The position numbers were made by a program, and so were the translations under genes. A stretch of 64,000 bases of DNA from Bacteroidales bacterium (GTDB lineage: Bacteria; Bacteroidota; Bacteroidia; Bacteroidales; DTU049): positions 1-64,000 of the forward strand of contig JAOAAK010000029.1 of assembly GCA_026418905.1 (NCBI GenBank). Reading direction: 5' to 3'. The notes under the pieces were generated by a model. It worked only from the letters and a program-made list of their open reading frames with translations, was not told the origin of the DNA and did not search any database. Of the stretch, positions 1 to 64,000 are shown piece by piece (the stretch's first letter is position 1; the number at the start of each line of letters is the position of its first letter).

Positions 1-21
1 GCCATCCAAAGATGGCTTTTT
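1..21 (+). terminator. Rho-independent terminator at window edge
   Basis: A 6-bp perfect stem (GCCATC / GATGGC) around a CAAA loop is followed by five T. It would end transcription of a plus-strand gene lying before the window. The stem may extend further to the left, outside the window. Confidence 0.6.
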
Positions 22-44
22 AACACCTTTATTCATCACTTCAT

Positions 45-479
45 TTACTTAATTTTTGCTAGGCGTGCAGTGACTTTTGCAGTAGTTATAACTACAATGG
101 GAATACCTACAGGTTTGAGGTTCTTAATTTCGTATTGAGGATATAGAACTATATCGTAACCCGGATTTTTTTCCATGAGTTCGTACAGAGCATAATTGGC
201 TGTTTTATCAAGCAAGACATTTCCTATCACAGGTATATTTACAATGGAAAAAGGAATAAATCCATCTTTTTCTGTACTTGCTTCCTTTGATATGAACAGA
301 CGAGCCCAATCAACACCTAGAATTTTTGTGGTTGTAGCCTCAGCTGTAACTTGTGGAGAAAGCTCCAAATCTTCTCGTTCAAGTTCCAACCTGGTTTGTG
401 GCTCACGCATAATCCTACTAATGGTTGTGCACGATACTAAAAACCCTAATAATGACAAAAAAACAATTAACTTTTTCAT
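45..479 (-). CDS. Small lipoprotein of unknown function
   Basis: A 144-residue protein that I do not recognise. The N-terminus is a lipoprotein signal peptide: MKK, a hydrophobic core, and a lipobox LVSC with the lipid-bearing Cys near residue 17, so it should sit in a membrane facing the periplasm. The mature part is soluble, with an acidic stretch (residues 31-40) and a C-terminal half containing ALYELMEKNPGYD and several short beta-like runs. It stands alone on the minus strand, followed by the terminator at the window edge on the other strand. No enzyme motif is visible. Bacteroidota genomes carry many small lipoproteins of this kind. Confidence 0.7.
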   Translation of the reverse strand: MKKLIVFLSLLGFLVSCTTISRIMREPQTRLELEREDLELSPQVTAEATTTKILGVDWARLFISKEASTEKDGFIPFSIVNIPVIGNVLLDKTANYALYELMEKNPGYDIVLYPQYEIKNLKPVGIPIVVITTAKVTARLAKIK

Positions 480-1362
480 ATAAACTTAATTTTGGTGAGC
501 AAAAATAAAAAAAATAATTATATGATTTAACTTCCAACTAAAAATTTATCGATTTTAAGAATTTCGTTCATGTCATTTAAAATCTATCTCTTTTCATACC
601 ACGATGTTGGGCACTGATAATGACTAATATTTATCCTATACCAAATTTATGGAGCGCCTTGCCTTTGCACCACCTATCCTCTAACGTTTCGGTATGGTTT
701 GCTAACAAATACGAAAGAATTTGTACTAACTTCCTTCTTGGTAAATAAAAGAAAAATAGTTACATGACTTAGCTTCTTAATCTTTTATTACTGCTTATAA
801 CCAAACATTTTCTTGTCAAGCTTTTGTCCTGCTCTCTTTCGTCTCGTTTTCCTTCAGAGCTGCTTACTACCTGAATTCGACTCAAAGCTCTCTGCAAACG
901 GTAGTCATTCCTTGGGCATTCTCACCTACATGCCTACATGGTTTGTATTGACTTCTTTTTCCTTATAAAGCGTTGTGACTTAACATGCCTAGTTGGTATT
1001 TATTTTTTTACTTCTTCTAAGTCATATTTTCATTTGCGTCCGACCATTTAAAGGTTTATCCTTATCTATTACACAGTTTTTTCAACAAGAGAACTTTGCT
1101 TTTCTCAATTATAAACGTAAGATGATTTCCTTAATGATCATCCTTCCGTCGTAAATATTATTTGGATTCGAGAAAATATTCAATGAAAAATCAAGTAACA
1201 GTGAGTATTCTTATAAAATTTTTCCAATCTCCTATCAGCAAACCCTAATTTTTTTAAAATATTTCAATTTTTCTGCTCCAATGATTCATGACTTATGTTT
1301 GCGTCCCCTATCATATCTCATTAAAATAGTTATTCATATTTGATGAAATGTTCCAAAAAATC
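480..1362. other. Gene-free stretch
   Basis: About 880 bases without a convincing gene on either strand: stop codons are frequent in all frames and no RNA gene, repeat or hairpin with a T tract was recognised. It borders a decayed transporter gene, so it may itself be decayed coding DNA, but no family could be recognised in its translations. Confidence 0.5.
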
Positions 1363-1966
1363 TCAAGAAAACATGAACCATTCAAACCCTAAAACAGCCA
1401 CAGGTATGAGCATCGTAAGTAAAGTTAAAATCAAGAAAGTTTTCAAAAATATCACAAATGAAATGCGAATTCCTTGACAAGTGGCAACTTCAACAACGAT
1501 AAGATGAGCAATTGCTCCTACCATGGTTGCATTGCCAGCCAATGTTGCAGCAGAAGCCATCGAAAGCCATAGCAAATCCGAAGCATGAACTTCCACCATA
1601 AACATCCAGCCTCCTTACATTTATTAGTCGATGAATCACCACGAATAATGAAACAAAATAAGTATCACTGTTCATTTCATTATTAATTCAGCAAAGGTTA
1701 CGATGTGCGACAAACTGAAATAGATCCTAGGAATAGAGATAACTACCACGGTATTATTCAAATCTAACTCCAAATACTATAACAACTTAGAAAAATCAAT
1801 AGCAGCAATAGCTTCTTCAAAACTCATTACACCCAACAATACCATCGCTATAGCTCCCGTAAAGGCTGCCGATGGTCTGTCTAAATTTTACCCAGAGAAG
1901 GTGAGTAAAAATAACTCCAATATAGGTCAATATGAATACCACCAGAGCAATTATGGATTTGTCCAT
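1363..1966 (-). pseudogene. Remnant of ArsB/SLC13-type anion permease
   Basis: Three pieces of one transporter are visible in order on the minus strand. From the ATG at 1966 one frame gives MDKSIIALVVFILTYIGVIF, the usual first helix of this permease family. The next frame then continues with RPSAAFTGAIAMVLLGVMSF and an EEAIAAIDF stretch, which is the family's second segment, until a TAG at 1777-1779. After a gap, 1605-1363 encodes WLSMASAATLAGNATMVGAI and two further hydrophobic helices, which match the family's C-terminal end. Only about 200 codons remain of the usual 420 or more, with one frameshift, one stop and a lost middle. The substrate (arsenite, sodium/proton or dicarboxylate) cannot be told. 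The gene is almost certainly non-functional. Confidence 0.7.
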
Positions 1967-1978
1967 GAAGTATTAAGA

Positions 1979-3304
1979 TTACAACAACGTACTTGCTAAT
2001 TCAGCCAAATAACTACGTTCGCCCTTAATCAAATTGACGTGGGCAAACAGAGATTGGCCTTTCATGCGATCGGTCATATAAGTCAATCCATTGGATTTGC
2101 TATCCAAATATGGTGAATCTATTTGCTCAATATCACCGGTAAAAACCAATTTGCACCCTTCTCCAGCGCGAGTTATGATGGTTTTGACCTCATGTGGAGT
2201 CAGATTTTGAGCTTCATCAATGATGAAAAAAACATTCGAAAGACTTCTTCCCCTGATATATGCCAAAGGCTCTATGATGAGAGTTTCGTTCTTAAGCATT
2301 TCATCGATAATTTTAACTTCAGAAGAATTGGTCTTGAATTGATAACGAATAACATTGAGGTTATCAAACAGGGGTTGCATATAAGGAGCTATTTTTTCCT
2401 TAACATCTCCAGGCAGATATCCTAAATCTCGATTGGAAAGCGGAACAATTGGACGGGCTACGAGAATCTGGTTAAAATATTTCCGTTGGTGAAGAGCTGC
2501 AGCCAATGCAAGCAGAGTCTTTCCCGTACCGGCTCTACCTGTAAGACTTACAAGTTGGGCTGAGTCGCGCAGCAATGCATCTATGGCAAATGTTTGTTCA
2601 GCGTTGCGTGGCTCTATACCAAAAATCTTTTTCTTTTCTACACGCTGTACATAGCCTGTCTCATCATCATAATGTACGAGTGCACTCTTTCTCTGATTCT
2701 TCAGAATAAGGTATTGATGTGCGACAGGAGGAAAAGAAAATTTAAATTCTGACCATGGTATTCCTTCTTGGGTTTGGTATAAGGCTGTAATCAATTTTTC
2801 AGGAATTCCTTCAATCACAGGTACCTTTTCCGTCACTTGATCAAGATTCTGAACTTTATCGGATTCATAGTCTTCAGCTTCAATACCAAGTGATTTGGCC
2901 TTCATTCGTAAATTGATGTCTTTCGTAACAAGAATAACTGGCGTCGTCGAAGTTGAAGACAAAAAATCAGCAATGGCAAGTATTCGATGATCAGGTGTCT
3001 TTTCGGGAAAAGATTCAGCTAATTTTTTTGAGAATTCTTTACCCGTTTCTACATACAGCTTTCCAAGTCCTTTTCCCAAAGGGACGCCATCTTTAAAAAA
3101 TCTTTTGCCGGCAAGTTTGTCTAATTCACGTGTAAATTCTCTTGCATTGTAACTGATGAGATCAGATCCTTTTTTCAGCTTATCAAGTTCCTCTAGTACC
3201 ACAATAGGGATTACCAGATCGTTTTCCTCAAACTTATAAATGCAACGATAGTCATGTAAGACGACATTCGTATCGAGAACAAAAATTTTTTTCTTCCTTT
3301 TCAT
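1979..3304 (-). CDS. PhoH family protein with N-terminal PIN domain (PhoH2 type)
   Basis: A cytosolic PIN-PhoH fusion of about 441 residues, the length usual for the YlaK/PhoH2 group. Residues 1-150 form a PIN nuclease-like domain (DTNVVLHD with the first acidic residue, EELDKLKKG). The C-terminal half is a P-loop ATPase with Walker A GRAGTGKT, Walker B VFFIIDEAQN and the PhoH signature LVFTGDIEQID. In studied PhoH2 proteins the two halves act together as an ATP-dependent RNA helicase and RNase; that role here is taken from the family. The ATG at 3304 is preferred to the TTG one codon earlier. The gene is alone, and its 3' side abuts the decayed permease. Confidence 0.9.
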   Translation of the reverse strand: MKRKKKIFVLDTNVVLHDYRCIYKFEENDLVIPIVVLEELDKLKKGSDLISYNAREFTRELDKLAGKRFFKDGVPLGKGLGKLYVETGKEFSKKLAESFPEKTPDHRILAIADFLSSTSTTPVILVTKDINLRMKAKSLGIEAEDYESDKVQNLDQVTEKVPVIEGIPEKLITALYQTQEGIPWSEFKFSFPPVAHQYLILKNQRKSALVHYDDETGYVQRVEKKKIFGIEPRNAEQTFAIDALLRDSAQLVSLTGRAGTGKTLLALAAALHQRKYFNQILVARPIVPLSNRDLGYLPGDVKEKIAPYMQPLFDNLNVIRYQFKTNSSEVKIIDEMLKNETLIIEPLAYIRGRSLSNVFFIIDEAQNLTPHEVKTIITRAGEGCKLVFTGDIEQIDSPYLDSKSNGLTYMTDRMKGQSLFAHVNLIKGERSYLAELASTLL

Positions 3305-3384
3305 CAAAAAGATTTTGTGCTAATGTAGTCAATTTTTCTCATGATAAAATCTATATAATGTCTACTTATCTAATATAAATTATA

Positions 3385-3392
3385 TATTTTTG
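3385..3392 (+). promoter_or_regulatory. Promoter -7 element (TATTTTTG) of the TauE/SafE gene
   Basis: TATTTTTG fits the Bacteroidota -7 consensus TAnnTTTG and ends 7 bases before the ATG at 3400. The transcript would be almost leaderless. No clear TTTG is seen at the -33 position. Confidence 0.5.
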
Positions 3393-3399
3393 CAAAAAA

Positions 3400-4305
3400 A
3401 TGAAATCTTCGAGAGCTGAAGTTGTGTCGTTCAGAAGACTATTGAGATTTTACCTTTTCGGACTCATAGTAGCATTAGCACTTATTTTACTGATTTTAAG
3501 TAGTATTTATTTTTGGGGAAGCGAAGCTACTTGGAATAACACGAAGCAACTGATTCAATCATTGAACAGTTCTATTTTTTTTCTTTCCCTTTTGGTGGGT
3601 TTTATCGCTCAAATCATAGATGGTACTCTTGGAATGGCATATGGAGTAAGTTCGAATACTTTCTTATTAAGCATGGGGATTTCACCTGCAACAGCAAGTG
3701 CTAGTATTCATTTTGCAGAAATATTCACGACGGGAGCTTCAGGGTTGTCTCATTGGCAATTCGGAAATATTGATAAAAAACTTTTTCTCAAGCTTATCTT
3801 TCCTGGAATTGTAGGGGCGATTATAGGAGCTTATATCCTAAGTTCCTTTGATGGAAAAAATGCCATTCCCTTCATTTCTATCTATTTAATGATCATGGGT
3901 GTAGTGATTATTTTGAAAAGTTTCAAAATGTTTTTCTTTAAGAAAACTCTAAAAGGTGTCATACCACTTGCTTTTTTGGGAGGTTTATTTGACGCATCTG
4001 GTGGTGGTGGATGGGGACCTATCGTTACCACCACGTTAATTGGGATGGGGAATCGTCCTAGAAAAACCATTGGGAGTGTCAACGCTGCTGAATTTTTTAT
4101 TGCTTTCGTAGCTTCAGGAACTTTTACCATCATGATTGGTTTAAGCAATTGGCCAATTATCTTAGGACTTATTTTAGGTGGAATGATTGCATCACCTATG
4201 GCTGCTTTTCTTATTCACAAGATTCCTCCATATAAAGCCATGTTAATTGTAGGTATTTTGATTATTCTATTAAGTTTGAGAAACATTATTGTTTATTTGC
4301 AGTAA
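3400..4305 (+). CDS. TauE/SafE family permease (probable sulfite/organosulfonate exporter)
   Basis: A 301-residue integral membrane protein with about nine hydrophobic segments. After one N-terminal helix (residues 17-40) come the two TauE/SafE halves, the first holding DGTLGMAYGVSS and ISPATASASIHFAEIFTTG, the second GGLFDASGGGGWGPIVTT and a related SVNAAEFF stretch. This repeat of a glycine-rich loop followed by an xxAxAExF helix is typical of the family, whose members export sulfite, sulfoacetate or similar anions. The actual substrate is not evident here and no sulfur gene is nearby. Its last 20 bases overlap the end of the convergent DMT gene. Confidence 0.85.
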   Translation: MKSSRAEVVSFRRLLRFYLFGLIVALALILLILSSIYFWGSEATWNNTKQLIQSLNSSIFFLSLLVGFIAQIIDGTLGMAYGVSSNTFLLSMGISPATASASIHFAEIFTTGASGLSHWQFGNIDKKLFLKLIFPGIVGAIIGAYILSSFDGKNAIPFISIYLMIMGVVIILKSFKMFFFKKTLKGVIPLAFLGGLFDASGGGGWGPIVTTTLIGMGNRPRKTIGSVNAAEFFIAFVASGTFTIMIGLSNWPIILGLILGGMIASPMAAFLIHKIPPYKAMLIVGILIILLSLRNIIVYLQ

Positions 4306-5218
4306 ATATTTTCAAAAAAGCAATCTTATTATTACAATCTCGAAAAAATACATCCAAGTTAGCTAAAAAGACGCCACATAATATCACAAATATCATCAAA
4401 ATATGTGTCAGACCTATGCGTTCGCCATCCCATATTCCCCAACACAATGACACAATGGGCATAACATACGTGACAGAAGCAGAAAATATAACGGAAGCTA
4501 TTTTAATAAGATAATAATACAAAATCAAAGCTATAGCTGAACCGAGCCAAGCTAAAATTAAAACGTAAATTACTCCTTGCCACGCATCCTGATTTAGAAT
4601 AATTTTTTCTCCGTCGCCTAGAGATAAAACAATCAAAGAAACTAGCCCCGGAAGTGAAAAAGCTATTGAGACAATAGCAGGAGAAGGAAGAAAAGAAAGA
4701 TAGCGTTTAATTATGTGTAAGTTAAAACCATACATGATGGTTGCCAAAATTATCATTGAACCATGAAACAAATTCCAACTTACGTTGCGATCACCGGCAA
4801 ACAGCAATAATCCTATGACTCCTAAAAATCCAATCATAACACCTATCCATTGTATCCAGTTTGAGCGAAATTTAAAAAATAAAATACCTACGATTAGTGC
4901 AAACAAGGTAGTGGTACTATTTAAAACACCAGCAACATAGCTATCCACTCCTTTCTGAGCGAATGCATACAAAATCGCAGGAAAAAAATTCCCCACAAAA
5001 CCTGCCAATAAAGCATAAAAAAACGTATGTACATTAATTTGCCGAATATATTTAAAAAAGACAGGAACTAAAAAAATAAAAGTAAAAAAAACTCGAAGCA
5101 TTCCTACAGACAAAGGTGATAAATATTGCAAAGATTTTTTGATTAAAATAAATGAGCTTCCCCACACAAGAACAAGGAAAAGGAAAATAAGAACAGAAAA
5201 TATCGTTTTTTTATTCAT
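4286..5218 (-). CDS. EamA/DMT superfamily transporter
   Basis: A 310-residue membrane protein with ten hydrophobic helices arranged as two EamA repeats of about 140 residues each. The first repeat opens with VWGSSFILIKKSLQYLSPL and the second follows the loop near residue 150. The family includes exporters of amino acids and metabolites; nothing here fixes the substrate. It lies 9 bases after corA on the same strand, so the two are probably cotranscribed. Its end runs 20 bases into the end of the plus-strand TauE/SafE gene. Confidence 0.88.
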   Translation of the reverse strand: MNKKTIFSVLIFLFLVLVWGSSFILIKKSLQYLSPLSVGMLRVFFTFIFLVPVFFKYIRQINVHTFFYALLAGFVGNFFPAILYAFAQKGVDSYVAGVLNSTTTLFALIVGILFFKFRSNWIQWIGVMIGFLGVIGLLLFAGDRNVSWNLFHGSMIILATIMYGFNLHIIKRYLSFLPSPAIVSIAFSLPGLVSLIVLSLGDGEKIILNQDAWQGVIYVLILAWLGSAIALILYYYLIKIASVIFSASVTYVMPIVSLCWGIWDGERIGLTHILMIFVILCGVFLANLDVFFRDCNNKIAFLKIFTANKQ

Positions 5219-5227
5219 TAAGAAAAA

Positions 5228-6139
5228 TTACATCCAGTTCTTCCGTTTGAACACAAAGAGCATAAAAGCCGCCACAAATAGCATAAAACCTACTACATAA
5301 TAAAATGCCCATGTATCTTCTTGAAAAGGCAAGAGGATATTCATTCCATACACACCGGTAATGAATGTTAACGGCAGCATGATGGTACTGATCATCGTGA
5401 GGATTTTTACAATTTCATTCGTTCTGTTTACGAGCATAGAATCAATCGTCTTAGCAAGCCCTTCAATAAGCTCCTGATCATCTTCGATCATATCCATAAT
5501 CCTTTGATAATAGTCGGCAATGTTTCCCCAGTATTCTTCCATGTCGGGCTCGAAGCCTTTCACTTTACCTAATTCAAAAAGCTGAATAACACGCAACTGA
5601 GGTTTAAAAGTCGTATTTAATAGAATAATATTCCTTCGGGTATAAGATATTTTCTCGATGATTTTTACAGCATTTTTTGAAAACATGTAACGATTGATGT
5701 TATCGATCTCGCTTTCAACTCTTGTCAGAACTTGCAAAGTTTCTTTGAGAAGAGACTCAATGATCACATACAAAGTCTTATCGGACGAAATAAGATAATC
5801 AACCTCTTCTCCTTGTTCTACTTTTAGTTGCGTTTCTTCAAACAAATCACGAATAATCCAATGTGTATTGCCAACGGTTATGATGTAATTTTTTCCCCAA
5901 AAAATTTTGATTTCCTTAATTTTTATGAAACGGTTGATTTTATCAAAATAAGGAAAATGTAAAATGAGAAAATAATAGTCATCATAAATATCTATTTTTG
6001 ATCGTTGCTGCCGAGTACGACAATCTTCAATATCTAAAGGGTGAAATTCAAAATTACCTGAAAGAAAATCATAATCCTCATCCGTAGGATGAGCAATATT
6101 AAACCAAACAAGATTTCCATAGTGTAATTTCTGAATCAT
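5228..6139 (-). CDS. corA: CorA family Mg2+/divalent cation transporter
   Basis: A 303-residue protein with the CorA plan: a long cytoplasmic N-terminal part with an alpha-beta core and long helices (residues 1-235), followed by two membrane helices at the C-terminus. The selectivity signature YGMNI lies at the end of the first helix, and the short tail FKRKNWM is basic as in the family. CorA forms a homopentameric channel for Mg2+ (also Co2+, Ni2+). The ATG at 6139 is supported by a promoter element at 6169-6176. It heads a likely two-gene unit with the DMT transporter. Confidence 0.93.
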   Translation of the reverse strand: MIQKLHYGNLVWFNIAHPTDEDYDFLSGNFEFHPLDIEDCRTRQQRSKIDIYDDYYFLILHFPYFDKINRFIKIKEIKIFWGKNYIITVGNTHWIIRDLFEETQLKVEQGEEVDYLISSDKTLYVIIESLLKETLQVLTRVESEIDNINRYMFSKNAVKIIEKISYTRRNIILLNTTFKPQLRVIQLFELGKVKGFEPDMEEYWGNIADYYQRIMDMIEDDQELIEGLAKTIDSMLVNRTNEIVKILTMISTIMLPLTFITGVYGMNILLPFQEDTWAFYYVVGFMLFVAAFMLFVFKRKNWM

Positions 6140-6168
6140 GCATCGAAATTAAATCGTGAGCTTTTGAC

Positions 6169-6176
6169 AAAATTAG
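6169..6176 (-). promoter_or_regulatory. Promoter -7 element (TAATTTTG) of corA
   Basis: On the minus strand TAATTTTG matches TAnnTTTG and lies 29 bases before the corA ATG. It sits between the corA start and the terminator of the actin-like gene, where a promoter is expected. Confidence 0.45.
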
Positions 6177-6191
6177 TCAAATAAAATAAAA

Positions 6192-6213
6192 AAACCCTCA
6201 TTTCTGAGGGTTT
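6192..6213 (-). terminator. Terminator of the actin-like gene
   Basis: A perfect 9-bp stem (AAACCCTCA / TGAGGGTTT) around a four-base loop. Read on the minus strand it is followed by a run of T. It separates the actin-like gene from corA, making the former a single-gene transcript. Confidence 0.8.
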
Positions 6214-6230
6214 AATAAAAAATTAAATTT

Positions 6231-7271
6231 TTATGCAAACTGTTTAAACACATCTTCTTGTAAAATAGTCACTACCGTATTGGCATTACCGATATCTAAT
6301 CCCACCTGCATAACATTAGCATTTTCAGCCTGACGCTTGCTGTAAATAGCAAAGCCCTTGGAGGCTGTTAAAGTGGGTTCAGGTAATACTTTAATAGGCA
6401 TAATTTTACCAAATTCTTGCTGAAACATTGCAATGAGGTCACTATAATAAGCTCCCCCACCCACAATGAACATAGCATTAGCACGAGCAAAATCTGCATC
6501 AGTAAAAGCCTTAGCAAGTGAAGGAGAAATAACCTGCAAGTAATATTGCTGCAGATGTTTTCTCCTGAGATCAACTAGTGAAATATTCTCTCTGTTAATG
6601 ACAATTCTTCCTTCTCTGAAACCGAAATCAAACTGATGTTCCGTCTTAAGCCCAACATAATGATTCTTCATTAGCTCTCTGGCTGCATTTATCACAGCAT
6701 ATCTTATCCCAGCGGTCGAAACAACTGTTCTCTGGACAATACCACTTTCGATACTCAGGGCAGCTTCAAAAGTTCCGTATCCCAAACTTAATAAGAAATA
6801 TGAATCTACCTTTTCACTCGAAGCTGCCCTTATAAAAATATCAGAACCCATTAATTCAGGTAAAACAAATACTTTTGCTACTGGAATTTCCTTTTCCTGA
6901 ATCCCTTTGTTTGAAAAAACATTAGCATCGTATCTAACCAGATGATTTGTTTGCAGCAATTCAATTGCCTTGTTTCTATAAATTTGATAAGTTACAGAAG
7001 GAAAACCAGTAGTCAAGTAAATAGCTGTATTAGATTCTTCAGAAGCAAGCAAAAGAGCGCTCTTTGCCAACAATTTATAATCCCTATCATCAGGTGAGCT
7101 GTTGATCATTTTCTGAGGAGACAAGCCTTCGGATAAAGCCAAATTACCAATCAAATATCCTTGGTTAAACTCGTCGAAAATTCGCAAGCCGTTGATTAAA
7201 TCGGGAGCAATCTGATTTAACTCGAGTTGATTTACTTCAACAATGCTGGGTATTACGTATGTTTTAAACAT
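6231..7271 (-). CDS. ParM-like actin family ATPase, circularly permuted
   Basis: A 346-residue actin-fold protein related to plasmid-type ParM/Alp proteins. Residues 38-50 (YLIGNLALSEG), 85-93 (YLTTGFPSV), the phosphate-2 region 161-169 (LSLGYGTFE), the adenosine motif 268-273 (FIVGGG) and ASKGFAIY (303-310) follow the usual family order. The phosphate-1 motif, which should open the protein, is instead at the very end: VGLDIGNANTVV at residues 323-334. The start MFKTYVIPSIV and the end QEDVFKQFA overlap in sense at 'FK', so rejoining them recreates a normal ParM N-terminus. The start is fixed by a promoter at 7286-7293, leaving no room for a missing N-terminal piece. The phosphate-2 Asp is replaced by Ser162. 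No ParR-like partner is adjacent and the gene is monocistronic. Function (filament, DNA segregation or other) is unknown. Confidence 0.82.
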   Translation of the reverse strand: MFKTYVIPSIVEVNQLELNQIAPDLINGLRIFDEFNQGYLIGNLALSEGLSPQKMINSSPDDRDYKLLAKSALLLASEESNTAIYLTTGFPSVTYQIYRNKAIELLQTNHLVRYDANVFSNKGIQEKEIPVAKVFVLPELMGSDIFIRAASSEKVDSYFLLSLGYGTFEAALSIESGIVQRTVVSTAGIRYAVINAARELMKNHYVGLKTEHQFDFGFREGRIVINRENISLVDLRRKHLQQYYLQVISPSLAKAFTDADFARANAMFIVGGGAYYSDLIAMFQQEFGKIMPIKVLPEPTLTASKGFAIYSKRQAENANVMQVGLDIGNANTVVTILQEDVFKQFA

Positions 7272-7285
7272 ATGGCAATTTTTGT

Positions 7286-7293
7286 CAAAAATA
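7286..7293 (-). promoter_or_regulatory. Promoter -7 element (TATTTTTG) of the actin-like gene
   Basis: Minus-strand TATTTTTG ends 14 bases before the ATG at 7271. It matters because it shows that the actin-like gene truly begins at that ATG. Confidence 0.5.
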
Positions 7294-7362
7294 TAATATT
7301 TCTTTCAAACAAAAAAACTTTTATAATATTACTAGTATAACATTACAGGTTATAGGTTTTTC

Positions 7363-7370
7363 TAAATTTG
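7363..7370 (+). promoter_or_regulatory. Promoter -7 element (TAAATTTG) of the GldA-like gene
   Basis: TAAATTTG matches TAnnTTTG and ends 11 bases before the ATG at 7382. It is back to back with the promoter of the divergent actin-like gene. Confidence 0.5.
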
Positions 7371-7381
7371 AAAAAAATTTT

Positions 7382-8293
7382 ATGTCTATTGAAATCAAAC
7401 ATATTACTAAAGTTTATGGTCAACAAAAAGCCCTAGATGATATTACTTTGAGTATAAGTAGTGGAGAAATTGTAGGATTACTTGGACCCAACGGTGCTGG
7501 TAAATCTACTTTAATGAAAATATTGACAGGCTATATTTCCCCTACATCAGGACAAGCCATTGTAGCAGGTTTCGATATTTCAAAACAACCTTTGGCCGTA
7601 AAACGTTCGATTGGCTATCTTCCCGAAAATAATCCACTCTATTACGATATGCACGTACCTGAATTTTTAATGTTTGTAGCTGGTATTTACAAAATATCAA
7701 ACAAATCCCAAAGAGTGCGAGAAATCATCGAAATCACTGGATTAGAACCCGAAGCTCATAAGAAAATAGGAGCTTTATCCAAAGGGTTCAAACAAAGAGT
7801 TGGCCTCGCCCAGGCCATTATTCATGACCCTCCTATTCTAATTCTTGATGAACCAACAAGCGGTCTTGATCCCAATCAAATTATCGAGATACGTGAACTC
7901 ATCAAACAACTAGGTAAAAGGAAAACCATTCTCCTCTCTACTCACATAATGCAAGAAGTCGAAGCTATCTGTAATAGAGTCGTCATTATTCACAAGGGAA
8001 AACTTATAGCCGATGGTTCTCCCCAGGATTTACGATCGATTCAGCAACAACAAAATCTTATTGTTGTTGAATTTGACAAAAACGTTCCCGTCAATGACTT
8101 ACTGCAACTGAAATTTGTGGATTACGTTCATAAAAAAGACAATCAGCTATACGAAATTAGCACATCACGTCCTGACGAATGTAGCAAATTACTTTTTAAT
8201 TATGCTGTAGAAAAGAAACTCACCATCATCTCACTTCAACACAGAAAAACAAGCCTCGAAGAAATCTTTCACGAGCTCACTAAATCACAATAA
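7382..8293 (+). CDS. gldA: ABC transporter ATP-binding protein, GldA-like
   Basis: A 303-residue ABC ATPase with Walker A GPNGAGKST (about residue 36), Q-loop region LPENNPLYYDM, signature LSKGFKQRVGLAQA, Walker B LILDEPTSGLD and the H-loop STHIMQEVEA. The length and the NNPLY stretch resemble GldA, the ATPase of the GldAFG transporter needed for gliding in Flavobacterium; non-gliding Bacteroidota keep close relatives. The permease partners GldF and GldG are not next to it, so they must be encoded elsewhere. A single gene with its own promoter; it converges on the DUF1015 gene with a 10-base gap and no terminator. A generic ABC-2 export ATPase is the alternative. Confidence 0.75.
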   Translation: MSIEIKHITKVYGQQKALDDITLSISSGEIVGLLGPNGAGKSTLMKILTGYISPTSGQAIVAGFDISKQPLAVKRSIGYLPENNPLYYDMHVPEFLMFVAGIYKISNKSQRVREIIEITGLEPEAHKKIGALSKGFKQRVGLAQAIIHDPPILILDEPTSGLDPNQIIEIRELIKQLGKRKTILLSTHIMQEVEAICNRVVIIHKGKLIADGSPQDLRSIQQQQNLIVVEFDKNVPVNDLLQLKFVDYVHKKDNQLYEISTSRPDECSKLLFNYAVEKKLTIISLQHRKTSLEEIFHELTKSQ

Positions 8294-8303
8294 GCTGAAT
8301 GAT

Positions 8304-9551
8304 TTAATCTAACAAATGAACAACAAGACCGCTTCGCAGTTTTGGTTCAAACCAAGTTGTCTTAGGAGGCATAATTTGTCCCGCATCAGCAATGGTCATA
8401 AGTTGCTTCATGGAAACGGGATATAAAGCAAATGCAACCTTCATCTCACCGCTATCAACACGCTTCTTTAGCTCTCCCAAGCCTCGTATCCCACCAACAA
8501 AATCAATTCTTTTGTCTGTTCTTAAGTCTTTAATACCTAGTATTTTATCCAATACATGTATCGAGAGAATGGTGACATCAAGATTACCAATAGGATCATT
8601 TTCATCGTATGTGTGAGGGTAAGCCTTTAAAGCATACCATCTGCCATCAATATACATTCCAAAAGTGTGCAGGGATTCTGGTTTATAAGGTTCCTCTCCC
8701 TTCAATTCAACTAGAAAATCCTTTTCCAGAGCTTTGATAAATTCTTCAACTGTTAAACCATTGAGATCTTTTACTACCCGGTTATAATCTATGATAGTTA
8801 GTTGGTTGTCTGGAAAATTCACCGACATGAAAAAATTAAATTCTTCATTGCCTGTATAGCCAGGATTTTGTTCTCTTTTTTCTTTGCCGACAAGAGCTGC
8901 AGCAGCTGTTCGATGATGACCATCAGCCACATACACGCAAGGTAAAGTAGCATACAAGTCTACGATTTGGCTAATAATGTTTTCTTCTCGAATAACCCAA
9001 AAATGATGACCAACACCATCTGGAGCTACAAAATCATATTCGGGTTCGTGATTTTTAGCGTAATTTATTACTAAATTGTCTAATTCAGGCAACGAAGGAT
9101 AAGCAAAAAAGACAGGCTCCATATTAGCATTGGTAACCCGAACATGTTTCATTCTATCCTCTTCCTTGTCTTTTCTAGTGAGTTCATGTTTTTTTATGAC
9201 GTTATTAAAGTAATCATCAACGCTAGAACACCCCACAATCCCATATTGAGTTTTTCCCCACATGGTTTGAGCATAAATATATAAATACGGCTTGTCATCC
9301 TGTAAAAGCCACCCAGCTTTTTGAAAATTAATAAAATTTTCCCTTGCTTTTTCGTAAACATCTGGATCATGCTCATCTTTGCCAGGAGGAAAATCAATTT
9401 CTGGTCGAGTAATATGAAGTAAAGAATAAGGATTTCCTTCAGCTTCAATGCGAGCTTCTTCTGAATTCAACACATCATAAGGTCTTGCGGCCATCATGGA
9501 TACAATAGACTTAGGAGGCCTTAGACCTTTAAACGGACGCAATATTGCCAT
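8304..9551 (-). CDS. DUF1015 family protein
   Basis: A 415-residue cytosolic protein of the DUF1015 family. It opens with the conserved MAILRPFKGLRP and AARPYDVLNSEEAR stretches and carries the family's hallmark VADGHHRTAAA near residue 205, followed by a conserved FFMSVNFPDNQL segment. No function is firmly established for the family. The HHR motif resembles the GxHR/GERR nucleotide-binding motif of ParB/SbnI-type serine kinases (inference only). It is the third gene of a serA operon, an order also seen in other Bacteroidota, which suggests a role tied to serine metabolism. Confidence 0.88.
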   Translation of the reverse strand: MAILRPFKGLRPPKSIVSMMAARPYDVLNSEEARIEAEGNPYSLLHITRPEIDFPPGKDEHDPDVYEKARENFINFQKAGWLLQDDKPYLYIYAQTMWGKTQYGIVGCSSVDDYFNNVIKKHELTRKDKEEDRMKHVRVTNANMEPVFFAYPSLPELDNLVINYAKNHEPEYDFVAPDGVGHHFWVIREENIISQIVDLYATLPCVYVADGHHRTAAAALVGKEKREQNPGYTGNEEFNFFMSVNFPDNQLTIIDYNRVVKDLNGLTVEEFIKALEKDFLVELKGEEPYKPESLHTFGMYIDGRWYALKAYPHTYDENDPIGNLDVTILSIHVLDKILGIKDLRTDKRIDFVGGIRGLGELKKRVDSGEMKVAFALYPVSMKQLMTIADAGQIMPPKTTWFEPKLRSGLVVHLLD

Positions 9552-9563
9552 CTTAAACCTATT

Positions 9564-10016
9564 TTAAGTATTATGTTCTGATAAATTGGGAAGATCTTCT
9601 TCTTCGTCAGCATCGGTTTGGGGTTCATAGTTGCGGCGTGGCCCACGCTGTAACGAAGTAATTAAAGCCCCTACCATTTTAGATAGTTCAATAAGATACT
9701 GCTTACTTTCATCAAATTTTTCTTGAGAAATGTAGCCTTCGTTCAGCAAAGATGTAGAATAAACCACACATTCGCGTATGGAACTTTTAGCCATTTTTAA
9801 GTAATAAATAAACTGACTTTTGTTTCGACCACTTCCCTCTGCAATATTGACAGATATGTTCAGAGCAGATTTTGAAAATGCAAGCTTTGTCTGGTCTAGT
9901 ACGTCATCTCCTGGAATGCTCTTCAACATACCGTTGACGAAACGGCTAAAATCCAACGCTTTGTGATAAACTCTCAAATCTTCAAAGCGGAAAAAGTTAA
10001 AACTTCTGTTTTCCAT
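9564..10016 (-). CDS. Four-helix bundle protein of the S23 family
   Basis: A 150-residue, mostly helical protein. FRFEDLRVYHKALDF at residues 10-24 and the stretch NIAEGSGRNKSQFIYYLKMA near residues 57-78 are the two signatures of the S23/avd-like four-helix bundle family. Homologues were first noted within intervening sequences of 23S rRNA genes, and others act as accessory proteins of diversity-generating retroelements. Neither context is present: the gene sits between serA and the DUF1015 gene with gaps of 12-13 bases, clearly cotranscribed. The acidic C-terminal tail (DADEEEDLPNLSEHNT) is not part of the family core. Its role here is unknown. Confidence 0.85.
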   Translation of the reverse strand: MENRSFNFFRFEDLRVYHKALDFSRFVNGMLKSIPGDDVLDQTKLAFSKSALNISVNIAEGSGRNKSQFIYYLKMAKSSIRECVVYSTSLLNEGYISQEKFDESKQYLIELSKMVGALITSLQRGPRRNYEPQTDADEEEDLPNLSEHNT

Positions 10017-10029
10017 AATCTAGTGTTTT

Positions 10030-10950
10030 TTATTTATTAACCTGAAATGTTGTGTCTCCTTCTTTAAAAAATCGAACAATTTGATGGGCAGCTGCAATTC
10101 CGGCGTTGTTATTTGCTTCAGAAGTCTGAGCTCCCATTTTCTTAGGTGTAAAGAAAATTCGATTACCGTATTTGTTAACAAATACATCAACTTGATCAGG
10201 AATCACATCACTAACGTATTTTATATCTGAACGTTCTTCAAAAATTCTGAGTAAATCTTCTTCATGAATGATCTCCTTTCTTGCCGTGTTAACAAGAACA
10301 GCATTCTTAGGTAACAAAGAGAGTAGAGAATAATTAATGGACTTTTTGGTTTGATCATTAGCTGGTATATGAAGTGAAACATACTGATTAGAAGAATACA
10401 ATTCTTCGATAGATTTAGCTACCTTTACGCCATCGTTCTCTATTTCTTTTTGATCAATAAAAGGATCGTATGCCATGAGTTCCATTTCAAACCCTTTAGC
10501 AATACGTGCTAGAGCTCTAGCTACGTAACCATAAGCATGCAATCCGAGTGTTTTTCCACGAAGTTCAGTTCCGCTAGATCCATCAAATTTATTTCTAGCT
10601 ATATAAATCATCATGCCTATAGCTAATTCAGCCACAGCATTACTGTTCTGACCTGGGGTATTCATAACGACAATGCCCCTTTTCGTACAAGCATTCAAAT
10701 CAATATTATCATACCCTGCCCCTGCCCGTACTACTATTTTTAATTCTGGAGCATTTGCTACAACTTCTTCATCTACTATGTCACTCCTCACGATAAGTGC
10801 ATGAACTTCCTTAACTGCATCCAACAACTGTTGTTTATCTGTATATTTTTCTAATAATAAAAATTCAAAACCACCATCCTCTACTACCTTGCGTATTGCA
10901 TTAACTGCTGATGAAGCAAATGGCTTTTCCGTAGCAACCAGAATTTTCAT
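10030..10950 (-). CDS. serA: D-3-phosphoglycerate dehydrogenase, Bacteroides type
   Basis: A 306-residue NAD-dependent 2-hydroxyacid dehydrogenase lacking the C-terminal ACT domain, the short SerA form usual in Bacteroidales. It would oxidise 3-phosphoglycerate in the first step of serine synthesis. VRAGAGYDNID and NTPGQNSNAVAE are typical substrate-side motifs; the nucleotide loop reads GLHAYGYVAR rather than GxGxxG; the catalytic Arg is in LVNTARKEII. The usual Glu-His pair is not conserved: the His position in the C-terminal motif reads TPKKMGAQT. This looks like a lineage variant, not damage. The ATG at 10950 is chosen over the TTG at 10974, which lies inside the promoter. serC is not in the operon. 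Confidence 0.85.
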   Translation of the reverse strand: MKILVATEKPFASSAVNAIRKVVEDGGFEFLLLEKYTDKQQLLDAVKEVHALIVRSDIVDEEVVANAPELKIVVRAGAGYDNIDLNACTKRGIVVMNTPGQNSNAVAELAIGMMIYIARNKFDGSSGTELRGKTLGLHAYGYVARALARIAKGFEMELMAYDPFIDQKEIENDGVKVAKSIEELYSSNQYVSLHIPANDQTKKSINYSLLSLLPKNAVLVNTARKEIIHEEDLLRIFEERSDIKYVSDVIPDQVDVFVNKYGNRIFFTPKKMGAQTSEANNNAGIAAAHQIVRFFKEGDTTFQVNK

Positions 10951-10971
10951 ATTTTGAACTTTTTCAATTGC

Positions 10972-10979
10972 CAAAAGTA
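10972..10979 (-). promoter_or_regulatory. Promoter -7 element (TACTTTTG) of the serA operon
   Basis: Minus-strand TACTTTTG matches TAnnTTTG and ends 21 bases before the serA ATG at 10950. The TTG at its 3' end is in frame with serA and would be a false start. Confidence 0.5.
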
Positions 10980-11020
10980 AAAAAAAAAATGATATGAGTG
11001 AATGTTTTTTTATTTTTTAT

Positions 11021-11827
11021 TTAATCAAAAAACATCGTAAAAATTTGATTATTTAACGATGTTTCTATATTGCTTTGCTTACTTGGTGGAAAATCAGGAT
11101 ATATGATATTCCAAAGAAATAGTGCATGAGATGGAACCATTGTCACTTGAGATAACCGAGTTCTGGTGTCAAGAGCTATTTGAATATCGTCAAACGAAAT
11201 ATTACCTTTGCCTACTTCGATGAGGGTCCCAACTATAATTCTTACCATACCTCTAAGAAATCTATCAGCAGCAATCTGGAAAATCAGCCAATTTTCTCGT
11301 TCGGAAAAAAAAGCTTTTTGGACATGACATATTCCTGTTTTCTGTCCTCCGCCTTTTTTAGCGAATCCAGTAAAATCATGCCTACCAATGAGTAAAGCAG
11401 CAGCTCTGTTCATTTTCTCTAGATCAAGTTCTGCCGGAAAATACCACGAAAATTGATATAAAAAAGGGTCTTTACTTCGGCATATAAAATAACGATATTC
11501 TCTCGAAATAGCATAATAACGAGCATTCCATCGTGGCGCAACAGGATGCATGTTGTGGACAACTATGTGTTTATGCAAAACCGCGTTCCAATGATAAATA
11601 AAGTCGCATATGTTTTCAATAGGGTGATGTAGGTCTACGTGTGCTACATAATAACGAGCATGAACCCCTGTATCTGTTCTTCCACATCCAGTAATTGTCG
11701 TTTTTTGATGAATAAAAATTTCTAGCTTTTCCTCTAGTTCTTCTTGCACTGAACGTGCGTTTTTCTGCCTCTGCCAACCACAAAATTCGTCACCTCTATA
11801 ACTTAGCTCAATAGCATAACGATACAT
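11021..11827 (-). CDS. truA: tRNA pseudouridine synthase A
   Basis: A 268-residue TruA that converts U38-U40 in the tRNA anticodon arm to pseudouridine. The catalytic aspartate is D52 in GCGRTDTGVHA, preceded by the family start YRGDEFCGWQRQ. Later motifs include FLRGMVRIIVGTLIEVGKG, the conserved C-terminal substrate-binding element, and FLWNIIYP near the end. The length is normal. It follows the M14 peptidase by one base and is the last gene of the DUF6913-dapA-peptidase-truA run. Confidence 0.95.
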   Translation of the reverse strand: MYRYAIELSYRGDEFCGWQRQKNARSVQEELEEKLEIFIHQKTTITGCGRTDTGVHARYYVAHVDLHHPIENICDFIYHWNAVLHKHIVVHNMHPVAPRWNARYYAISREYRYFICRSKDPFLYQFSWYFPAELDLEKMNRAAALLIGRHDFTGFAKKGGGQKTGICHVQKAFFSERENWLIFQIAADRFLRGMVRIIVGTLIEVGKGNISFDDIQIALDTRTRLSQVTMVPSHALFLWNIIYPDFPPSKQSNIETSLNNQIFTMFFD

Positions 11828-11828
11828 A

Positions 11829-14660
11829 TTATTTTTTCTGGATCAGCAATTGATGAGTTTTATTTTTTGCATGCAACACTAACATATATAGTCCTTTTTC
11901 GAAGGATGAAAAATCTATGCTTAGAGTTTGAGCTCCCATATTTCGAGTTTTGAAAAGAATTTTCCCATCGATTGTCAAAATTTCAAGATAAGTTATTTCT
12001 TCAGCTTTCTCGATGTTCAAATAGTGTTCTACGGGATTGGGAAAAACAAGAAATAATATTACTTCTTCTTCTGATGAAATTACATCAATCAACTGCTTTA
12101 ATGTGTCACTGCCACAATTATTGGATGCAACAAGGTATACTTCGTACTGACCTGGATGATTGTATTCATGGACAGGATTTGGTAAAGTTGAAACAACTCC
12201 ATCGCCAAAATTCCAATAATAAGACGTTGCATACTGTGAAGTATTGTAGAAACTAACTATGTTTCCCGCCAATTCATGGTAAAAATTTGCAATAGGCAAA
12301 GGGTTAACTTTCACAGGCACTTCCGCATAAGCCGACTGACAACTTTTCTCGATAACCCAATTATAAAAATAATAGTAATACTTATAAGGAGAAGTAGTGG
12401 CTGTGCTTGAAGTAATGTTAATTACATTACCGATGTTGTAAGGATAAGGTAAATCTGGTGCAGTATTGGAACCATTTCTAAATAAATTTGGAACGGGAGG
12501 GCCAAGAAGCTTCATATTATTTCCTACTGGAAGGGGTTTCTGAATGTTAATTACGTTCATGCCTGCTGAAACATTGACTGTATGTGTCCAGACAGTATTG
12601 TTGTTCTCATCTTTGAGGGTAATGGTTCTGTTTCCGGCAGAATTAGCATAAACCGTAACACTTTTTAAAGTTACAGGCTCTGTACATGAAAAAACTAGGC
12701 CATGCTGAGTAGTAAAAGTGTAGTAGCCTCCAACTCCAGCACTATCGGGTTTACCTCCCTGATAATTTTCAGTAATGAAGTCACTCACATAAAAAGTAGT
12801 ATCTTGAAAGATAGGTGGAGTGATCCATGTGTTCCCTACATATAACTCTTGACCTCCAGGTGAGGAAAACCAATGTGGCTCACTACCCGTAGAAGTTAAA
12901 GTTGCTGATTGCCCTCCACAAATGGTATCACCCAAAACCACTGGTTGGTCAGGACGATCGACGACAATATATCCTACCTTAACCATGCTATCAATGCCTG
13001 CACAAGATGTAATTTTAAGCTTTACAGTATATGTCCCGTTTTGCGTATACTCATGAAAAGGATGTTCGTCGGTCGAGGTACTTCCATCACCAAAACTCCA
13101 CAAAAATGTACTACCCTGAGGATAAGTCCCTGTATTGGTAAATTGAATCTTTCCATCACAAGTGTAAGTTTTGTTGGCAATGAAATTAGCTGTTGGAGAA
13201 TTTGGTATAAGAGACACATTTCGCACAACCACAGATTTATTGGTAACAGTCACGTTATTAATGGTAGCAGTTTGATAACCAGGAGCAGATACTGACATAT
13301 TCCATGTTCCAGCAATGATGGGACGATAATAATCTCCGTGCAATGGGGAGGAATATACATGCGAAGAATCAGCATCATGGGAAAGTATAGTTATCAAAGC
13401 CTTAATAGGTTGCCCTGTACAAGCATCGGTAACTATGCCTCGTATGCCGTACATTCCTTGCTCTATAAAATTTAATATAGATCGATAATTATAATTCCAA
13501 TAGTTTTCAAGACTAGAAGCAGGAGGCAATTTAGTCGACGAAATTTCAAGTGTTACCTCTCGACAATGCCCGTTATAATTGCTAAAATCTTGCCGAGAAC
13601 CTTTCACAATGTACCATGTGGCACCTTCGATGACACCAGGATAATCAGATCCAGGATTGTTATCGTCGAAATAACCAGCAGGGCTATTAAATTGAGCTGT
13701 ATCTGCATACTCTTTACTTACGTAAACGAACCAAGCCCTATCTGGATGGTCTGCAGTCTTATAATCCCAAGGATAATTTGCCAATTCGGCTCCACCATGA
13801 TAGTTAAACCCAACCACAAAATTGTGTTTCTTGGCAAATTGAACAAATTTTTGCGTCTCAATCTCCTGAGCGTAAGTGCCATCATCACCCTGCGACCCAT
13901 CTGGGACGGGGAAATTGCGATTCAGATCTTCCCCATTAGCATTATACCGTGTTGCTCCATTCACAGTATTATTACCTCCCGCATAAGTTCCATCAGGGTT
14001 AGCAAGTGGATTGATGTAAAGTTGAGCATTGTTCACAATATTCGTTATCCTTGGCAAAGTACCATAATTACTCAACAAATAATCAATCAAATGTAAAAGC
14101 AAAACATATCCTGTTGTTTCATCGCCATGCATAGTACTGGAGAGAAATATTTTGGGTTCTGCTTCATCCATAGCAACGTTATCGCTGATTTTAGCCACAA
14201 GAATTAATCTGTTCTGAACTGAATAGCCTATGGTATCAATCTTACAAATACCTGGATAGGTTGATTGAAATTGTTGCATGATGCTCAAATAGTTGCTGTA
14301 CGTAGGATAAAAGTTCCATGTTGTTTGAGTATTTTTTCGAATAATGGTTTTTTTCTTCATGTTAAGTTGCGAAAGCTTAAGCAACATACTGGGAGGTGTA
14401 AGTTTTTCAAAAGGTAAACCGAGGGAAAGAAACTGAGCCATTTGTCTTTTATTTGCGTAGGCATAAAAATACTGAGAATCGATCTGATCAATAGTTACTA
14501 TGGAGAAAATATTGGTCTGTAAGGTGTTCACAGATTCGCGAGGAAAGCGAAAATAAATTTCTACTCTACCATCAAAAAGTTTATCTAATTCCTGGGCAAC
14601 CCCCGAAAAAGTCAGAGAAAAGAAAAGAATTACAGCAATTATTCTATTTAACATTTTCAT
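11829..14660 (-). CDS. Secreted M14 zinc carboxypeptidase with PKD domains and T9SS sorting domain
   Basis: About 943 residues. A signal peptide (MKMLNRIIAVILFF) leads into a propeptide, then an M14 zinc carboxypeptidase domain (about residues 110-390) with the first zinc pair in STMHGDETTG (H178, E181), a later YHGGAELANYP and the TLEIS segment holding the catalytic Glu. After it come a carboxypeptidase regulatory-like beta domain (GIVTDACTGQPIKA), a PKD domain (FLWSFGDGSTS), an Ig-like part, a second PKD domain (YYWNFGDGVVST) and a Por-type sorting domain (VFPNPVEHYLNIE to the end). It should be exported by the T9SS and degrade peptides at the surface. The ATG at 14660 overlaps the dapA end by 17 bases; earlier starts would overlap more. 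Confidence 0.9.
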   Translation of the reverse strand: MKMLNRIIAVILFFSLTFSGVAQELDKLFDGRVEIYFRFPRESVNTLQTNIFSIVTIDQIDSQYFYAYANKRQMAQFLSLGLPFEKLTPPSMLLKLSQLNMKKKTIIRKNTQTTWNFYPTYSNYLSIMQQFQSTYPGICKIDTIGYSVQNRLILVAKISDNVAMDEAEPKIFLSSTMHGDETTGYVLLLHLIDYLLSNYGTLPRITNIVNNAQLYINPLANPDGTYAGGNNTVNGATRYNANGEDLNRNFPVPDGSQGDDGTYAQEIETQKFVQFAKKHNFVVGFNYHGGAELANYPWDYKTADHPDRAWFVYVSKEYADTAQFNSPAGYFDDNNPGSDYPGVIEGATWYIVKGSRQDFSNYNGHCREVTLEISSTKLPPASSLENYWNYNYRSILNFIEQGMYGIRGIVTDACTGQPIKALITILSHDADSSHVYSSPLHGDYYRPIIAGTWNMSVSAPGYQTATINNVTVTNKSVVVRNVSLIPNSPTANFIANKTYTCDGKIQFTNTGTYPQGSTFLWSFGDGSTSTDEHPFHEYTQNGTYTVKLKITSCAGIDSMVKVGYIVVDRPDQPVVLGDTICGGQSATLTSTGSEPHWFSSPGGQELYVGNTWITPPIFQDTTFYVSDFITENYQGGKPDSAGVGGYYTFTTQHGLVFSCTEPVTLKSVTVYANSAGNRTITLKDENNNTVWTHTVNVSAGMNVINIQKPLPVGNNMKLLGPPVPNLFRNGSNTAPDLPYPYNIGNVINITSSTATTSPYKYYYYFYNWVIEKSCQSAYAEVPVKVNPLPIANFYHELAGNIVSFYNTSQYATSYYWNFGDGVVSTLPNPVHEYNHPGQYEVYLVASNNCGSDTLKQLIDVISSEEEVILFLVFPNPVEHYLNIEKAEEITYLEILTIDGKILFKTRNMGAQTLSIDFSSFEKGLYMLVLHAKNKTHQLLIQKK

Positions 14661-15555
14661 ATTTTGTTGCATTTTCGAAATCGTCAACAGCTTTTTTTAA
14701 TATGCGTATTTTTTCTTCAGGCAGTGGAACAAGGGGTAAACGAAATTGATGCTTGATCAAATTTTTCATAGATAAAATAGCTTTAATTCCAGCAGGATTA
14801 CCCATTGTTAACAAAGTATGCAACAATGGTAAAATCATATAATGGTATTTTCGAGCTGTTTCCCAATTATTTTTCAGACAAGCGGACACCATTTTAGAAA
14901 AAAATGAAGGATAAGCATTGGCTATCACTGAAATGGTTCCATGCGCCCCCAACGCTAGAAAAGGGAAAGTCAATGCATCATCTCCTGCAAAAACCTTAAA
15001 AGAAACAGGTTTTTTTGCCATTAAACTCATGAATTTATCAACATTATCTGTTGCATCTTTAATAGCCACAAATTTTGGAGAACTATTTGCAAGCATGATA
15101 GTAGTTTCAGGTTCCATATTTACAACTGTTCTTCCAGGAACGTTATATAGAATCACTGGCAAAGGTGAAACTTCAGCTACAGCCTGAAAATGAGCAATCA
15201 TCCCTTCCTGAGAGGGTTTGTTATAATAGGGAACAACAGATAAAATGTATGAAGCACCTGTAAAATCGAAGGCCTTAATTTGTTTTACCAATTCGCTTGT
15301 ATTATTCCCTCCAAAACCTATAACTATGGGGACTTTGCCGTGCAGTAAAGCATCAACTTTTTTTAGAATACGTTCCTTCTCCTGTAAAAGAACCGTAGGA
15401 GATTCTCCGGTTGTTCCAAAAAGGACGAGAAAATCAACCCCACCTTCGACAACATATTCCACAAGTCGTAAGTACGCCTCTTCGTCTACGGATAAATCTT
15501 CATTAAAAGGTGTCACTAGCGCAACGCCTGTTCCTTGCAATGATATTTCTTCCAT
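14644..15555 (-). CDS. dapA: 4-hydroxy-tetrahydrodipicolinate synthase
   Basis: A 303-residue class I aldolase-type lyase that condenses pyruvate with aspartate semialdehyde, the first committed step to lysine and meso-diaminopimelate. The Schiff-base lysine is K166 in FVAIKDATDN; the catalytic Tyr lies in VILYNVPGRT, and LFGTTGESPT is the substrate-side motif. Length and motifs are complete. It follows the DUF6913 gene by one base and overlaps the start of the secreted peptidase gene. Confidence 0.95.
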   Translation of the reverse strand: MEEISLQGTGVALVTPFNEDLSVDEEAYLRLVEYVVEGGVDFLVLFGTTGESPTVLLQEKERILKKVDALLHGKVPIVIGFGGNNTSELVKQIKAFDFTGASYILSVVPYYNKPSQEGMIAHFQAVAEVSPLPVILYNVPGRTVVNMEPETTIMLANSSPKFVAIKDATDNVDKFMSLMAKKPVSFKVFAGDDALTFPFLALGAHGTISVIANAYPSFFSKMVSACLKNNWETARKYHYMILPLLHTLLTMGNPAGIKAILSMKNLIKHQFRLPLVPLPEEKIRILKKAVDDFENATKYENVK

Positions 15556-15556
15556 A

Positions 15557-16108
15557 TTAAAGTTTTTTTTGAACTTTCAACCAATTTGAATACTGTACAA
15601 ATATACGAAAAATTTCCTCTGCAGTCAAATCCCTCGAAAAAGTATCGTGAATATTGACATCAAATACAGGTGAAGAAAATTTATTAAAACCAATTTTTAA
15701 TTTCGCATGGTTAAACTCAGCAATCCAAAGCAAAGGTAATTCTACTAATCTGGTTAAATCCATAAATAAATCAAAAGGTTTTTGCAAAAGAGAAAAAAAT
15801 CGATGGTCATTTTTTGGAGTCTTGAGAAAAGTAAAATCTTCATGTCCAATAAGTAAATAATGATGACTGTCGGGAAAAGGTAAAGATTGTTTTTTTTGTT
15901 CTGTCCACAAGAGCATCAGGTAGTCTTTATTATCAAAAATTAATTGAGTTCCTATCCTATAGAAAATGTCAATGTCCTCAGCTCTTTTATAATCCACTAC
16001 CAATAGCAGAGAATTAGCTTCGTAGTAAGGAATACCCTGAATATGTCTATGAAAATGTTGTTTTTTTTTCTGATAAAAGAAATTGAAAACTTTTCTTTGC
16101 AAACGCAT
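15557..16108 (-). CDS. DUF6913 family protein
   Basis: A 183-residue basic, cytosolic protein with a family usually found in Bacteroidota directly before dapA, as here. The N-terminal 20 residues are rich in Lys, Arg and His; the rest alternates short beta and helix segments, with the conserved LLIGHEDFTFL and DLFMDLTRL stretches. No catalytic motif is evident and the function is unknown. Four bases separate it from the end of the tricorn-like gene upstream, so it may share that transcript. Confidence 0.75.
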   Translation of the reverse strand: MRLQRKVFNFFYQKKKQHFHRHIQGIPYYEANSLLLVVDYKRAEDIDIFYRIGTQLIFDNKDYLMLLWTEQKKQSLPFPDSHHYLLIGHEDFTFLKTPKNDHRFFSLLQKPFDLFMDLTRLVELPLLWIAEFNHAKLKIGFNKFSSPVFDVNIHDTFSRDLTAEEIFRIFVQYSNWLKVQKKL

Positions 16109-16112
16109 AATC

Positions 16113-19100
16113 TTAACGAGATTTGTCGGGTGGTTCAGGAATAGGAGGAATTGGTTTGTAATTTTTTAACTCTTCCAGGATGACCTCGATTGCTTTATCT
16201 AACTGAGCATCTTTACCCATGAACTCTTCATAAGGGTCATTATCAACCACGATGTCAGGATCAACACCCCATCCTTCTATGATCCATTTACTTTCGTCTA
16301 TGTCATAACTTGCAAACTCAGGTTTGTTCAAAACAGTTCCGTCAACAAAATAGAGAGTACCTCTAATCCCCACAACTCCTCCCCAAGAACGTACACCGAT
16401 TACTTTTCCAAGCTTGTGTTTTTTAAATGCATAAGGGAACAGATCACCATCCGATGCAGAATATTGATTTATAAGTACCACTTTAGGCCCGAGCATGAGC
16501 CTTGTTGGTGTTTGGCCAGGAACAGTTACGTTTCTAGCCATGTTAGCCCGAGTTGGAACTCGCATCAACCGTTCCATGATCATAGGGCTAACATTTCCTC
16601 CTCCATTACCTCGATCATCAATAATAAGAGCTTTTTTATTCAGCTGAGGATAAAAGTATTTAGCAAATTCATTCAATCCTTCGACACTCATGTCGGGTAT
16701 ATGAATATATCCAACTTGACCATTGGTCTTCTTTTCTACATATTCAATATTTTTTTGAACCCAATTTAGATAAATCAAATCAGCTTCAGACGAAAGTGGT
16801 TTGACTACCACTCTTCGTGCTCCATTCCAATTTGGCGCAGAATTTACCCAAATTTCTACCAATTTGTTTGCTTTGCCAGTAAGCAATTCATAAATGTTTG
16901 CTACTTCAGTAGTAGAAACACCATCTATGGAAAGGATATAATCTCCAACTTTTACATCAACCCCTACTTCTGTCAGAGGACTACGAAGTCTTTCAGACCA
17001 GTTTTCTCCTTTCAAAATGCTTTTAACCCTAAAGTAACCACCTTCTGACTTTTCAAAATCTGCAGCTAATAAACCCATTTCTATTCTCGGAGGTTTAGGT
17101 ACATCACCGCCACCAATATATGCATGTCCTACATTTAATTCTCCAATCATTTCACCTATGATGTAATTCAGATCATGTCTGTTGTTGACATATGGTAATA
17201 AAACTGCATATTTTTCTTTGATTTGTTCCCAATTTACCCCATGCATGTTGGGAACGTAGAAAAAATCTCTCATTTGGCGCCATACTTCGTAATAAATCTG
17301 TTTCCATTCTTCTTGTCGATTCACCATACACTTGAGATCGTCGAAAGGTGCTGGTTGTTCAAGCTTTACTTCACCTTTTGGCAAATCTATCACATAATAC
17401 TTCTTGTCCTGAACTATCATCATCTTTTTACCATCGCGCGATATTTCATAACCATCTGCTTTGGTAATCTCAATTTCCTTTCTTTTTTCCAGGTCATACA
17501 TCAGAAGAGTAGCTTTTTCTTCAAATTCACCTTTTCGTAAATAATAAATTTGCTTGTCAATCATGGTTGGATTCCAATAGTTTGATGGCTTGATAGGAAG
17601 TGCTATGATTCTACTTTGAATTCCACTTGGGTCTACCTCAACAGTAATGACTGAATTATCCGATTTTTCAGAACCCGATTTCACATCATTAGGTTTCGTT
17701 TTTTCACCTTCCTCATTATTTTCTGGTGCCAAAGGATTAGGAACCCTCGAAGAAAGCATAACAAGATACACCTTCGACATATTGGTATAAGCATGATTCC
17801 ATTCAGTTTGGCTATACACAGGATTGAAATCTCTATCGCTTATGAGAACGAGGTATTTACCATCCGAGCTAAAAGAAGGATGGTAAGACTCATACCACGT
17901 ATTAGTAACTTCGATTTTCTTGCCTGTCGCTAATTCGTAAAGAATAACCTGGTTCATTCCAGTTTTCTGAGGTTCGGTGTAGGCAATCCACTTACTGTCA
18001 GGACTCCAATTAAAACTGGTGTACTCCCATACGCCGCTTTGAGCTACATCAAATATTTTCTTAGTTTCTACATCAACATAACGTAGACGTAGTTTCTTGT
18101 CGTTGAATAGTATTTTTTTTCCGTCGGGAGACCAAAGCAAAGAATAATAATAGGTATCGGCTCCTTTGGTAATTTGCTTCGGTGATTCCTTTCCATCGGC
18201 AGAGACAGTCCAGATTTCAAACTCACCTGACCTATCACTGAGAAATGCTATAGTTTTTCCATCAGGACTCCATACAGCATTACGATCATTTGAATTAGAA
18301 CTTTTTGTCAGATTTCTTGTTACACCACTTTTGGCAGGAACAGAAAAGACTTCTCCTCGAGCAACCACAGCTAATCTTTCTCCTCGGGGTGAAAGACTTA
18401 CCATCTGGATATAAGGCGTTGCATCAATTAAAGATGTTCGAGAAAACTTAAAGTCATTAGCAATGCTAACAGTTATTTTTTTTACTTGTTGCGTTTTAGG
18501 ATCAAAAATATACAGATATCCTCCTTTTTCAAAAACTATTTCCTTTCCATTAGAACTAGGAAATTTAATGTCATAATCCGTAAAATTTGTTACCTTCCTG
18601 GTTTCTTTAGTAACTACATTATACGAAAAAAGATTCATGGTTCGATCTCGATCAGAAATAAAATAAATTTCATCACCAATCCACATAGGAATAATATCCT
18701 GATGAATATTATCGGTAATTTTTTCAACCTTCTTTGTTGTAAAATCAAAAACACGGATATCATCAGCCATTCCGCCGGTGTAGTACTTCCACGTACGAAA
18801 TTCTCGAAAAACACGATTAAATGCGAGTTTCTTGCCATCCGGAGAAAATGAACAGAAACCTCCAGTGCTTAGTGGCAATTGTTCAGGCATGCCACCATCC
18901 AGTGATACCATAAAAAGGTGCCCTATAAAATCATTGAAACTCTTACCACGCGAACGAAAAATAATTTTTTTTCCATCGGGTGTCCACCCCATGACAATGT
19001 TGTTGGGCCCCATTCGATCAGAAACATCATCTCTTGAAAGAGTTGCTGTAAAAGTTAAACGCCTAGGTACGCCACCTTCGGCTGGCATTACATACACTTC

Positions 19101-19364
19101 TGTGTTACCATCATATTGTCCTGTAAATGCAATCCACTGACCATCAGGCGAAAAACGCGGAAACATCTCATACCCGTCTCCAGAAGTCAATCTTCTTGCC
19201 ATCCCTCCCTCCTTAGAAACAATGTAAATATCACCTGCATAGGTGAAAGATATGTACTTATCAGAAATGGTAGGGAAGCGCATCAATCGCAAATCCTGGT
19301 AATCTTGGGAACATACGTTATTAATTATCATAGTAAAAGCAATTATCCAGAACAATATTCTCAT
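16113..19364 (-). CDS. Tricorn-like S41 family protease with beta-propeller domain
   Basis: A 1083-residue protein with a signal peptide (MRILFWIIAFTMIINNVCSQ), so it is periplasmic or secreted rather than cytosolic. Residues 25-600 are two stretches of TolB/WD40-like propeller blades, seen as repeated FSPDGKxLAF-type motifs. A charged linker (about 565-590) follows, then the tricorn core, a PDZ domain (about 770-850, VGDYILSIDG) and the S41 peptidase domain. The nucleophile is S971 in YSASDGDLF, and GNGGGNVSPMIMERL is the conserved glycine-rich segment. Such proteins degrade oligopeptides that enter through the propeller. No sorting domain is present; the C-terminus is proline-rich. Confidence 0.92.
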   Translation of the reverse strand: MRILFWIIAFTMIINNVCSQDYQDLRLMRFPTISDKYISFTYAGDIYIVSKEGGMARRLTSGDGYEMFPRFSPDGQWIAFTGQYDGNTEVYVMPAEGGVPRRLTFTATLSRDDVSDRMGPNNIVMGWTPDGKKIIFRSRGKSFNDFIGHLFMVSLDGGMPEQLPLSTGGFCSFSPDGKKLAFNRVFREFRTWKYYTGGMADDIRVFDFTTKKVEKITDNIHQDIIPMWIGDEIYFISDRDRTMNLFSYNVVTKETRKVTNFTDYDIKFPSSNGKEIVFEKGGYLYIFDPKTQQVKKITVSIANDFKFSRTSLIDATPYIQMVSLSPRGERLAVVARGEVFSVPAKSGVTRNLTKSSNSNDRNAVWSPDGKTIAFLSDRSGEFEIWTVSADGKESPKQITKGADTYYYSLLWSPDGKKILFNDKKLRLRYVDVETKKIFDVAQSGVWEYTSFNWSPDSKWIAYTEPQKTGMNQVILYELATGKKIEVTNTWYESYHPSFSSDGKYLVLISDRDFNPVYSQTEWNHAYTNMSKVYLVMLSSRVPNPLAPENNEEGEKTKPNDVKSGSEKSDNSVITVEVDPSGIQSRIIALPIKPSNYWNPTMIDKQIYYLRKGEFEEKATLLMYDLEKRKEIEITKADGYEISRDGKKMMIVQDKKYYVIDLPKGEVKLEQPAPFDDLKCMVNRQEEWKQIYYEVWRQMRDFFYVPNMHGVNWEQIKEKYAVLLPYVNNRHDLNYIIGEMIGELNVGHAYIGGGDVPKPPRIEMGLLAADFEKSEGGYFRVKSILKGENWSERLRSPLTEVGVDVKVGDYILSIDGVSTTEVANIYELLTGKANKLVEIWVNSAPNWNGARRVVVKPLSSEADLIYLNWVQKNIEYVEKKTNGQVGYIHIPDMSVEGLNEFAKYFYPQLNKKALIIDDRGNGGGNVSPMIMERLMRVPTRANMARNVTVPGQTPTRLMLGPKVVLINQYSASDGDLFPYAFKKHKLGKVIGVRSWGGVVGIRGTLYFVDGTVLNKPEFASYDIDESKWIIEGWGVDPDIVVDNDPYEEFMGKDAQLDKAIEVILEELKNYKPIPPIPEPPDKSR

Positions 19365-19439
19365 ATTTCGTATTTTTAAAGCCTAAAATTAAAATAATTA
19401 ACTCAATCGGCAGCATTTTATTATTGAAATCACACATAC

Positions 19440-20051
19440 ATGCAAATTGATAATGTCGAATTTATTATTATTAAAGAAAGTGAAACTGAAAATTTAATAC
19501 ATGTACAAAATGTCCTAGAAGAAAAAAAACGTAATAAAACAGAAAAAAACATTCTCTTTGTATATTTTTTAAGAAATGCTCCACTTTTTGACCCAGTCAC
19601 AAGTCATGAATCCTCACAACAAGCGCTCGTTATTGATCAAGAAGCACCCGTGATAAACATGTCGCGATGTAGAAGATGCGGCGATTGCGTTAGAACATGC
19701 AAAGAAAACGCTCTGATTTTTGACCGACAAAGTGACAAAATAATAATTCTCCCTGAAAAATGTACAACTTGTAAAAAATGTTTTTTTGTATGTAATAAAG
19801 AAGCTATATATTTCAAAAATTATCATACTGTTACAATTAAATTGGAAAAAATTTCTGATCATATGTATTTCGCTCAGTGTTTTTGCAAGAATCTCGAAAA
19901 ACAATTCAAGAAAGTTGTGGCAGTACTTATAAAGACTTTGGCTTGGGGAACTAGCCCAACATGCCTCATACTTTTTATTAACGAAAATCAATTCTCAGAA
20001 ATACTGGTAAAAAAAATTTCATCTAAATCCCTCATCGTAAAAACCATTTGA
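19440..20051 (+). CDS. 2x[4Fe-4S] ferredoxin-like protein, possibly a degenerate MinD-type ATPase
   Basis: A 203-residue protein with two adjacent [4Fe-4S] motifs: Cys77, 80, 83, 87 and Cys108, 111, 114, 118, both CxxCxxCxxxC. The flanking regions do not look like a plain ferredoxin. Their layout recalls MinD-superfamily ATPases with an inserted ferredoxin domain: EKNILFVYFLRNAPLFDP fits the strand after the P-loop helix, but the P-loop itself would fall in IIIKESETENLIH, which has no GKGGxGKT. The C-terminal 85 residues are shorter than the family's. The MinD link is inference; the iron-sulfur sites are seen. The gene stands alone on the plus strand and overlaps the ABC permease end by 20 bases. 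Confidence 0.7.
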   Translation: MQIDNVEFIIIKESETENLIHVQNVLEEKKRNKTEKNILFVYFLRNAPLFDPVTSHESSQQALVIDQEAPVINMSRCRRCGDCVRTCKENALIFDRQSDKIIILPEKCTTCKKCFFVCNKEAIYFKNYHTVTIKLEKISDHMYFAQCFCKNLEKQFKKVVAVLIKTLAWGTSPTCLILFINENQFSEILVKKISSKSLIVKTI

Positions 20052-21366
20052 AAACTTCACGCCATGTGATCTTTTTTCCATATAAAAGAATTCCTGTCCT
20101 ATAAATCTTCCCCGAAAGCCAAACTGTTAAAATAAAAAACAGAATCAATAAAACAGCTGAAAGTATAAAATGCCACCACGTAACTGGAGGTGTAAATGGA
20201 ATTCGAGCCATCATACTGATAGGAGACGTAAATGGAATGATGGACAACCAAAACGAAACAGGCCCATCGGGATTGTTGAGCACGAAATTAATGCTTATAA
20301 TGCCCAACAAAAGAGGAACTGTTATAGGCAATACGAACTGTTGAGTATCAGTTTCGTTATCTACCAACGATCCTATGGCTGCAAACATGGCCGCATAAAG
20401 CAAATAACCAAAGACAAAATAAAAAAGGAATGCTCCCAAGATATTTCCAAATTCAATATGCCTGATCCCTTCGAGTATTTGATTTAACTGGCTTTGTGAA
20501 AGTTCTATGTTTTGCTGAATTGCCTGGGCTTCTTCTGGGGTTAGTCCTTTGTTTTTTAACTCGAGTTTGACAGGTTCACGATAAGTAAACAAGGATGGAT
20601 CAATAGTTTTGATACCCATGACAAAAGTAAAAGTCAGAATGATCCATAAAACAAATTGCATCAGTCCAACCAAAGCGATTCCCACAATTTTTCCCATCAT
20701 GAGTTCAAATGGCTTCACGGAACTTACAAGAATCTCTACAATACGACTAGATTTTTCCTCAATTACGCCACGCATGACCATAGAACCATAAATGATGATA
20801 AAAATATAGATCAATGTAGAAGCGAGAAACCCAATAAAATATCTCAAATCTGAAAAACTCATCTCTTCATTCTTACCCCTCACAACGTAAGAATCGATGT
20901 TTACGCTGACTTCGATATCTTTCAACAAAGATTTATCAACTCCGGCAAGTGCAAGACGATGAGACTTCAACTCATAAGCTATAACACTTTTAATGATCTC
21001 TCGCACCTGAAAACCCAACTCCTTTTTCATGATCAGACGAACATTGGCAGGGCCATTGATTACAGAAGTGGGAATATAAAGAATAGCATCGTATGAAGAT
21101 TTCTTCAAATTGGATTTGAGAGTTTCTACGTCCATGGCAGGATAACTGAATTTAAGCCAGTTAAGTTGAGGGAATCTCCCATAAAACAATCCTGTTTCAT
21201 CAACTACCGCCACTTCCTTTGGCTGGTCAGACAGCTGAGCTAGATAAATAGGCACAACGATAAGCAAAGCCATTAAAATGGGACCCAAAATAGTCATAAT
21301 AATGAATACAGGCTTCCTCACTCGAGTAATAAACTCACGCCAAATGATAAGACCAATTTTTTTCAT
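20032..21366 (-). CDS. ABC-2 type transporter permease (NatB/YhaP-like)
   Basis: A 444-residue membrane protein with the NatB/YhaP layout: a first helix (about residues 22-45), a large extracytoplasmic domain (45-180), then five to six helices to the end. RGVIEEKSSRIVEILVSSV is the conserved cytoplasmic stretch of this ABC-2 exporter family. With the ATPase encoded just upstream (32-base overlap) it should form an exporter; sodium, drugs or peptides have been proposed for relatives and the substrate here cannot be told. The last 20 bases overlap the convergent ferredoxin-like gene. Confidence 0.88.
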   Translation of the reverse strand: MKKIGLIIWREFITRVRKPVFIIMTILGPILMALLIVVPIYLAQLSDQPKEVAVVDETGLFYGRFPQLNWLKFSYPAMDVETLKSNLKKSSYDAILYIPTSVINGPANVRLIMKKELGFQVREIIKSVIAYELKSHRLALAGVDKSLLKDIEVSVNIDSYVVRGKNEEMSFSDLRYFIGFLASTLIYIFIIIYGSMVMRGVIEEKSSRIVEILVSSVKPFELMMGKIVGIALVGLMQFVLWIILTFTFVMGIKTIDPSLFTYREPVKLELKNKGLTPEEAQAIQQNIELSQSQLNQILEGIRHIEFGNILGAFLFYFVFGYLLYAAMFAAIGSLVDNETDTQQFVLPITVPLLLGIISINFVLNNPDGPVSFWLSIIPFTSPISMMARIPFTPPVTWWHFILSAVLLILFFILTVWLSGKIYRTGILLYGKKITWREVFKWFLR

Positions 21367-22294
21367 ACTTTATAACTTCATTGATGGGTTGACCTGTTAC
21401 CTGACTTATAAAAATACTATGAAATGATGGTAATACTTCATAATAGGCCAATAAATATCCTTGTTGAACTATGTTTTGCAAGATTTGTTTTAAATTATTT
21501 TGATCGGGTATGTAAATTATAGCTTCCCAAAACTCCTTCATTTTCTGTAGATATCTAATCTCAGTTCCATGAGTAAAAAAAGTTTCTGGTTTTCCTTCAT
21601 ACTGAAAACGAAATGCAAAAACATTGGTATTAAAACGTTTTTTTATTTCACCTACTTCACCACTTAAAATAATTTTTGATTTGTTGATAAGAGCAATTTC
21701 ATCACAAAGTTCTTCGACGCTTTTCATATCGTGAGTCGAAAAAAGAATGGTAGCGTCGTTACGTAAGTTGAGAAGTTCGTTTTTAAGAAGTTCAACATTA
21801 ATAGGATCAAATCCACTGAACGGTTCGTCGAAGATAATAAGTTTCGGACGATGAACAACTGTAATAATGAATTGCACTTTCTGAGCCATTCCTTTAGAAA
21901 GTTCTTCCACTTTGCGATTCCACCACGAAAGAATATCAAATTTTTCAAACCACTTTTTAAGCTCTTTTTCAGCTTTTGAACGATTCATTCCTTTTAACTG
22001 TGCAAAAAAAAGAGCTTGCTCGCCCACAGTCATCTTCTTATAAAGTCCGCGCTCCTCAGGTAAATACCCCATTAAACCCATGTGATCTGGAGAAAGTTTT
22101 TTCCCATCTATGCGAACTTCTCCCTCATCAGGAGCGTAAATCTGCATAAGAATACGAATAAGTGTCGTTTTGCCAGCACCATTGGGGCCAAGCAAACCAA
22201 ATACTTTTCCTTTACCTATGCTTAAGGTTACATGATCTAAGGCTTTATAAGAACCAAAAGACTTACTAATACCATCTACCTCAATGGATACCAT
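21335..22294 (-). CDS. ABC transporter ATP-binding protein (NatA/YhaQ-like)
   Basis: A 319-residue ABC ATPase with Walker A GPNGAGKTT, Q-loop PEERGLYKKMT, signature ELSKGMAQKVQF, Walker B LIIFDEPFSGFDP and the H-loop FSTHDMKSVEE. The 90-residue C-terminal extension is usual in the NatA/YhaQ group and probably docks on the permease. It is translationally coupled to the permease gene. The ATG at 22294 (MVSIEVDGISK) is chosen because the in-frame TTG at 22309 lies inside the promoter element. Confidence 0.9.
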   Translation of the reverse strand: MVSIEVDGISKSFGSYKALDHVTLSIGKGKVFGLLGPNGAGKTTLIRILMQIYAPDEGEVRIDGKKLSPDHMGLMGYLPEERGLYKKMTVGEQALFFAQLKGMNRSKAEKELKKWFEKFDILSWWNRKVEELSKGMAQKVQFIITVVHRPKLIIFDEPFSGFDPINVELLKNELLNLRNDATILFSTHDMKSVEELCDEIALINKSKIILSGEVGEIKKRFNTNVFAFRFQYEGKPETFFTHGTEIRYLQKMKEFWEAIIYIPDQNNLKQILQNIVQQGYLLAYYEVLPSFHSIFISQVTGQPINEVIKYEKNWSYHLA

Positions 22295-22306
22295 TCGGAT
22301 TTTTGG

Positions 22307-22314
22307 CAAATATA
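22307..22314 (-). promoter_or_regulatory. Promoter -7 element (TATATTTG) of the NatAB-like operon
   Basis: Minus-strand TATATTTG matches TAnnTTTG and ends 12 bases before the ATG at 22294. Its final TTG is in frame with the gene and is a decoy start. Confidence 0.5.
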
Positions 22315-22347
22315 AAACCTTAATTGCTAAAATATAACGCGCGTTGG

Positions 22348-22377
22348 TTTGTAGTATTAAGAAATGTTGTAAATTGC
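22348..22377 (+). promoter_or_regulatory. Probable promoter of rmuC
   Basis: TTTG at 22348-22351 and TAAATTGC at 22370-22377 are 18 bases apart, close to the Bacteroidota -33/-7 pair (TTTG, TAnnTTTG), with one mismatch in the -7 box. The ATG follows 10 bases later. Confidence 0.4.
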
Positions 22378-22387
22378 AAAAAACGAA

Positions 22388-23764
22388 ATGGTTACCTATA
22401 TTTTAATAGGTGTTTTAATTGTAGTTTTAATAGTTTTTGTCTTTTATTATCAAAAGCAGTTCGAAAAGGTGTTGGAAAGCATTCAACGAATTGATACACT
22501 ACAACGAGATGAATTCGCTAGAAATCGAGACGAACTACAAAAATCCTTGAAAGACAATCGGCTTGAACTTGGGCAAAACATGACCCAGTTTAAAACCGAA
22601 CTTTCCCAACAATTTACGCTCAACAAAGATGATATTCACCGTCAACTAGAAATGTTTCAAAAGACTCTTATTCAGAGTTTTCAAGATTTCAATACATATC
22701 ACGCTCAAAAATTTTCGGATCTTGTCCGACAGTACGAACAAATGCGCCAAGACACTGAACATAAATTGGAAAAAGTTCGTGAAACCGTTGAAAAAAAACT
22801 CGAAAGCATACAGCAAGAGAACAACAAAAAACTAGAAGAAATGCGTGCGACTGTCGACGAAAAACTCCATAACACTCTAGAAAAACGGCTCAATGACTCA
22901 TTCAAGCTCGTGAGCGAGCGACTTGAACAAGTACACAAGGGACTTGGGGAAATGCAAAGTTTGGCATCTAATGTAAGTGATCTCAAAAAGGTTCTGAGCA
23001 ATGTCAAGCAACGCGGAATTTTAGGTGAAATTCAACTTGGTGCTATTCTCGAAAATATCCTCTCTCCAGAACAATATGATAAAAACATAGCCACAAAGCC
23101 CCATTCACGTGAAGTGGTGGAATATGCTATCATTTTACCGGGTAAAGACGAGCAAAATAAACCTGTCTATCTACCTATCGACTCTAAATTTCCATTAGAT
23201 GTTTACCACCATCTTTTAGATGCTTACGAAAATGGGGATAGTAGCGACATTCAAACACACAGAAACCTCCTCACGACAGCTATTAAAAATGCAGCCAAAG
23301 ACATTAATCAAAAATACATTTATCCGCCTCATACTACCGACTTTGCTATTATGTTTTTGCCATTTGAGGGACTCTATGCTGAAGTTGTCCGAGATTCAGA
23401 CTTGTTGAGGGAACTACAACAAACATATCACATAATTGTAGCCGGCCCCAGTACATTGGCTGCTTTGCTTAACAGCTTGCAGATGGGTTTCCGCACCCTG
23501 GCAATCGAAAAACGCAGTACTGAGGTCTGGAAACTTCTCCAAGCCGTCAAAACCGAATTTAGTAACTTTGAAAAAGTTTTAAACAGCGCAAAAGATAAAA
23601 TAGAAAAAGCAGGTGAAGAAATTGAAAAACTCGTTGGTACAAGAACTCGAAAAATCAATGCAAAGCTCAAAAACATTGAAGCTCTCCCTGAATCGGAAGC
23701 AAAAAAGGTCCTAGACATCACAGAAACTACATCAGAATGGGAAGATGATGACGTCGTGAATTAG
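22388..23764 (+). CDS. rmuC: RmuC family DNA recombination protein
   Basis: A 458-residue protein of the usual RmuC plan. Residues 2-22 form a membrane anchor, residues 25-200 a long coiled coil rich in Glu, Lys and Gln, and residues 200-400 the RmuC nuclease-fold domain with GILGEIQLGAILE, LPIDSKFPLDVYH and FAIMFLPFEGLYAE. A further charged helix follows. E. coli RmuC limits recombination at inverted repeats; the family domain is related to restriction-type nucleases. It stands alone, divergent from the ABC exporter operon. Confidence 0.92.
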   Translation: MVTYILIGVLIVVLIVFVFYYQKQFEKVLESIQRIDTLQRDEFARNRDELQKSLKDNRLELGQNMTQFKTELSQQFTLNKDDIHRQLEMFQKTLIQSFQDFNTYHAQKFSDLVRQYEQMRQDTEHKLEKVRETVEKKLESIQQENNKKLEEMRATVDEKLHNTLEKRLNDSFKLVSERLEQVHKGLGEMQSLASNVSDLKKVLSNVKQRGILGEIQLGAILENILSPEQYDKNIATKPHSREVVEYAIILPGKDEQNKPVYLPIDSKFPLDVYHHLLDAYENGDSSDIQTHRNLLTTAIKNAAKDINQKYIYPPHTTDFAIMFLPFEGLYAEVVRDSDLLRELQQTYHIIVAGPSTLAALLNSLQMGFRTLAIEKRSTEVWKLLQAVKTEFSNFEKVLNSAKDKIEKAGEEIEKLVGTRTRKINAKLKNIEALPESEAKKVLDITETTSEWEDDDVVN

Positions 23765-24739
23765 CAACCACATCAATGAAAAAAAACCCAGGTTAAAAAA
23801 AGATATTTCTGTTCATTATCGGTAAAAACTTTTTATTTTGTTATCATGCATCGTTTGAAAGACTAGCTTAAAAAAATATGGTGGTAACCCTAAAAATCTA
23901 TCATGTTGCATTAAAAAGAAAGAGAAAGATAGATCCTTCGCATAACCATGGGGCAAATTTAAGTATAAACAGTAGCATAGTTTGAGCAATACAAACACAA
24001 AGATTTTTGAAAAATAGTCGAAGTGCTATACATTCCTTTAAATATATGTGAGAAATTAGAAACGACCATACCTTATTTAATATACGCTAACAACTTCATG
24101 AAAGTAAGAAATATTCAGATTCTATTTATCTTTAGCAATAGGAGGTCGGACCTGTCCGTCAAACACTGAACATTACAACCTTTTTATCTGAATCATAGAA
24201 ACAATACTTTCTATAGAGAGAGAATGATATAAAAAGTACTTGATTTTCAAAGAATTTTACTTTTTTTAATAAATTTCAACAGTAGAAAGGATTTGCTGTA
24301 TTTTAAATGAAAAATATTATCATTTCTGGGTGTAGACGAATAATTAAATATGATGAATGGATCTGTAAATATCATTTACAAAAGGTTAATATTCTGGTAC
24401 GTGGACGTTCTCATTAACAAAACCAAATCCCACCTAATTCTTAAAAAATAGATAAAGCAAAAAGAGGAGAGTAGCTTTTACCTTTTTCATGTATTAAACC
24501 CAAAAACTTGAAATGTCGTACTATTAAGCAAAATAACACCTAGCAACCTCAAACACAGTTATCATTGATCCAGAGCTAAAATCATTAATTACATATCATT
24601 TAAAAGTTTCATACGAAACAAAACAAATATGAAGAATATTTACTTAAGGATTTTACTTTTTCATGTATATAAAAAATTTTTATAAACAATAATTAATATG
24701 ATATTTATTACATTAAACATATATTATTTAAATTCAGTT
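23765..24739. other. Gene-free stretch of about 1 kb
   Basis: No convincing gene on either strand; the longest open frames are about 60 codons with no recognisable family and stop codons are dense. A weak inverted repeat (CGGAC ct GTCCG) near 24166-24180 has no T tract. No RNA gene was recognised. It separates rmuC from a secreted protein gene and may be a degraded locus. Confidence 0.45.
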
Positions 24740-24747
24740 TAATTTTG
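24740..24747 (+). promoter_or_regulatory. Promoter -7 element (TAATTTTG) of the beta-helix gene
   Basis: TAATTTTG matches TAnnTTTG and ends 34 bases before the ATG at 24782. No TTTG at the -33 spacing is evident. Confidence 0.4.
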
Positions 24748-24781
24748 AGTAGAATTATGTTCAACTTTAAAATTTAAGAGT

Positions 24782-26500
24782 ATGAAAGGATTATTAACAT
24801 TTTCAATGGGAATGATGGTTCTTGTGACCTTATGGGGTCAAACCATCCGTTACGTCAAAACAACAGGTCTTCAAGGTGGTGGATACCAAGGACCTTATTC
24901 ATGGAATGATAACGAAGCATACAGAGATCTGCAAGCTGCTATCAACGATAGTCAGTTTGGCGATGAAGTATGGGTCGCACAAGGAACATATATTCCAATC
25001 TACGACTCAGCTTTTGTTTATACTGATTCTTCTCGTTGGTCAACCTTCGTACTTAAAGAAGGAGTAAAAGTTAGAGGATCGTTTCAAGGTTTACCTGGAC
25101 AAGAAGGTGACACAAGTTATCAAGATTTGAATATGCATCCATCTATTCTCTCAGCTGATATAAAACAAAATGACCCCTCTTACTTTCCATGGCCAGGTGG
25201 TGCTCAAATAAGTGATTCGTATATCATAGATAATGCTTATTCAATTGTCCGCAATGTAACACCACTAACATCTGCCACATTACTAGACAATTTTGTCATT
25301 AAACATGCTTATTATTTAGATACAACATTACCAAATTATGGAAATCAAAAAGTGATTGGCGCAGTTTTTCTTAAAGAGAATGCTTCTCCGATTTTGTCAA
25401 ATTTACTTTTCATGCAAAATAATGGTGCTGTTGGTTGGATTCCAGGATTCATTCATTTTCCCGGCCAGCAATCTATAGCCGGTTCTGCCATCACCATCGT
25501 CAATTCCAGCCCTACCATAAAAAATTGTATGTTCTGGAGAAACTATAGTGGGCCTGCCATTACTGTAAATAATTTTGTAAATTATGACACAGTTTATGTT
25601 AAAGATTCATATTTTATTGATAATTACGGTGGGGATGCTGGTGCTGTAATTTGTCCGTATGGAGCAGCTAAGTTAGTCATGATTAATTGCATGATGTATT
25701 ATAATTTCTCAAATTATGGTACTGGTCTCATTGCTAAGGGATTCTGGACATCTAATCCAGTAGAAGTTATTATTCAAAATTGTACTTATATGCAAAACAA
25801 TTTAACTTCTTTAGCTTATCCTGGACGTTTATTCTATCTAATGGCGAATTATGGACATGCTGCAGTCGATGTTAAAGTTGCAAATTCTGTTTTTTGGGAT
25901 AACGGACCTAAATTTACTTCAAATAATACCCCTGATGGGATATTTTACTATGATTCTGGTATAAGCCTCGATATAACCAATTCACTAGTTGAGTTTGGCT
26001 GGCCTCATTATAAATCAAATATCCTCACTTCCAACCCCTTATTTGTTTCATTACCAAGCACAAATCTTTCACCACTTGATTTTGATTATAAATCAGCTTT
26101 CAACGTCTATGAAAATAGTCCATTAATTGATCCTAATTTACCTCAAGTATATTTCAACGTACCCTTCGATATTAACGGTAATCCTCGAGATGCTAACCCA
26201 GATTTGTCTTCATTTGAATTTGAAGACCCTATACCCGCTTCCCTAATTCCAATCGAAAATTCAGAACACGTCATTATCTATCCAAATCCTTTTTCAAACG
26301 AATTCAGTATCAAACTAGATCATGTTAATAATGCCATACTTCAGATCTACGATATTACAGGACGCGAAATACACCAACAGTTATTAGAGAATAATATAAA
26401 TCAAATTTCAGTAAAAGGGATGCTTAGTGGATTGTACACTATAAAGGTTTCCACAACAAATGGAGATATTCTCTCTGTACGGAAAATAATAAAACAATAA
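24782..26500 (+). CDS. Secreted right-handed beta-helix protein with T9SS sorting domain
   Basis: A 572-residue exported protein. It has a signal peptide (about residues 1-20), then a region typical of polymorphic outer membrane protein/pectate-lyase-like beta-helices: YRDLQAAINDSQFGDEVWVA opens it, and short repeats with SPTIKNCMFWRN, VYVKDSYFIDN and VKVANSVFWDNG mark successive turns. The end of the helix (SSFEFEDP) is followed by a Por-type sorting domain (residues 487-572, IIYPNPFSNEFSIKL and a final LSVRKIIKQ). Likely a surface protein exported by PorUV; no enzymatic residues were identified. It is monocistronic, with a strong terminator after it. Confidence 0.85.
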   Translation: MKGLLTFSMGMMVLVTLWGQTIRYVKTTGLQGGGYQGPYSWNDNEAYRDLQAAINDSQFGDEVWVAQGTYIPIYDSAFVYTDSSRWSTFVLKEGVKVRGSFQGLPGQEGDTSYQDLNMHPSILSADIKQNDPSYFPWPGGAQISDSYIIDNAYSIVRNVTPLTSATLLDNFVIKHAYYLDTTLPNYGNQKVIGAVFLKENASPILSNLLFMQNNGAVGWIPGFIHFPGQQSIAGSAITIVNSSPTIKNCMFWRNYSGPAITVNNFVNYDTVYVKDSYFIDNYGGDAGAVICPYGAAKLVMINCMMYYNFSNYGTGLIAKGFWTSNPVEVIIQNCTYMQNNLTSLAYPGRLFYLMANYGHAAVDVKVANSVFWDNGPKFTSNNTPDGIFYYDSGISLDITNSLVEFGWPHYKSNILTSNPLFVSLPSTNLSPLDFDYKSAFNVYENSPLIDPNLPQVYFNVPFDINGNPRDANPDLSSFEFEDPIPASLIPIENSEHVIIYPNPFSNEFSIKLDHVNNAILQIYDITGREIHQQLLENNINQISVKGMLSGLYTIKVSTTNGDILSVRKIIKQ

Positions 26501-26520
26501 AACTTCGCGTCTTTAACACA

Positions 26521-26550
26521 AAAAAGCTGTCACATGTGTGACAGCTTTTT
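26521..26550 (+). terminator. Terminator after the beta-helix gene
   Basis: A nearly ideal hairpin: AAAAAGCTGTCACA pairs fully with TGTGACAGCTTTTT around a two-base centre, and three more T follow. Because both flanks are A/T runs it could also act on the opposite strand. It lies 20 bases after the stop codon. The following 287 bases up to the aldolase gene hold nothing recognisable. Confidence 0.85.
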
Positions 26551-26837
26551 TTTCTTAAAATCACTTCATCATACATTATGATCCAAGACTGAGTGTTTTT
26601 TATTTTATTTATGCGAATTTCTCATTCATGCTTGTTCACCATCCAAGCTTAAATGATCAACTATAGTTCGACAAAAAAACAGAATAAGCCATGAAACAAG
26701 AACTTTAATTTTACATCCAGCAAAATATAACGTTAAAAAAAGAATTCCCACCAATTTAACTCATAACATTGCTCTCCTTCTATCAAAGTGTGTTGCTCTA
26801 AAAAAATTTCAATCTTTCACAAGCTCTATATACTGAG

Positions 26838-27920
26838 TTAAGCTAAAACATTTAAGGATCGAAGATCTTCAAAAGCCTGCACGACACGTTTTACCATGGA
26901 CTTTTCGGCCTCACGAAGCCAGGCTCGAGGATCATAATATTTTTTGTTAGGTTTGTCAGGACCTTCAGGATTACCAAGTTGCCCTTGAAGATAAGCTTCA
27001 TACTTCTTATAATAATTTAAAACTCCTTCCCAATAAGCCCACTGAGTATCAGTATCAATGTTCATCTTGACAACCCCATATGATATTGCTTCATGGATTT
27101 CTTCCCTACTTGAACCACTACCGCCATGGAAAACAAAGGACACGGGTTTTGTTTCTGTCAGTTGTAATTTTTCGACAATATAATTTTGACTGTTTTTTAG
27201 GATGACGGGCTGAAGGACAACGTTACCGGGCTTGTAAACCCCATGAACATTTCCAAATGAAGCTGCAATCGTAAAGTTGGGAGAAATTTTTATCAGTTCC
27301 GTATACGCATAAAAAACATGTTCGGGTTGAGTATAAAGACGAGCATTTTCTATTCCTGTATGATCTACCCCATCTTCTTCACCTCCTGTCACGCCAAGTT
27401 CAATTTCCAAAAACATTTCCAAAGCTGATATTTTTTCAAGATATTTTTTGCTGATAGCAACGTTTTCTTCAAGTGTTTCTTCACTTAAATCTAACATATG
27501 ACTTGAAAAAAGAGGATAACCATGTTTCTGATAAAATTCTTCTCCAGCCTTGATCATACCGTCTACCCAAGGTAGTAGCTTTTTAGCTGCATGATCGGTA
27601 TGAATGACTACCGGTACTCCATAGAGCGGTGCCAGCTGGTGAATTAAATGAGCTCCAGCTATAGCACCAGCAATACTAGCTTCATAGTTGTCATTATGAA
27701 TAGATTTTCCAGCAACGAACTGACCTCCACCACTGGAAAATTGAATAATGACAGGCGACTTGACCTGTGCTGCTGCCTCTAGGACAGCTATAATAGTACT
27801 CGAATTGGTCACATTTACAGCAGGTAAAGCAAATCCTTTCTCTTTAGCATATGCAAACAATTTTCTTAAACCTTCTCCATACACAATTCCGGGTTTTAAA
27901 ATCTCCTTCAATGTTTCCAT
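26838..27920 (-). CDS. fbaA: Class II fructose-bisphosphate aldolase
   Basis: A 360-residue zinc aldolase of the long class II-A type (E. coli FbaA is 359 residues), catalysing the reversible cleavage of fructose 1,6-bisphosphate in glycolysis and gluconeogenesis. VVIHTDHAAKKLLPW holds the first zinc-site His and the catalytic Asp, ELGVTGGEEDGVDH the next acidic and His motif, and VFHGGSGSSREEI the phosphate-binding loop. The ATG at 27920 (METLKEILKPG) gives the family length and follows a promoter box; an in-frame start at 28010 would add 30 residues and run past that promoter. Confidence 0.95.
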   Translation of the reverse strand: METLKEILKPGIVYGEGLRKLFAYAKEKGFALPAVNVTNSSTIIAVLEAAAQVKSPVIIQFSSGGGQFVAGKSIHNDNYEASIAGAIAGAHLIHQLAPLYGVPVVIHTDHAAKKLLPWVDGMIKAGEEFYQKHGYPLFSSHMLDLSEETLEENVAISKKYLEKISALEMFLEIELGVTGGEEDGVDHTGIENARLYTQPEHVFYAYTELIKISPNFTIAASFGNVHGVYKPGNVVLQPVILKNSQNYIVEKLQLTETKPVSFVFHGGSGSSREEIHEAISYGVVKMNIDTDTQWAYWEGVLNYYKKYEAYLQGQLGNPEGPDKPNKKYYDPRAWLREAEKSMVKRVVQAFEDLRSLNVLA

Positions 27921-27931
27921 AATATTTTTTT

Positions 27932-27939
27932 CAAAATTA
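27932..27939 (-). promoter_or_regulatory. Promoter -7 element (TAATTTTG) of fbaA
   Basis: Minus-strand TAATTTTG matches TAnnTTTG and ends 11 bases before the aldolase ATG at 27920. It argues against the longer reading frame that opens at 28010. Confidence 0.5.
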
Positions 27940-27986
27940 CGAGATTTTTCACGAATATAGAATATACCTTTTCGTATAAAACATGT

Positions 27987-27994
27987 TAACTTTG
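27987..27994 (+). promoter_or_regulatory. Promoter -7 element (TAACTTTG) of tilS
   Basis: TAACTTTG matches TAnnTTTG and ends 21 bases before the tilS ATG at 28016. Together with the fbaA box it forms a divergent promoter pair in the 95-base gap. Confidence 0.5.
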
Positions 27995-28015
27995 ATCGTT
28001 TAACGTGCATTTTTT

Positions 28016-29347
28016 ATGTCAAAAGATATATATGAAATTTTTCTCAAGCATATCTCTTCCGACATACCTGACTACGGATCGAGAAAATATTTACTTGCTG
28101 TTAGCGGGGGTCTGGACAGCATGACCATGTGGGAACTATTTACTCGTGCAGGTTTTCAGGTTATTGTAGCCCATGTAAACTATCAACTCCGGGGACAAGA
28201 AAGCGAAGAAGATGAACTACTTGTTAGAAAAATTTCTTCGGAAAGAAATCAACCTGTTTTCGTCAAACATATAGATTTGCACAGTTTTGCTCAACAACAT
28301 GGTCTAAGCATTCAGATAGCTGCCCGCAAAGTACGATACGATTTTTTTAAAAAAATCCTCGAACAGGAAAAAGCAGATTTTATTTGCACTGCACATCATA
28401 AGGATGATTTGATTGAAACATTCTTCATTGCTCTTCACCAAAAAGGAAATCTGTTCAAACTAACTGGCTTTCAAAAGATTTCCGACTATATTTATAGACC
28501 TTTATTGAACTTTTCACGCAAGGAACTTGAATCATATGCTTATCAAAGAAAAATTATTTTTAGAAATGATCGAAGTAATCAACAAGACATATATCAACGA
28601 AACATTTGGAGAAATCATATTTTACCAAAAATTGACTTTTATTTTCCTAATTTTCGTCAAAACTTTTATCAAAGTTTAAACTATTTGCGTGAAACAAGCT
28701 CATTCTTAAAATATGCGATCCATCGAGAATTAGAATTTTGCATGATCGACGATCGAACGTTAAATTTAAATAAACTTAGAAAACACCCTTTTTCTATTTG
28801 GTTACTTAAACAATTCTTACTATCCATGAATGGCGATCCAAATTGGGCTGAAAAAATCTTATCTTCTTCCTTACAACCTCGACGCTTTATCAAAAATGGC
28901 AATATCTTTTATATTCATCACGATTTTTTATACGTAGAAAAACTAGATCAAACCACGGATAGCATCGATTTATACTATATTGACGAAGATCTTTCTACAT
29001 CTCATTTGCCTTTTTTTCTCGAAGCTACCCAAGTCACCATTCAGAGTTTAAATGAGATACCGAGAAATCCCTATCAAGCCTGCATGGATATGAGCAAACT
29101 ACAATTTCCGATTCTTGTTCGAAAATGGAAGGCAGGTGATTATTTTCAACCACTTGGGATGAAAGGACAAAAAAAAGTATCTGATTTTCTCACTGACTCA
29201 AAAATTCCAATTTGGGAAAGAAATAAAACGTATGTGATGATTTCCAACCATCATATTATTTGGGTCATAGGCTTGCGGATCTCACAGCAGGTTGCAATTC
29301 AAGAAGTGCCCTCCCAAGCCATCCTGTGGAATTATAAAAATATATAA
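28016..29347 (+). CDS. tilS: tRNA(Ile)-lysidine synthetase
   Basis: A 443-residue TilS, which attaches lysine to C34 of tRNA-Ile(CAU) so that it reads AUA. The PP-loop VSGGLDSMT lies near residue 30, then AHVNYQLRGQESEEDE and TAHHKDDLIETF complete the N-terminal ATP-pyrophosphatase domain. The C-terminal part contains the LRKWKAGDYF-like stretch and MKGQKKVSDFLTDSKIP typical of the TilS C-domain. Length is normal. The TAA stop is part of the next gene's promoter box. Confidence 0.94.
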   Translation: MSKDIYEIFLKHISSDIPDYGSRKYLLAVSGGLDSMTMWELFTRAGFQVIVAHVNYQLRGQESEEDELLVRKISSERNQPVFVKHIDLHSFAQQHGLSIQIAARKVRYDFFKKILEQEKADFICTAHHKDDLIETFFIALHQKGNLFKLTGFQKISDYIYRPLLNFSRKELESYAYQRKIIFRNDRSNQQDIYQRNIWRNHILPKIDFYFPNFRQNFYQSLNYLRETSSFLKYAIHRELEFCMIDDRTLNLNKLRKHPFSIWLLKQFLLSMNGDPNWAEKILSSSLQPRRFIKNGNIFYIHHDFLYVEKLDQTTDSIDLYYIDEDLSTSHLPFFLEATQVTIQSLNEIPRNPYQACMDMSKLQFPILVRKWKAGDYFQPLGMKGQKKVSDFLTDSKIPIWERNKTYVMISNHHIIWVIGLRISQQVAIQEVPSQAILWNYKNI

Positions 29348-29352
29348 CTTTG
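29345..29352 (+). promoter_or_regulatory. Promoter -7 element (TAACTTTG) of dsbD, overlapping the tilS stop
   Basis: TAACTTTG includes the tilS stop codon TAA (29345-29347) and ends 9 bases before the ATG at 29362. The TTG at 29350-29352 is in frame with dsbD and would be a false start. Confidence 0.45.
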
Positions 29353-29361
29353 TGTATTAAA

Positions 29362-31500
29362 ATGAATTTCATGAAAAAAACACTTGCAGTTGTTCTCATT
29401 ATTTTTAATTGTCTTATTGTAAAAAGTCAAATTCTTCAACCCGTCAAATGGAAATCATACGTTCAAAAGCATAACGATTCTATTGCACATTTGGTATTCA
29501 AAGCCACCATAGATCCTGGATGGCATTTATATGCTCAGGATGTTCCACCAGGAGGTCCTGTTCCAACGACTTTTTCTGTCAAACCAGGAAAACACTTCAC
29601 GTTAATCGGTAAAGTTTATCCTGTAACTAAGGCTCATGATGGGTACGACAGCACATTCGAGATGAACATTAAGTTTTATGAGAATTCTGCTACATTCGTT
29701 CAACCTATTAAAATTCTAAGTAATGAGAAGTTTACAGTAGAAGCTACTGTAGAATTCATGGCATGCAACAACATTACCTGTATTACTCCCCAAGAAGTTG
29801 ATTTTTCTTTCACCATTGATGGTTCCCAGTATAAAATAGCAACTTTAAATGTTGTGTCAAAAGATAAAGACACAATATCCTCTCAGGGAAAAACACCTCA
29901 TACGGTAGTTTCTTCTGACAAATCCACAACCCTGAATCATGATCAGAAAACAAGTCGTGGCACGATCGATGTCGTTCGTCCAAAGCGTTCTATTTGGGGA
30001 ATCATTCTGGAAGCCATCATTTGGGGATTATTGGCTATTCTTACACCTTGCGTTTTCCCCATGATTCCAATGACCGTATCCTTTTTCCTCAAAAGCAATC
30101 AAGGCAGCAAAATCAGAGCTCGCTTTAACGCAACTTTTTTTGGCATTAATATCGTAGCACTTTATACACTCCCTATTGCCTTCCTTATTGGGATTACGTA
30201 TCTTTTTGGAGGAGAGAGTGTAACAGCCGATATCTTTAATTGGCTCAGCACTCACTGGTTACCTAACATCATTTTTTTCCTAATTTTTTTCATTTTTGCT
30301 CTTTCGTTTTTCGGAGCTTTTGAAATAGTCCTGCCCCACTGGATGGTAAATCGAGCCGATAGAAACGCTGATCGTGGTGGAATGCTGGGAACTTTTTTTA
30401 TGGCATTGGTTTTAGTGCTTGTTTCCTTTAGCTGCACAGGTCCTATTGTAGGGACTATCATAGTAAAATCGCTTCAGGGAGATATTTGGGAACCTGTCAT
30501 TACGATGCTTGCTTTCTCTATTGCTTTTGCCTTACCATTTTCAATTTTTGCATATTTTCCTCAATGGCTCGAAAAATTACCTAAATCGGGCGGGTGGATG
30601 AACATGTTCAAGGTCACACTGGGTTTTCTTGAACTTGCTCTGGGACTCAAATTCCTCTCTGTAGCAGATCAAGTTTACCATTGGCGGTTGCTTGATCGTG
30701 AAGTATACCTTGCCATTTGGATAGTTATCTTTTCCCTTTTAGGCATGTACTATTTAGGCATATACCGCTTCAAACACGATGACAAAACCGATCACATTTC
30801 TATTGGACGACTCATGCTCGCCATTGTAACCTTTAGCTTTGTTTTATATCTTATTCCAGGTATGTGGGGTGCACCACTTAAAGCTCTCTCAGGTTACCTC
30901 CCCCCTCAACAAACTCATGATTTCGACATTCAACGCATCATTCGTGAAGAAATACAGGTACAACTTTCGATGATGGGTAATGCAAATCCGGAAAAAAGTG
31001 ATTTATACAAACTTTGTGAAAAACCCAAGTATGAAGACATTCTCCCTCCATTACCACATGGCCTTCAAGGTTATCACGACCTTGAACAAGCCTTACGATG
31101 TTCGAAAAAATTGCAAAAACCAGTTTTTGTTGACTTTACCGGACATGGCTGTGTCAACTGTCGAGAAATGGAAGCCCGTGTTTGGAGCCATCCAGAAGTA
31201 TTAAAAAGATTAAAAAACAATTTCATAGTTTGTGCTCTTTATGTAGATGATAAAACAGAGCTTCCAGAAAATGAATGGGTAAAATCTACTTACGATGGAA
31301 AAATCAAAAAAACCATTGGAAAAAAATATGCCGACTTACAAGTGACCCGATATAAAATTAATGCTCAACCATATTATGTAATATTAGATACTGCCGGTCA
31401 TGACCTAGTTGAACCCAAGGCTTATGATCTCAACGTAGATAATTTTATTCAATTTCTTGATAATGCCTTGAAAGAATTTAATAACAGAATGAACAAATAA
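29362..31500 (+). CDS. dsbD: Thiol:disulfide interchange protein DsbD-like
   Basis: About 712 residues. A signal peptide (MKKTLAVVLIIFNCLIVKSQ) precedes an N-terminal periplasmic domain of the DsbD-alpha type with a CNNITC motif, then eight membrane helices with the two redox cysteines in TPCVFPMIPMTVSFF and SCTGPIVGTI, and a C-terminal thioredoxin-like domain with GCVNCREME. Such proteins carry electrons from cytosolic thioredoxin to periplasmic thiols. The ATG at 29362 or 29371 is the likely start. The gene has its own promoter but may also be read through from tilS. Confidence 0.92.
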   Translation: MNFMKKTLAVVLIIFNCLIVKSQILQPVKWKSYVQKHNDSIAHLVFKATIDPGWHLYAQDVPPGGPVPTTFSVKPGKHFTLIGKVYPVTKAHDGYDSTFEMNIKFYENSATFVQPIKILSNEKFTVEATVEFMACNNITCITPQEVDFSFTIDGSQYKIATLNVVSKDKDTISSQGKTPHTVVSSDKSTTLNHDQKTSRGTIDVVRPKRSIWGIILEAIIWGLLAILTPCVFPMIPMTVSFFLKSNQGSKIRARFNATFFGINIVALYTLPIAFLIGITYLFGGESVTADIFNWLSTHWLPNIIFFLIFFIFALSFFGAFEIVLPHWMVNRADRNADRGGMLGTFFMALVLVLVSFSCTGPIVGTIIVKSLQGDIWEPVITMLAFSIAFALPFSIFAYFPQWLEKLPKSGGWMNMFKVTLGFLELALGLKFLSVADQVYHWRLLDREVYLAIWIVIFSLLGMYYLGIYRFKHDDKTDHISIGRLMLAIVTFSFVLYLIPGMWGAPLKALSGYLPPQQTHDFDIQRIIREEIQVQLSMMGNANPEKSDLYKLCEKPKYEDILPPLPHGLQGYHDLEQALRCSKKLQKPVFVDFTGHGCVNCREMEARVWSHPEVLKRLKNNFIVCALYVDDKTELPENEWVKSTYDGKIKKTIGKKYADLQVTRYKINAQPYYVILDTAGHDLVEPKAYDLNVDNFIQFLDNALKEFNNRMNK

Positions 31501-31507
31501 ATAAAAT

Positions 31508-31515
31508 TATATTTG
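31508..31515 (+). promoter_or_regulatory. Promoter -7 element (TATATTTG) of the ferritin-like gene
   Basis: TATATTTG matches TAnnTTTG and ends 13 bases before the ATG at 31529, in the short gap after dsbD. Confidence 0.5.
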
Positions 31516-31528
31516 TAAAAATTAAAGC

Positions 31529-32023
31529 ATGAAATCACCTGAAGATGTTTTGAAAGAAGCCATTTTGATGGAAAAAAGAGGGCAAGCCCTTTACAACGAA
31601 GTATCTCATAAATCTCCCGATCCTGATGTGAAAAGAATTTTTTCACTTATGGCCGAGGAAGAAGCTATGCATGCTGCCTTTTTATCGGAACAACTAAAAA
31701 GTTTCTTAAAAAACAAAAATTTCGTTAAACTGGACCTTAAAGAAGAAGTGAGTACTCTTACTGAACTTATTATTAATACTAATTTAAAAGACAAAATTGA
31801 AGCTGCCAGCTTTGAAGGAGCTGCTATCAGTGCTGCGATCGAACTAGAAACCAAATCGATCGAGGTTTACAAAAAACAAGCAAAAGAGGCCATTGATCCT
31901 CACATCAAAGAAATGTTTGAATACCTAGCTCGATGGGAAAATACCCATTATGAAATTTTACTTAAACTTGATGAACAGCTTAAAGAAAAAATTTGGTTTA
32001 GCAATGAATTTTGGCCTTTTTAA
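31529..32023 (+). CDS. Rubrerythrin/ferritin-like diiron protein
   Basis: A 164-residue four-helix protein. Residues 1-140 hold two pairs of helices with the diiron pattern: Glu in ILMEKRGQALY, EEEAMHA in helix 2, ELETKSIEVYKKQA in helix 3 and EYLARWENTHYEIL in helix 4. These fit the rubrerythrin domain without the C-terminal rubredoxin. Relatives reduce peroxide or store iron in anaerobes. The tail ends FSNEFWPF, a conserved-looking aromatic end of unknown use. It follows dsbD by 28 bases and converges on the hydrogenase operon across a bidirectional terminator. Confidence 0.85.
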   Translation: MKSPEDVLKEAILMEKRGQALYNEVSHKSPDPDVKRIFSLMAEEEAMHAAFLSEQLKSFLKNKNFVKLDLKEEVSTLTELIINTNLKDKIEAASFEGAAISAAIELETKSIEVYKKQAKEAIDPHIKEMFEYLARWENTHYEILLKLDEQLKEKIWFSNEFWPF

Positions 32024-32042
32024 CTTTTTACCTACATAAAAT

Positions 32043-32073
32043 AAAAAAGGCTGGCTAAAAGCCAGCCTTTTTT
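32043..32073. terminator. Bidirectional terminator between the ferritin-like gene and hydA
   Basis: A 13-bp perfect stem (AAAAAAGGCTGGC / GCCAGCCTTTTTT) around a five-base TAAAA loop. The A and T flanks make it work on both strands, ending the ferritin-like transcript and the hydrogenase operon. Confidence 0.85.
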
Positions 32074-32074
32074 G

Positions 32075-33856
32075 TTACCATCTTTTACGTGGTTTATAAT
32101 GAGTGTGCAAAAGTTCATGAGCTTCATGACTATTAGGTTTGCCAAGGAATTCTTCGTAAAGCTGAAGTACTTCTGGGTTTTGATGCGATTTTCGCAAAGG
32201 CAGTCCCTCGTCTTCTGCATAAATTGCTTCTGCTCTTTTCTTACGAATGTCAAGACTTGTAGGAATGGGTTGACCACCTCCTCCTAAGCAACCACCGGGG
32301 CATGCCATAACTTCAACAAAATGATAACTTGCTTTGCCCTGTTCAATGGCCTCCATCAATTTTTTAGCATTAGCTAATCCATGGGCAACAGCAACTTTGA
32401 CCTCAGCACCTTCAAGGAAACTCCATTCTGGTAATGTTCCTTCGATTTTGATAGTTGCTTCGCGTACGCCTTCCATGCCTCGTACGGGTGTAATGTTGAG
32501 ATTAGCAAACGGCACTTCTCGCCCTGTCACAATTTCATAAGCGGTACGTAAAGCAGCTTCCATGACGCCTCCAGTAGCTCCAAAAATTACTCCAGCACCT
32601 GTCGAAGTCCCCATCAAATTGTCATAAGGCATATCTTCAAGGTTGACGAAGTCAATCCCTGCCTGTTTGATCATCATGGCAAGCTCTCTGGTTGTTAGAA
32701 CAACATCTACATCTTGATATCCGCTATCTCGCATTTCAGGTCTTTCTGCTTCGAATTTCTTGGCCGTGCATGGCATGATAGATACCACTTTAATTTTTGC
32801 TGGATCGATATTACGTTTCTTAGCGTAATATGTTTTAGCCAATGCGCCGAACATCTGTTGAGGAGATTTACATGTTGATAGATGCTTTAGAAGATTAGGA
32901 AACATGTGTTCAATAAATTTAATCCAGCCAGGTGAACAAGAAGTAAACAAAGGTAGTGCAACATTGGTATCTTTTTCCACCAAAGCTTTCTTTAGTCTTG
33001 TTAGTAATTCTGTACCTTCCTCAAGAATAGTTAGGTCAGCTGTGAAATCCGTATCCAATACGCCATCAAAGCCAAGGTGTTTCAAAGCTGCTACCATTTT
33101 ACCCGTCACGCGAGTACCTGGTTCAAAGCCAAGTTCTTCCCCAAGAGCAGCACGAACAGCAGGAGCTGTTTGTACTACCACATGATAATCTGGATGGTTG
33201 ATGTAATCCCAAACAACTTCAATGTAAGAACGTTCAGTTAAAGCAGCTGTCGGGCAACGATTGATACACTGCCCGCAATTGGTGCATACCACTTCATTCA
33301 TAGGCATATCAAAGAAAGTTCCAATGTGTTGATGGTCCCCCTTAGCTATAACAGCAAGAGCTGTGACTGCCTGCAGTTCACTGCATGTTCTTACACATCT
33401 CTGGCAACGGATGCATTTACTATTGTCCTTTTGTATGGAAGGAGAACTGATGTCTGGAATTTTATCTTTTTCCTTCACTAAATCAAGAAACAAATGATAA
33501 CCAATCCTGTATTCAGCAGCAAGTGTTTGCAACTCACAATTGCCGTTTCGGAAACATTTAGTACAATCTGCATTATGTTCTGAAAGAAGCAATTCAACGA
33601 CATGTTTTCTCGCAGAACGAACCTGTTCGCTATGAGTAAAAATTTCCATTCCTTCAGCGACAGGTGTTGCACAAGCTGCAGAGAGCAATCGAGAACCTTT
33701 AACCTCCACCACACACACACGGCAATTACCTGCCACACTCAAATCAGGATGATAACATAGAGTTGGAACTTTAAAATTTGCTAATCTTGCTGCATCGAGA
33801 ATGGTTGTTCCTTCGGGAACATTGACAGGTATATTATTCACTTTTACGGTAACCAT
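32075..33856 (-). CDS. hydA: [FeFe] hydrogenase catalytic subunit (NADH-linked, HydA)
   Basis: A 593-residue [FeFe] hydrogenase. It has an N-terminal [2Fe-2S] domain (Cys34, 45, 48, 62), a His-Cys [4Fe-4S] site (HNADCTKCFRNGNC), two ferredoxin clusters (CIRCQRCVRTC, CTNCGQCINRC) and the H-cluster domain with the three signatures TSCSPGWIKF (T305 onward), MPCTAKKFEA and EVMACPGGCLGGGGQP. The small-subunit tail is fused, ending HTHYKPRKRW. The TSCSPGW form is the one usual in multimeric NAD(P)-linked enzymes. It produces or uses H2 in the cytosol with HydB and HydC, encoded just upstream. The maturases HydE, HydF and HydG are not in the window. Confidence 0.96.
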   Translation of the reverse strand: MVTVKVNNIPVNVPEGTTILDAARLANFKVPTLCYHPDLSVAGNCRVCVVEVKGSRLLSAACATPVAEGMEIFTHSEQVRSARKHVVELLLSEHNADCTKCFRNGNCELQTLAAEYRIGYHLFLDLVKEKDKIPDISSPSIQKDNSKCIRCQRCVRTCSELQAVTALAVIAKGDHQHIGTFFDMPMNEVVCTNCGQCINRCPTAALTERSYIEVVWDYINHPDYHVVVQTAPAVRAALGEELGFEPGTRVTGKMVAALKHLGFDGVLDTDFTADLTILEEGTELLTRLKKALVEKDTNVALPLFTSCSPGWIKFIEHMFPNLLKHLSTCKSPQQMFGALAKTYYAKKRNIDPAKIKVVSIMPCTAKKFEAERPEMRDSGYQDVDVVLTTRELAMMIKQAGIDFVNLEDMPYDNLMGTSTGAGVIFGATGGVMEAALRTAYEIVTGREVPFANLNITPVRGMEGVREATIKIEGTLPEWSFLEGAEVKVAVAHGLANAKKLMEAIEQGKASYHFVEVMACPGGCLGGGGQPIPTSLDIRKKRAEAIYAEDEGLPLRKSHQNPEVLQLYEEFLGKPNSHEAHELLHTHYKPRKRW

Positions 33857-33868
33857 ATCCTTAAAATT

Positions 33869-35026
33869 TTAATATATAATCTCTTCTTTAAAGTTATCGA
33901 CGATGGAAATAAATGGATTAGCCACAGATTGTCCTAATCCACACTTGGCTGCCACACGCATGGTTTGAGCTAATTTTTTAAGTTCATTTAAGTATTCAGG
34001 TTCTTTTTCACCTTTCTTGATAGCTTCAATCCCTTTGAGCAACTGCTGGGTCCCAATTCTGCAAGGAGTACATTGCCCGCAACTCTCTTCTACAAAAAAT
34101 TCAAGGTAATTTTTAAGTACATTGTACATGGATCGAGATGAATTGAAAAGCATCATCGATCCTCCAGTAGGTACTCCTTCAAAACCTATGATTGTATCAT
34201 TAAACCTTTTTCTTGGTACGCAAAAACCTGATGCACCACCAATTTGAACAGCCTTGGTATCACCGTCGCCAAACTCTTCAACAAAATCAGCTACTTTCAT
34301 CCCCATTTCTAGTTCATAAATACCAGCCTTAGGTGTATCTCCAGATATCGAAAACACTTTCGAACCTCTTGAATCCGTGGTACCTAGCTTCTTAAATTCC
34401 TCTACGCCCATTCTTAAAATCATGATGACCGAAACAAGTGTTTCGACGTTATTAATCACCGTAGGTTTTCCAAAAAGTCCTGCAGTGGTTGGGAATGGAG
34501 GTTTGTTGCGAGGCTCTCCACGATATCCTTCAATGGATTCCATAAGAGCTGTCTCTTCACCACACACGTAAGCACCACTTCCTAAACGAATTTCAATGTT
34601 AAATGGGAAATTCCGTTGTTTTAACTGATCATTAAATATATCCAGTTTTGGTTGTAGATTCTTCATCAAATATTTATATTCTCCTCGTAAATAAATGTAA
34701 CCTTTTTGAGCACCAATGCAATAAGCACAAACAGCCATTCCCGTAAACAATTTCTCGGGAACCTCATCTAATATTTTCCTATCTTTGAAAGTTCCTGGCT
34801 CCCCTTCATCTGCATTACAAATTACATATTTTTCATCTCCAGGAGCAGCTGCAGCAAATTTCCATTTTAGTCCCGTTGGAAATCCAGCACCGCCACGACC
34901 TCTTAAACCACTATCAATGATCATTTGAATTACCTGTTCTCGAGGAGTGGTTAGTGCTTTATCTAAAACATCAATGGGACTGCATTCTTTACTAAATATA
35001 ATATCTACTTTTTTCAAATGTGCCAT
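33869..35026 (-). CDS. hydB: NADH-binding flavoprotein subunit of hydrogenase (HydB, minimal NuoF type)
   Basis: A 385-residue NuoF core: the glycine-rich NADH site GLRGRGGAGFPTGLKW, the FMN-binding CNADEGEPGTFKDR, and a [4Fe-4S] site ESCGQCTPCRIG plus a later Cys (AAKCGLGQS). HydB proteins of trimeric bifurcating hydrogenases are usually near 600 residues, with an N-terminal thioredoxin-like [2Fe-2S] domain and a C-terminal pair of [4Fe-4S] clusters. Both are missing here, and neighbouring genes leave only 6-12 bases on each side, so this is not a split gene. It should oxidise or reduce NAD(H) and pass electrons to HydA. Confidence 0.92.
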   Translation of the reverse strand: MAHLKKVDIIFSKECSPIDVLDKALTTPREQVIQMIIDSGLRGRGGAGFPTGLKWKFAAAAPGDEKYVICNADEGEPGTFKDRKILDEVPEKLFTGMAVCAYCIGAQKGYIYLRGEYKYLMKNLQPKLDIFNDQLKQRNFPFNIEIRLGSGAYVCGEETALMESIEGYRGEPRNKPPFPTTAGLFGKPTVINNVETLVSVIMILRMGVEEFKKLGTTDSRGSKVFSISGDTPKAGIYELEMGMKVADFVEEFGDGDTKAVQIGGASGFCVPRKRFNDTIIGFEGVPTGGSMMLFNSSRSMYNVLKNYLEFFVEESCGQCTPCRIGTQQLLKGIEAIKKGEKEPEYLNELKKLAQTMRVAAKCGLGQSVANPFISIVDNFKEEIIY

Positions 35027-35032
35027 AAATAT

Positions 35033-35506
35033 TTAGTTTTTTGATTTACTCATATAATTTTCAATAATTTCAATAGCTTTTTGGGATGTAAGTTCGGTAT
35101 ATGGTTCGTCGTTGACCAACATTGCAGGTCCTTTATGACACCATCCAATGCAATTGGTGTAAAGCAATGAAAATTCTCCATCATGCGTGGTTTCACCCAT
35201 TTTGATCTTCAAGGTTTTTTCCAAAGCTCTGACAATGTGTTCCTTGCCAGCCATTTCACACGAAATAGTCTTACAAACGCGAATTATGTTTCTTCCCCGA
35301 GGTACAGTATCGAGAAAAGAATAAAATGTTGCTGTACCATACACATCTGCAGGAGGAATATCCATTTGTTTTGCAACCTCAACCAGAGCCTCCTGACTTA
35401 AGTACCGATTTACTTCAACTACTCCTTGCAGCACAGGAAGCAAACTACTTCTGTGTTTGCCGTATTTTTCGACCAATTTTTTAACCAATTCTGCTACATT
35501 TGACAT
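35033..35506 (-). CDS. hydC: NuoE-type [2Fe-2S] subunit of hydrogenase (HydC)
   Basis: A 157-residue thioredoxin-like ferredoxin of the NuoE/HydC family. The helical N-terminal half (LVEKYGKHRSSLLPVLQGV) is followed by the conserved YGTATFYSFLDTVPRG and the four cluster cysteines in CKTISCEM and CIGWC. It is the first gene of hydCBA, with gaps of 6 and 12 bases. The ATG at 35506 (MSNVAELV) is chosen because a full promoter ends 21 bases before it; the longer frame opening at 35578 would run through that promoter. Confidence 0.93.
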   Translation of the reverse strand: MSNVAELVKKLVEKYGKHRSSLLPVLQGVVEVNRYLSQEALVEVAKQMDIPPADVYGTATFYSFLDTVPRGRNIIRVCKTISCEMAGKEHIVRALEKTLKIKMGETTHDGEFSLLYTNCIGWCHKGPAMLVNDEPYTELTSQKAIEIIENYMSKSKN

Positions 35507-35527
35507 ATGTTTTCTTTTTACTTTGAG

Positions 35528-35560
35528 CAAATTTATACCAATAACAAACATAAAAACAAA
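35528..35560 (-). promoter_or_regulatory. Promoter of the hydCBA operon
   Basis: Both Bacteroidota elements are present on the minus strand: TTTG at 35560-35557 and TAAATTTG at 35535-35528, 21 bases apart, the expected spacing. The ATG of hydC follows 21 bases after the -7 box. This is the best complete promoter seen in the window. Confidence 0.6.
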
Positions 35561-35631
35561 CTTAATGGGCGATTTCAACCAAATCTCTTTAATTTATATT
35601 AAGTTTAAATAAAAATTTAATTACTTTAGTA

Positions 35632-36174
35632 TTATATGTCTTTATTCATGAAAAGACTAAAATGAACTTTGCCATACTTTCTTTCTTCGATGAAGTTTGG
35701 ATGTTTATAAAAATTTTTCTCCTTCGAGTGTTCAACAATTAGGATTCCATCCTTCATAAGAAGCTGTCTCTCAAATACATATTGAATTATTTCCTCTAAA
35801 TAACGATCATGATAATAAGGATCGGCAAAAATAATGTCAGCTTTAAGTTTCGTAAAACGTAAAAAAAAATGAACATCCTTAAAAGTCACGTAAAAATTAT
35901 TCAAATTCCATTCTTTTTTGATTTTTTTCAAATGCCGAACTAACAAAGGATTTTTTTCTACTGCAAAGACTTTGTTAGCACCGCGAGAGATAAATTCTAA
36001 AGAAATCGAACCTGTTCCAGCATAAAGATCAAATACTATAGTGTTGCTGATATCGTAACGATGCTGTAAAATGTTAAACAATCCCTCCCTTGCAACAGCC
36101 GTTGTGGGTTTGACCGGAAGTGAATTGGGCAGCGGGATGTATCGCCCCCCGAACTTTCCACCAATTATACGCAT
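35632..36174 (-). CDS. rsmD: 16S rRNA (guanine(966)-N2)-methyltransferase
   Basis: A 180-residue RsmD with the family start MRIIGGKFGGRYIP, the P-A-R motif TTAVAREGLFNIL, the SAM-binding VFDLYAGTGSISLEF and the catalytic-site stretch ADIIFADPYY in the place of DPPY. It methylates G966 of 16S rRNA during 30S assembly. The ATG at 36174 overlaps the end of the DUF3822 gene by 10 bases; an upstream in-frame TTG would add only six residues. It is the last gene of the run that begins with the subtilase. Confidence 0.92.
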   Translation of the reverse strand: MRIIGGKFGGRYIPLPNSLPVKPTTAVAREGLFNILQHRYDISNTIVFDLYAGTGSISLEFISRGANKVFAVEKNPLLVRHLKKIKKEWNLNNFYVTFKDVHFFLRFTKLKADIIFADPYYHDRYLEEIIQYVFERQLLMKDGILIVEHSKEKNFYKHPNFIEERKYGKVHFSLFMNKDI

Positions 36175-36944
36175 AAATCCCTCAGACACCAAAAAACAGA
36201 CGAAAAAGGAAGGTACCGATCGTCATCTGTCTCAACTCCCTTTAAAATTTCAGGATCACAATTCTTCTCTTTCAGAAATAAGAAACGTTCATCGTTAGAA
36301 ACTACGTCACCAGAAATCAGTACACGTAAAGGTGATTCATTCAAAGAACAAGTTTGGATGGCACCAAAGAATTGATACCAAAACTCACTTAAAGTCTGTA
36401 CATAATAATGATTAAAAATTTTTACTTTACCATGATCTAACACAAGTAATGTCATATACTCATTAAATAAAAATATTATAGCATAAGCATTTTGAAACGA
36501 AGACTTTAGATAATTTTTTAAAGCATGCTTCAACCAAAAAAATGTATAATCTTTCACATCTGAAGAAATTCTTGAAAGCTGGGATGGCACATGAGTGACC
36601 AGATAAGCAGATATATCCTCAATAAAGTATTTTTCTAAAGGTATACTTGCTGAAACATCTTTTGCTAAAGAATAAATTGAGTGTAAATCATAACTTAAAA
36701 CAAGTTCTTCAGGAACCAACATAGAATTCGGCCTGTAAAAAGAAAAAACCTCACACGGATTTTTTTCTAGAAAAAAAAATGCTTCATCCAGTGGCTGAAA
36801 AAAAGCTCTTTTGAAAAAAATACCACCTGTGCCAATGTTTACTTCGAAATAAAAAAAACCATCTTCTGTAAAAAGCGAAATTCTTTTAATCTTATTACCC
36901 GGAATTATCTTAACATTTTCTAATTCAAATCCAGAATATTTCAT
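36165..36944 (-). CDS. DUF3822 family protein
   Basis: A 259-residue protein of a Bacteroidota family regularly found before rsmD, as here. Repeated short beta strands (FFYFEVNIGTGGIFFKRA, YMTLLVLDHGKVKIFNHYY) and a late VLISGDVV suggest an actin/PilM-like arrangement, but no nucleotide motif is intact and that is only an impression. The function is unknown. Its ATG at 36944 overlaps the previous stop as ATGA, so the two are translationally coupled. Confidence 0.75.
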   Translation of the reverse strand: MKYSGFELENVKIIPGNKIKRISLFTEDGFFYFEVNIGTGGIFFKRAFFQPLDEAFFFLEKNPCEVFSFYRPNSMLVPEELVLSYDLHSIYSLAKDVSASIPLEKYFIEDISAYLVTHVPSQLSRISSDVKDYTFFWLKHALKNYLKSSFQNAYAIIFLFNEYMTLLVLDHGKVKIFNHYYVQTLSEFWYQFFGAIQTCSLNESPLRVLISGDVVSNDERFLFLKEKNCDPEILKGVETDDDRYLPFSSVFWCLRDLCV

Positions 36945-37528
36945 TCCCAATTTCCATCCACCGTGGGTTCAGTAAGAGAGCCAAATCTCAAACCTTCATC
37001 AGGATTAACATTAAACTTCTTCAGATCATAATCTTTAAGAAAAGACTTAAAAGGAGCAACAACTTCAATAACACTCACCATAATTTCCCCTTTCTTTATG
37101 CGATCAGTTTTCATCGTAAATGTATCAGGTTTAGCACCATTTATATCAGAAAATGGAATATATCGTAATTTTTCAATATCTATAGACTGGTTTTTAAAGA
37201 GTGTATCTATAACACTCACATAACCAATGGTATCAATTATAGGATTAATGAGTAATGTATCACCAGGCCGAGGAGTAATTTTCAACAAAGGAACTTTACC
37301 TTGCTTCAAAAACAAAACTAAACTATCCCACGTTGGGATGTATCTATTGTTCATTTTGTTATACAATTCTTGAATCATCCGTATTTGCTTGAGCCTCTGA
37401 ATGATCACTTGTTCACGAGCTTTTTTTTCATTTGAAAAACGAATGGGAGTCTCTATTGATCTATAAATCAAAAAAACTAGCGCTACAATGATCAGCAATA
37501 AAACCAATTGCACTATTCTTTTCACCAT
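36941..37528 (-). CDS. Membrane-anchored conserved protein
   Basis: A 195-residue protein with one N-terminal membrane helix (residues 5-22) and no lipobox, followed by a helical stretch (EKKAREQVIIQRLKQIRMIQ) and a soluble domain. I do not recognise a named domain. Similar short-anchored proteins with an AREQVIIQRL-like helix resemble pilin or TonB-linker shapes but without their motifs. It is coupled to the DUF3822 gene by an ATGA overlap, and the pairing with DUF3822 and rsmD suggests one conserved Bacteroidota cluster. The function is unknown. Confidence 0.65.
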   Translation of the reverse strand: MVKRIVQLVLLLIIVALVFLIYRSIETPIRFSNEKKAREQVIIQRLKQIRMIQELYNKMNNRYIPTWDSLVLFLKQGKVPLLKITPRPGDTLLINPIIDTIGYVSVIDTLFKNQSIDIEKLRYIPFSDINGAKPDTFTMKTDRIKKGEIMVSVIEVVAPFKSFLKDYDLKKFNVNPDEGLRFGSLTEPTVDGNWE

Positions 37529-37576
37529 AAGTTGTGTTTTTGCAAAAATAAAATTTTTAACTCCACTAGAAAAAAA

Positions 37577-38395
37577 TTATTGACACAACACATATAAATC
37601 ATCACGTGGATTGATGCATAAAATGGGTATATCTACTGCTTCTCGAATAGTTCTTACATCGGTATCTCCCTCTAAAATGCTAAAAATATCTCGTCCTCCA
37701 GATGTCAGATGAAGAAAACATCCTGCTTGAATATTCTTAGCGAAAAGCAATCCCTCTGAAACCGATTTACCATAGGACGTTCGCAGAGATACGATTTCAT
37801 ATGACAACGAAAGATTGTTGTATAATTTTTCGAGGCTCTGAAGATTACTCTGAATCTTTACTTTCAAAAACATATCTTTAGGCTCAGGCACCAATACGTA
37901 GATTAAAGAATGATATTTCCGTGCAAAATAACTTGCCCATAAAATTTTTTCTTTTTCAAGTGGAGAAAAATCAATCATCAATACAATTTTACTATAATCA
38001 TTGAACGAAACACGTTCGTTTACCATCAAAAAAGGTGATCTTTGCCTTCTAAGAGATGAAATTTCTTTTCTCAGATTTCTACCAGTCTGAGTCATGTTAG
38101 TATTATGCGCATAAATCAACATGACAACATCGTAGTTTGAAGAAAAATGATAAAACATTTTTTTCCATTTGTTTTTCTCAACCAAATATGATGTTACAGA
38201 ATAATGATCGTTGATTAATGTGCCAGCAAGACTAGAAAGCAAATACCGTTCTTCATCGCTACTTCCGCAACCAAAAATTATAAGATGGGAACCAAAAACT
38301 TGAGCCATTCTTTTTCCCTCTTTGAGGGCTTTATCCGATAAACTATTAAAAAAATATGGGACGACAACGTATCCCTTTAACACAGCTGAATTCAT
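37577..38395 (-). CDS. Universal stress protein (UspA)-like, tandem domains
   Basis: A 273-residue protein that appears to be two UspA-like alpha/beta halves. The first starts YVVVPYFFNSLSDKALKEG, the second KIVLMIDFSPLEKEKILWA at about residue 135 and ends near VDIPILCINP, the usual last strand of a UspA fold. The ATP-binding GxxGxxxS/T motif at the end of each half is not clear; the second reads LTSGGRDIFS. So nucleotide binding is uncertain. It is placed directly after the subtilase gene, whose stop codon lies six bases before the ATG at 38395. Confidence 0.7.
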   Translation of the reverse strand: MNSAVLKGYVVVPYFFNSLSDKALKEGKRMAQVFGSHLIIFGCGSSDEERYLLSSLAGTLINDHYSVTSYLVEKNKWKKMFYHFSSNYDVVMLIYAHNTNMTQTGRNLRKEISSLRRQRSPFLMVNERVSFNDYSKIVLMIDFSPLEKEKILWASYFARKYHSLIYVLVPEPKDMFLKVKIQSNLQSLEKLYNNLSLSYEIVSLRTSYGKSVSEGLLFAKNIQAGCFLHLTSGGRDIFSILEGDTDVRTIREAVDIPILCINPRDDLYVLCQ

Positions 38396-38400
38396 GAACA

Positions 38401-41145
38401 CTATTGGATTATAAGTAGTGGTAACACATTCTTTTCGTGATCATTGTGCAATACCAAGTAATAAATTCCAGGAGATAGGGCGGGTAATTTAAGGACATTA
38501 TCGTAAAGCCACACAAGACCGGTTAATTTTGTTCCCTGCGGGGTAAATAAATCCACTTGATATAGTGACCGAACAGGTATTTGGAAATAAATTTCTTGTG
38601 TCGAAACCGGGTTAGGATAAAAGAACAATTTTTGATTTATTGTCTCACTCAAAAAAAGATCAGGATTGAAAAAACGATCTGTTGCATGCTGCACGGAAGA
38701 AATGGTCTGATGATAATTTTTCCCGACAAGAATCAACAAAGAAACCCTAATCGTATCGAATGGTTGTAGACTAAATGGGCCACAGCTAACCATCGCCGCT
38801 ACATCATTACCTTTGATGTCCATGCCAGCAGCATATCGATTGGTCTGCAACATGGTGTACTTTTCAACTTCAGTAAATCCATCAGTGAGAGTAATACTCC
38901 CTCCCCATCCGTTTAAATCGCAAGCATAAGCAAACGTATTGTTCTGATCAAGGATTTTCATAGCAACAAAATAGGTCGAATCTAAATCAAAAGTGATCAG
39001 TGATTTTGTGTTTGAATTATAAAGGGAACGGTTATTTGAATAAGCAGCAATATCCCAATCGGCAAAAAAACCTACATAAAAATTTTGTAACAATTGATTG
39101 TGTTTGTTGACTATACTGTAAGTGGAGATAAAATAATTATCATCACTTGCTTGTTGATAACCATAAGTGTTTTGGTAAATTTCTATGTAGTTAGGATTAG
39201 TAGCTAAACTATCTGAAAAATGAGAAATCAGAACTTGATCTGCTTTGCTCGGAGGATTTTCATATATAACAAAATCAATTGCTTCGTAATCATTACTAAC
39301 AGAGGAAACACCATATAAATTATCCGAAATTTTTACCGTCGAGGATCCAGCCACCAATCCAAACATCTGTACTAATGAAGGAGAATTCTGAAAACGAAAA
39401 CCATCCCCCTGCAAACAATAAGGATAATCATTGTAAGCATAATTGCCTCTGCTTGTTACAGTTACATTAACTTTATTGATGTTAAAATTTAAATAATCTC
39501 GATTAACTATCAAAGTGACATATTCTGTTTCTCGGTAAGATAAAACAGGATCTATAAACTCAATTTTAATATGTATAGCCTGATTAGGCTGAACATTATT
39601 AAGTTTAATTGTAAAAGGCATAATACTATTCTCATAAGCCTGTAATGTTTGTAAAATTCCTATTTGCAACGTGTCAATTAGCAAGGTTACATTCGATGCT
39701 GTCGTCGAAATGCAAGCAAAAAAATGATTGGTCGTCGGGGCTAAATAATTCATTAATTTTAATATTAACCCAACAGTATCACCAGGCATAAAAAATTCAT
39801 CATTATGATCAGTGAAGCTATAAGATAGAAGTCGAATAGATGGCTTATTAAAAGGATCTGTCAATGCCCTGTAAATGTTCAAACGGCCTTTCCCTAGTTT
39901 GCCCTGATAGGGCAAATTTAAAGGCAGGGTATCAATAATATCGGCCGTTGTCCGGAGGCGTTCAGCTACTTGTAACATAGTAAGATGGGGGAAGTACGAA
40001 CTAACTAAAGCAGCAGCAGCACTTACCATAGGAGCAGCCATAGATGTACCCGATGAGAAAACAAAGCCAGGACCCGGCCATGTAGAGTAAATGTCTTTTC
40101 CTGGTGCTGCTAAATCTACAAAACGACTAACGGAACTATTGCTCCACTTATGGTCATTAATATCTGTCGCTGCTACACTTAAGACATATCGATATGAGGC
40201 AGGATAATATGTCGCCTCACCACCTGTATTCCCACAAGCAGCTACAACAAGCGAACCACACACTTCTGTGACGTAATCTACAATGTCCTGCCCAAACTGA
40301 GAGAAAATAGTGCTACCCCAAGAACAATTTATGACCTTTGCTCCATGCTCTGCAGCATAAATGACACCGGCATAAGCTCCTGTTAAACTACCATAAGCAT
40401 TATCTATTTTAACTGGCAATATTTTACAACGAAATCCTACACCAGCCATGCCGTACTGATTATCAACTGTCGCACCAGCTATACCACTCACGTGAACTCC
40501 ATGCCCTAAAGTTTGATACTGAGGATTGTTGTCGTTCATTCCAAAATCCCAACCTCGATAATTATCCACAAACCCATCGTTGTCATTGTCTTGACCATCT
40601 ATAGGATCATCATAATTATGTTTTACTGATGCCCATAAATCTGGATGTGTGAAATCGATGCCTGTATCCACAATCCCTATTACTGTGTTCGTATCTCCTT
40701 TCCAAATATCCCAAGCTTGATATGCTTTGATTTTTTGAAGGTAATATTGATTGGAAATGTAAGCGTCATTAGGGGTATATAAATTTTCAAGTATTGGAAA
40801 TCTTTCCACATATGCAAAAAAATTCGTTTTCATAAGTTTAGATATAGCAAAATTTAGATCCATGTTGGTATCTAAAACAATTTCCACCATTCTACGAATA
40901 GACGATGCCGCAGGATGTTTGTATATAGTTGAATCTCTAAATGCCCGTGACCAAGGAAAAAGAACCTTAATTTCTTTCACCTTTAACTGATCAAGAAGAA
41001 TTCGATTATTATCATTAAACAATTTAAGAGAATTTTCATCATTAAATTTAGCTATTAAACAACCCTTATAAAAAGACTGCTGATTTTGAGACCAACTAAG
41101 AATAAAGATAAATACGAACATGATTATATTAATCAAACGAATCAT
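38401..41145 (-). CDS. Secreted subtilisin-like (S8) protease with T9SS sorting domain
   Basis: A 914-residue exported protease. After a signal peptide (about residues 1-19) and a propeptide, the S8 domain has the complete triad: D160 in GIVDTGIDFTHPDLW, H215 in GHGVHVSG and S368 in SSGTSMAAPMV. A calcium-site-like DPIDGQDNDNDGFVDNYRGW follows the Asp. Residues 430-820 are beta-rich domains without clear family, and the last 80 residues are a Por-type sorting domain (FFYPNPVSTQEIYFQ to PLLIIQ). It should be carried out by the T9SS. It heads a run with the UspA-like, membrane-anchored, DUF3822 and rsmD genes. Confidence 0.93.
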   Translation of the reverse strand: MIRLINIIMFVFIFILSWSQNQQSFYKGCLIAKFNDENSLKLFNDNNRILLDQLKVKEIKVLFPWSRAFRDSTIYKHPAASSIRRMVEIVLDTNMDLNFAISKLMKTNFFAYVERFPILENLYTPNDAYISNQYYLQKIKAYQAWDIWKGDTNTVIGIVDTGIDFTHPDLWASVKHNYDDPIDGQDNDNDGFVDNYRGWDFGMNDNNPQYQTLGHGVHVSGIAGATVDNQYGMAGVGFRCKILPVKIDNAYGSLTGAYAGVIYAAEHGAKVINCSWGSTIFSQFGQDIVDYVTEVCGSLVVAACGNTGGEATYYPASYRYVLSVAATDINDHKWSNSSVSRFVDLAAPGKDIYSTWPGPGFVFSSGTSMAAPMVSAAAALVSSYFPHLTMLQVAERLRTTADIIDTLPLNLPYQGKLGKGRLNIYRALTDPFNKPSIRLLSYSFTDHNDEFFMPGDTVGLILKLMNYLAPTTNHFFACISTTASNVTLLIDTLQIGILQTLQAYENSIMPFTIKLNNVQPNQAIHIKIEFIDPVLSYRETEYVTLIVNRDYLNFNINKVNVTVTSRGNYAYNDYPYCLQGDGFRFQNSPSLVQMFGLVAGSSTVKISDNLYGVSSVSNDYEAIDFVIYENPPSKADQVLISHFSDSLATNPNYIEIYQNTYGYQQASDDNYFISTYSIVNKHNQLLQNFYVGFFADWDIAAYSNNRSLYNSNTKSLITFDLDSTYFVAMKILDQNNTFAYACDLNGWGGSITLTDGFTEVEKYTMLQTNRYAAGMDIKGNDVAAMVSCGPFSLQPFDTIRVSLLILVGKNYHQTISSVQHATDRFFNPDLFLSETINQKLFFYPNPVSTQEIYFQIPVRSLYQVDLFTPQGTKLTGLVWLYDNVLKLPALSPGIYYLVLHNDHEKNVLPLLIIQ

Positions 41146-41181
41146 ATCAGAATGTTTTTTTGTAAAATTATAAAAAGTGAA

Positions 41182-41625
41182 TTATTTGATTTTTTTTCTT
41201 GTTAAGTATTGATTTTTTCTTGTTAAGTATTGATATGGAAAATAAAGAAAGGGAAAAACAAGTACTTCGATCCAAAAAACAAGAGAATAAGAATTTTTAG
41301 CAAAAAATTTTGCTGTTTCAGGAAGTAAAAAAATATTCAAAATCATAGTTGATAACCACAAAATAAAAAAAAACATTTGTAAAAAAACATGCAACTTTAT
41401 TAATAAAGGTATAGAAAAATATAGCCCACTGAGAATGATAAAACCTTCCAGCGTAAACAACAATAAGCACTTAATTTTTGAAACTACAAGAATAGTACAA
41501 AAAGCCTTTACCCTCAAGCAAGGCACAAAAACAGTCCAAATTTTTATCTGCTTTTCAGATGCCCATAAAGCAAAAACAATCGATGGAATGAGGAAAAACA
41601 AAATAAACATTACTCCACTTATCAT
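41182..41625 (-). CDS. Small multi-pass membrane protein
   Basis: A 147-residue hydrophobic protein with four membrane helices (about residues 4-20, 47-67, 75-95 and 112-130). I do not recognise it. The C-terminal tail is basic and contains an in-frame 7-residue duplication, QYLTRKN followed by QYLTRKK, from a 21-bp tandem repeat at 41192-41234. It sits after another small membrane protein (DUF5684-like) with a 57-base gap. The two may be distant relatives. Function unknown. Confidence 0.6.
   Translation of the reverse strand: MISGVMFILFFLIPSIVFALWASEKQIKIWTVFVPCLRVKAFCTILVVSKIKCLLLFTLEGFIILSGLYFSIPLLIKLHVFLQMFFFILWLSTMILNIFLLPETAKFFAKNSYSLVFWIEVLVFPFLYFPYQYLTRKNQYLTRKKIK
41192..41234. repeat. 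21-bp tandem repeat inside a coding end
   Basis: Two exact copies of a 21-bp unit (43 bases with period 21) in the last codons of the small membrane protein gene. The period is a multiple of three, so it adds seven residues without shifting the frame. It looks like a recent slippage duplication. Confidence 0.85.
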
Positions 41626-41682
41626 GAAAAATACAAATAAAACTAAAAGCTAAAATAGTAAAAAGGGGTGCCACTTAAATTT

Positions 41683-42039
41683 TTACTGCTGAAGAGGAGT
41701 ATATGTTGATCCGTCAAAAGCAAGAATAGGGAAAAATATAAACGGTAAAAAAATTAGTCCAATCGTAAATCCTACACCCTTCCCGAAAGACAAAGAAAGT
41801 CTGTGATATAAAATTATCAAAATGATAAAATTCACGAAAGGTATTAATAAAAGAATAATCCACCAAATAGGTTTTTTTACAATTTCAAGAAGAATAATAA
41901 GATTATAAATTGGTACAATTGAAGCCCACCCAGGTTGACCTGCTTTTACATAAATCTTCCACATGGAAACTATCATCAAAATAATGATAGCTAGATAAAA
42001 CACAATAAAGGCCATTGATGCACCTAAAATTCCTCCCAT
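41683..42039 (-). CDS. DUF5684-like small membrane protein
   Basis: A 118-residue protein with three to four membrane helices. The segment YVKAGQPGWASIVPIYN followed by a helix and KPIWWIILLLIPFVN is the hallmark of the DUF5684 group of small membrane proteins. These are common in Bacteroidota and are sometimes found next to signal-peptidase genes; no function is established. It lies 180 bases after sufD on the same strand, so it is likely a separate unit. A small inverted repeat (AGGTGA / TCACCT) at 42101-42119 lies in between, but without a T tract in the right place. Confidence 0.75.
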   Translation of the reverse strand: MGGILGASMAFIVFYLAIIILMIVSMWKIYVKAGQPGWASIVPIYNLIILLEIVKKPIWWIILLLIPFVNFIILIILYHRLSLSFGKGVGFTIGLIFLPFIFFPILAFDGSTYTPLQQ

Positions 42040-42219
42040 AATAATTGGTTTTAAATTTCCTTACTCTATATGGCTTTTCAGGAAACGCCCCGTTTTTTTT
42101 AGGTGATACGGCTTCACCTGTGACACCCCACGCAAAAATATTAAAATTTATTTTATAGAAGTTATATTTTAATGAAAAAATTTTTTAGACAAATTTTTTC
42201 ACACAGATTTTTTACTCTT

Positions 42220-43581
42220 TTATAGAGTAATCCTAAATTCAAAAGATTTCTCGACACAATGTAATACACAAAGTGAACAGGGATGTAGTTCACCTCTAAG
42301 CCTTTTATCTACCATTCTTTCAAGCTGAGTTTTTAATACTTCTGGCTCAACATTTTCAATGATCTCATGAGCAAATGCATACATCAAAATAAGCCGAGCA
42401 TCTCTTTCGCAAATACCCCTTTGCTTAAGATAATAAATAGCTTCTTCATCTAGTTTGCCCACAGATGAGCCATGCGAACACTTTACATCATCGGCATAGA
42501 TTTCAAGAAAAGGTTCTGAAAAAACTTGAGCCGTAGGGGTTAAGAGAATATTTTTATTGTTCTGATAAGCATTGGTTTGTTGAGCTTCTGAAGCCACTTT
42601 AATATGCCCTCTGAAGATAGCACGAGCTTCTTCATCCAGAATTCCTTTGAAATTCTGACGACTATAACAACCTGCTGCATTATGATTGACATAAAGATGT
42701 GTGTCCAAAATTTGCTTTTTATCTAACAAATAAAGTCCATTTAACTCTGCCTTAGCATTATTAGCATTGAGGTCAACAATCATCTCATTTCGAATTATTC
42801 CGGCATTGAAAGTTACAAGATCATAATGAAAATACGAATTTCTTTCTTGGTGAATAAAACTAGTTGTAATAAGAGCGGTTTCAAGATCCTTGTTTTGAAG
42901 TTTAATAAACTTGCAACTAGCATTTTCGTCGATAAAAAATTCATTTACAACATTAACTAGATTGTTTTTATCTTGGACACTATCATCACATTGCAGAAGT
43001 TCTATTTCAGCACCTTTCCCAATTATAATGAGATTGCGTAAATGATATATTTCAGGATTCAAAGAATTAATGATATTTACCAACTGAAAAGGCTTAGTAA
43101 TTTTGACACCCATTGGTACATATAAAAAGAAACCTGACTGAAAGAAAGCAGAATTCAATGCTACAAAAGGAGAATGCATGTTACGAGCAATCTGAAATAA
43201 GTAAGGTTTTACGAGATGAGGATATCGTTTGTAAGCTTCCATTAAACTACCAGCTATAATCCCATTTTTAAAGACAGTAAGAGGTTGATGCTCATAAGCA
43301 AATTCCCCATTATAAGTCGAAAACAGAAAAGTTTCAAAATGATGTACCTTACAAGAAAAAAATTCAGCAGGGTTGAGTTTTTTGTGCTCTTCTCGTAATG
43401 CTATTTGGTAATCTTTATCTAAAACTGCATCCAAAGGGAAATTTTTCCATTGCTCGTGTTTGGCATTTGGAAATCCAAGAGAAAGAAATGTATGATAAGC
43501 CTGTATTTGTTCGGTGCCGGCAAATAAATTTTCACCATTTTGTTCGGTCCACCTTTTTATATCTTCGAATAAGCGATACAT
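42220..43581 (-). CDS. sufD: Fe-S cluster assembly protein SufD
   Basis: A 453-residue SufD, partner of SufB in the SufBC2D scaffold that assembles Fe-S clusters. The C-terminal beta-helix domain is clear: FKGILDEEARAIFRGHIKVA, NQNKNILLTPTAQVFSEPFL-like core and the conserved DDVKCSHGSSVGKLDEEAIYYLKQRG. The central part carries typical VYVPMGV- and HLRNLIIIGKGAE-like segments. It follows sufC closely; the ATG at 43581 is preferred to a TTG two codons earlier. No sufS, sufE or sufU follows. Confidence 0.93.
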   Translation of the reverse strand: MYRLFEDIKRWTEQNGENLFAGTEQIQAYHTFLSLGFPNAKHEQWKNFPLDAVLDKDYQIALREEHKKLNPAEFFSCKVHHFETFLFSTYNGEFAYEHQPLTVFKNGIIAGSLMEAYKRYPHLVKPYLFQIARNMHSPFVALNSAFFQSGFFLYVPMGVKITKPFQLVNIINSLNPEIYHLRNLIIIGKGAEIELLQCDDSVQDKNNLVNVVNEFFIDENASCKFIKLQNKDLETALITTSFIHQERNSYFHYDLVTFNAGIIRNEMIVDLNANNAKAELNGLYLLDKKQILDTHLYVNHNAAGCYSRQNFKGILDEEARAIFRGHIKVASEAQQTNAYQNNKNILLTPTAQVFSEPFLEIYADDVKCSHGSSVGKLDEEAIYYLKQRGICERDARLILMYAFAHEIIENVEPEVLKTQLERMVDKRLRGELHPCSLCVLHCVEKSFEFRITL

Positions 43582-43587
43582 AGGCAA

Positions 43588-44334
43588 TCATTTTGATAGT
43601 TGAAGGATCCAGTTATATCCTTTTTTCTCAAGTTCCTGTGCCAATAAATAATCACCTGTTTGAACAATTCTGCCATCATGCATAATATGCACAAAGTCGG
43701 GTTTTATGTAGTCGAGCAGTCGTTGATAGTGCGTTATAATAATAAAAGCCCTTTTGCCATCACGCATTTTAGAAACTGCTGAAGCCACCAATTTAAGCGC
43801 ATCTATATCGAGGCCACTATCTGTTTCATCGAGAATGGCTAAATCAGGTTCAAGCACTGCCATTTGAAAAATCTCGTTGCGTTTTTTTTCACCTCCGGAA
43901 AAACCTTCATTTACACTTCTTTTGAGAAGATCGTCGGAAATTTCAATGATGTTTCGCTTTTCCTTCACAAATGTAAGAAATTCAGAAGGAGAAAAAGGTG
44001 GTAAGCCAGCTGCCTTTCTTTTTTCTTTTAATGCAGTACTAAGGAAGGTCATCATGCTAACACCAGGAATCTCGACTGGATATTGAAAACTTAGAAATAT
44101 TCCTTCTCTGGCCCTTTCATCAACATCCATTTCTAGTAAATTCTTTCCTTTGTACAATATTGTCCCTCTAATATCGTAACCAGGTTTACCTGCAATAACA
44201 TTGGCAAGTGTGCTTTTTCCAGTGCCATTGGGGCCCATGATGGCATGTACTTCACCTTCCTTTACTTCCAAGGAAAAACCCTTGATGATTTCTTTTTCTT
44301 CAACTGTAACAAATAAATCTTTAATGATTAGCAT
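43588..44334 (-). CDS. sufC: Fe-S cluster assembly ATPase SufC
   Basis: A 248-residue ABC-type ATPase of the SUF system. Walker A is GPNGTGKST, the signature is [14 protein letters not shown] and Walker B is [12 protein letters not shown], all in the SufC-specific form. It binds SufB and SufD and powers cluster assembly in the cytosol. It lies between sufB (12-base gap) and sufD (6-base gap) in a single operon. Confidence 0.96.
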
Positions 44335-44346
44335 GATAAAATTTTT

Positions 44347-45786
44347 TTAACCTACACTTCCTTCGAGGCTGATGGCAAGAAGCTTTTGTGCTTCAACGGC
44401 GAACTCGAGTGGCAAACGATTTAATACGTCTTTTGCATATCCGTTCACAATTAAGTTAACTGCTGACTCCTTATCTATTCCACGTTGTTGACAATAAAAT
44501 AACTGTTCATCAGATATTTTCGAAGTGGTTGCTTCATGTTCAACAATAGAGGAATTGTTAAACACTTGAATATAAGGCCAAGTATGAGCACCACATTTGT
44601 TACCTAGGAGGAGGCTATCGCACTGGGTGAAATTTCTGCTCTCAGTTGCATTTTTTGTAATCTTGACCAAGCCCCGATAACTGTTGTTTCCGTATCCTGC
44701 TGAAATACCTTTGGAGACAATGGTACTACGTGTTCTTTTTCCTATGTGAATCATTTTCGTTCCTGTATCAGCCTGTTGGTGATGATTGGTCAAAGCCACG
44801 GAATAAAATTCGCCAACACTCTCATCCCCCATCAAGACGCAACTGGGATATTTCCATGTAATGGCCGAACCTGTTTCGACTTGAACCCATGAAATTTTAC
44901 TTCGATAACCTTTAGCCAATCCACGCTTAGTCACAAAGTTGAAAATACCACCTCGTCCTTCTTTATCACCAGGGTACCAATTTTGCACGGTACTATATTT
45001 CACATGAGCCTCATCTAATGCAATGATTTCTACTACCGCCGCATGCAATTGATGTTCATCTCGCATGGGAGCTGTGCATCCTTCTAAATAGCTAACATAA
45101 CTACCTTTATCTGCTATGATCAACGTTCTTTCAAATTGTCCTGTTTCTCGTGCATTAATACGAAAATATGTAGACAGTTCAATGGGACATTTAACACCTG
45201 GAGGAACATAAACAAATGAACCATCGCTGAACACAGCTGAGTTTAATGCCGCATAAAAATTGTCCTGTAAAGGAACAGCCATGCCTAAATAAGTCTTTAC
45301 GAGTTCAGGATGTTCTCTGATTGCTTCCGAAATGGAACAAAAAATGATACCCAACTCTTTCAATTTATCCTGCATAGTTGTTCTTACAGAAACACTGTCA
45401 AATACAGCATCAACTGCAATTCCTGCCAACATTTTTTGTTCTTCTAGAGGTATACCTAATTTGTTAAATGTTTCAAGAATCTGGGGGTCAATTTCATCCA
45501 AGCTGTTTGCTTGATTTTTTTTTGGTGCAGCAAAATAACGAATGTCTTGAAAATCAATACTCGGAATTTTCAAATGCGCCCAATTGGGTAGAGGCATATT
45601 TTTCCATATCTCAAAAGCTTTTAACCTAAATTCCAACATGAAATCAGGTTCATTTTTTTTCTGAGATATTTTTCGGATAATGTCTTCGTTGAGTCCCTTT
45701 GGAAAAAGCTCCATTTCCACAGGCGTTTCAAAGCCAAACCTGTATTCTGCTTGTTCAATGTTCGCTAATATTTCATTATCAGTCAT
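44347..45786 (-). CDS. sufB: Fe-S cluster assembly protein SufB
   Basis: A 479-residue SufB, the main scaffold of the SUF complex. Motifs include [39 protein letters not shown], the cluster-related [20 protein letters not shown] with a conserved Cys, and C-terminal [20 protein letters not shown]. The ATG at 45786 ([10 protein letters not shown]) is preferred: the more upstream ATG at 45804 begins only one base after the promoter box TAACTTTG, which would put it at or before the transcription start. It is the first gene of sufBCD, divergent from the Fe-alcohol dehydrogenase gene. Confidence 0.95.
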
Positions 45787-45805
45787 ACTAGCATCAATTT
45801 TCATA

Positions 45806-45813
45806 CAAAGTTA
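45806..45813 (-). promoter_or_regulatory. Promoter -7 element (TAACTTTG) of sufBCD
   Basis: Minus-strand TAACTTTG matches TAnnTTTG. It lies 19 bases before the ATG at 45786 and just one base before an upstream in-frame ATG at 45804, so it decides the start of sufB. Confidence 0.5.
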
Positions 45814-45877
45814 ATCCATTTCAGAACGTCATTACTAAAAACTGTTATTAAACATGTGAAAGCACTTTAATTTTGAT

Positions 45878-45885
45878 TAACTTTG
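45878..45885 (+). promoter_or_regulatory. Promoter -7 element (TAACTTTG) of the Fe-ADH/ruvB/ALDH operon
   Basis: TAACTTTG matches TAnnTTTG and ends 12 bases before the ATG at 45898. The in-frame TTG inside it (45883) is not a start. Confidence 0.5.
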
Positions 45886-45897
45886 CGAAAAAACAAC

Positions 45898-47049
45898 ATG
45901 GAAAATTTTGTCTGGGAAAACCTTACAAAATTATATTTTGGGAAAGATGCCCATCAAAACTTAAAAAAAATCTTGCCTCAATATGGAAAAAAATATTTGC
46001 TTCTTCGTGGGAAAAGTTCTGTGGAAAAAAATGGCATCCTGGAAAAAATTCTCATCGAACTTCAAGAAAGCTCATGCGAATGGATAGATTATTCGGGAAT
46101 TAAGTCAAATCCTAGCATTAATGAAGTCCGCCAAGCCATAAAAATAGGAAGAAAAGAAAAGGTAGATGCTATTCTTGCAGTAGGGGGCGGTAGTGTTATA
46201 GATAGTGCTAAAGCTGTAGCTGCAGCTTTTGAATATGAAGGGGATCCTTGGGATCTTTTTACCGGAAAATATGTTCCCGTTCGGGCCTTACCCATCATTG
46301 TCGTTCTTACACTTGCTGCAACGGGAAGTGAAATGAATTGCTTCAGTGTTGTTCAGAATGAAGAAGAAGGTATTAAAACTTCATTTAAAAACTCTGCAGT
46401 TTATCCAAAAGTAAGTATACTCAATCCGGAATTTACTTTCTCCGTTCCCAGAAACTACACGGCTTATGGTTTATCAGATATAGTTGCTCACGCATTAGAA
46501 GCTTGGTTTGGCGTTGGAGATTCACCTTTAATGGACAAGTTGATTATTGACATTATCCAAGAAATCCAAACCATAGGTCCTGATTTGCTAGAAAACTTGC
46601 ATAATTATGAACTAAGAGCAAGAGCAATGTTTACAGCCACCATAGCACTTAACCAACTTACTTTACTTGGTAGAAAATACGGTGATTGGGGCGTTCATAG
46701 CATAGGCCATGTTTTTTCATTACTTTACGATTTACCTCATGGTGCAACACTTTCATTGGTTTATCCTGCTTGGTTGAATTGGGTTTACAACAAAGATCCA
46801 GAACGTGTCCAGCAATTGAGTAATAATCTATTTAACGTCCAAAGCAAAAAAGGTATTATAGAATATTTTAAATCATTATTTCGTTGTATTGAATCACCTG
46901 TGACTTTTGAAGAAGCTAATATTTCTCATCAATATGACCGAGAAAAAGTCTTGAGTGCCCTTCACAAATCTCGAGCTGGTGGTTACCGATACCCTATGCA
47001 ATCGGATGATTATTATTTTATTCTCGATGAAATCGAAAAAGCAAAGTAA
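45898..47049 (+). CDS. Iron-containing alcohol dehydrogenase (butanol dehydrogenase-like)
   Basis: A 383-residue group III alcohol dehydrogenase. The NAD(P) region has the family's [17 protein letters not shown], and the metal site is complete: Asp and His in [14 protein letters not shown], then His in HSIGHVF and LPHGATLS. The start [15 protein letters not shown] is usual for the YqdH/BdhA-like subgroup, which reduces aldehydes with NADPH. The substrate is not evident. It is the first gene of an operon with ruvB (5-base gap) and an aldehyde dehydrogenase. Confidence 0.9.
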
Positions 47050-47054
47050 TTTCT

Positions 47055-48080
47055 ATGAATCGCATTTTCTCAGCTGATGCTTCAAAACTAAGTGCTTCTG
47101 AAAGAGAATTTGAAAAGCTTATTCGTCCCTCCTCATTTGAAGAATTTTTAGGGCAAAGACAGGTGGTCGAAAATCTGATCATTTTCGTACAGGCTGCCAA
47201 GCAAAGAGGTGAACCATTGGATCACACACTTTTACACGGTCCTCCTGGTCTTGGGAAAACCACTCTAAGTCATATTTTGGCTCGTGAAATGGGGACTAAC
47301 ATTAAAATTACAAGTGGACCCGTCATTGAAAAGCCAGGTGATTTAGCTGGTTTGCTTACTTCACTTGAACCTTGCGACATTTTATTTATCGATGAAATTC
47401 ATCGCCTGCATCCTGTTGTTGAGGAATACCTTTACGCAGCCATGGAGGATTTTCGCATCGATATTTTGATTGATTCAGGCCCAAATGCACGATCAGTCCA
47501 AATAAAACTCAATCCTTTTACTTTGGTCGGAGCTACAACACGCAGTGGTCTTTTAACTGCTCCGTTGCGTTCTCGTTTTCAAATCCAAGCAAGACTTGAT
47601 TATTACGATGCTGAAACATTGAAAAAAATTATTATTCGGGCAGCCAACATTATTCAAGTTCCCATCGACGAAAATGCAGCTTTTGAGATCGCCCGTCGCA
47701 GTCGAGGTACTCCTCGAATTGCTAATGCATTGCTTAGGCGTGTTCGTGATTTCGCTCAAATTAAAGGCACAGGAATTATTACACTTCCAATTACTGAAAT
47801 GGCCTTGCAAGCTCTCAATATTGACCCTAATGGACTGGATGAAATGGATGTGCGCATACTTTCCACCATTGTCGAAAAATTTAATGGGGGTCCTGTAGGG
47901 CTCAATTCTATAGCTGTCGCTGTAGCCGAAGATCCAGGTACCATTGAAGAAGTCTATGAACCTTATCTGATACAACAAGGTTTTATACACCGAACCCCAA
48001 AAGGAAGAGAAGCCACCAATAAGGCTTTTGCTCTATTCGGTAGAAAAAAACAAAATGTACAACCAGGCTTATTCGATTAA
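47055..48080 (+). CDS. ruvB: Holliday junction DNA helicase RuvB
   Basis: A 341-residue AAA+ motor that drives branch migration with RuvA. It has [13 protein letters not shown] near the start, Walker [11 protein letters not shown], Walker [11 protein letters not shown], sensor 1 VGATTRSG, the RuvB-specific APLRSRF and the C-terminal winged-helix domain with [19 protein letters not shown]. Complete and of normal length. It is squeezed between two metabolic dehydrogenase genes with gaps of 5 and 2 bases; ruvA and ruvC are not in the window. Confidence 0.97.
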
Positions 48081-48082
48081 AT

Positions 48083-49504
48083 ATGATAAAACTTTTTAAA
48101 CCCTGGATAGGGGGAAAATTTGTCGAAAGCGGCAATCGTATCATCATTCGAAATCCTTACGATACATCTCCCGTAGGGGAAACCTGTCTTGTCATGGAAG
48201 ATCTAATGGATGAAGCTATTCAAAAAGCTTTTGAGATTTTCGAGGTGTTTAAGAAAACTCCATCATATAGAAGATATACCATTCTCATGAACATTGCTCA
48301 TTTACTAGAGAATAGACGTAACGACGCCGCTATGATTATTGCTTGCGAAGCAGCTAAGCCTTTAAAACTTGCTCTAGCAGAAGTAGACAGGGCTATTCAA
48401 GTTTTTCGCATTGCTGCCGAAGAAGCCAAACGTATCGGGGGTGAATATGTACGTTTGGACTGGACACCAGCTGGAGAAGGCAAAACCGGTATCGTTCAGT
48501 GGTTCCCTCGAGGAGTTGTAGGAGGTATCAGTCCATTTAACTTTCCACTCAACTTAGCTGTTCATAAGATAGCACCTGCCATTGCTGCAGGTTGTCCGAT
48601 CGTTCTTAAGCCCTCTAGCAAAACACCACTTAGTACATTATTTTTGGCAGAATTAATGGCACAAACCGAATTGCCCGAAGGAGTCGTTTCTATTGTTCCT
48701 GCAACCGCTACAATTGGTCAAATGCTCGTAACAGATCCCCGACCAGAAGTACTATCATTCACTGGTAGTGCTGAAGTTGGATGGAAAATGAAATCCATGG
48801 CAGGCAAGAAAAAAGTTATTCTTGAGTTAGGAGGAAACGCTGGTGTTATCGTTACTCCATCCTCTAATTTAGCAAAAGCTATACCCAAAATTGTCAGTGG
48901 CTCATTTTCGTATGCAGGTCAAGTTTGCATTCACACACAGCGGATTTATGTGCATAATTCAATTTTCGAGTCATTTATCAGCGACTTTGTTTCAGCATCG
49001 AAAAAATTACGTATAGGACCTCCACAGGATATTTCAACAGACTTCACAAGCATGATCGACGAGGATAATGCCATTCGCGTCGAAGAATGGGTTCAAGAAG
49101 CTCTAGATCAAGGTGCCAAGCTACTTTTAGGTGGAAAACGTCAAGGAGGGCTATTTCCTCCAACTATTCTTACAAACACCTCTTACGAAATGAAAGTCTG
49201 TCAGCTCGAAATCTTCGGACCAGTTGTAACCGTTGAACCATATCATACATTTGAAGAAGCTCTAAGTTATGTTAACAACAGCAGGTATGGCCTACAAGCT
49301 GGAGTTTTTACCAATGCTTGGAATGAAATTCAAATGGCATTCGATCAATTACAGGTCGGTGGTGTTATCATCAACGATGTACCCACCTTCCGTGTAGATC
49401 ACATGCCATACGGTGGCATGAAAGACAGTGGATTCGGGCGGGAAGGTGTTAGATATGCTATGGAATCATACATGGAAAGAAAATTACTGGTACTGGGTTT
49501 ATAG
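48083..49504 (+). CDS. Aldehyde dehydrogenase family protein
   Basis: A 473-residue NAD(P)-dependent aldehyde dehydrogenase. The catalytic Cys is in the YAGQVCIHTQRIYV segment, the general base Glu in VILELGGNAGV, and the coenzyme loop in SFTGSAEVGWKMK; the ending PYGGMKDSGFGREGVRYAME is conserved in the family. It oxidises an aldehyde to the acid; the substrate (lactaldehyde, glyceraldehyde-3-phosphate, succinate semialdehyde or other) is not decided by the sequence. In an operon with an Fe-alcohol dehydrogenase the pair could interconvert alcohol, aldehyde and acid. Confidence 0.92.
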   Translation: MIKLFKPWIGGKFVESGNRIIIRNPYDTSPVGETCLVMEDLMDEAIQKAFEIFEVFKKTPSYRRYTILMNIAHLLENRRNDAAMIIACEAAKPLKLALAEVDRAIQVFRIAAEEAKRIGGEYVRLDWTPAGEGKTGIVQWFPRGVVGGISPFNFPLNLAVHKIAPAIAAGCPIVLKPSSKTPLSTLFLAELMAQTELPEGVVSIVPATATIGQMLVTDPRPEVLSFTGSAEVGWKMKSMAGKKKVILELGGNAGVIVTPSSNLAKAIPKIVSGSFSYAGQVCIHTQRIYVHNSIFESFISDFVSASKKLRIGPPQDISTDFTSMIDEDNAIRVEEWVQEALDQGAKLLLGGKRQGGLFPPTILTNTSYEMKVCQLEIFGPVVTVEPYHTFEEALSYVNNSRYGLQAGVFTNAWNEIQMAFDQLQVGGVIINDVPTFRVDHMPYGGMKDSGFGREGVRYAMESYMERKLLVLGL

Positions 49505-49646
49505 TAGTTTTGGCACGTTTATTCCTTTGACCAACAACAGTTAAACATAATAGCAGGCATGATAATAATAGAGGGAAAATGTTTATCGATTTTTTTATCA
49601 ATTTAAGTTCGACAACTTATTTCGTTTGCCAAATTGAACCAACTTT

Positions 49647-51689
49647 TTAAAAGTTTGAGGTGGGATGGGAATTTACCAAAATAAAAATTCTATCAAGAAG
49701 ATCAAGTACCATTCCTGCTGATACATCTACCTTTTCAAAATCCAAGCAGTCTGTGTAAAGTGCTTCTGAAAAATTTGAATTCGTCTTTAAAACGAACACA
49801 TCCTTTCCCTTAGTTTTCTGACGTTGGCCTCCTTTTAAAATAGCAACAAGATTCGAAGAAGAGGTATGTCCTGTAAGTAATATTTCACCTTGTGAATTTT
49901 CTTTTAGAGACGTTACCCTATCGTTGCCTTCACCTCCTATAAAAGTCGAACTAACCAAACCTTTTTCTAGATGAAATTTAATGCAGAATCCATCGTATTC
50001 ACCACCTCCAAATTTTTCCTGGAAACATTTACCAAAAATGGGAAAATCCAAAGAAGATGTGTAACCTCCAACATACACGTACCCACTATCATCCACAAAC
50101 ATATCCAAAGGAACATCATCTCCACTTCCTCCTAGAAAGGTTGAATATAAGACTTGATGATTATCTGCGAAGACAGTAAGAAAAATATCATCCCCATAGG
50201 ATTTTTTTTGTTTTTGATATGCATTTGGTGTTACCAAAAAATCCTCAGCTTGGGTTTTTCCCACCACGTACAAACGACCATTTTTATCTACTGCCATGGC
50301 CATCGCATCATCCCTCAACACTCCTCCGAGATAGGTGGCATAGTCAATTGATAAGTTCTCTGGATTAAATTCGATAAGAAAAGCATCTGCAAATGATGCC
50401 TGATGTTTAGGTTGAAAAGCATTCGTTGTGACCGGAAAATTCCAGGAAGTAGTTATTCCTGTTAAATAAATGTTACCAGACCCATCAACTACGATATCAT
50501 TGGCTTCATCATTAAATCCTCCTCCTGCGTATGAAGAAAACAAAATTTGGGATCCAGTCGAGTTCAATTTTGTAAGGAAAATATCATTAAATCCCACAAG
50601 TTTTTTTTGAAAAGCAAATGCTGTAACTGGAAAGTTTTTTGAAAAACTGATTCCCGTTACATAAATATTTCCATTTTTATCAATAGTCAATGCATTTCCT
50701 TCTTCTTGATCATCCCCTCCTATAAAAGTTGCAAACTCAATCTTTCTCGTTACTGAATTCATTTTTAAAACATATGTATCATAAAATTTTCCATCCCTGA
50801 GCGTGAACGAACCTATTTTGGAGCCATACATGATAGCAAGCCCATGACCACAGAGATATAACGAACCATTGTTAAAATGTATATCTCGTAAAACAATACT
50901 ATGTTCTACCCTGAGTGGGCTAAAAGTTAAATCCACTTGAATGGATTTATCATTTTCGTATGAACGCGGTATAAGTAAATATTCATTCACAGACTTTTTC
51001 AACTCACAAGTCATGTTTTGTTGATCTTGAAGTACATTCCATTCAAGAAAAGGAATTTCTTTGAAAGATAACTTAAGAAATAGCTTATTTCCTTTAATAT
51101 TATCGTAAACCTGGCCTGTTAAATTAAATTTAATATCACTTGATTTGGCGTCGGATCGTATGATAAATCTACTATGCAAAGTGTCTCCCTTAAAAAAATA
51201 ATGAACATCTATTCCATCAAAAATATTCTTGATGGCTACTTCTTTGTATACTCCTGCCTTGGTGACATGTTTCGTAGAATCGGATCCAGTGAAAAAATTA
51301 AAATACGTTTCTACTTTCTGAGATCCTTCGGCGACTAAATTTGAGTTGATATTATGAAAGGTAAGCAAAATCCGATGTCCTATAAACTCCTTTTGCACTA
51401 AAGGCAATGAATCTCCCCATTTTGGATTGGTCCTTAAACGCTCAAGTTCTGAAGAGCCTTCTTGATTTTTGATCTGGTAAAATAAACAGTTCAACCCATG
51501 TTTTGTGATCCATATGTCACAACCATCTGCTCGACAAAAAAACAAAACATCAGGATCCCATTGCCCTTTATTTTCGATAAACAACTGATCGTACAGTCCT
51601 AGATTGCTGGAAGTTATCGGTATGACCGTTTGTCCTCCTACGTAGAAATATAATGCAATTAATGCGATCAGAATAATTTTTATTTTCAT
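49647..51689 (-). CDS. Secreted SBBP-repeat beta-propeller protein (DUF7948-like N-domain)
   Basis: A 680-residue exported protein. A signal peptide (MKIKIILIALIALYFYVGGQ) is followed by an N-terminal domain with FIENKGQWDPDVLFFC and a FFKGDTLHSRFIIRSDA stretch, and then at least five SBBP-type blades (FATFIGGDDQEEGNALTIDK, YATYLGGVLRDDAMAMAVDK and similar), each followed by GNIYVTGxT. Most Bacteroidota members of this group end in a Por-type sorting domain; this one stops at ILVNSHPTSNF with none, and none was found after the stop. It is the last gene of the yaaA-porU-porV-ispF run, 23 bases after ispF. Function unknown. Confidence 0.8.
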   Translation of the reverse strand: MKIKIILIALIALYFYVGGQTVIPITSSNLGLYDQLFIENKGQWDPDVLFFCRADGCDIWITKHGLNCLFYQIKNQEGSSELERLRTNPKWGDSLPLVQKEFIGHRILLTFHNINSNLVAEGSQKVETYFNFFTGSDSTKHVTKAGVYKEVAIKNIFDGIDVHYFFKGDTLHSRFIIRSDAKSSDIKFNLTGQVYDNIKGNKLFLKLSFKEIPFLEWNVLQDQQNMTCELKKSVNEYLLIPRSYENDKSIQVDLTFSPLRVEHSIVLRDIHFNNGSLYLCGHGLAIMYGSKIGSFTLRDGKFYDTYVLKMNSVTRKIEFATFIGGDDQEEGNALTIDKNGNIYVTGISFSKNFPVTAFAFQKKLVGFNDIFLTKLNSTGSQILFSSYAGGGFNDEANDIVVDGSGNIYLTGITTSWNFPVTTNAFQPKHQASFADAFLIEFNPENLSIDYATYLGGVLRDDAMAMAVDKNGRLYVVGKTQAEDFLVTPNAYQKQKKSYGDDIFLTVFADNHQVLYSTFLGGSGDDVPLDMFVDDSGYVYVGGYTSSLDFPIFGKCFQEKFGGGEYDGFCIKFHLEKGLVSSTFIGGEGNDRVTSLKENSQGEILLTGHTSSSNLVAILKGGQRQKTKGKDVFVLKTNSNFSEALYTDCLDFEKVDVSAGMVLDLLDRIFILVNSHPTSNF

Positions 51690-51712
51690 TTAAAAAATTT
51701 TTAGTAAAATTA

Positions 51713-52204
51713 TTAATTTATTTTGGTTGATACAAGGACTATAACATAAGCTGCTATAGCATTGCCTTTTCCAAGATCACCTATTTTTTCATGTGTTTTA
51801 GCTTTAATAGAAATAGAATTCATTGGAATATCAAGCAATTCGGCTAGGTTTTTGGCTATTTCTGACTTATAATTTTTAAGCGATGGATTCTCTAAAATAA
51901 TAGTTGCATCAATATTAATAATTTCTGCTTCTTTTTGCCTGAGAATTTTTAAGATTTCTCGAAGAAAAAAAGAACTTTCCTTTCCTTTGTTGGCAATGTC
52001 AGTATCAGGAAAATACATACCGATATCTCCCAAAGCTAACGCACCTAACAGAGCATCACAAGTAGCATGAATGAGAACATCTCCGTCGCTATGTGCAACA
52101 CAGCCTTTATCTGATGACACCAAAATTCCTCCCAACCAAAGAGGTCTACCCTTTTCCAACCTGTGTAAATCAAAACCAAAACCTACGCGATAATTAAACT
52201 TCAT
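51713..52204 (-). CDS. ispF: 2-C-methyl-D-erythritol 2,4-cyclodiphosphate synthase
   Basis: A 163-residue IspF of the MEP isoprenoid pathway, normally a homotrimer with zinc sites between subunits. The metal ligands are in GFDLHRL (Asp, His) and the conserved HSDGDVLIHATCDALLGA follows; IDATIILENPSLKNY and AKTHEKIGDLGKG are the other family motifs. The start codon overlaps the porV stop (TAATG). The porU-porV-ispF order also occurs in Porphyromonas gingivalis. Confidence 0.96.
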   Translation of the reverse strand: MKFNYRVGFGFDLHRLEKGRPLWLGGILVSSDKGCVAHSDGDVLIHATCDALLGALALGDIGMYFPDTDIANKGKESSFFLREILKILRQKEAEIINIDATIILENPSLKNYKSEIAKNLAELLDIPMNSISIKAKTHEKIGDLGKGNAIAAYVIVLVSTKIN

Positions 52205-53400
52205 TATTTTTTTGCCTTCTCAAAGTAGAAGAGAAGCGAAAATCTCAACGTATTCTCAAGTGGATTCCTTTGTTCAATAGGGATAAGATAACTAAAATCC
52301 AGTCCGAACACATTATATTTTAAACCGGCTCCTAAAGTAAAAAATTTTCGGTTTCCTTTAGTTGGATGCTCGTAAAAGAAACCTCCCCGCAGAGCAAACT
52401 GATTGGCATACCAGTATTCAAGTCCAACCGAATAATTTATTTCATGAAACTCTTCCTTAAATCCATCCGGAGCATCATAGAAAGATGTGAAAATGGCATT
52501 AACAATACTTCTGTCAGGATCTTTTCCTTTTTCAATAATCAGATTTCCATTATCATCCAAAACATTTTGATTCAGAGAATCTTTCAAATATATGGGAGGA
52601 GTAGGAACTAGCAATTTATGCAAATCTAAAGTAAAAAGCAAAATATTTACATCATCCAGTTTAAATTTAAAGCCAGGACCTAAACGCAAATTTTGAGGGA
52701 GAAAAGCTCTCTCATAATTTTCTGTATATGTAATTTTAGCTCCGATATTGGTTATAGCTGCTCCGAGACCAATTTCCACGGGAACTTTAAACCACTCAGT
52801 TTCGGTTGTGTAGTAAAAGTCAACATCCGTTGCAACCGATTGGCCTGCCTTGGTTTGAGCTCCCCCTACATAAATACCTCCGGTCAAATTACTATAAATA
52901 TATCGTAAACCCACTGCCATGGAAAAATGATCAGTAAATTTCCTTGCGTAAAAAGCATCTACAGCAAATTCGTTAGGCTTATAAGAACCAATATCCTGTC
53001 CTTGCTCATTGGTAAAATTCACCACCCCTAATGAAAAAAATCGAACAGAACCTGCAAGTGCCTGCTGATCATCAAGTCTGTAAAAGCCTGTCAGATAACT
53101 CAAGTTAATATCTTTTGCCAATTGATTGAGCCAGGGTGTATATGTAGCCTCAAAACCAAGTTGTTGAGTAATGAAAGGAAGTTTAGCTGCATTAAAAAAA
53201 GTAGAAGCTGCATCTGGAGTTGAAGCGACTCCAGCATCACCCATTGCCCCTCCTCGAGCATCCGGAACAATGAGTAAAAAAGGAACAGCCGTGGTGATGG
53301 TGTTTAGTTTATATGCTTGCTGAACCAAATTGCTATTGGACTGGGCATTCGTCATCAAAACATTCACAAAAAGAATCAAAAGAAGGGGAAAATATTTCAT
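52204..53400 (-). CDS. porV: Type IX secretion outer membrane protein PorV
   Basis: A 398-residue outer membrane barrel of the FadL-like PorV family, shuttle protein that carries T9SS cargo to the PorU sortase. After a signal peptide (residues 1-19), the plug segment AVPFLLIVPDARGGAMGDAG is the hallmark; SLGVVNFTNEQGQDIGSYKP and many alternating beta strands follow, ending in an aromatic residue-rich strand. It lies 28 bases after porU and overlaps ispF by one base. Confidence 0.95.
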   Translation of the reverse strand: MKYFPLLLILFVNVLMTNAQSNSNLVQQAYKLNTITTAVPFLLIVPDARGGAMGDAGVASTPDAASTFFNAAKLPFITQQLGFEATYTPWLNQLAKDINLSYLTGFYRLDDQQALAGSVRFFSLGVVNFTNEQGQDIGSYKPNEFAVDAFYARKFTDHFSMAVGLRYIYSNLTGGIYVGGAQTKAGQSVATDVDFYYTTETEWFKVPVEIGLGAAITNIGAKITYTENYERAFLPQNLRLGPGFKFKLDDVNILLFTLDLHKLLVPTPPIYLKDSLNQNVLDDNGNLIIEKGKDPDRSIVNAIFTSFYDAPDGFKEEFHEINYSVGLEYWYANQFALRGGFFYEHPTKGNRKFFTLGAGLKYNVFGLDFSYLIPIEQRNPLENTLRFSLLFYFEKAKK

Positions 53401-53428
53401 GTTGAACTTTTTTGCAATATTACGAATT

Positions 53429-56400
53429 TTATTTGATGATAACCAGCTTACCCGAACGACTTGCTCTCATATCCTCATTTTCAAGTGTTAAATTGTACAG
53501 ATATAGTCCAGAAGGGAGAACTTCCCCGTAATCCGAAGTGCCATCCCAGTTCCAAAAAACTGTCCGATAGCCATGAACTGGGAATGAACCAGAAAAAACC
53601 TTTACCTGTCTTCCATACATGTCAAAAATCCTTAGCATTGCACTAAACGTACAACAAGTTAGATTGTGTTCAAACACAAAAGTCGTATGATCATTCATGG
53701 GATTTGGATAATTACTTAACGTGGAAATAAGCAATTTATTTTGTGAAGTTACCTGAAAAGAAATCTGTTTTTCCGAAGAAATATTTAGATTATCCCAAGC
53801 TTTAACAGTAATAGTATGCCAGCCAAAAGACAAACCATGTAACGGATAACGAACAATACCAGATTTATATGTATTTAAATCAGCTTCAAAGTAATCATTG
53901 AGAACAATTGGCTCCGATCTATTACCATCCAAGTAAGCGACCAGATCATGCCCAATGCCATTACCTGTAGTATTAATTCCATGTTCATCAAACAAGTGAA
54001 CCAATAAAACCGGGTTTTCGTCTGTAATACCCCCTTCTCTGAAGAGGGTATCATTTAAATAAAGCTCAATAGAAGGTCCTTCGTTATCGGCAATAATGGT
54101 GTCGTTTGAGCCACCGATAATAAAATTTTCAAACCACCCAACTGCTTCACGATATTGTCCATCATCCGCATAAAAGCTCATACGGCCAGAACCAAACTGA
54201 TATTGGATATCACGTGGTACGAAAAAATCCAACTTAAATTCTCCAGAATCGACTTCGACTCTTCCCTTATATAGCAAATTTTTCTGAAGAGTAAATGGAG
54301 CAGGATAATCTCCAGGCTCAGTCGATTGTGTTACATAGGTAGATGGTTTGTCAAAAACAGTCACGTACAAAATACCATTAAAATCTGAGAGATTCTGCCA
54401 TTGTGCATCCACTATTTTACCTTCGATCGACACTTTTGATAATGCTTTAATGGTATCGTTAAACGTCAAAGTATCTTTTCCGTTGATTTTTGTAACAACA
54501 ACTCGATTTGTGGGAATGGCTAGCTTTGCCGCAGGATCTCCTAGAAGCGTAAAATTTTTCAGGGGACTGCTACTACCATTATCATTTTTACAAAACATCA
54601 TGATTTCACCCAAAGCTGGATAAGATCCTTGCTGGAATTGAAAAGCTTTTTTAAAAAAAGATTTATTCAATGCTTCATTAAAGGAAGAAAATGCAAGTCG
54701 TGTGGTCGTAAACAATGCTACCGCTCCCCCATTCGGATTTAAAAAAAGATACTCGCCGGCAGACGTACGTTGAGGATCATCAAAACGACTAAATTCACAA
54801 GTTGCAGTGACAAATAAAGGTAAATTACAACGATTCCCAAAATTTTGAATGGTAGGTACATCAAGAATGCGCTCCAACGCCCATCCTACCTCACCTCCGT
54901 GTCCGGTATAATTTACAATTAAAGCGCCTTTTTCAACTCGCTGACGGATAGCCTCATTCATTTCCGGAGCACGTTCACCGCCCGAAGTGCTGATCTGTGG
55001 GTACGCAGGTAAATAAATTTTTTCTAGATTAAAAACATGATATGTTGTATCGACATACCTGGCCAAACGTTCAGACTGATTAAAATGTAAATTACCATCA
55101 CCATCATCACAAACAAAAGTAACCCAATTTTTCCACTCTGCAAAATTGGAAACAGGACATCCAGCAGTTGTACAATTCCCATTAGTAGAAGGCAACTTCT
55201 CCCGTAACAAATATCTCTTTGTCTTATCTACCATGGCTTTGGCCTCATCCACAGTTTTTACAGGAAAACGACCTATTCCAATATCCAACGAACCTAATGC
55301 GTCTTGACCTTCTCCATCATCTAAAAGCCCAAAAAAATCATCTGTTAAATATGAAGATGTAGGACTCAAGGAATTTTGAGTCTGAAATGTGGGAACAAAA
55401 TTTGTATTACCTGAAGTTATGTCAAGATAATCATAGGATGCATCGCCAAAAAGCAAAAGGTATTTGGGTAATTCATCTGCATTCTGTGCTCTGTCATAAA
55501 ACATCTTAATAAAATTCCGAATAGCTGAAATATCTTGCTTTCCTGAAGAAAATTCTTCATAAATCTGCTGAGGCGTAACCACCACATATGAAAGTCCATC
55601 ATGCAAGAAATGATATTCCCCTATTTCACGTGCAAACTGATAGAACATAGGGTGTGTCACTATGATATAGTCTACTTGAGGAAGCCCATGCAAATTCTGA
55701 TTTTGTATTTCGCCTTCAAAGACTGGCTTATGGAATTGTGTTCCATCAAAAGCCAAGAAAGTTTTTAAAGAATCGTTTTGAACTCGAAAAGAAAAAACAC
55801 CATTCACCCACTGACCTTTGACTTCCATTGGGAAAAGAGGATTGGATATATCCCAGACTTGTATTGATTGCGAAGACCCAATACGGTATTCAACAACATT
55901 ACCCACCCCTACCAAATCTGGATTTCGAAATACCATTTGTGTTCCACTCATAATTAATTTTCGCCAAGTAAAAATTTCAATATAGTCCAACCATGCTTGA
56001 GCCTGCTGATTACCATTGTTCTGGAATTGAACTTGAACAGTTACGTTAGAACCCAAAGGCATAAAATTTAAAACAGCCATGTTAGTCTTAGCGTAATCTG
56101 TAGTGTAGTCACCCACTGGAGAAAAAGCTATAGTAGACTGGTATGACCCGACAGAAACCTTTACTTGTGAAGTAATATTTGAACGTGCTGCCATCGCAAC
56201 TTTAACCATCGCCATCGAATCCAAACAAATGTTCGGAAAAGAAAAAACAAAATTTTTAGAAAAATTAGGATATTCAAAAATATCGCCATACCAATTTTTC
56301 CCGCTTTTGATCAAGTTATACTGGTTTTTTTCATATAAGGTAAAATCGTAAAAAGTTTCAGCAATTTTATTAGCGGGCAAGTTCATTTCATCTAGTATCT

Positions 56401-57205
56401 GTATTCTTTTACCCACTCCCTTGTCAAAATTCAGATAAAAATACGCTTTGGTAGTATAAAGATTTGTTTCATGATTAAAACTCCTTGCTCCATTGTATTT
56501 CCAATAAGACAAGCCTTCACTAAAAAATAAGATGTAATCACCTGGATCAAACTTTCCATCTTCTTCACCATAAACATAAATAGGATTTTCGTATAAATCA
56601 TCAATCCAAGGTTCACCAACTCTCTCAGGTAACATCCGAGAACCATTTCCGTAAATACGTATATTTTTTGGATTGATGGTAGTAGGATTTATTCCCCACG
56701 ACACAAGATCTTGGTAAGTAATGCGATGTATGCCACCGTCTGTTGTGCTTATTTTATACCATTTTCCACTCGATAATACACTTTGCGTTGCATAAACTTT
56801 TGTTTTAACCGTCAACTCAGAAGGCATTTGATTGCTTTTGTATACTTGCAAGTGATATTTTTCAAGTTTCTCTATTTTACCATCAGGAGTCTTTCTGAAA
56901 GGGAAAATATATACATAAACCCAAGGTTTCTTTTGGATCATAAGTCGTTGCTCCAATAAGGCAAACGTATCTTGTAAAGACTGAAAAGTTTGTTCTGAAA
57001 TTTGATCGACGATGGTGGTTTCTAAAACTTCCAGACGATACGTTAAAACTTGAGCAATATGATCGATGGATATTTTCTCCAAATAAGGTACAATGTCAGT
57101 GGTAACATAGTTTTGCCCCCTGATTAATAAGAAGATGAAACATGAAAAAAAGCAAAAATATTTTCTCACCAAGTTTTTTTTGGGAAAACGAGTATTAAGG
57201 AGCAA
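53429..57205 (-). CDS. porU: Type IX secretion system sortase PorU
   Basis: A 1258-residue PorU, the surface C25 (gingipain-type) cysteine protease that removes the sorting domain of T9SS cargo and links it to lipopolysaccharide. The catalytic His is H769 in NYTGHGGEVGW and the Cys is C803 in TATCEFSRFDDP. The N-terminal 350 residues are beta-rich, and the end carries the C-terminal domain with LPSGLYLYNLTLEN. No ATG is available at the start: the frame opens with TTG at 57205, next to the yaaA stop, but GTG at 57169 gives a shorter MRKYFCFFSCF signal peptide and is at least as likely. Confidence 0.95.
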   Translation of the reverse strand: MLLNTRFPKKNLVRKYFCFFSCFIFLLIRGQNYVTTDIVPYLEKISIDHIAQVLTYRLEVLETTIVDQISEQTFQSLQDTFALLEQRLMIQKKPWVYVYIFPFRKTPDGKIEKLEKYHLQVYKSNQMPSELTVKTKVYATQSVLSSGKWYKISTTDGGIHRITYQDLVSWGINPTTINPKNIRIYGNGSRMLPERVGEPWIDDLYENPIYVYGEEDGKFDPGDYILFFSEGLSYWKYNGARSFNHETNLYTTKAYFYLNFDKGVGKRIQILDEMNLPANKIAETFYDFTLYEKNQYNLIKSGKNWYGDIFEYPNFSKNFVFSFPNICLDSMAMVKVAMAARSNITSQVKVSVGSYQSTIAFSPVGDYTTDYAKTNMAVLNFMPLGSNVTVQVQFQNNGNQQAQAWLDYIEIFTWRKLIMSGTQMVFRNPDLVGVGNVVEYRIGSSQSIQVWDISNPLFPMEVKGQWVNGVFSFRVQNDSLKTFLAFDGTQFHKPVFEGEIQNQNLHGLPQVDYIIVTHPMFYQFAREIGEYHFLHDGLSYVVVTPQQIYEEFSSGKQDISAIRNFIKMFYDRAQNADELPKYLLLFGDASYDYLDITSGNTNFVPTFQTQNSLSPTSSYLTDDFFGLLDDGEGQDALGSLDIGIGRFPVKTVDEAKAMVDKTKRYLLREKLPSTNGNCTTAGCPVSNFAEWKNWVTFVCDDGDGNLHFNQSERLARYVDTTYHVFNLEKIYLPAYPQISTSGGERAPEMNEAIRQRVEKGALIVNYTGHGGEVGWALERILDVPTIQNFGNRCNLPLFVTATCEFSRFDDPQRTSAGEYLFLNPNGGAVALFTTTRLAFSSFNEALNKSFFKKAFQFQQGSYPALGEIMMFCKNDNGSSSPLKNFTLLGDPAAKLAIPTNRVVVTKINGKDTLTFNDTIKALSKVSIEGKIVDAQWQNLSDFNGILYVTVFDKPSTYVTQSTEPGDYPAPFTLQKNLLYKGRVEVDSGEFKLDFFVPRDIQYQFGSGRMSFYADDGQYREAVGWFENFIIGGSNDTIIADNEGPSIELYLNDTLFREGGITDENPVLLVHLFDEHGINTTGNGIGHDLVAYLDGNRSEPIVLNDYFEADLNTYKSGIVRYPLHGLSFGWHTITVKAWDNLNISSEKQISFQVTSQNKLLISTLSNYPNPMNDHTTFVFEHNLTCCTFSAMLRIFDMYGRQVKVFSGSFPVHGYRTVFWNWDGTSDYGEVLPSGLYLYNLTLENEDMRASRSGKLVIIK

Positions 57206-57985
57206 TTATTTTGTGGTAGTTTGTTTCATTCTAAAAACCATTACGTTGTCAGAAGATTCAGCAGCATAATATTCGAAGTTCATTTCTTTAAAATCCTTCA
57301 CCCCTTCCAATTTGTCTATTTTATTCTTCACTAAATAGCTAACCATATAACCACGTGCTTTTTTAGCATTTACTGGAACAATTTTCCACTTACTATTACG
57401 CCATTCGAGAAAATTTATAGTTATAATTTTCACATTTGGTGGACAATGGGGAATTACAGCTTGAGCAAATTCCGTTGACGCAAGATTGAGAATCAATGGT
57501 TCACTATGAGATTTTAGCTCTTCTTCAAGTCTTTTCATCAATTTATCACCCCAAAATTCATAAAGAGTTTTAAATTTTTGCTGAGGAATAGGTGCATGCA
57601 TCTCTAGTCGATAAGGCAACACTGTATCTTTTGGTCTTAGTAGTCCATAAAAACCACTTAAGATTCTTACGTGTTCCTGTGCAAAGTTCCATTCCTCTTC
57701 CTTCCACTCATCAGTATTCATGGCCAAATAAGTTGTACCATGGTATAATTCCAATGCCCAACATCCATTTTGTAGCTTTGTTGGATTCCACGCATAATAT
57801 ATTTTTTGAATGCGCTCAGCCATGCGTGGATTTACCTTAAGCATGGTTTTAAGTTGCATGAAATGAAAACCTTTGATGATGGAATGAAGGGTTTTAATTT
57901 CCTCTAAGAAAAAAGGGAGCGTTCCTTCCCCTTTTCGTAAACAATTTTTTCTTAATCTTTTGGAAGAAGAAATGAGAAATATCAT
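57206..57985 (-). CDS. yaaA: YaaA family peroxide stress protein (UPF0246)
   Basis: A 259-residue protein of the YaaA/UPF0246 family. It begins MIFLISSSKRL and has the conserved YHGTTYLAMNTDEW, HVRILSGFYGLLRP and LNLASTEFAQAV stretches, plus FLEWRNSKWKIVP near the C-terminus. E. coli YaaA lowers free iron and protects DNA during peroxide stress; structural work has shown DNA binding. The gene abuts porU and has its own promoter box upstream, so it may head the porUV transcript. Confidence 0.9.
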   Translation of the reverse strand: MIFLISSSKRLRKNCLRKGEGTLPFFLEEIKTLHSIIKGFHFMQLKTMLKVNPRMAERIQKIYYAWNPTKLQNGCWALELYHGTTYLAMNTDEWKEEEWNFAQEHVRILSGFYGLLRPKDTVLPYRLEMHAPIPQQKFKTLYEFWGDKLMKRLEEELKSHSEPLILNLASTEFAQAVIPHCPPNVKIITINFLEWRNSKWKIVPVNAKKARGYMVSYLVKNKIDKLEGVKDFKEMNFEYYAAESSDNVMVFRMKQTTTK

Positions 57986-58014
57986 TTACCTAAGATTTTT
58001 TTATGAATTCTGTG

Positions 58015-58022
58015 CAAAAATA
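58015..58022 (-). promoter_or_regulatory. Promoter -7 element (TATTTTTG) of yaaA-porUV
   Basis: Minus-strand TATTTTTG matches TAnnTTTG and ends 29 bases before the yaaA ATG at 57985. It would drive the yaaA-porU-porV-ispF-SBBP unit. Confidence 0.45.
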
Positions 58023-58169
58023 AGAAAAAAATATTTTAACTATTTTTACATAAATATTGTATTACTCGAAAACATGATAAAGATTCATTTGTTGAAGTAT
58101 TTAATCAAAGAGAAAAATTAAGCCAAAATAAACAAAATGACAAAAAAGTTTTAATTTTAAGCTCGATTT

Positions 58170-58763
58170 ATGGTAAAGGTTGAATTAGAAATTGTAGCTA
58201 TTACCTATAGTCAATCTCAAAGTGGGGCATATGTTCTTATTTTAGGCGAAATAGATGGAAAAAGAAAACTCCCTATTTTGATAGGACAATTCGAAGCCCA
58301 AGCAATAGCTATGGAAATGCAAAGCATTAAACCACCTCGACCTCTTACTCACGACTTGCTAAAAAATGTTATTAAAAATTTTAATATTAAACTTAATGAA
58401 GTTATCATTCATGACTTCAAAGAAGGGACATATTACGCCCTGCTCATTTTAGAAAAAGACAACAAGATATATCAAGTAGATTCTCGACCCAGTGACGCTG
58501 TTGCCTTAGCACTTAGGTTCAATTGCCCTATTTATACCACCCCACAAATTCTTGATGAAACAGGTTTTATTCTTTCTGAAACAGAAGAAAAGCTCTTTGC
58601 GCAAGAAACTCATGAAGAAGCTTCTCAAGATGAAGGGGACCCTCCTTTGCATTTTTATACTCTTGAGGAACTTGAAAAAATGCTCGAAGAAGCCGTACAA
58701 AATGAAAACTACGAACTTGCTTCCAAAATACGTGATGAAATCAAACGCAAAAAAGCTAAATAA
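58170..58763 (+). CDS. Bifunctional nuclease domain protein with C-terminal UVR motif
   Basis: A 197-residue protein. Residues 1-135 are the bifunctional nuclease (DUF151) fold: LPILIGQFEAQAIAMEMQ, RPLTHDLLKNVI and VDSRPSDAVALALRFNCPI. After an acidic linker, residues 160-195 form a UVR motif (LEEAVQNENYELASKIRDEI), the coiled hairpin that mediates contacts in UvrB/UvrC and ClpC-like systems. Bacteroidota often carry this fusion. Its partner and true activity are not known. It lies seven bases before the nucleoside transporter gene. Confidence 0.88.
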   Translation: MVKVELEIVAITYSQSQSGAYVLILGEIDGKRKLPILIGQFEAQAIAMEMQSIKPPRPLTHDLLKNVIKNFNIKLNEVIIHDFKEGTYYALLILEKDNKIYQVDSRPSDAVALALRFNCPIYTTPQILDETGFILSETEEKLFAQETHEEASQDEGDPPLHFYTLEELEKMLEEAVQNENYELASKIRDEIKRKKAK

Positions 58764-58769
58764 AATCAT

Positions 58770-60032
58770 ATGAACATTCGTGCAAGACTTATCCTGATGA
58801 ATTTCTTACAATTCTTCATTTGGGGTTCATGGCTATTGACTATTGGTGCTTTTTGGTTTCAAACCAAAAAGTGGACAGGAACGGATTTTGGTCAAGTGTT
58901 TAGCACCATGGGGATAGCATCACTTTTTATGCCTGCTATCGCCGGCATTTTGGCTGATCGTTTTATCAACGCGGAAAAATTATATGCTCTTTTTCACTTC
59001 TTAGGGGGAATTTTTCTTTTCATACTTCCACAAATTAACAATCCCGATGTCTTCTTTTGGATCATGCTTCTGAATATGTGCTGTTATATGCCTACCATAG
59101 CACTTTCTATAACTGTAGCTTATACTGCTCTTAAAAAATACAATTTTGATATCATTTCCACTTACCCTCCCATACGTGTTTTTGGAACAATTGGTTTTAT
59201 TGTTGCTCTATGGACTGTTTCATTATTAAAATTGGAAACTTCCCCCTTGCAATTCTACATTGCTTCGGGGACATCATTTCTTCTTGCTATGTATGCCCTT
59301 ACCCTGCCTACTTGTCCTCCTCCTAACAAGGGCAAGAAGACTAATCTTGTCGATGCTCTTGGCATTCGAGCTTTTACGCTTTTTAAACAATATAAAATGG
59401 CTCTTTTCTTCATTTTTGCCATGTTACTCGGAGCAGCTCTCCAGCTAACCAATGCATATGGAGATACATTTATTCATGATTTTGCTAAAATCGACAAATA
59501 CAAAAATGAAATAGCTGTTCAATACCCAGCCATTCTTATGAGTATATCCCAAATCTCAGAGACTCTCTTTATTCTTACCATTCCTCTATTCTTGAAACGT
59601 TTCGGTATCAAAAAAGTCATGCTTATTAGTATGATAGCGTGGGTTTTACGTTTTGGTCTATTTGCTTATGGAGATCCAGCTTTAAGCGGTGGTCTTTGGA
59701 TGCTTGTGCTTTCATGTATTATATATGGAATGGCATTTGATTTTTTCAACATATCTGGCTCTCTTTTTGTCGAAACACAGGTTAAACCGGAAATTAGAGC
59801 AAGTTCTCAAGGTTTATTCATGTTAATGACCAACGGATTAGGAGCTTTTCTAGGAAGTACTATCAGTGGATGGATGATTGATACTTATTTTACTTTACCT
59901 GATGGCTCATTCCAATGGCAAAACATTTGGATTTCTTTTGCTAGCTATGCTCTTATCGTAGCTATTCTTTTTACAATCCTTTTTAGACATAAGCATAATC
60001 CAGAAGAATTCAAAACTGTTCAACATCCGTAA
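58770..60032 (+). CDS. Nucleoside:H+ symporter of the NupG/XapB MFS family
   Basis: A 420-residue, 12-helix major facilitator protein. The N-terminal segment FLQFFIWGSWLLTIGAFW, the LFMPAIAGILADRFINAEKL loop with its conserved Asp-Arg, and SGSLFVETQVKPEIRASSQG in the second half are typical of the NupG/XapB nucleoside transporters. It should import nucleosides with protons. It is probably cotranscribed with the bifunctional nuclease gene and converges on the rRNA methyltransferase gene with a 6-base gap and no terminator. Confidence 0.88.
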   Translation: MNIRARLILMNFLQFFIWGSWLLTIGAFWFQTKKWTGTDFGQVFSTMGIASLFMPAIAGILADRFINAEKLYALFHFLGGIFLFILPQINNPDVFFWIMLLNMCCYMPTIALSITVAYTALKKYNFDIISTYPPIRVFGTIGFIVALWTVSLLKLETSPLQFYIASGTSFLLAMYALTLPTCPPPNKGKKTNLVDALGIRAFTLFKQYKMALFFIFAMLLGAALQLTNAYGDTFIHDFAKIDKYKNEIAVQYPAILMSISQISETLFILTIPLFLKRFGIKKVMLISMIAWVLRFGLFAYGDPALSGGLWMLVLSCIIYGMAFDFFNISGSLFVETQVKPEIRASSQGLFMLMTNGLGAFLGSTISGWMIDTYFTLPDGSFQWQNIWISFASYALIVAILFTILFRHKHNPEEFKTVQHP

Positions 60033-60038
60033 GCTTTG

Positions 60039-61247
60039 TTATTTTTTCCTTAAGCGAGCCATAAAAAAACCGTCAAAACCAGTTTCCGAAGGATATATAT
60101 ATTTCATATCTTCAAGTTCAAACGTATCGTTGTTCAAAAGAAAATGATGTATTTGATTTTCATTTTCTACCGGAAAAAGGGTACAAGTAGCATATACCAT
60201 CTTCCCGCCTTTTCTTAACATACGAACATAAGATTCTAATATTTCTCGTTGCTTTTCTTTTACATCATCGAGCAATTTCTGGTTAATTCGCCACTTGGCA
60301 TCTGGATTTCTCCTTAAAACTCCTGTTCCCGTGCAAGGTACATCCAGTAACAAACGATCAGCAGATTCTTTTAAACGTTTAATTTCTTTGGAATTGATAA
60401 GTCTCGTCTCGATGTTGTAAAGCTTAAGTCTCCTCGCACGTTTACGAAGTTCCTCAAGCTTTGGATATACGACATCCATGGCAATAATATGTCCTTTGTT
60501 CATCATCAAAGAAGCCATGTGAAGAGTTTTTCCTCCAGCTCCTGCGCATGCATCGATGACTCTCATCCCTGGTTCTACTTCAAGAAAAGGAGCTATTAGC
60601 TGAGAACCTCCATCCTGAACTTCAAAAAAACCTTTCCTAAAGGCTCCTATCCTAAAAACATTCAACCTCTTTTCAAGAACAAGACCATGTGGTAGTGATT
60701 CAACTTCCCTAGCTTCAACTCCCTCAGCTCTTAGGGCATCTAGTAAATTTTCTCGACTTATTAAATGACTGTTTACCCTCAGGTAGACAGGTGCCATCAT
60801 GTTCATACTATCTAACTCAATTGCCCACCTCATTCCAAGTTGTTCGTAGCCTTTTTTCCATAACCAACTCGATACCGACTTATCTATTTCGGGCGAAGGA
60901 GGGTTAAGCCATCTATCTTTTACTTTTTCCTCGTCAATGTTCATTTGATAAAAAGATGGAATTTCACCGTATTTTAAAAATATATGAGCAACGATGATTT
61001 TAGGAATTATCAAATTTGCTTCATTTTTAAAAAAATCATCTGTAGTCAATCCCATAGCAAAGCGCAACTTTTTATTCCACCTGATGATTTCATAAGCATT
61101 TTCAGCTACAAAAGCTCTATCGCGGGCTCCCCATTTTTTGTGTTTCTGAAAAATTTGTTGGATGGCTTTGTCGCTATACTCTTGATAAGCAAAAACTCGT
61201 AAAAGAATCTCTTCTAAACCTCTAAACCAATGTTGGTGAAAAGTCAT
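60039..61247 (-). CDS. 16S rRNA m5C methyltransferase of the RsmB/NOL1 family
   Basis: A 402-residue RsmB/NOL1/NOP2-family enzyme. The first 140 residues are the NusB-like N-domain. The methyltransferase domain follows: VIDACAGAGGKTLHMASLM (SAM site), LLLDVPCTGTGVLRRNPDAKW with the release-step Cys, and VYATCTLFPVENENQI with the catalytic Cys. It methylates a cytosine of 16S rRNA, C967 in E. coli RsmB. The ATG at 61247 is chosen because the TTG at 61256 lies in a promoter box. Confidence 0.92.
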   Translation of the reverse strand: MTFHQHWFRGLEEILLRVFAYQEYSDKAIQQIFQKHKKWGARDRAFVAENAYEIIRWNKKLRFAMGLTTDDFFKNEANLIIPKIIVAHIFLKYGEIPSFYQMNIDEEKVKDRWLNPPSPEIDKSVSSWLWKKGYEQLGMRWAIELDSMNMMAPVYLRVNSHLISRENLLDALRAEGVEAREVESLPHGLVLEKRLNVFRIGAFRKGFFEVQDGGSQLIAPFLEVEPGMRVIDACAGAGGKTLHMASLMMNKGHIIAMDVVYPKLEELRKRARRLKLYNIETRLINSKEIKRLKESADRLLLDVPCTGTGVLRRNPDAKWRINQKLLDDVKEKQREILESYVRMLRKGGKMVYATCTLFPVENENQIHHFLLNNDTFELEDMKYIYPSETGFDGFFMARLRKK

Positions 61248-61253
61248 TTTTTG

Positions 61254-61261
61254 CAAAGTTA
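61254..61261 (-). promoter_or_regulatory. Promoter -7 element (TAACTTTG) of the rRNA methyltransferase gene
   Basis: Minus-strand TAACTTTG matches TAnnTTTG and ends 6 bases before the ATG at 61247, so the transcript would be leaderless or nearly so. Confidence 0.5.
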
Positions 61262-61266
61262 TAAAT

Positions 61267-61291
61267 TAAAAAAGCTGCCCGAAGGCAGCTC
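61267..61291 (-). terminator. Terminator of the outer membrane protein gene
   Basis: A perfect 7-bp stem (AGCTGCC / GGCAGCT) with a four-base CGAA loop on the plus strand. On the minus strand it is followed by six T. It ends the outer membrane protein transcript just before the next promoter. Confidence 0.8.
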
Positions 61292-61313
61292 ATATGTGTT
61301 TAGGCATAGCTCA

Positions 61314-62201
61314 TTAAAAATGAAATATTAAATTCAAAGCTGCTGAACTTCCTAAATTGTTTGCAATTCCATTGTCAACATTAAAACCCCAGAAACTTGT
61401 GCTGGCATTTCCTTTAGTAGTTACTTCCTTTGGAACACGATTGGTATTGTCCCAATTTTCAGTGGTTACTTCGCCACGACCGGTAAAACCTATTCCAAAC
61501 GACCATCCGAATTCAGCACCGATAGATATTTTAGGAAGAATAAAATATTCTACGCCGGCAAAACCTCTCAATCCCATACGAACAGTTAATCCACCTACGT
61601 TCTTCAGAATTCTTCCATTCAAAGCTGACCCATCTAGATTAGTAAAGTTATTATTAATGGCTATCGTATCCATGACAACCCCCCACGTATTGACGTTGGT
61701 GGTTCTTAAAAAACCAACCAGTGCTTCACCGCCATAAAATCCTTGAAGTCTGTTATGACCTCTTCTGAATTCAATTCCTCCTCCAAGAACAACATTTGAA
61801 TTTCTAACCACCTTAACGTCCTCTACTTCTTTCCATGCGTCTGGATTACCAGGGTTTGCTAATTGATCATGCGGACTTTTAGCGAACTGACGATTGGTAG
61901 CTGATCCAGCATTAATGCCAAAAATACCACGTATTGCTTTCTTCTCATCAAGAAAATATTTTCCAACGAGGTTTTGATTGAAACCAGTAACATACGAAGG
62001 ATGTGCGGCTGTTTGACCAGTGTTGACCATAATGTTAACAGCATTTAAAGCAAAATCAATTACTGGTACAGCATTAAAACCTAAAGCATAATCGCCTTGT
62101 TCAGGTAAAATTTTAAAACCTTTTTTAGTGACCAATTCTTGCCCATCAAGAAGAGAAGAAATCACTATCAAAATAATTGAAAATAACGATAGTCGCTTCA
62201 T
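61314..62201 (-). CDS. Outer membrane beta-barrel protein
   Basis: A 295-residue protein with a signal peptide (MKRLSLFSIILIVISSLLDGQ) and alternating hydrophobic/polar strands throughout, including FAGVEYFILPKISIGAEFGW and a last strand SSAALNLIFHF that ends in Phe, the usual signal for insertion by the Bam machine. I cannot name the family; many Bacteroidota barrels of about 300 residues look like this. The ATG at 62201 is chosen; an in-frame TTG at 62222 lies in the promoter box. Monocistronic, with terminator and promoter both seen. Confidence 0.75.
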   Translation of the reverse strand: MKRLSLFSIILIVISSLLDGQELVTKKGFKILPEQGDYALGFNAVPVIDFALNAVNIMVNTGQTAAHPSYVTGFNQNLVGKYFLDEKKAIRGIFGINAGSATNRQFAKSPHDQLANPGNPDAWKEVEDVKVVRNSNVVLGGGIEFRRGHNRLQGFYGGEALVGFLRTTNVNTWGVVMDTIAINNNFTNLDGSALNGRILKNVGGLTVRMGLRGFAGVEYFILPKISIGAEFGWSFGIGFTGRGEVTTENWDNTNRVPKEVTTKGNASTSFWGFNVDNGIANNLGSSAALNLIFHF

Positions 62202-62219
62202 ATTTTTCTTTTTGCTTAG

Positions 62220-62227
62220 CAAAAATA
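62220..62227 (-). promoter_or_regulatory. Promoter -7 element (TATTTTTG) of the outer membrane protein gene
   Basis: Minus-strand TATTTTTG matches TAnnTTTG and ends 18 bases before the ATG at 62201. It is divergent from the promoter of the PpiD-like gene. Confidence 0.5.
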
Positions 62228-62307
62228 AAAAAAAAATGATAAACTAAAATGAGTGATATAATCCTTATCCACAAAAATCTTCGACACCAATAAAAAAATA
62301 AAAAGTG

Positions 62308-62315
62308 TACTTTTG
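62308..62315 (+). promoter_or_regulatory. Promoter -7 element (TACTTTTG) of the PpiD-like gene
   Basis: TACTTTTG matches TAnnTTTG and ends 17 bases before the ATG at 62333. Confidence 0.5.
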
Positions 62316-62332
62316 CAAACAAATTCGCATTC

Positions 62333-64000
62333 ATGGGAACCATAAGTAAAATAAGAAAACGCTCCGGCTTGCTTCTCATAGCCATAGGAGGTGCTATGGT
62401 ACTTTTTGTTATGAGTGACCTTTTTTTCAAAAATAAGCGTCCCACCATTCCTCCTCTCGCTAAAGTTTTCGACGAAAATATCACTTATAATGAATTTCTG
62501 AGCAGGTATGAAAGTACCAAAGAACAATACAAAATGCAATATGGTGAAGATATGACATTTTCTGGAGCAGAAGAATTTCAGATAAAAAACTCTGTATTCG
62601 ATCAACTGATAAAAAACATATTAATCCAGATTGAATACGAAAAAACAGGATTAAAATTAACTGATGCAGAAATCTACGAATATATTACCGGACAGCTGAC
62701 TCATCCTATCGTAAAACAATTATTCACCAATCCCCAAACAGGTGAATTTAATCAAACACTGGTTTATAATTTTATCAACAACTTGGAACAAAGACCTGAA
62801 CGAGAACAAAAAATATGGAAAATGTATGAAAAAATTATTATTGATGAACTTTTCACAAATAAATACATCAACCTTATCACCAAATCTTTTTACTTTCCCA
62901 AACGTTTTGCTGAGAAAGAAAATAAGGAAAGAACCGTTAAGAAAAAGGTGGTGTATGTAGCCTTACATTATGGTTCTTTAAAAGATTCCGCTATTCAGGT
63001 TACCGACAAGGATTTCGAAAAATATTATGCAGAAAACAAATATTTGTACACTTACGAAGAAGAACTAACAGATATTGATTATGTCATTTTTCATATCAAG
63101 CCTTCTCAGATCGACATGCGTATGACGAAAACCAAAGTAGATACAACCTTTACTTCCTTTATCAACACACCAATTGAAAAATTACCCGAGTTTATCGTCA
63201 GAAATAGTGATTTGGATTACACGTGGGATTCATCCTATCTTGCAAAAGAAGAATTGTCATATTACCAAGATACATTGTTTAATGCAAAAATTGGTTCTTA
63301 TGTCAAGCCATATCTCGAGGGATTTAGCTTTTTTATGCATAGACTCATTGATCGCAAAGAGCTGCCTGATTCAATGAAAGCAGCACATATTCTAGTTTCA
63401 TATCAAGGAGCCATGTTTGCTCAGGATACTATAACACGTACCAAAGAACAAGCTAAAGCTAGAGCCGATAGTATATTGAATCTTGTAAAAGGTAAGGACA
63501 GCTCCACTTTTGCAAAAATAGCTAAAGAAATGAGTAACGACCCCTCAGCCCAGCAAAACAATGGTTTTCTTGGATGGTTCAAAGAAGGAACCATGGTCCC
63601 CGAATTTAATAATGCCTGTCTTCATGCCAAACCTGGAGAATTCATGGTAGTAGAAACTCCATACGGATTTCACGTGATCAAACTATTAGCAAAATCAAAG
63701 CCAACTCCCAAGGTTAAAATAGCTACTGTTAAAATATCTGTGCCAGTAAGTAAACAAACGACTGACTCGATTTATAATCTAGCAAGTGTCATTGCCGCTG
63801 AAACAAAAAACTATGAAGATTTCGAAAAAATCCTTTCCGAAAAGGGATATATCAAAAACGTAGCAGAAAAAGTACGAAAAACAGATTATACCATTGCTGG
63901 TCTAGAAAATGGGCGAGAAATCATTCGATGGTCTTTTTATAAAGAAACAAAACCACGTGAAACTGTAAATCTTTTCGACCTATCTACCGAAAACAAATAC
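62333..64000 (+). CDS. PpiD/SurA-like membrane-anchored peptidyl-prolyl isomerase (cut by window end)
   Basis: An open frame from the ATG at 62333 that runs off the window after 556 codons. Residues 1-10 are basic (MGTISKIRKR), residues 12-30 form one membrane helix (LLLIAIGGAMVLFVMSDLF), and the rest is periplasmic. Residues 40-250 are the SurA-N-like chaperone part (NEFLSRYESTKEQ, FDQLIKNILIQIEYEKTG, KKVVYVALHYGS). A parvulin domain begins near residue 345 with MKAAHILVSY and continues through FLGWFKEGTMVPEF and PYGFHVIKLL. This is the PpiD layout, helping proteins fold as they leave the Sec translocon. The C-terminal part lies outside. Confidence 0.9.
   Translation, partial: MGTISKIRKRSGLLLIAIGGAMVLFVMSDLFFKNKRPTIPPLAKVFDENITYNEFLSRYESTKEQYKMQYGEDMTFSGAEEFQIKNSVFDQLIKNILIQIEYEKTGLKLTDAEIYEYITGQLTHPIVKQLFTNPQTGEFNQTLVYNFINNLEQRPEREQKIWKMYEKIIIDELFTNKYINLITKSFYFPKRFAEKENKERTVKKKVVYVALHYGSLKDSAIQVTDKDFEKYYAENKYLYTYEEELTDIDYVIFHIKPSQIDMRMTKTKVDTTFTSFINTPIEKLPEFIVRNSDLDYTWDSSYLAKEELSYYQDTLFNAKIGSYVKPYLEGFSFFMHRLIDRKELPDSMKAAHILVSYQGAMFAQDTITRTKEQAKARADSILNLVKGKDSSTFAKIAKEMSNDPSAQQNNGFLGWFKEGTMVPEFNNACLHAKPGEFMVVETPYGFHVIKLLAKSKPTPKVKIATVKISVPVSKQTTDSIYNLASVIAAETKNYEDFEKILSEKGYIKNVAEKVRKTDYTIAGLENGREIIRWSFYKETKPRETVNLFDLSTENKY

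Follow-up and report, generated by a model that had tools for sequence, protein, structure and literature searches.

A circularly permuted actin-like protein family in Bacteroidota with recurrent bactofilin gene neighbours

Gene organization at the locus

The window analysed in this study, a stretch of 64,000 nucleotides from a Bacteroidales genome, carries on its reverse strand the gene of an actin-like protein of 346 amino acids, whose parts are collected in Table 1. On re-reading the sequence, it was observed that the open reading frame, the coordinates and the peptides quoted in an earlier sequence-only reading were all correct. The phosphate-1 motif GLDIGNANT occupies residues 324-332, within the longer segment VGLDIGNANTVV (residues 323-334), and the protein ends in QEDVFKQFA. 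That reading had also argued that the promoter box leaves no space for a lost N-terminus, and we reached the same view: an in-frame stop lies just 11 codons upstream of the ATG, the TATTTTTG box stands 14 bp before it, and the DxGxxxT motif is absent from all three frames upstream, so that a lost N-terminus is ruled out. The gene appears to form a transcription unit of its own, since it is followed downstream by a gene for a CorA-type transporter and is flanked by a divergent gene for an ABC transporter ATPase. Elsewhere in the window, a gene for a 23S rRNA-intervening-sequence-type protein (PF05635) was noticed at 9564-10016(-), between the genes for a DUF1015 protein and a D-2-hydroxyacid dehydrogenase.

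Table 1. Features of the permuted actin gene and its flanks, in window coordinates
Feature	Position	Strand	Basis
Circularly permuted actin-like protein, 346 aa	6231..7271	(-)	Open reading frame, family alignment, AlphaFold2 model (pLDDT 87, pTM 0.88)
N-terminal strand FKTYVIPSIV, residues 2-11; in ordinary actins it comes after the phosphate-1 hairpin	7239..7268	(-)	ALP_N matches, modelled strand E2-8
E139, connect-1 glutamate	6855..6857	(-)	Invariant, 53/53
Phosphate-2 loop FLLSLGYGTFE, residues 159-169; Ser162 at the usual Asp site	6765..6797	(-)	S in 50/53, G in 2, N in 1; E169 in 53/53
Adenosine motif FIVGGG, residues 268-273	6453..6470	(-)	G271 and G272 in 53/53; aligned with the adenosine region of MreB and CoA-activase
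Linker SKRQAENANVMQ, residues 311-322, between the last helix and the displaced hairpin; length variable across the family	6306..6341	(-)	Alignment
Displaced phosphate-1 hairpin, strands 321-327 and 331-337	6261..6311	(-)	DSSP on the model, invariant D326/G328/N329, profile rotation
TATTTTTG, candidate Bacteroidota-type -7 box, ending 14 bp upstream of the ATG	7286..7293	(-)	Consensus match only
Terminator-like hairpin 3' of the gene	6192..6213	(-)	Consensus match only

Distribution and conservation of the family

Homologues of the window protein were detected in 21 of the 393 genomes of its order and in 24 of the 395 genomes taken across the phylum. A scan with the family alignment over one genome per GTDB species disclosed 152 loci, against no matches when genome contigs were searched with a single sequence. 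The best 80 of these 152 loci were used, and among them are isolates of Roseivirga, Cyclobacterium, Mucilaginibacter, Sphingobacterium, Odoribacter and Dysgonomonas, as well as one Balneolaceae assembly. The phosphate-1 motif was found at the C-terminus in 129 of 129 loci, a count that includes some genes fetched twice from two collections, and at the N-terminus in none. The sequence-only reading had proposed conservation of the C-terminal motif across Bacteroidota as a check, and homologues with an ordinary N-terminal motif as the sign of an assembly rearrangement; the former was observed and the latter were not encountered, and since every homologue carries the motif at its C-terminus, an assembly error is excluded. 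Among 53 representatives sharing less than 85% identity, on which all conservation counts are based, G324, D326, G328, N329, E139, E169, G271 and G272 are invariant.

A broken permuted-actin copy, interrupted by a frameshift and by one stop in frame, was noticed in genome G041 (C131:41395-42452; L005 and L006). An in-frame TAG in two copies of genome G379 was only a seeming interruption, being the terminal stop of each.

Circular permutation of the chain

The order of the chain was examined with the Pfam profile ALP_N (148 positions), which members of the family match with E-values reaching 2.3e-14, over the curated cut-off, the window protein itself lying under it. In their native order, four members match from profile position 17-18 only, starting at their own residue 3-4; with the C-terminal hairpin rotated to the front, the matches of all four begin at position 1, and the scores rise from 54.3 to 63.4, 48.5 to 57.8, 29.4 to 37.6 and 32.7 to 37.2 bits (gains of 9.1, 9.3, 8.2 and 4.5 bits, respectively). 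Rotation thus restores the first 16 or so profile positions, in line with the earlier proposal that joining the end of the protein to its start gives back a normal order. Throughout 21 genomes, the ALP_N hits start at profile position 11-21 in 16 of 16 cases, all at permuted genes, and no ordinary ALP was found with this profile alongside them. Aligned piece by piece, the protein likewise shows a swapped order against a CoA-activase and DnaK, the C-terminus of the family pairing with their N-terminus and body with body. The rotated profile brought no noticeable gain in E-value in a sequence search of the PDB, because those matches sit in the body of the protein, whereas ALP_N covers the hairpin.

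Many members stop a few residues past strand 2, as in ...TTVVANFSGE, indicating that the strand 2-3 turn is where the chain was cut; in the actin fold this turn faces outward on subdomain 1. It is near certain that the chain is circularly permuted at this turn, with the hairpin placed after the last helix and the new termini at the old turn. The hairpin probably takes its usual structural place, as is strongly suggested by the ALP_N result and the confidence of the predicted model, in which it appears as two confident strands. The other outcome that the sequence-only reading had named as refuting, a predicted structure with the C-terminal segment outside the strand 1-2 position, was thus not encountered.

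Predicted fold and active site

The AlphaFold2 model of the window protein has an actin fold, at the confidence given in Table 1, and the model of a relative reached a core pLDDT of about 96. The best Foldseek matches in the PDB for the two models were pCBH ParM (E 1.7e-14) and Ta0583 (E 2.4e-14), and the nearest solved folds comprise pCBH ParM, Ta0583, Dh-cParM1 and CorM. ALP_N (PF17989), Ta0583 and pCBH ParM share with the family a common sequence family and a common fold (Foldseek E about 1e-14). In comparison with ALP_N proteins, however, the permuted family has the first 16 or so profile positions at the C-terminus and a serine for the phosphate-2 aspartate. The phosphate-1, phosphate-2, connect and adenosine motifs of the actin superfamily are all found on this fold; the canonical chain order, with an N-terminal phosphate-1, is not found in the family.

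CorM of Anabaena, which with CorR makes up a ParM-type filament system (PDB 9rmi), is among the top structural matches of the permuted actin. The partner of CorM is CorR, whereas the recurrent neighbour of the permuted actin is a bactofilin. We take CorM/CorR to be a ParMR system that has been turned to a role at the cell cortex, with CorM presumably of ordinary chain order. MreB, another member of the actin superfamily, gives a weak profile match to the permuted actin in the adenosine region, but is not permuted. The window genome harbors its own full-length ordinary MreB (C20:38498-39472), for which reason a replacement of MreB by the permuted actin was rejected and the permuted protein is regarded as an additional actin.

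With regard to the active site, the phosphate-1 residue D326, the connect-1 residue E139 and the phosphate-2-loop residue E169 show no variation in the 53 representatives, and the phosphate-2 aspartate is not found in any of them (50 serines, two glycines and one asparagine). The permuted actin is likely to bind nucleotide, and likely retains an intact, ATP-binding pocket in its actin fold. Judged from sequence, the loss of the phosphate-2 aspartate may mean weak or no hydrolysis, and the invariance of E139, the site of what we take to be the catalytic glutamate of ParM and ALP proteins, suggests that hydrolysis is kept. A search of the open-licence literature by residue name found no ParM active-site mutants.

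Bactofilin neighbours

Bactofilins (PF04519) are recurrent gene neighbours of the permuted actins: a bactofilin gene adjoins the actin gene, on the same strand and within about 1.3 kb, in 29 of the 53 representatives, and the two genes often overlap or are only a few bases apart. Counted by gene position at the loci with long flanks, 19 of the 66 slots at +/-1 and 2 of the 66 at +/-2 hold a bactofilin; of the 335 slots from +/-3 to +/-8, none does. On the tree of the family, at least six changes between the linked and the unlinked state are seen, and no uniform neighbour other than bactofilin was found across the loci. The linked bactofilin is mostly an extra copy: where the actin or the link is lacking, most genomes hold no more than one bactofilin. 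In G450, G623 and G742, which form one family, the genome holds no bactofilin besides the linked one; this copy is placed about 1.2 kb away from the actin and lacks an aromatic end. Genome G379, whose sequences match Dysgonomonas mossii, harbors three actin genes on C2, C5 and C7 (L110, L121), each with bactofilins on both sides, and seven bactofilins in all.

The remaining 24 representatives, a few of which have short flanks, are without a bactofilin neighbour, and the conserved neighbourhood seen in the family is likewise not present at the window locus, which is one of these 24. The only bactofilin of the window genome (L134:1456-1827, 123 aa) is an ordinary one that lies on another contig and has no Trp end, and consequently a dedicated partner is either missing or unrecognised; a gene for a small AtpI-like membrane protein comes next after it. 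Genome G154 has a permuted actin and no detectable bactofilin.

Aromatic C-terminal tails

Bactofilin tails are generally short and poorly conserved, and one described client binds such a tail (PMC12448750). The linked bactofilins differ from this in that they mostly end in Trp or Phe: 21 of the 26 complete sequences finish with W, with W and one further residue, or with F, leaving five without an aromatic end. Their ends (NYGSVAW, FPRTW, QRWW, NSWY, NKLW, KIEW and SLLF) follow linkers that are otherwise dissimilar. None of the 18 bactofilins of actin-free genomes ends in W or F, and the ordinary bactofilins of actin-bearing genomes show one F end (L203) and no W end.

The actins themselves also carry aromatic tails, in 16 of the 24 unlinked representatives as against 9 of the 29 bactofilin-linked ones; these rows are related, and the counts are suggestive of such tails being commoner where a linked bactofilin is lacking. 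Two actins without a linked bactofilin (L122:10001-11293 and L128:10001-11296) have extensions of about 95 residues that end in KFLKTGMW and KFLISGTW, tails that are reminiscent of short amphipathic membrane anchors. In the model, the L122 extension is disordered and its W-tail forms a short helix of low confidence (pLDDT about 61-63), so that folding the tail together with its actin gave no demonstration of docking. In L015 and L104, a charged, His-rich actin extension of about 115 residues ends in EPDFS, of the same type as the short tails PAFS and PTFS.

Discussion

In this study, the window protein was shown to belong to a conserved chromosomal actin-like family of the ALP/ParM branch in Bacteroidota. 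We hold with good confidence that it is a permuted chromosomal ALP that is probably part of a membrane- or bactofilin-associated cytoskeleton, a function we infer. The displaced hairpin would fold back to its usual place, so that the protein would retain both its two-domain actin fold and the ability to bind nucleotide, in an active site that is probably altered by the exchange of the phosphate-2 aspartate for serine with retention of the connect-1 glutamate. The new C-terminus would emerge on the outside of subdomain IA and could bear a flexible tail. In many lineages a dedicated bactofilin whose C-terminal peptide has Trp or Phe would be the partner; in others, including the window genome, no such bactofilin is seen, and some of the actins bear an aromatic tail of their own. 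With a little less than even confidence, we propose that the permuted actin forms nucleotide-dependent filaments or oligomers which, at the membrane, cooperate with a scaffold of bactofilin in shaping the cell or organising its envelope, besides MreB.

The main rival is a permuted, nucleotide-binding protein that forms no filaments and serves other cytoskeletal proteins as a cap or as an adaptor switched by nucleotide, in the manner of PilM or FtsA-like members, which we consider a real though lesser possibility. The prevailing serine at the phosphate-2 site agrees with such a role, as do the weak matches of the PilM and FtsA profiles to the family, and the neighbouring bactofilin could itself be the polymer. 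On the other hand, the invariant E139 suggests that hydrolysis is kept, and the nearest folds are mostly filament formers.

It is very unlikely that the hairpin is given to a neighbouring subunit in a strand or domain swap, with polymerisation completing the nucleotide pocket; the linker to the hairpin, of about 10 to more than 30 residues across the family, is probably flexible, which would fit this, but the monomer models already show the hairpin as confident strands. A chromosomal ParMRC system for DNA segregation is scarcely credible either, even though the closest PDB sequence relative is the chromosomal Dh-cParM1 (E 3.9e-5): no tandem or parC-like repeats were found beside the gene (6100-7450 of the window), no conserved ParR-type neighbour was found in 81 loci, and the plasmid, phage, viral-contig and PHROGs searches were empty, on which ground a mobile-element origin was dropped as well. 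Dh-cParM1 and Cb-cParM resemble the permuted family in being chromosomal without an obvious plasmid tie, yet they have ParR neighbours (PMC12270681), which the permuted family lacks. The description of the protein as ParM-like consequently holds for fold and sequence, and fails for ParR, parC and plasmid association. An artefact of assembly or of gene prediction, or damage to the gene of the kind that the broken copy in G041 might bring to mind, has a practically negligible chance in view of the intact, collinear homologues with a C-terminal motif in many genera, from isolates and metagenomes alike.

Turning back to the proposed actin-bactofilin cytoskeleton, we know of no natural actin permutant and of no earlier genetic link between actin and bactofilin. 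A search of the open-licence literature, with subscription papers and preprints outside its scope, found neither a permuted actin, in agreement with the sequence-only reading, which knew of none described, nor an actin-bactofilin operon. The 2025 work on chromosomal ParMs (PMC12270681) makes no mention of permutation, Bacteroidota, bactofilin or an actin-bactofilin operon. We tentatively suggest that this family may be the first natural permuted actin and may, together with a dedicated bactofilin, make up an undescribed two-filament cytoskeletal module in Bacteroidota. The permutation would have left a free C-terminus on subdomain IA, and the aromatic C-terminal peptide, whether of the bactofilin or of the actin, would hook the two polymers to each other or to the membrane.

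Few machines in biology are as conserved as the actin-fold proteins, and a conserved permutant shows that their nucleotide pocket can withstand a break in the chain at the strand 2-3 turn. The permuted family thus offers a natural experiment on which chain connections are needed for folding and polymerisation. It also exposes an annotation gap, as Pfam ALP_N recognises many members but carries no indication that their front lacks the first positions. The recurrent pairing would, to our knowledge, tie an actin to a bactofilin genetically for the first time, and the short conserved peptide allows a direct test of binding between the two.
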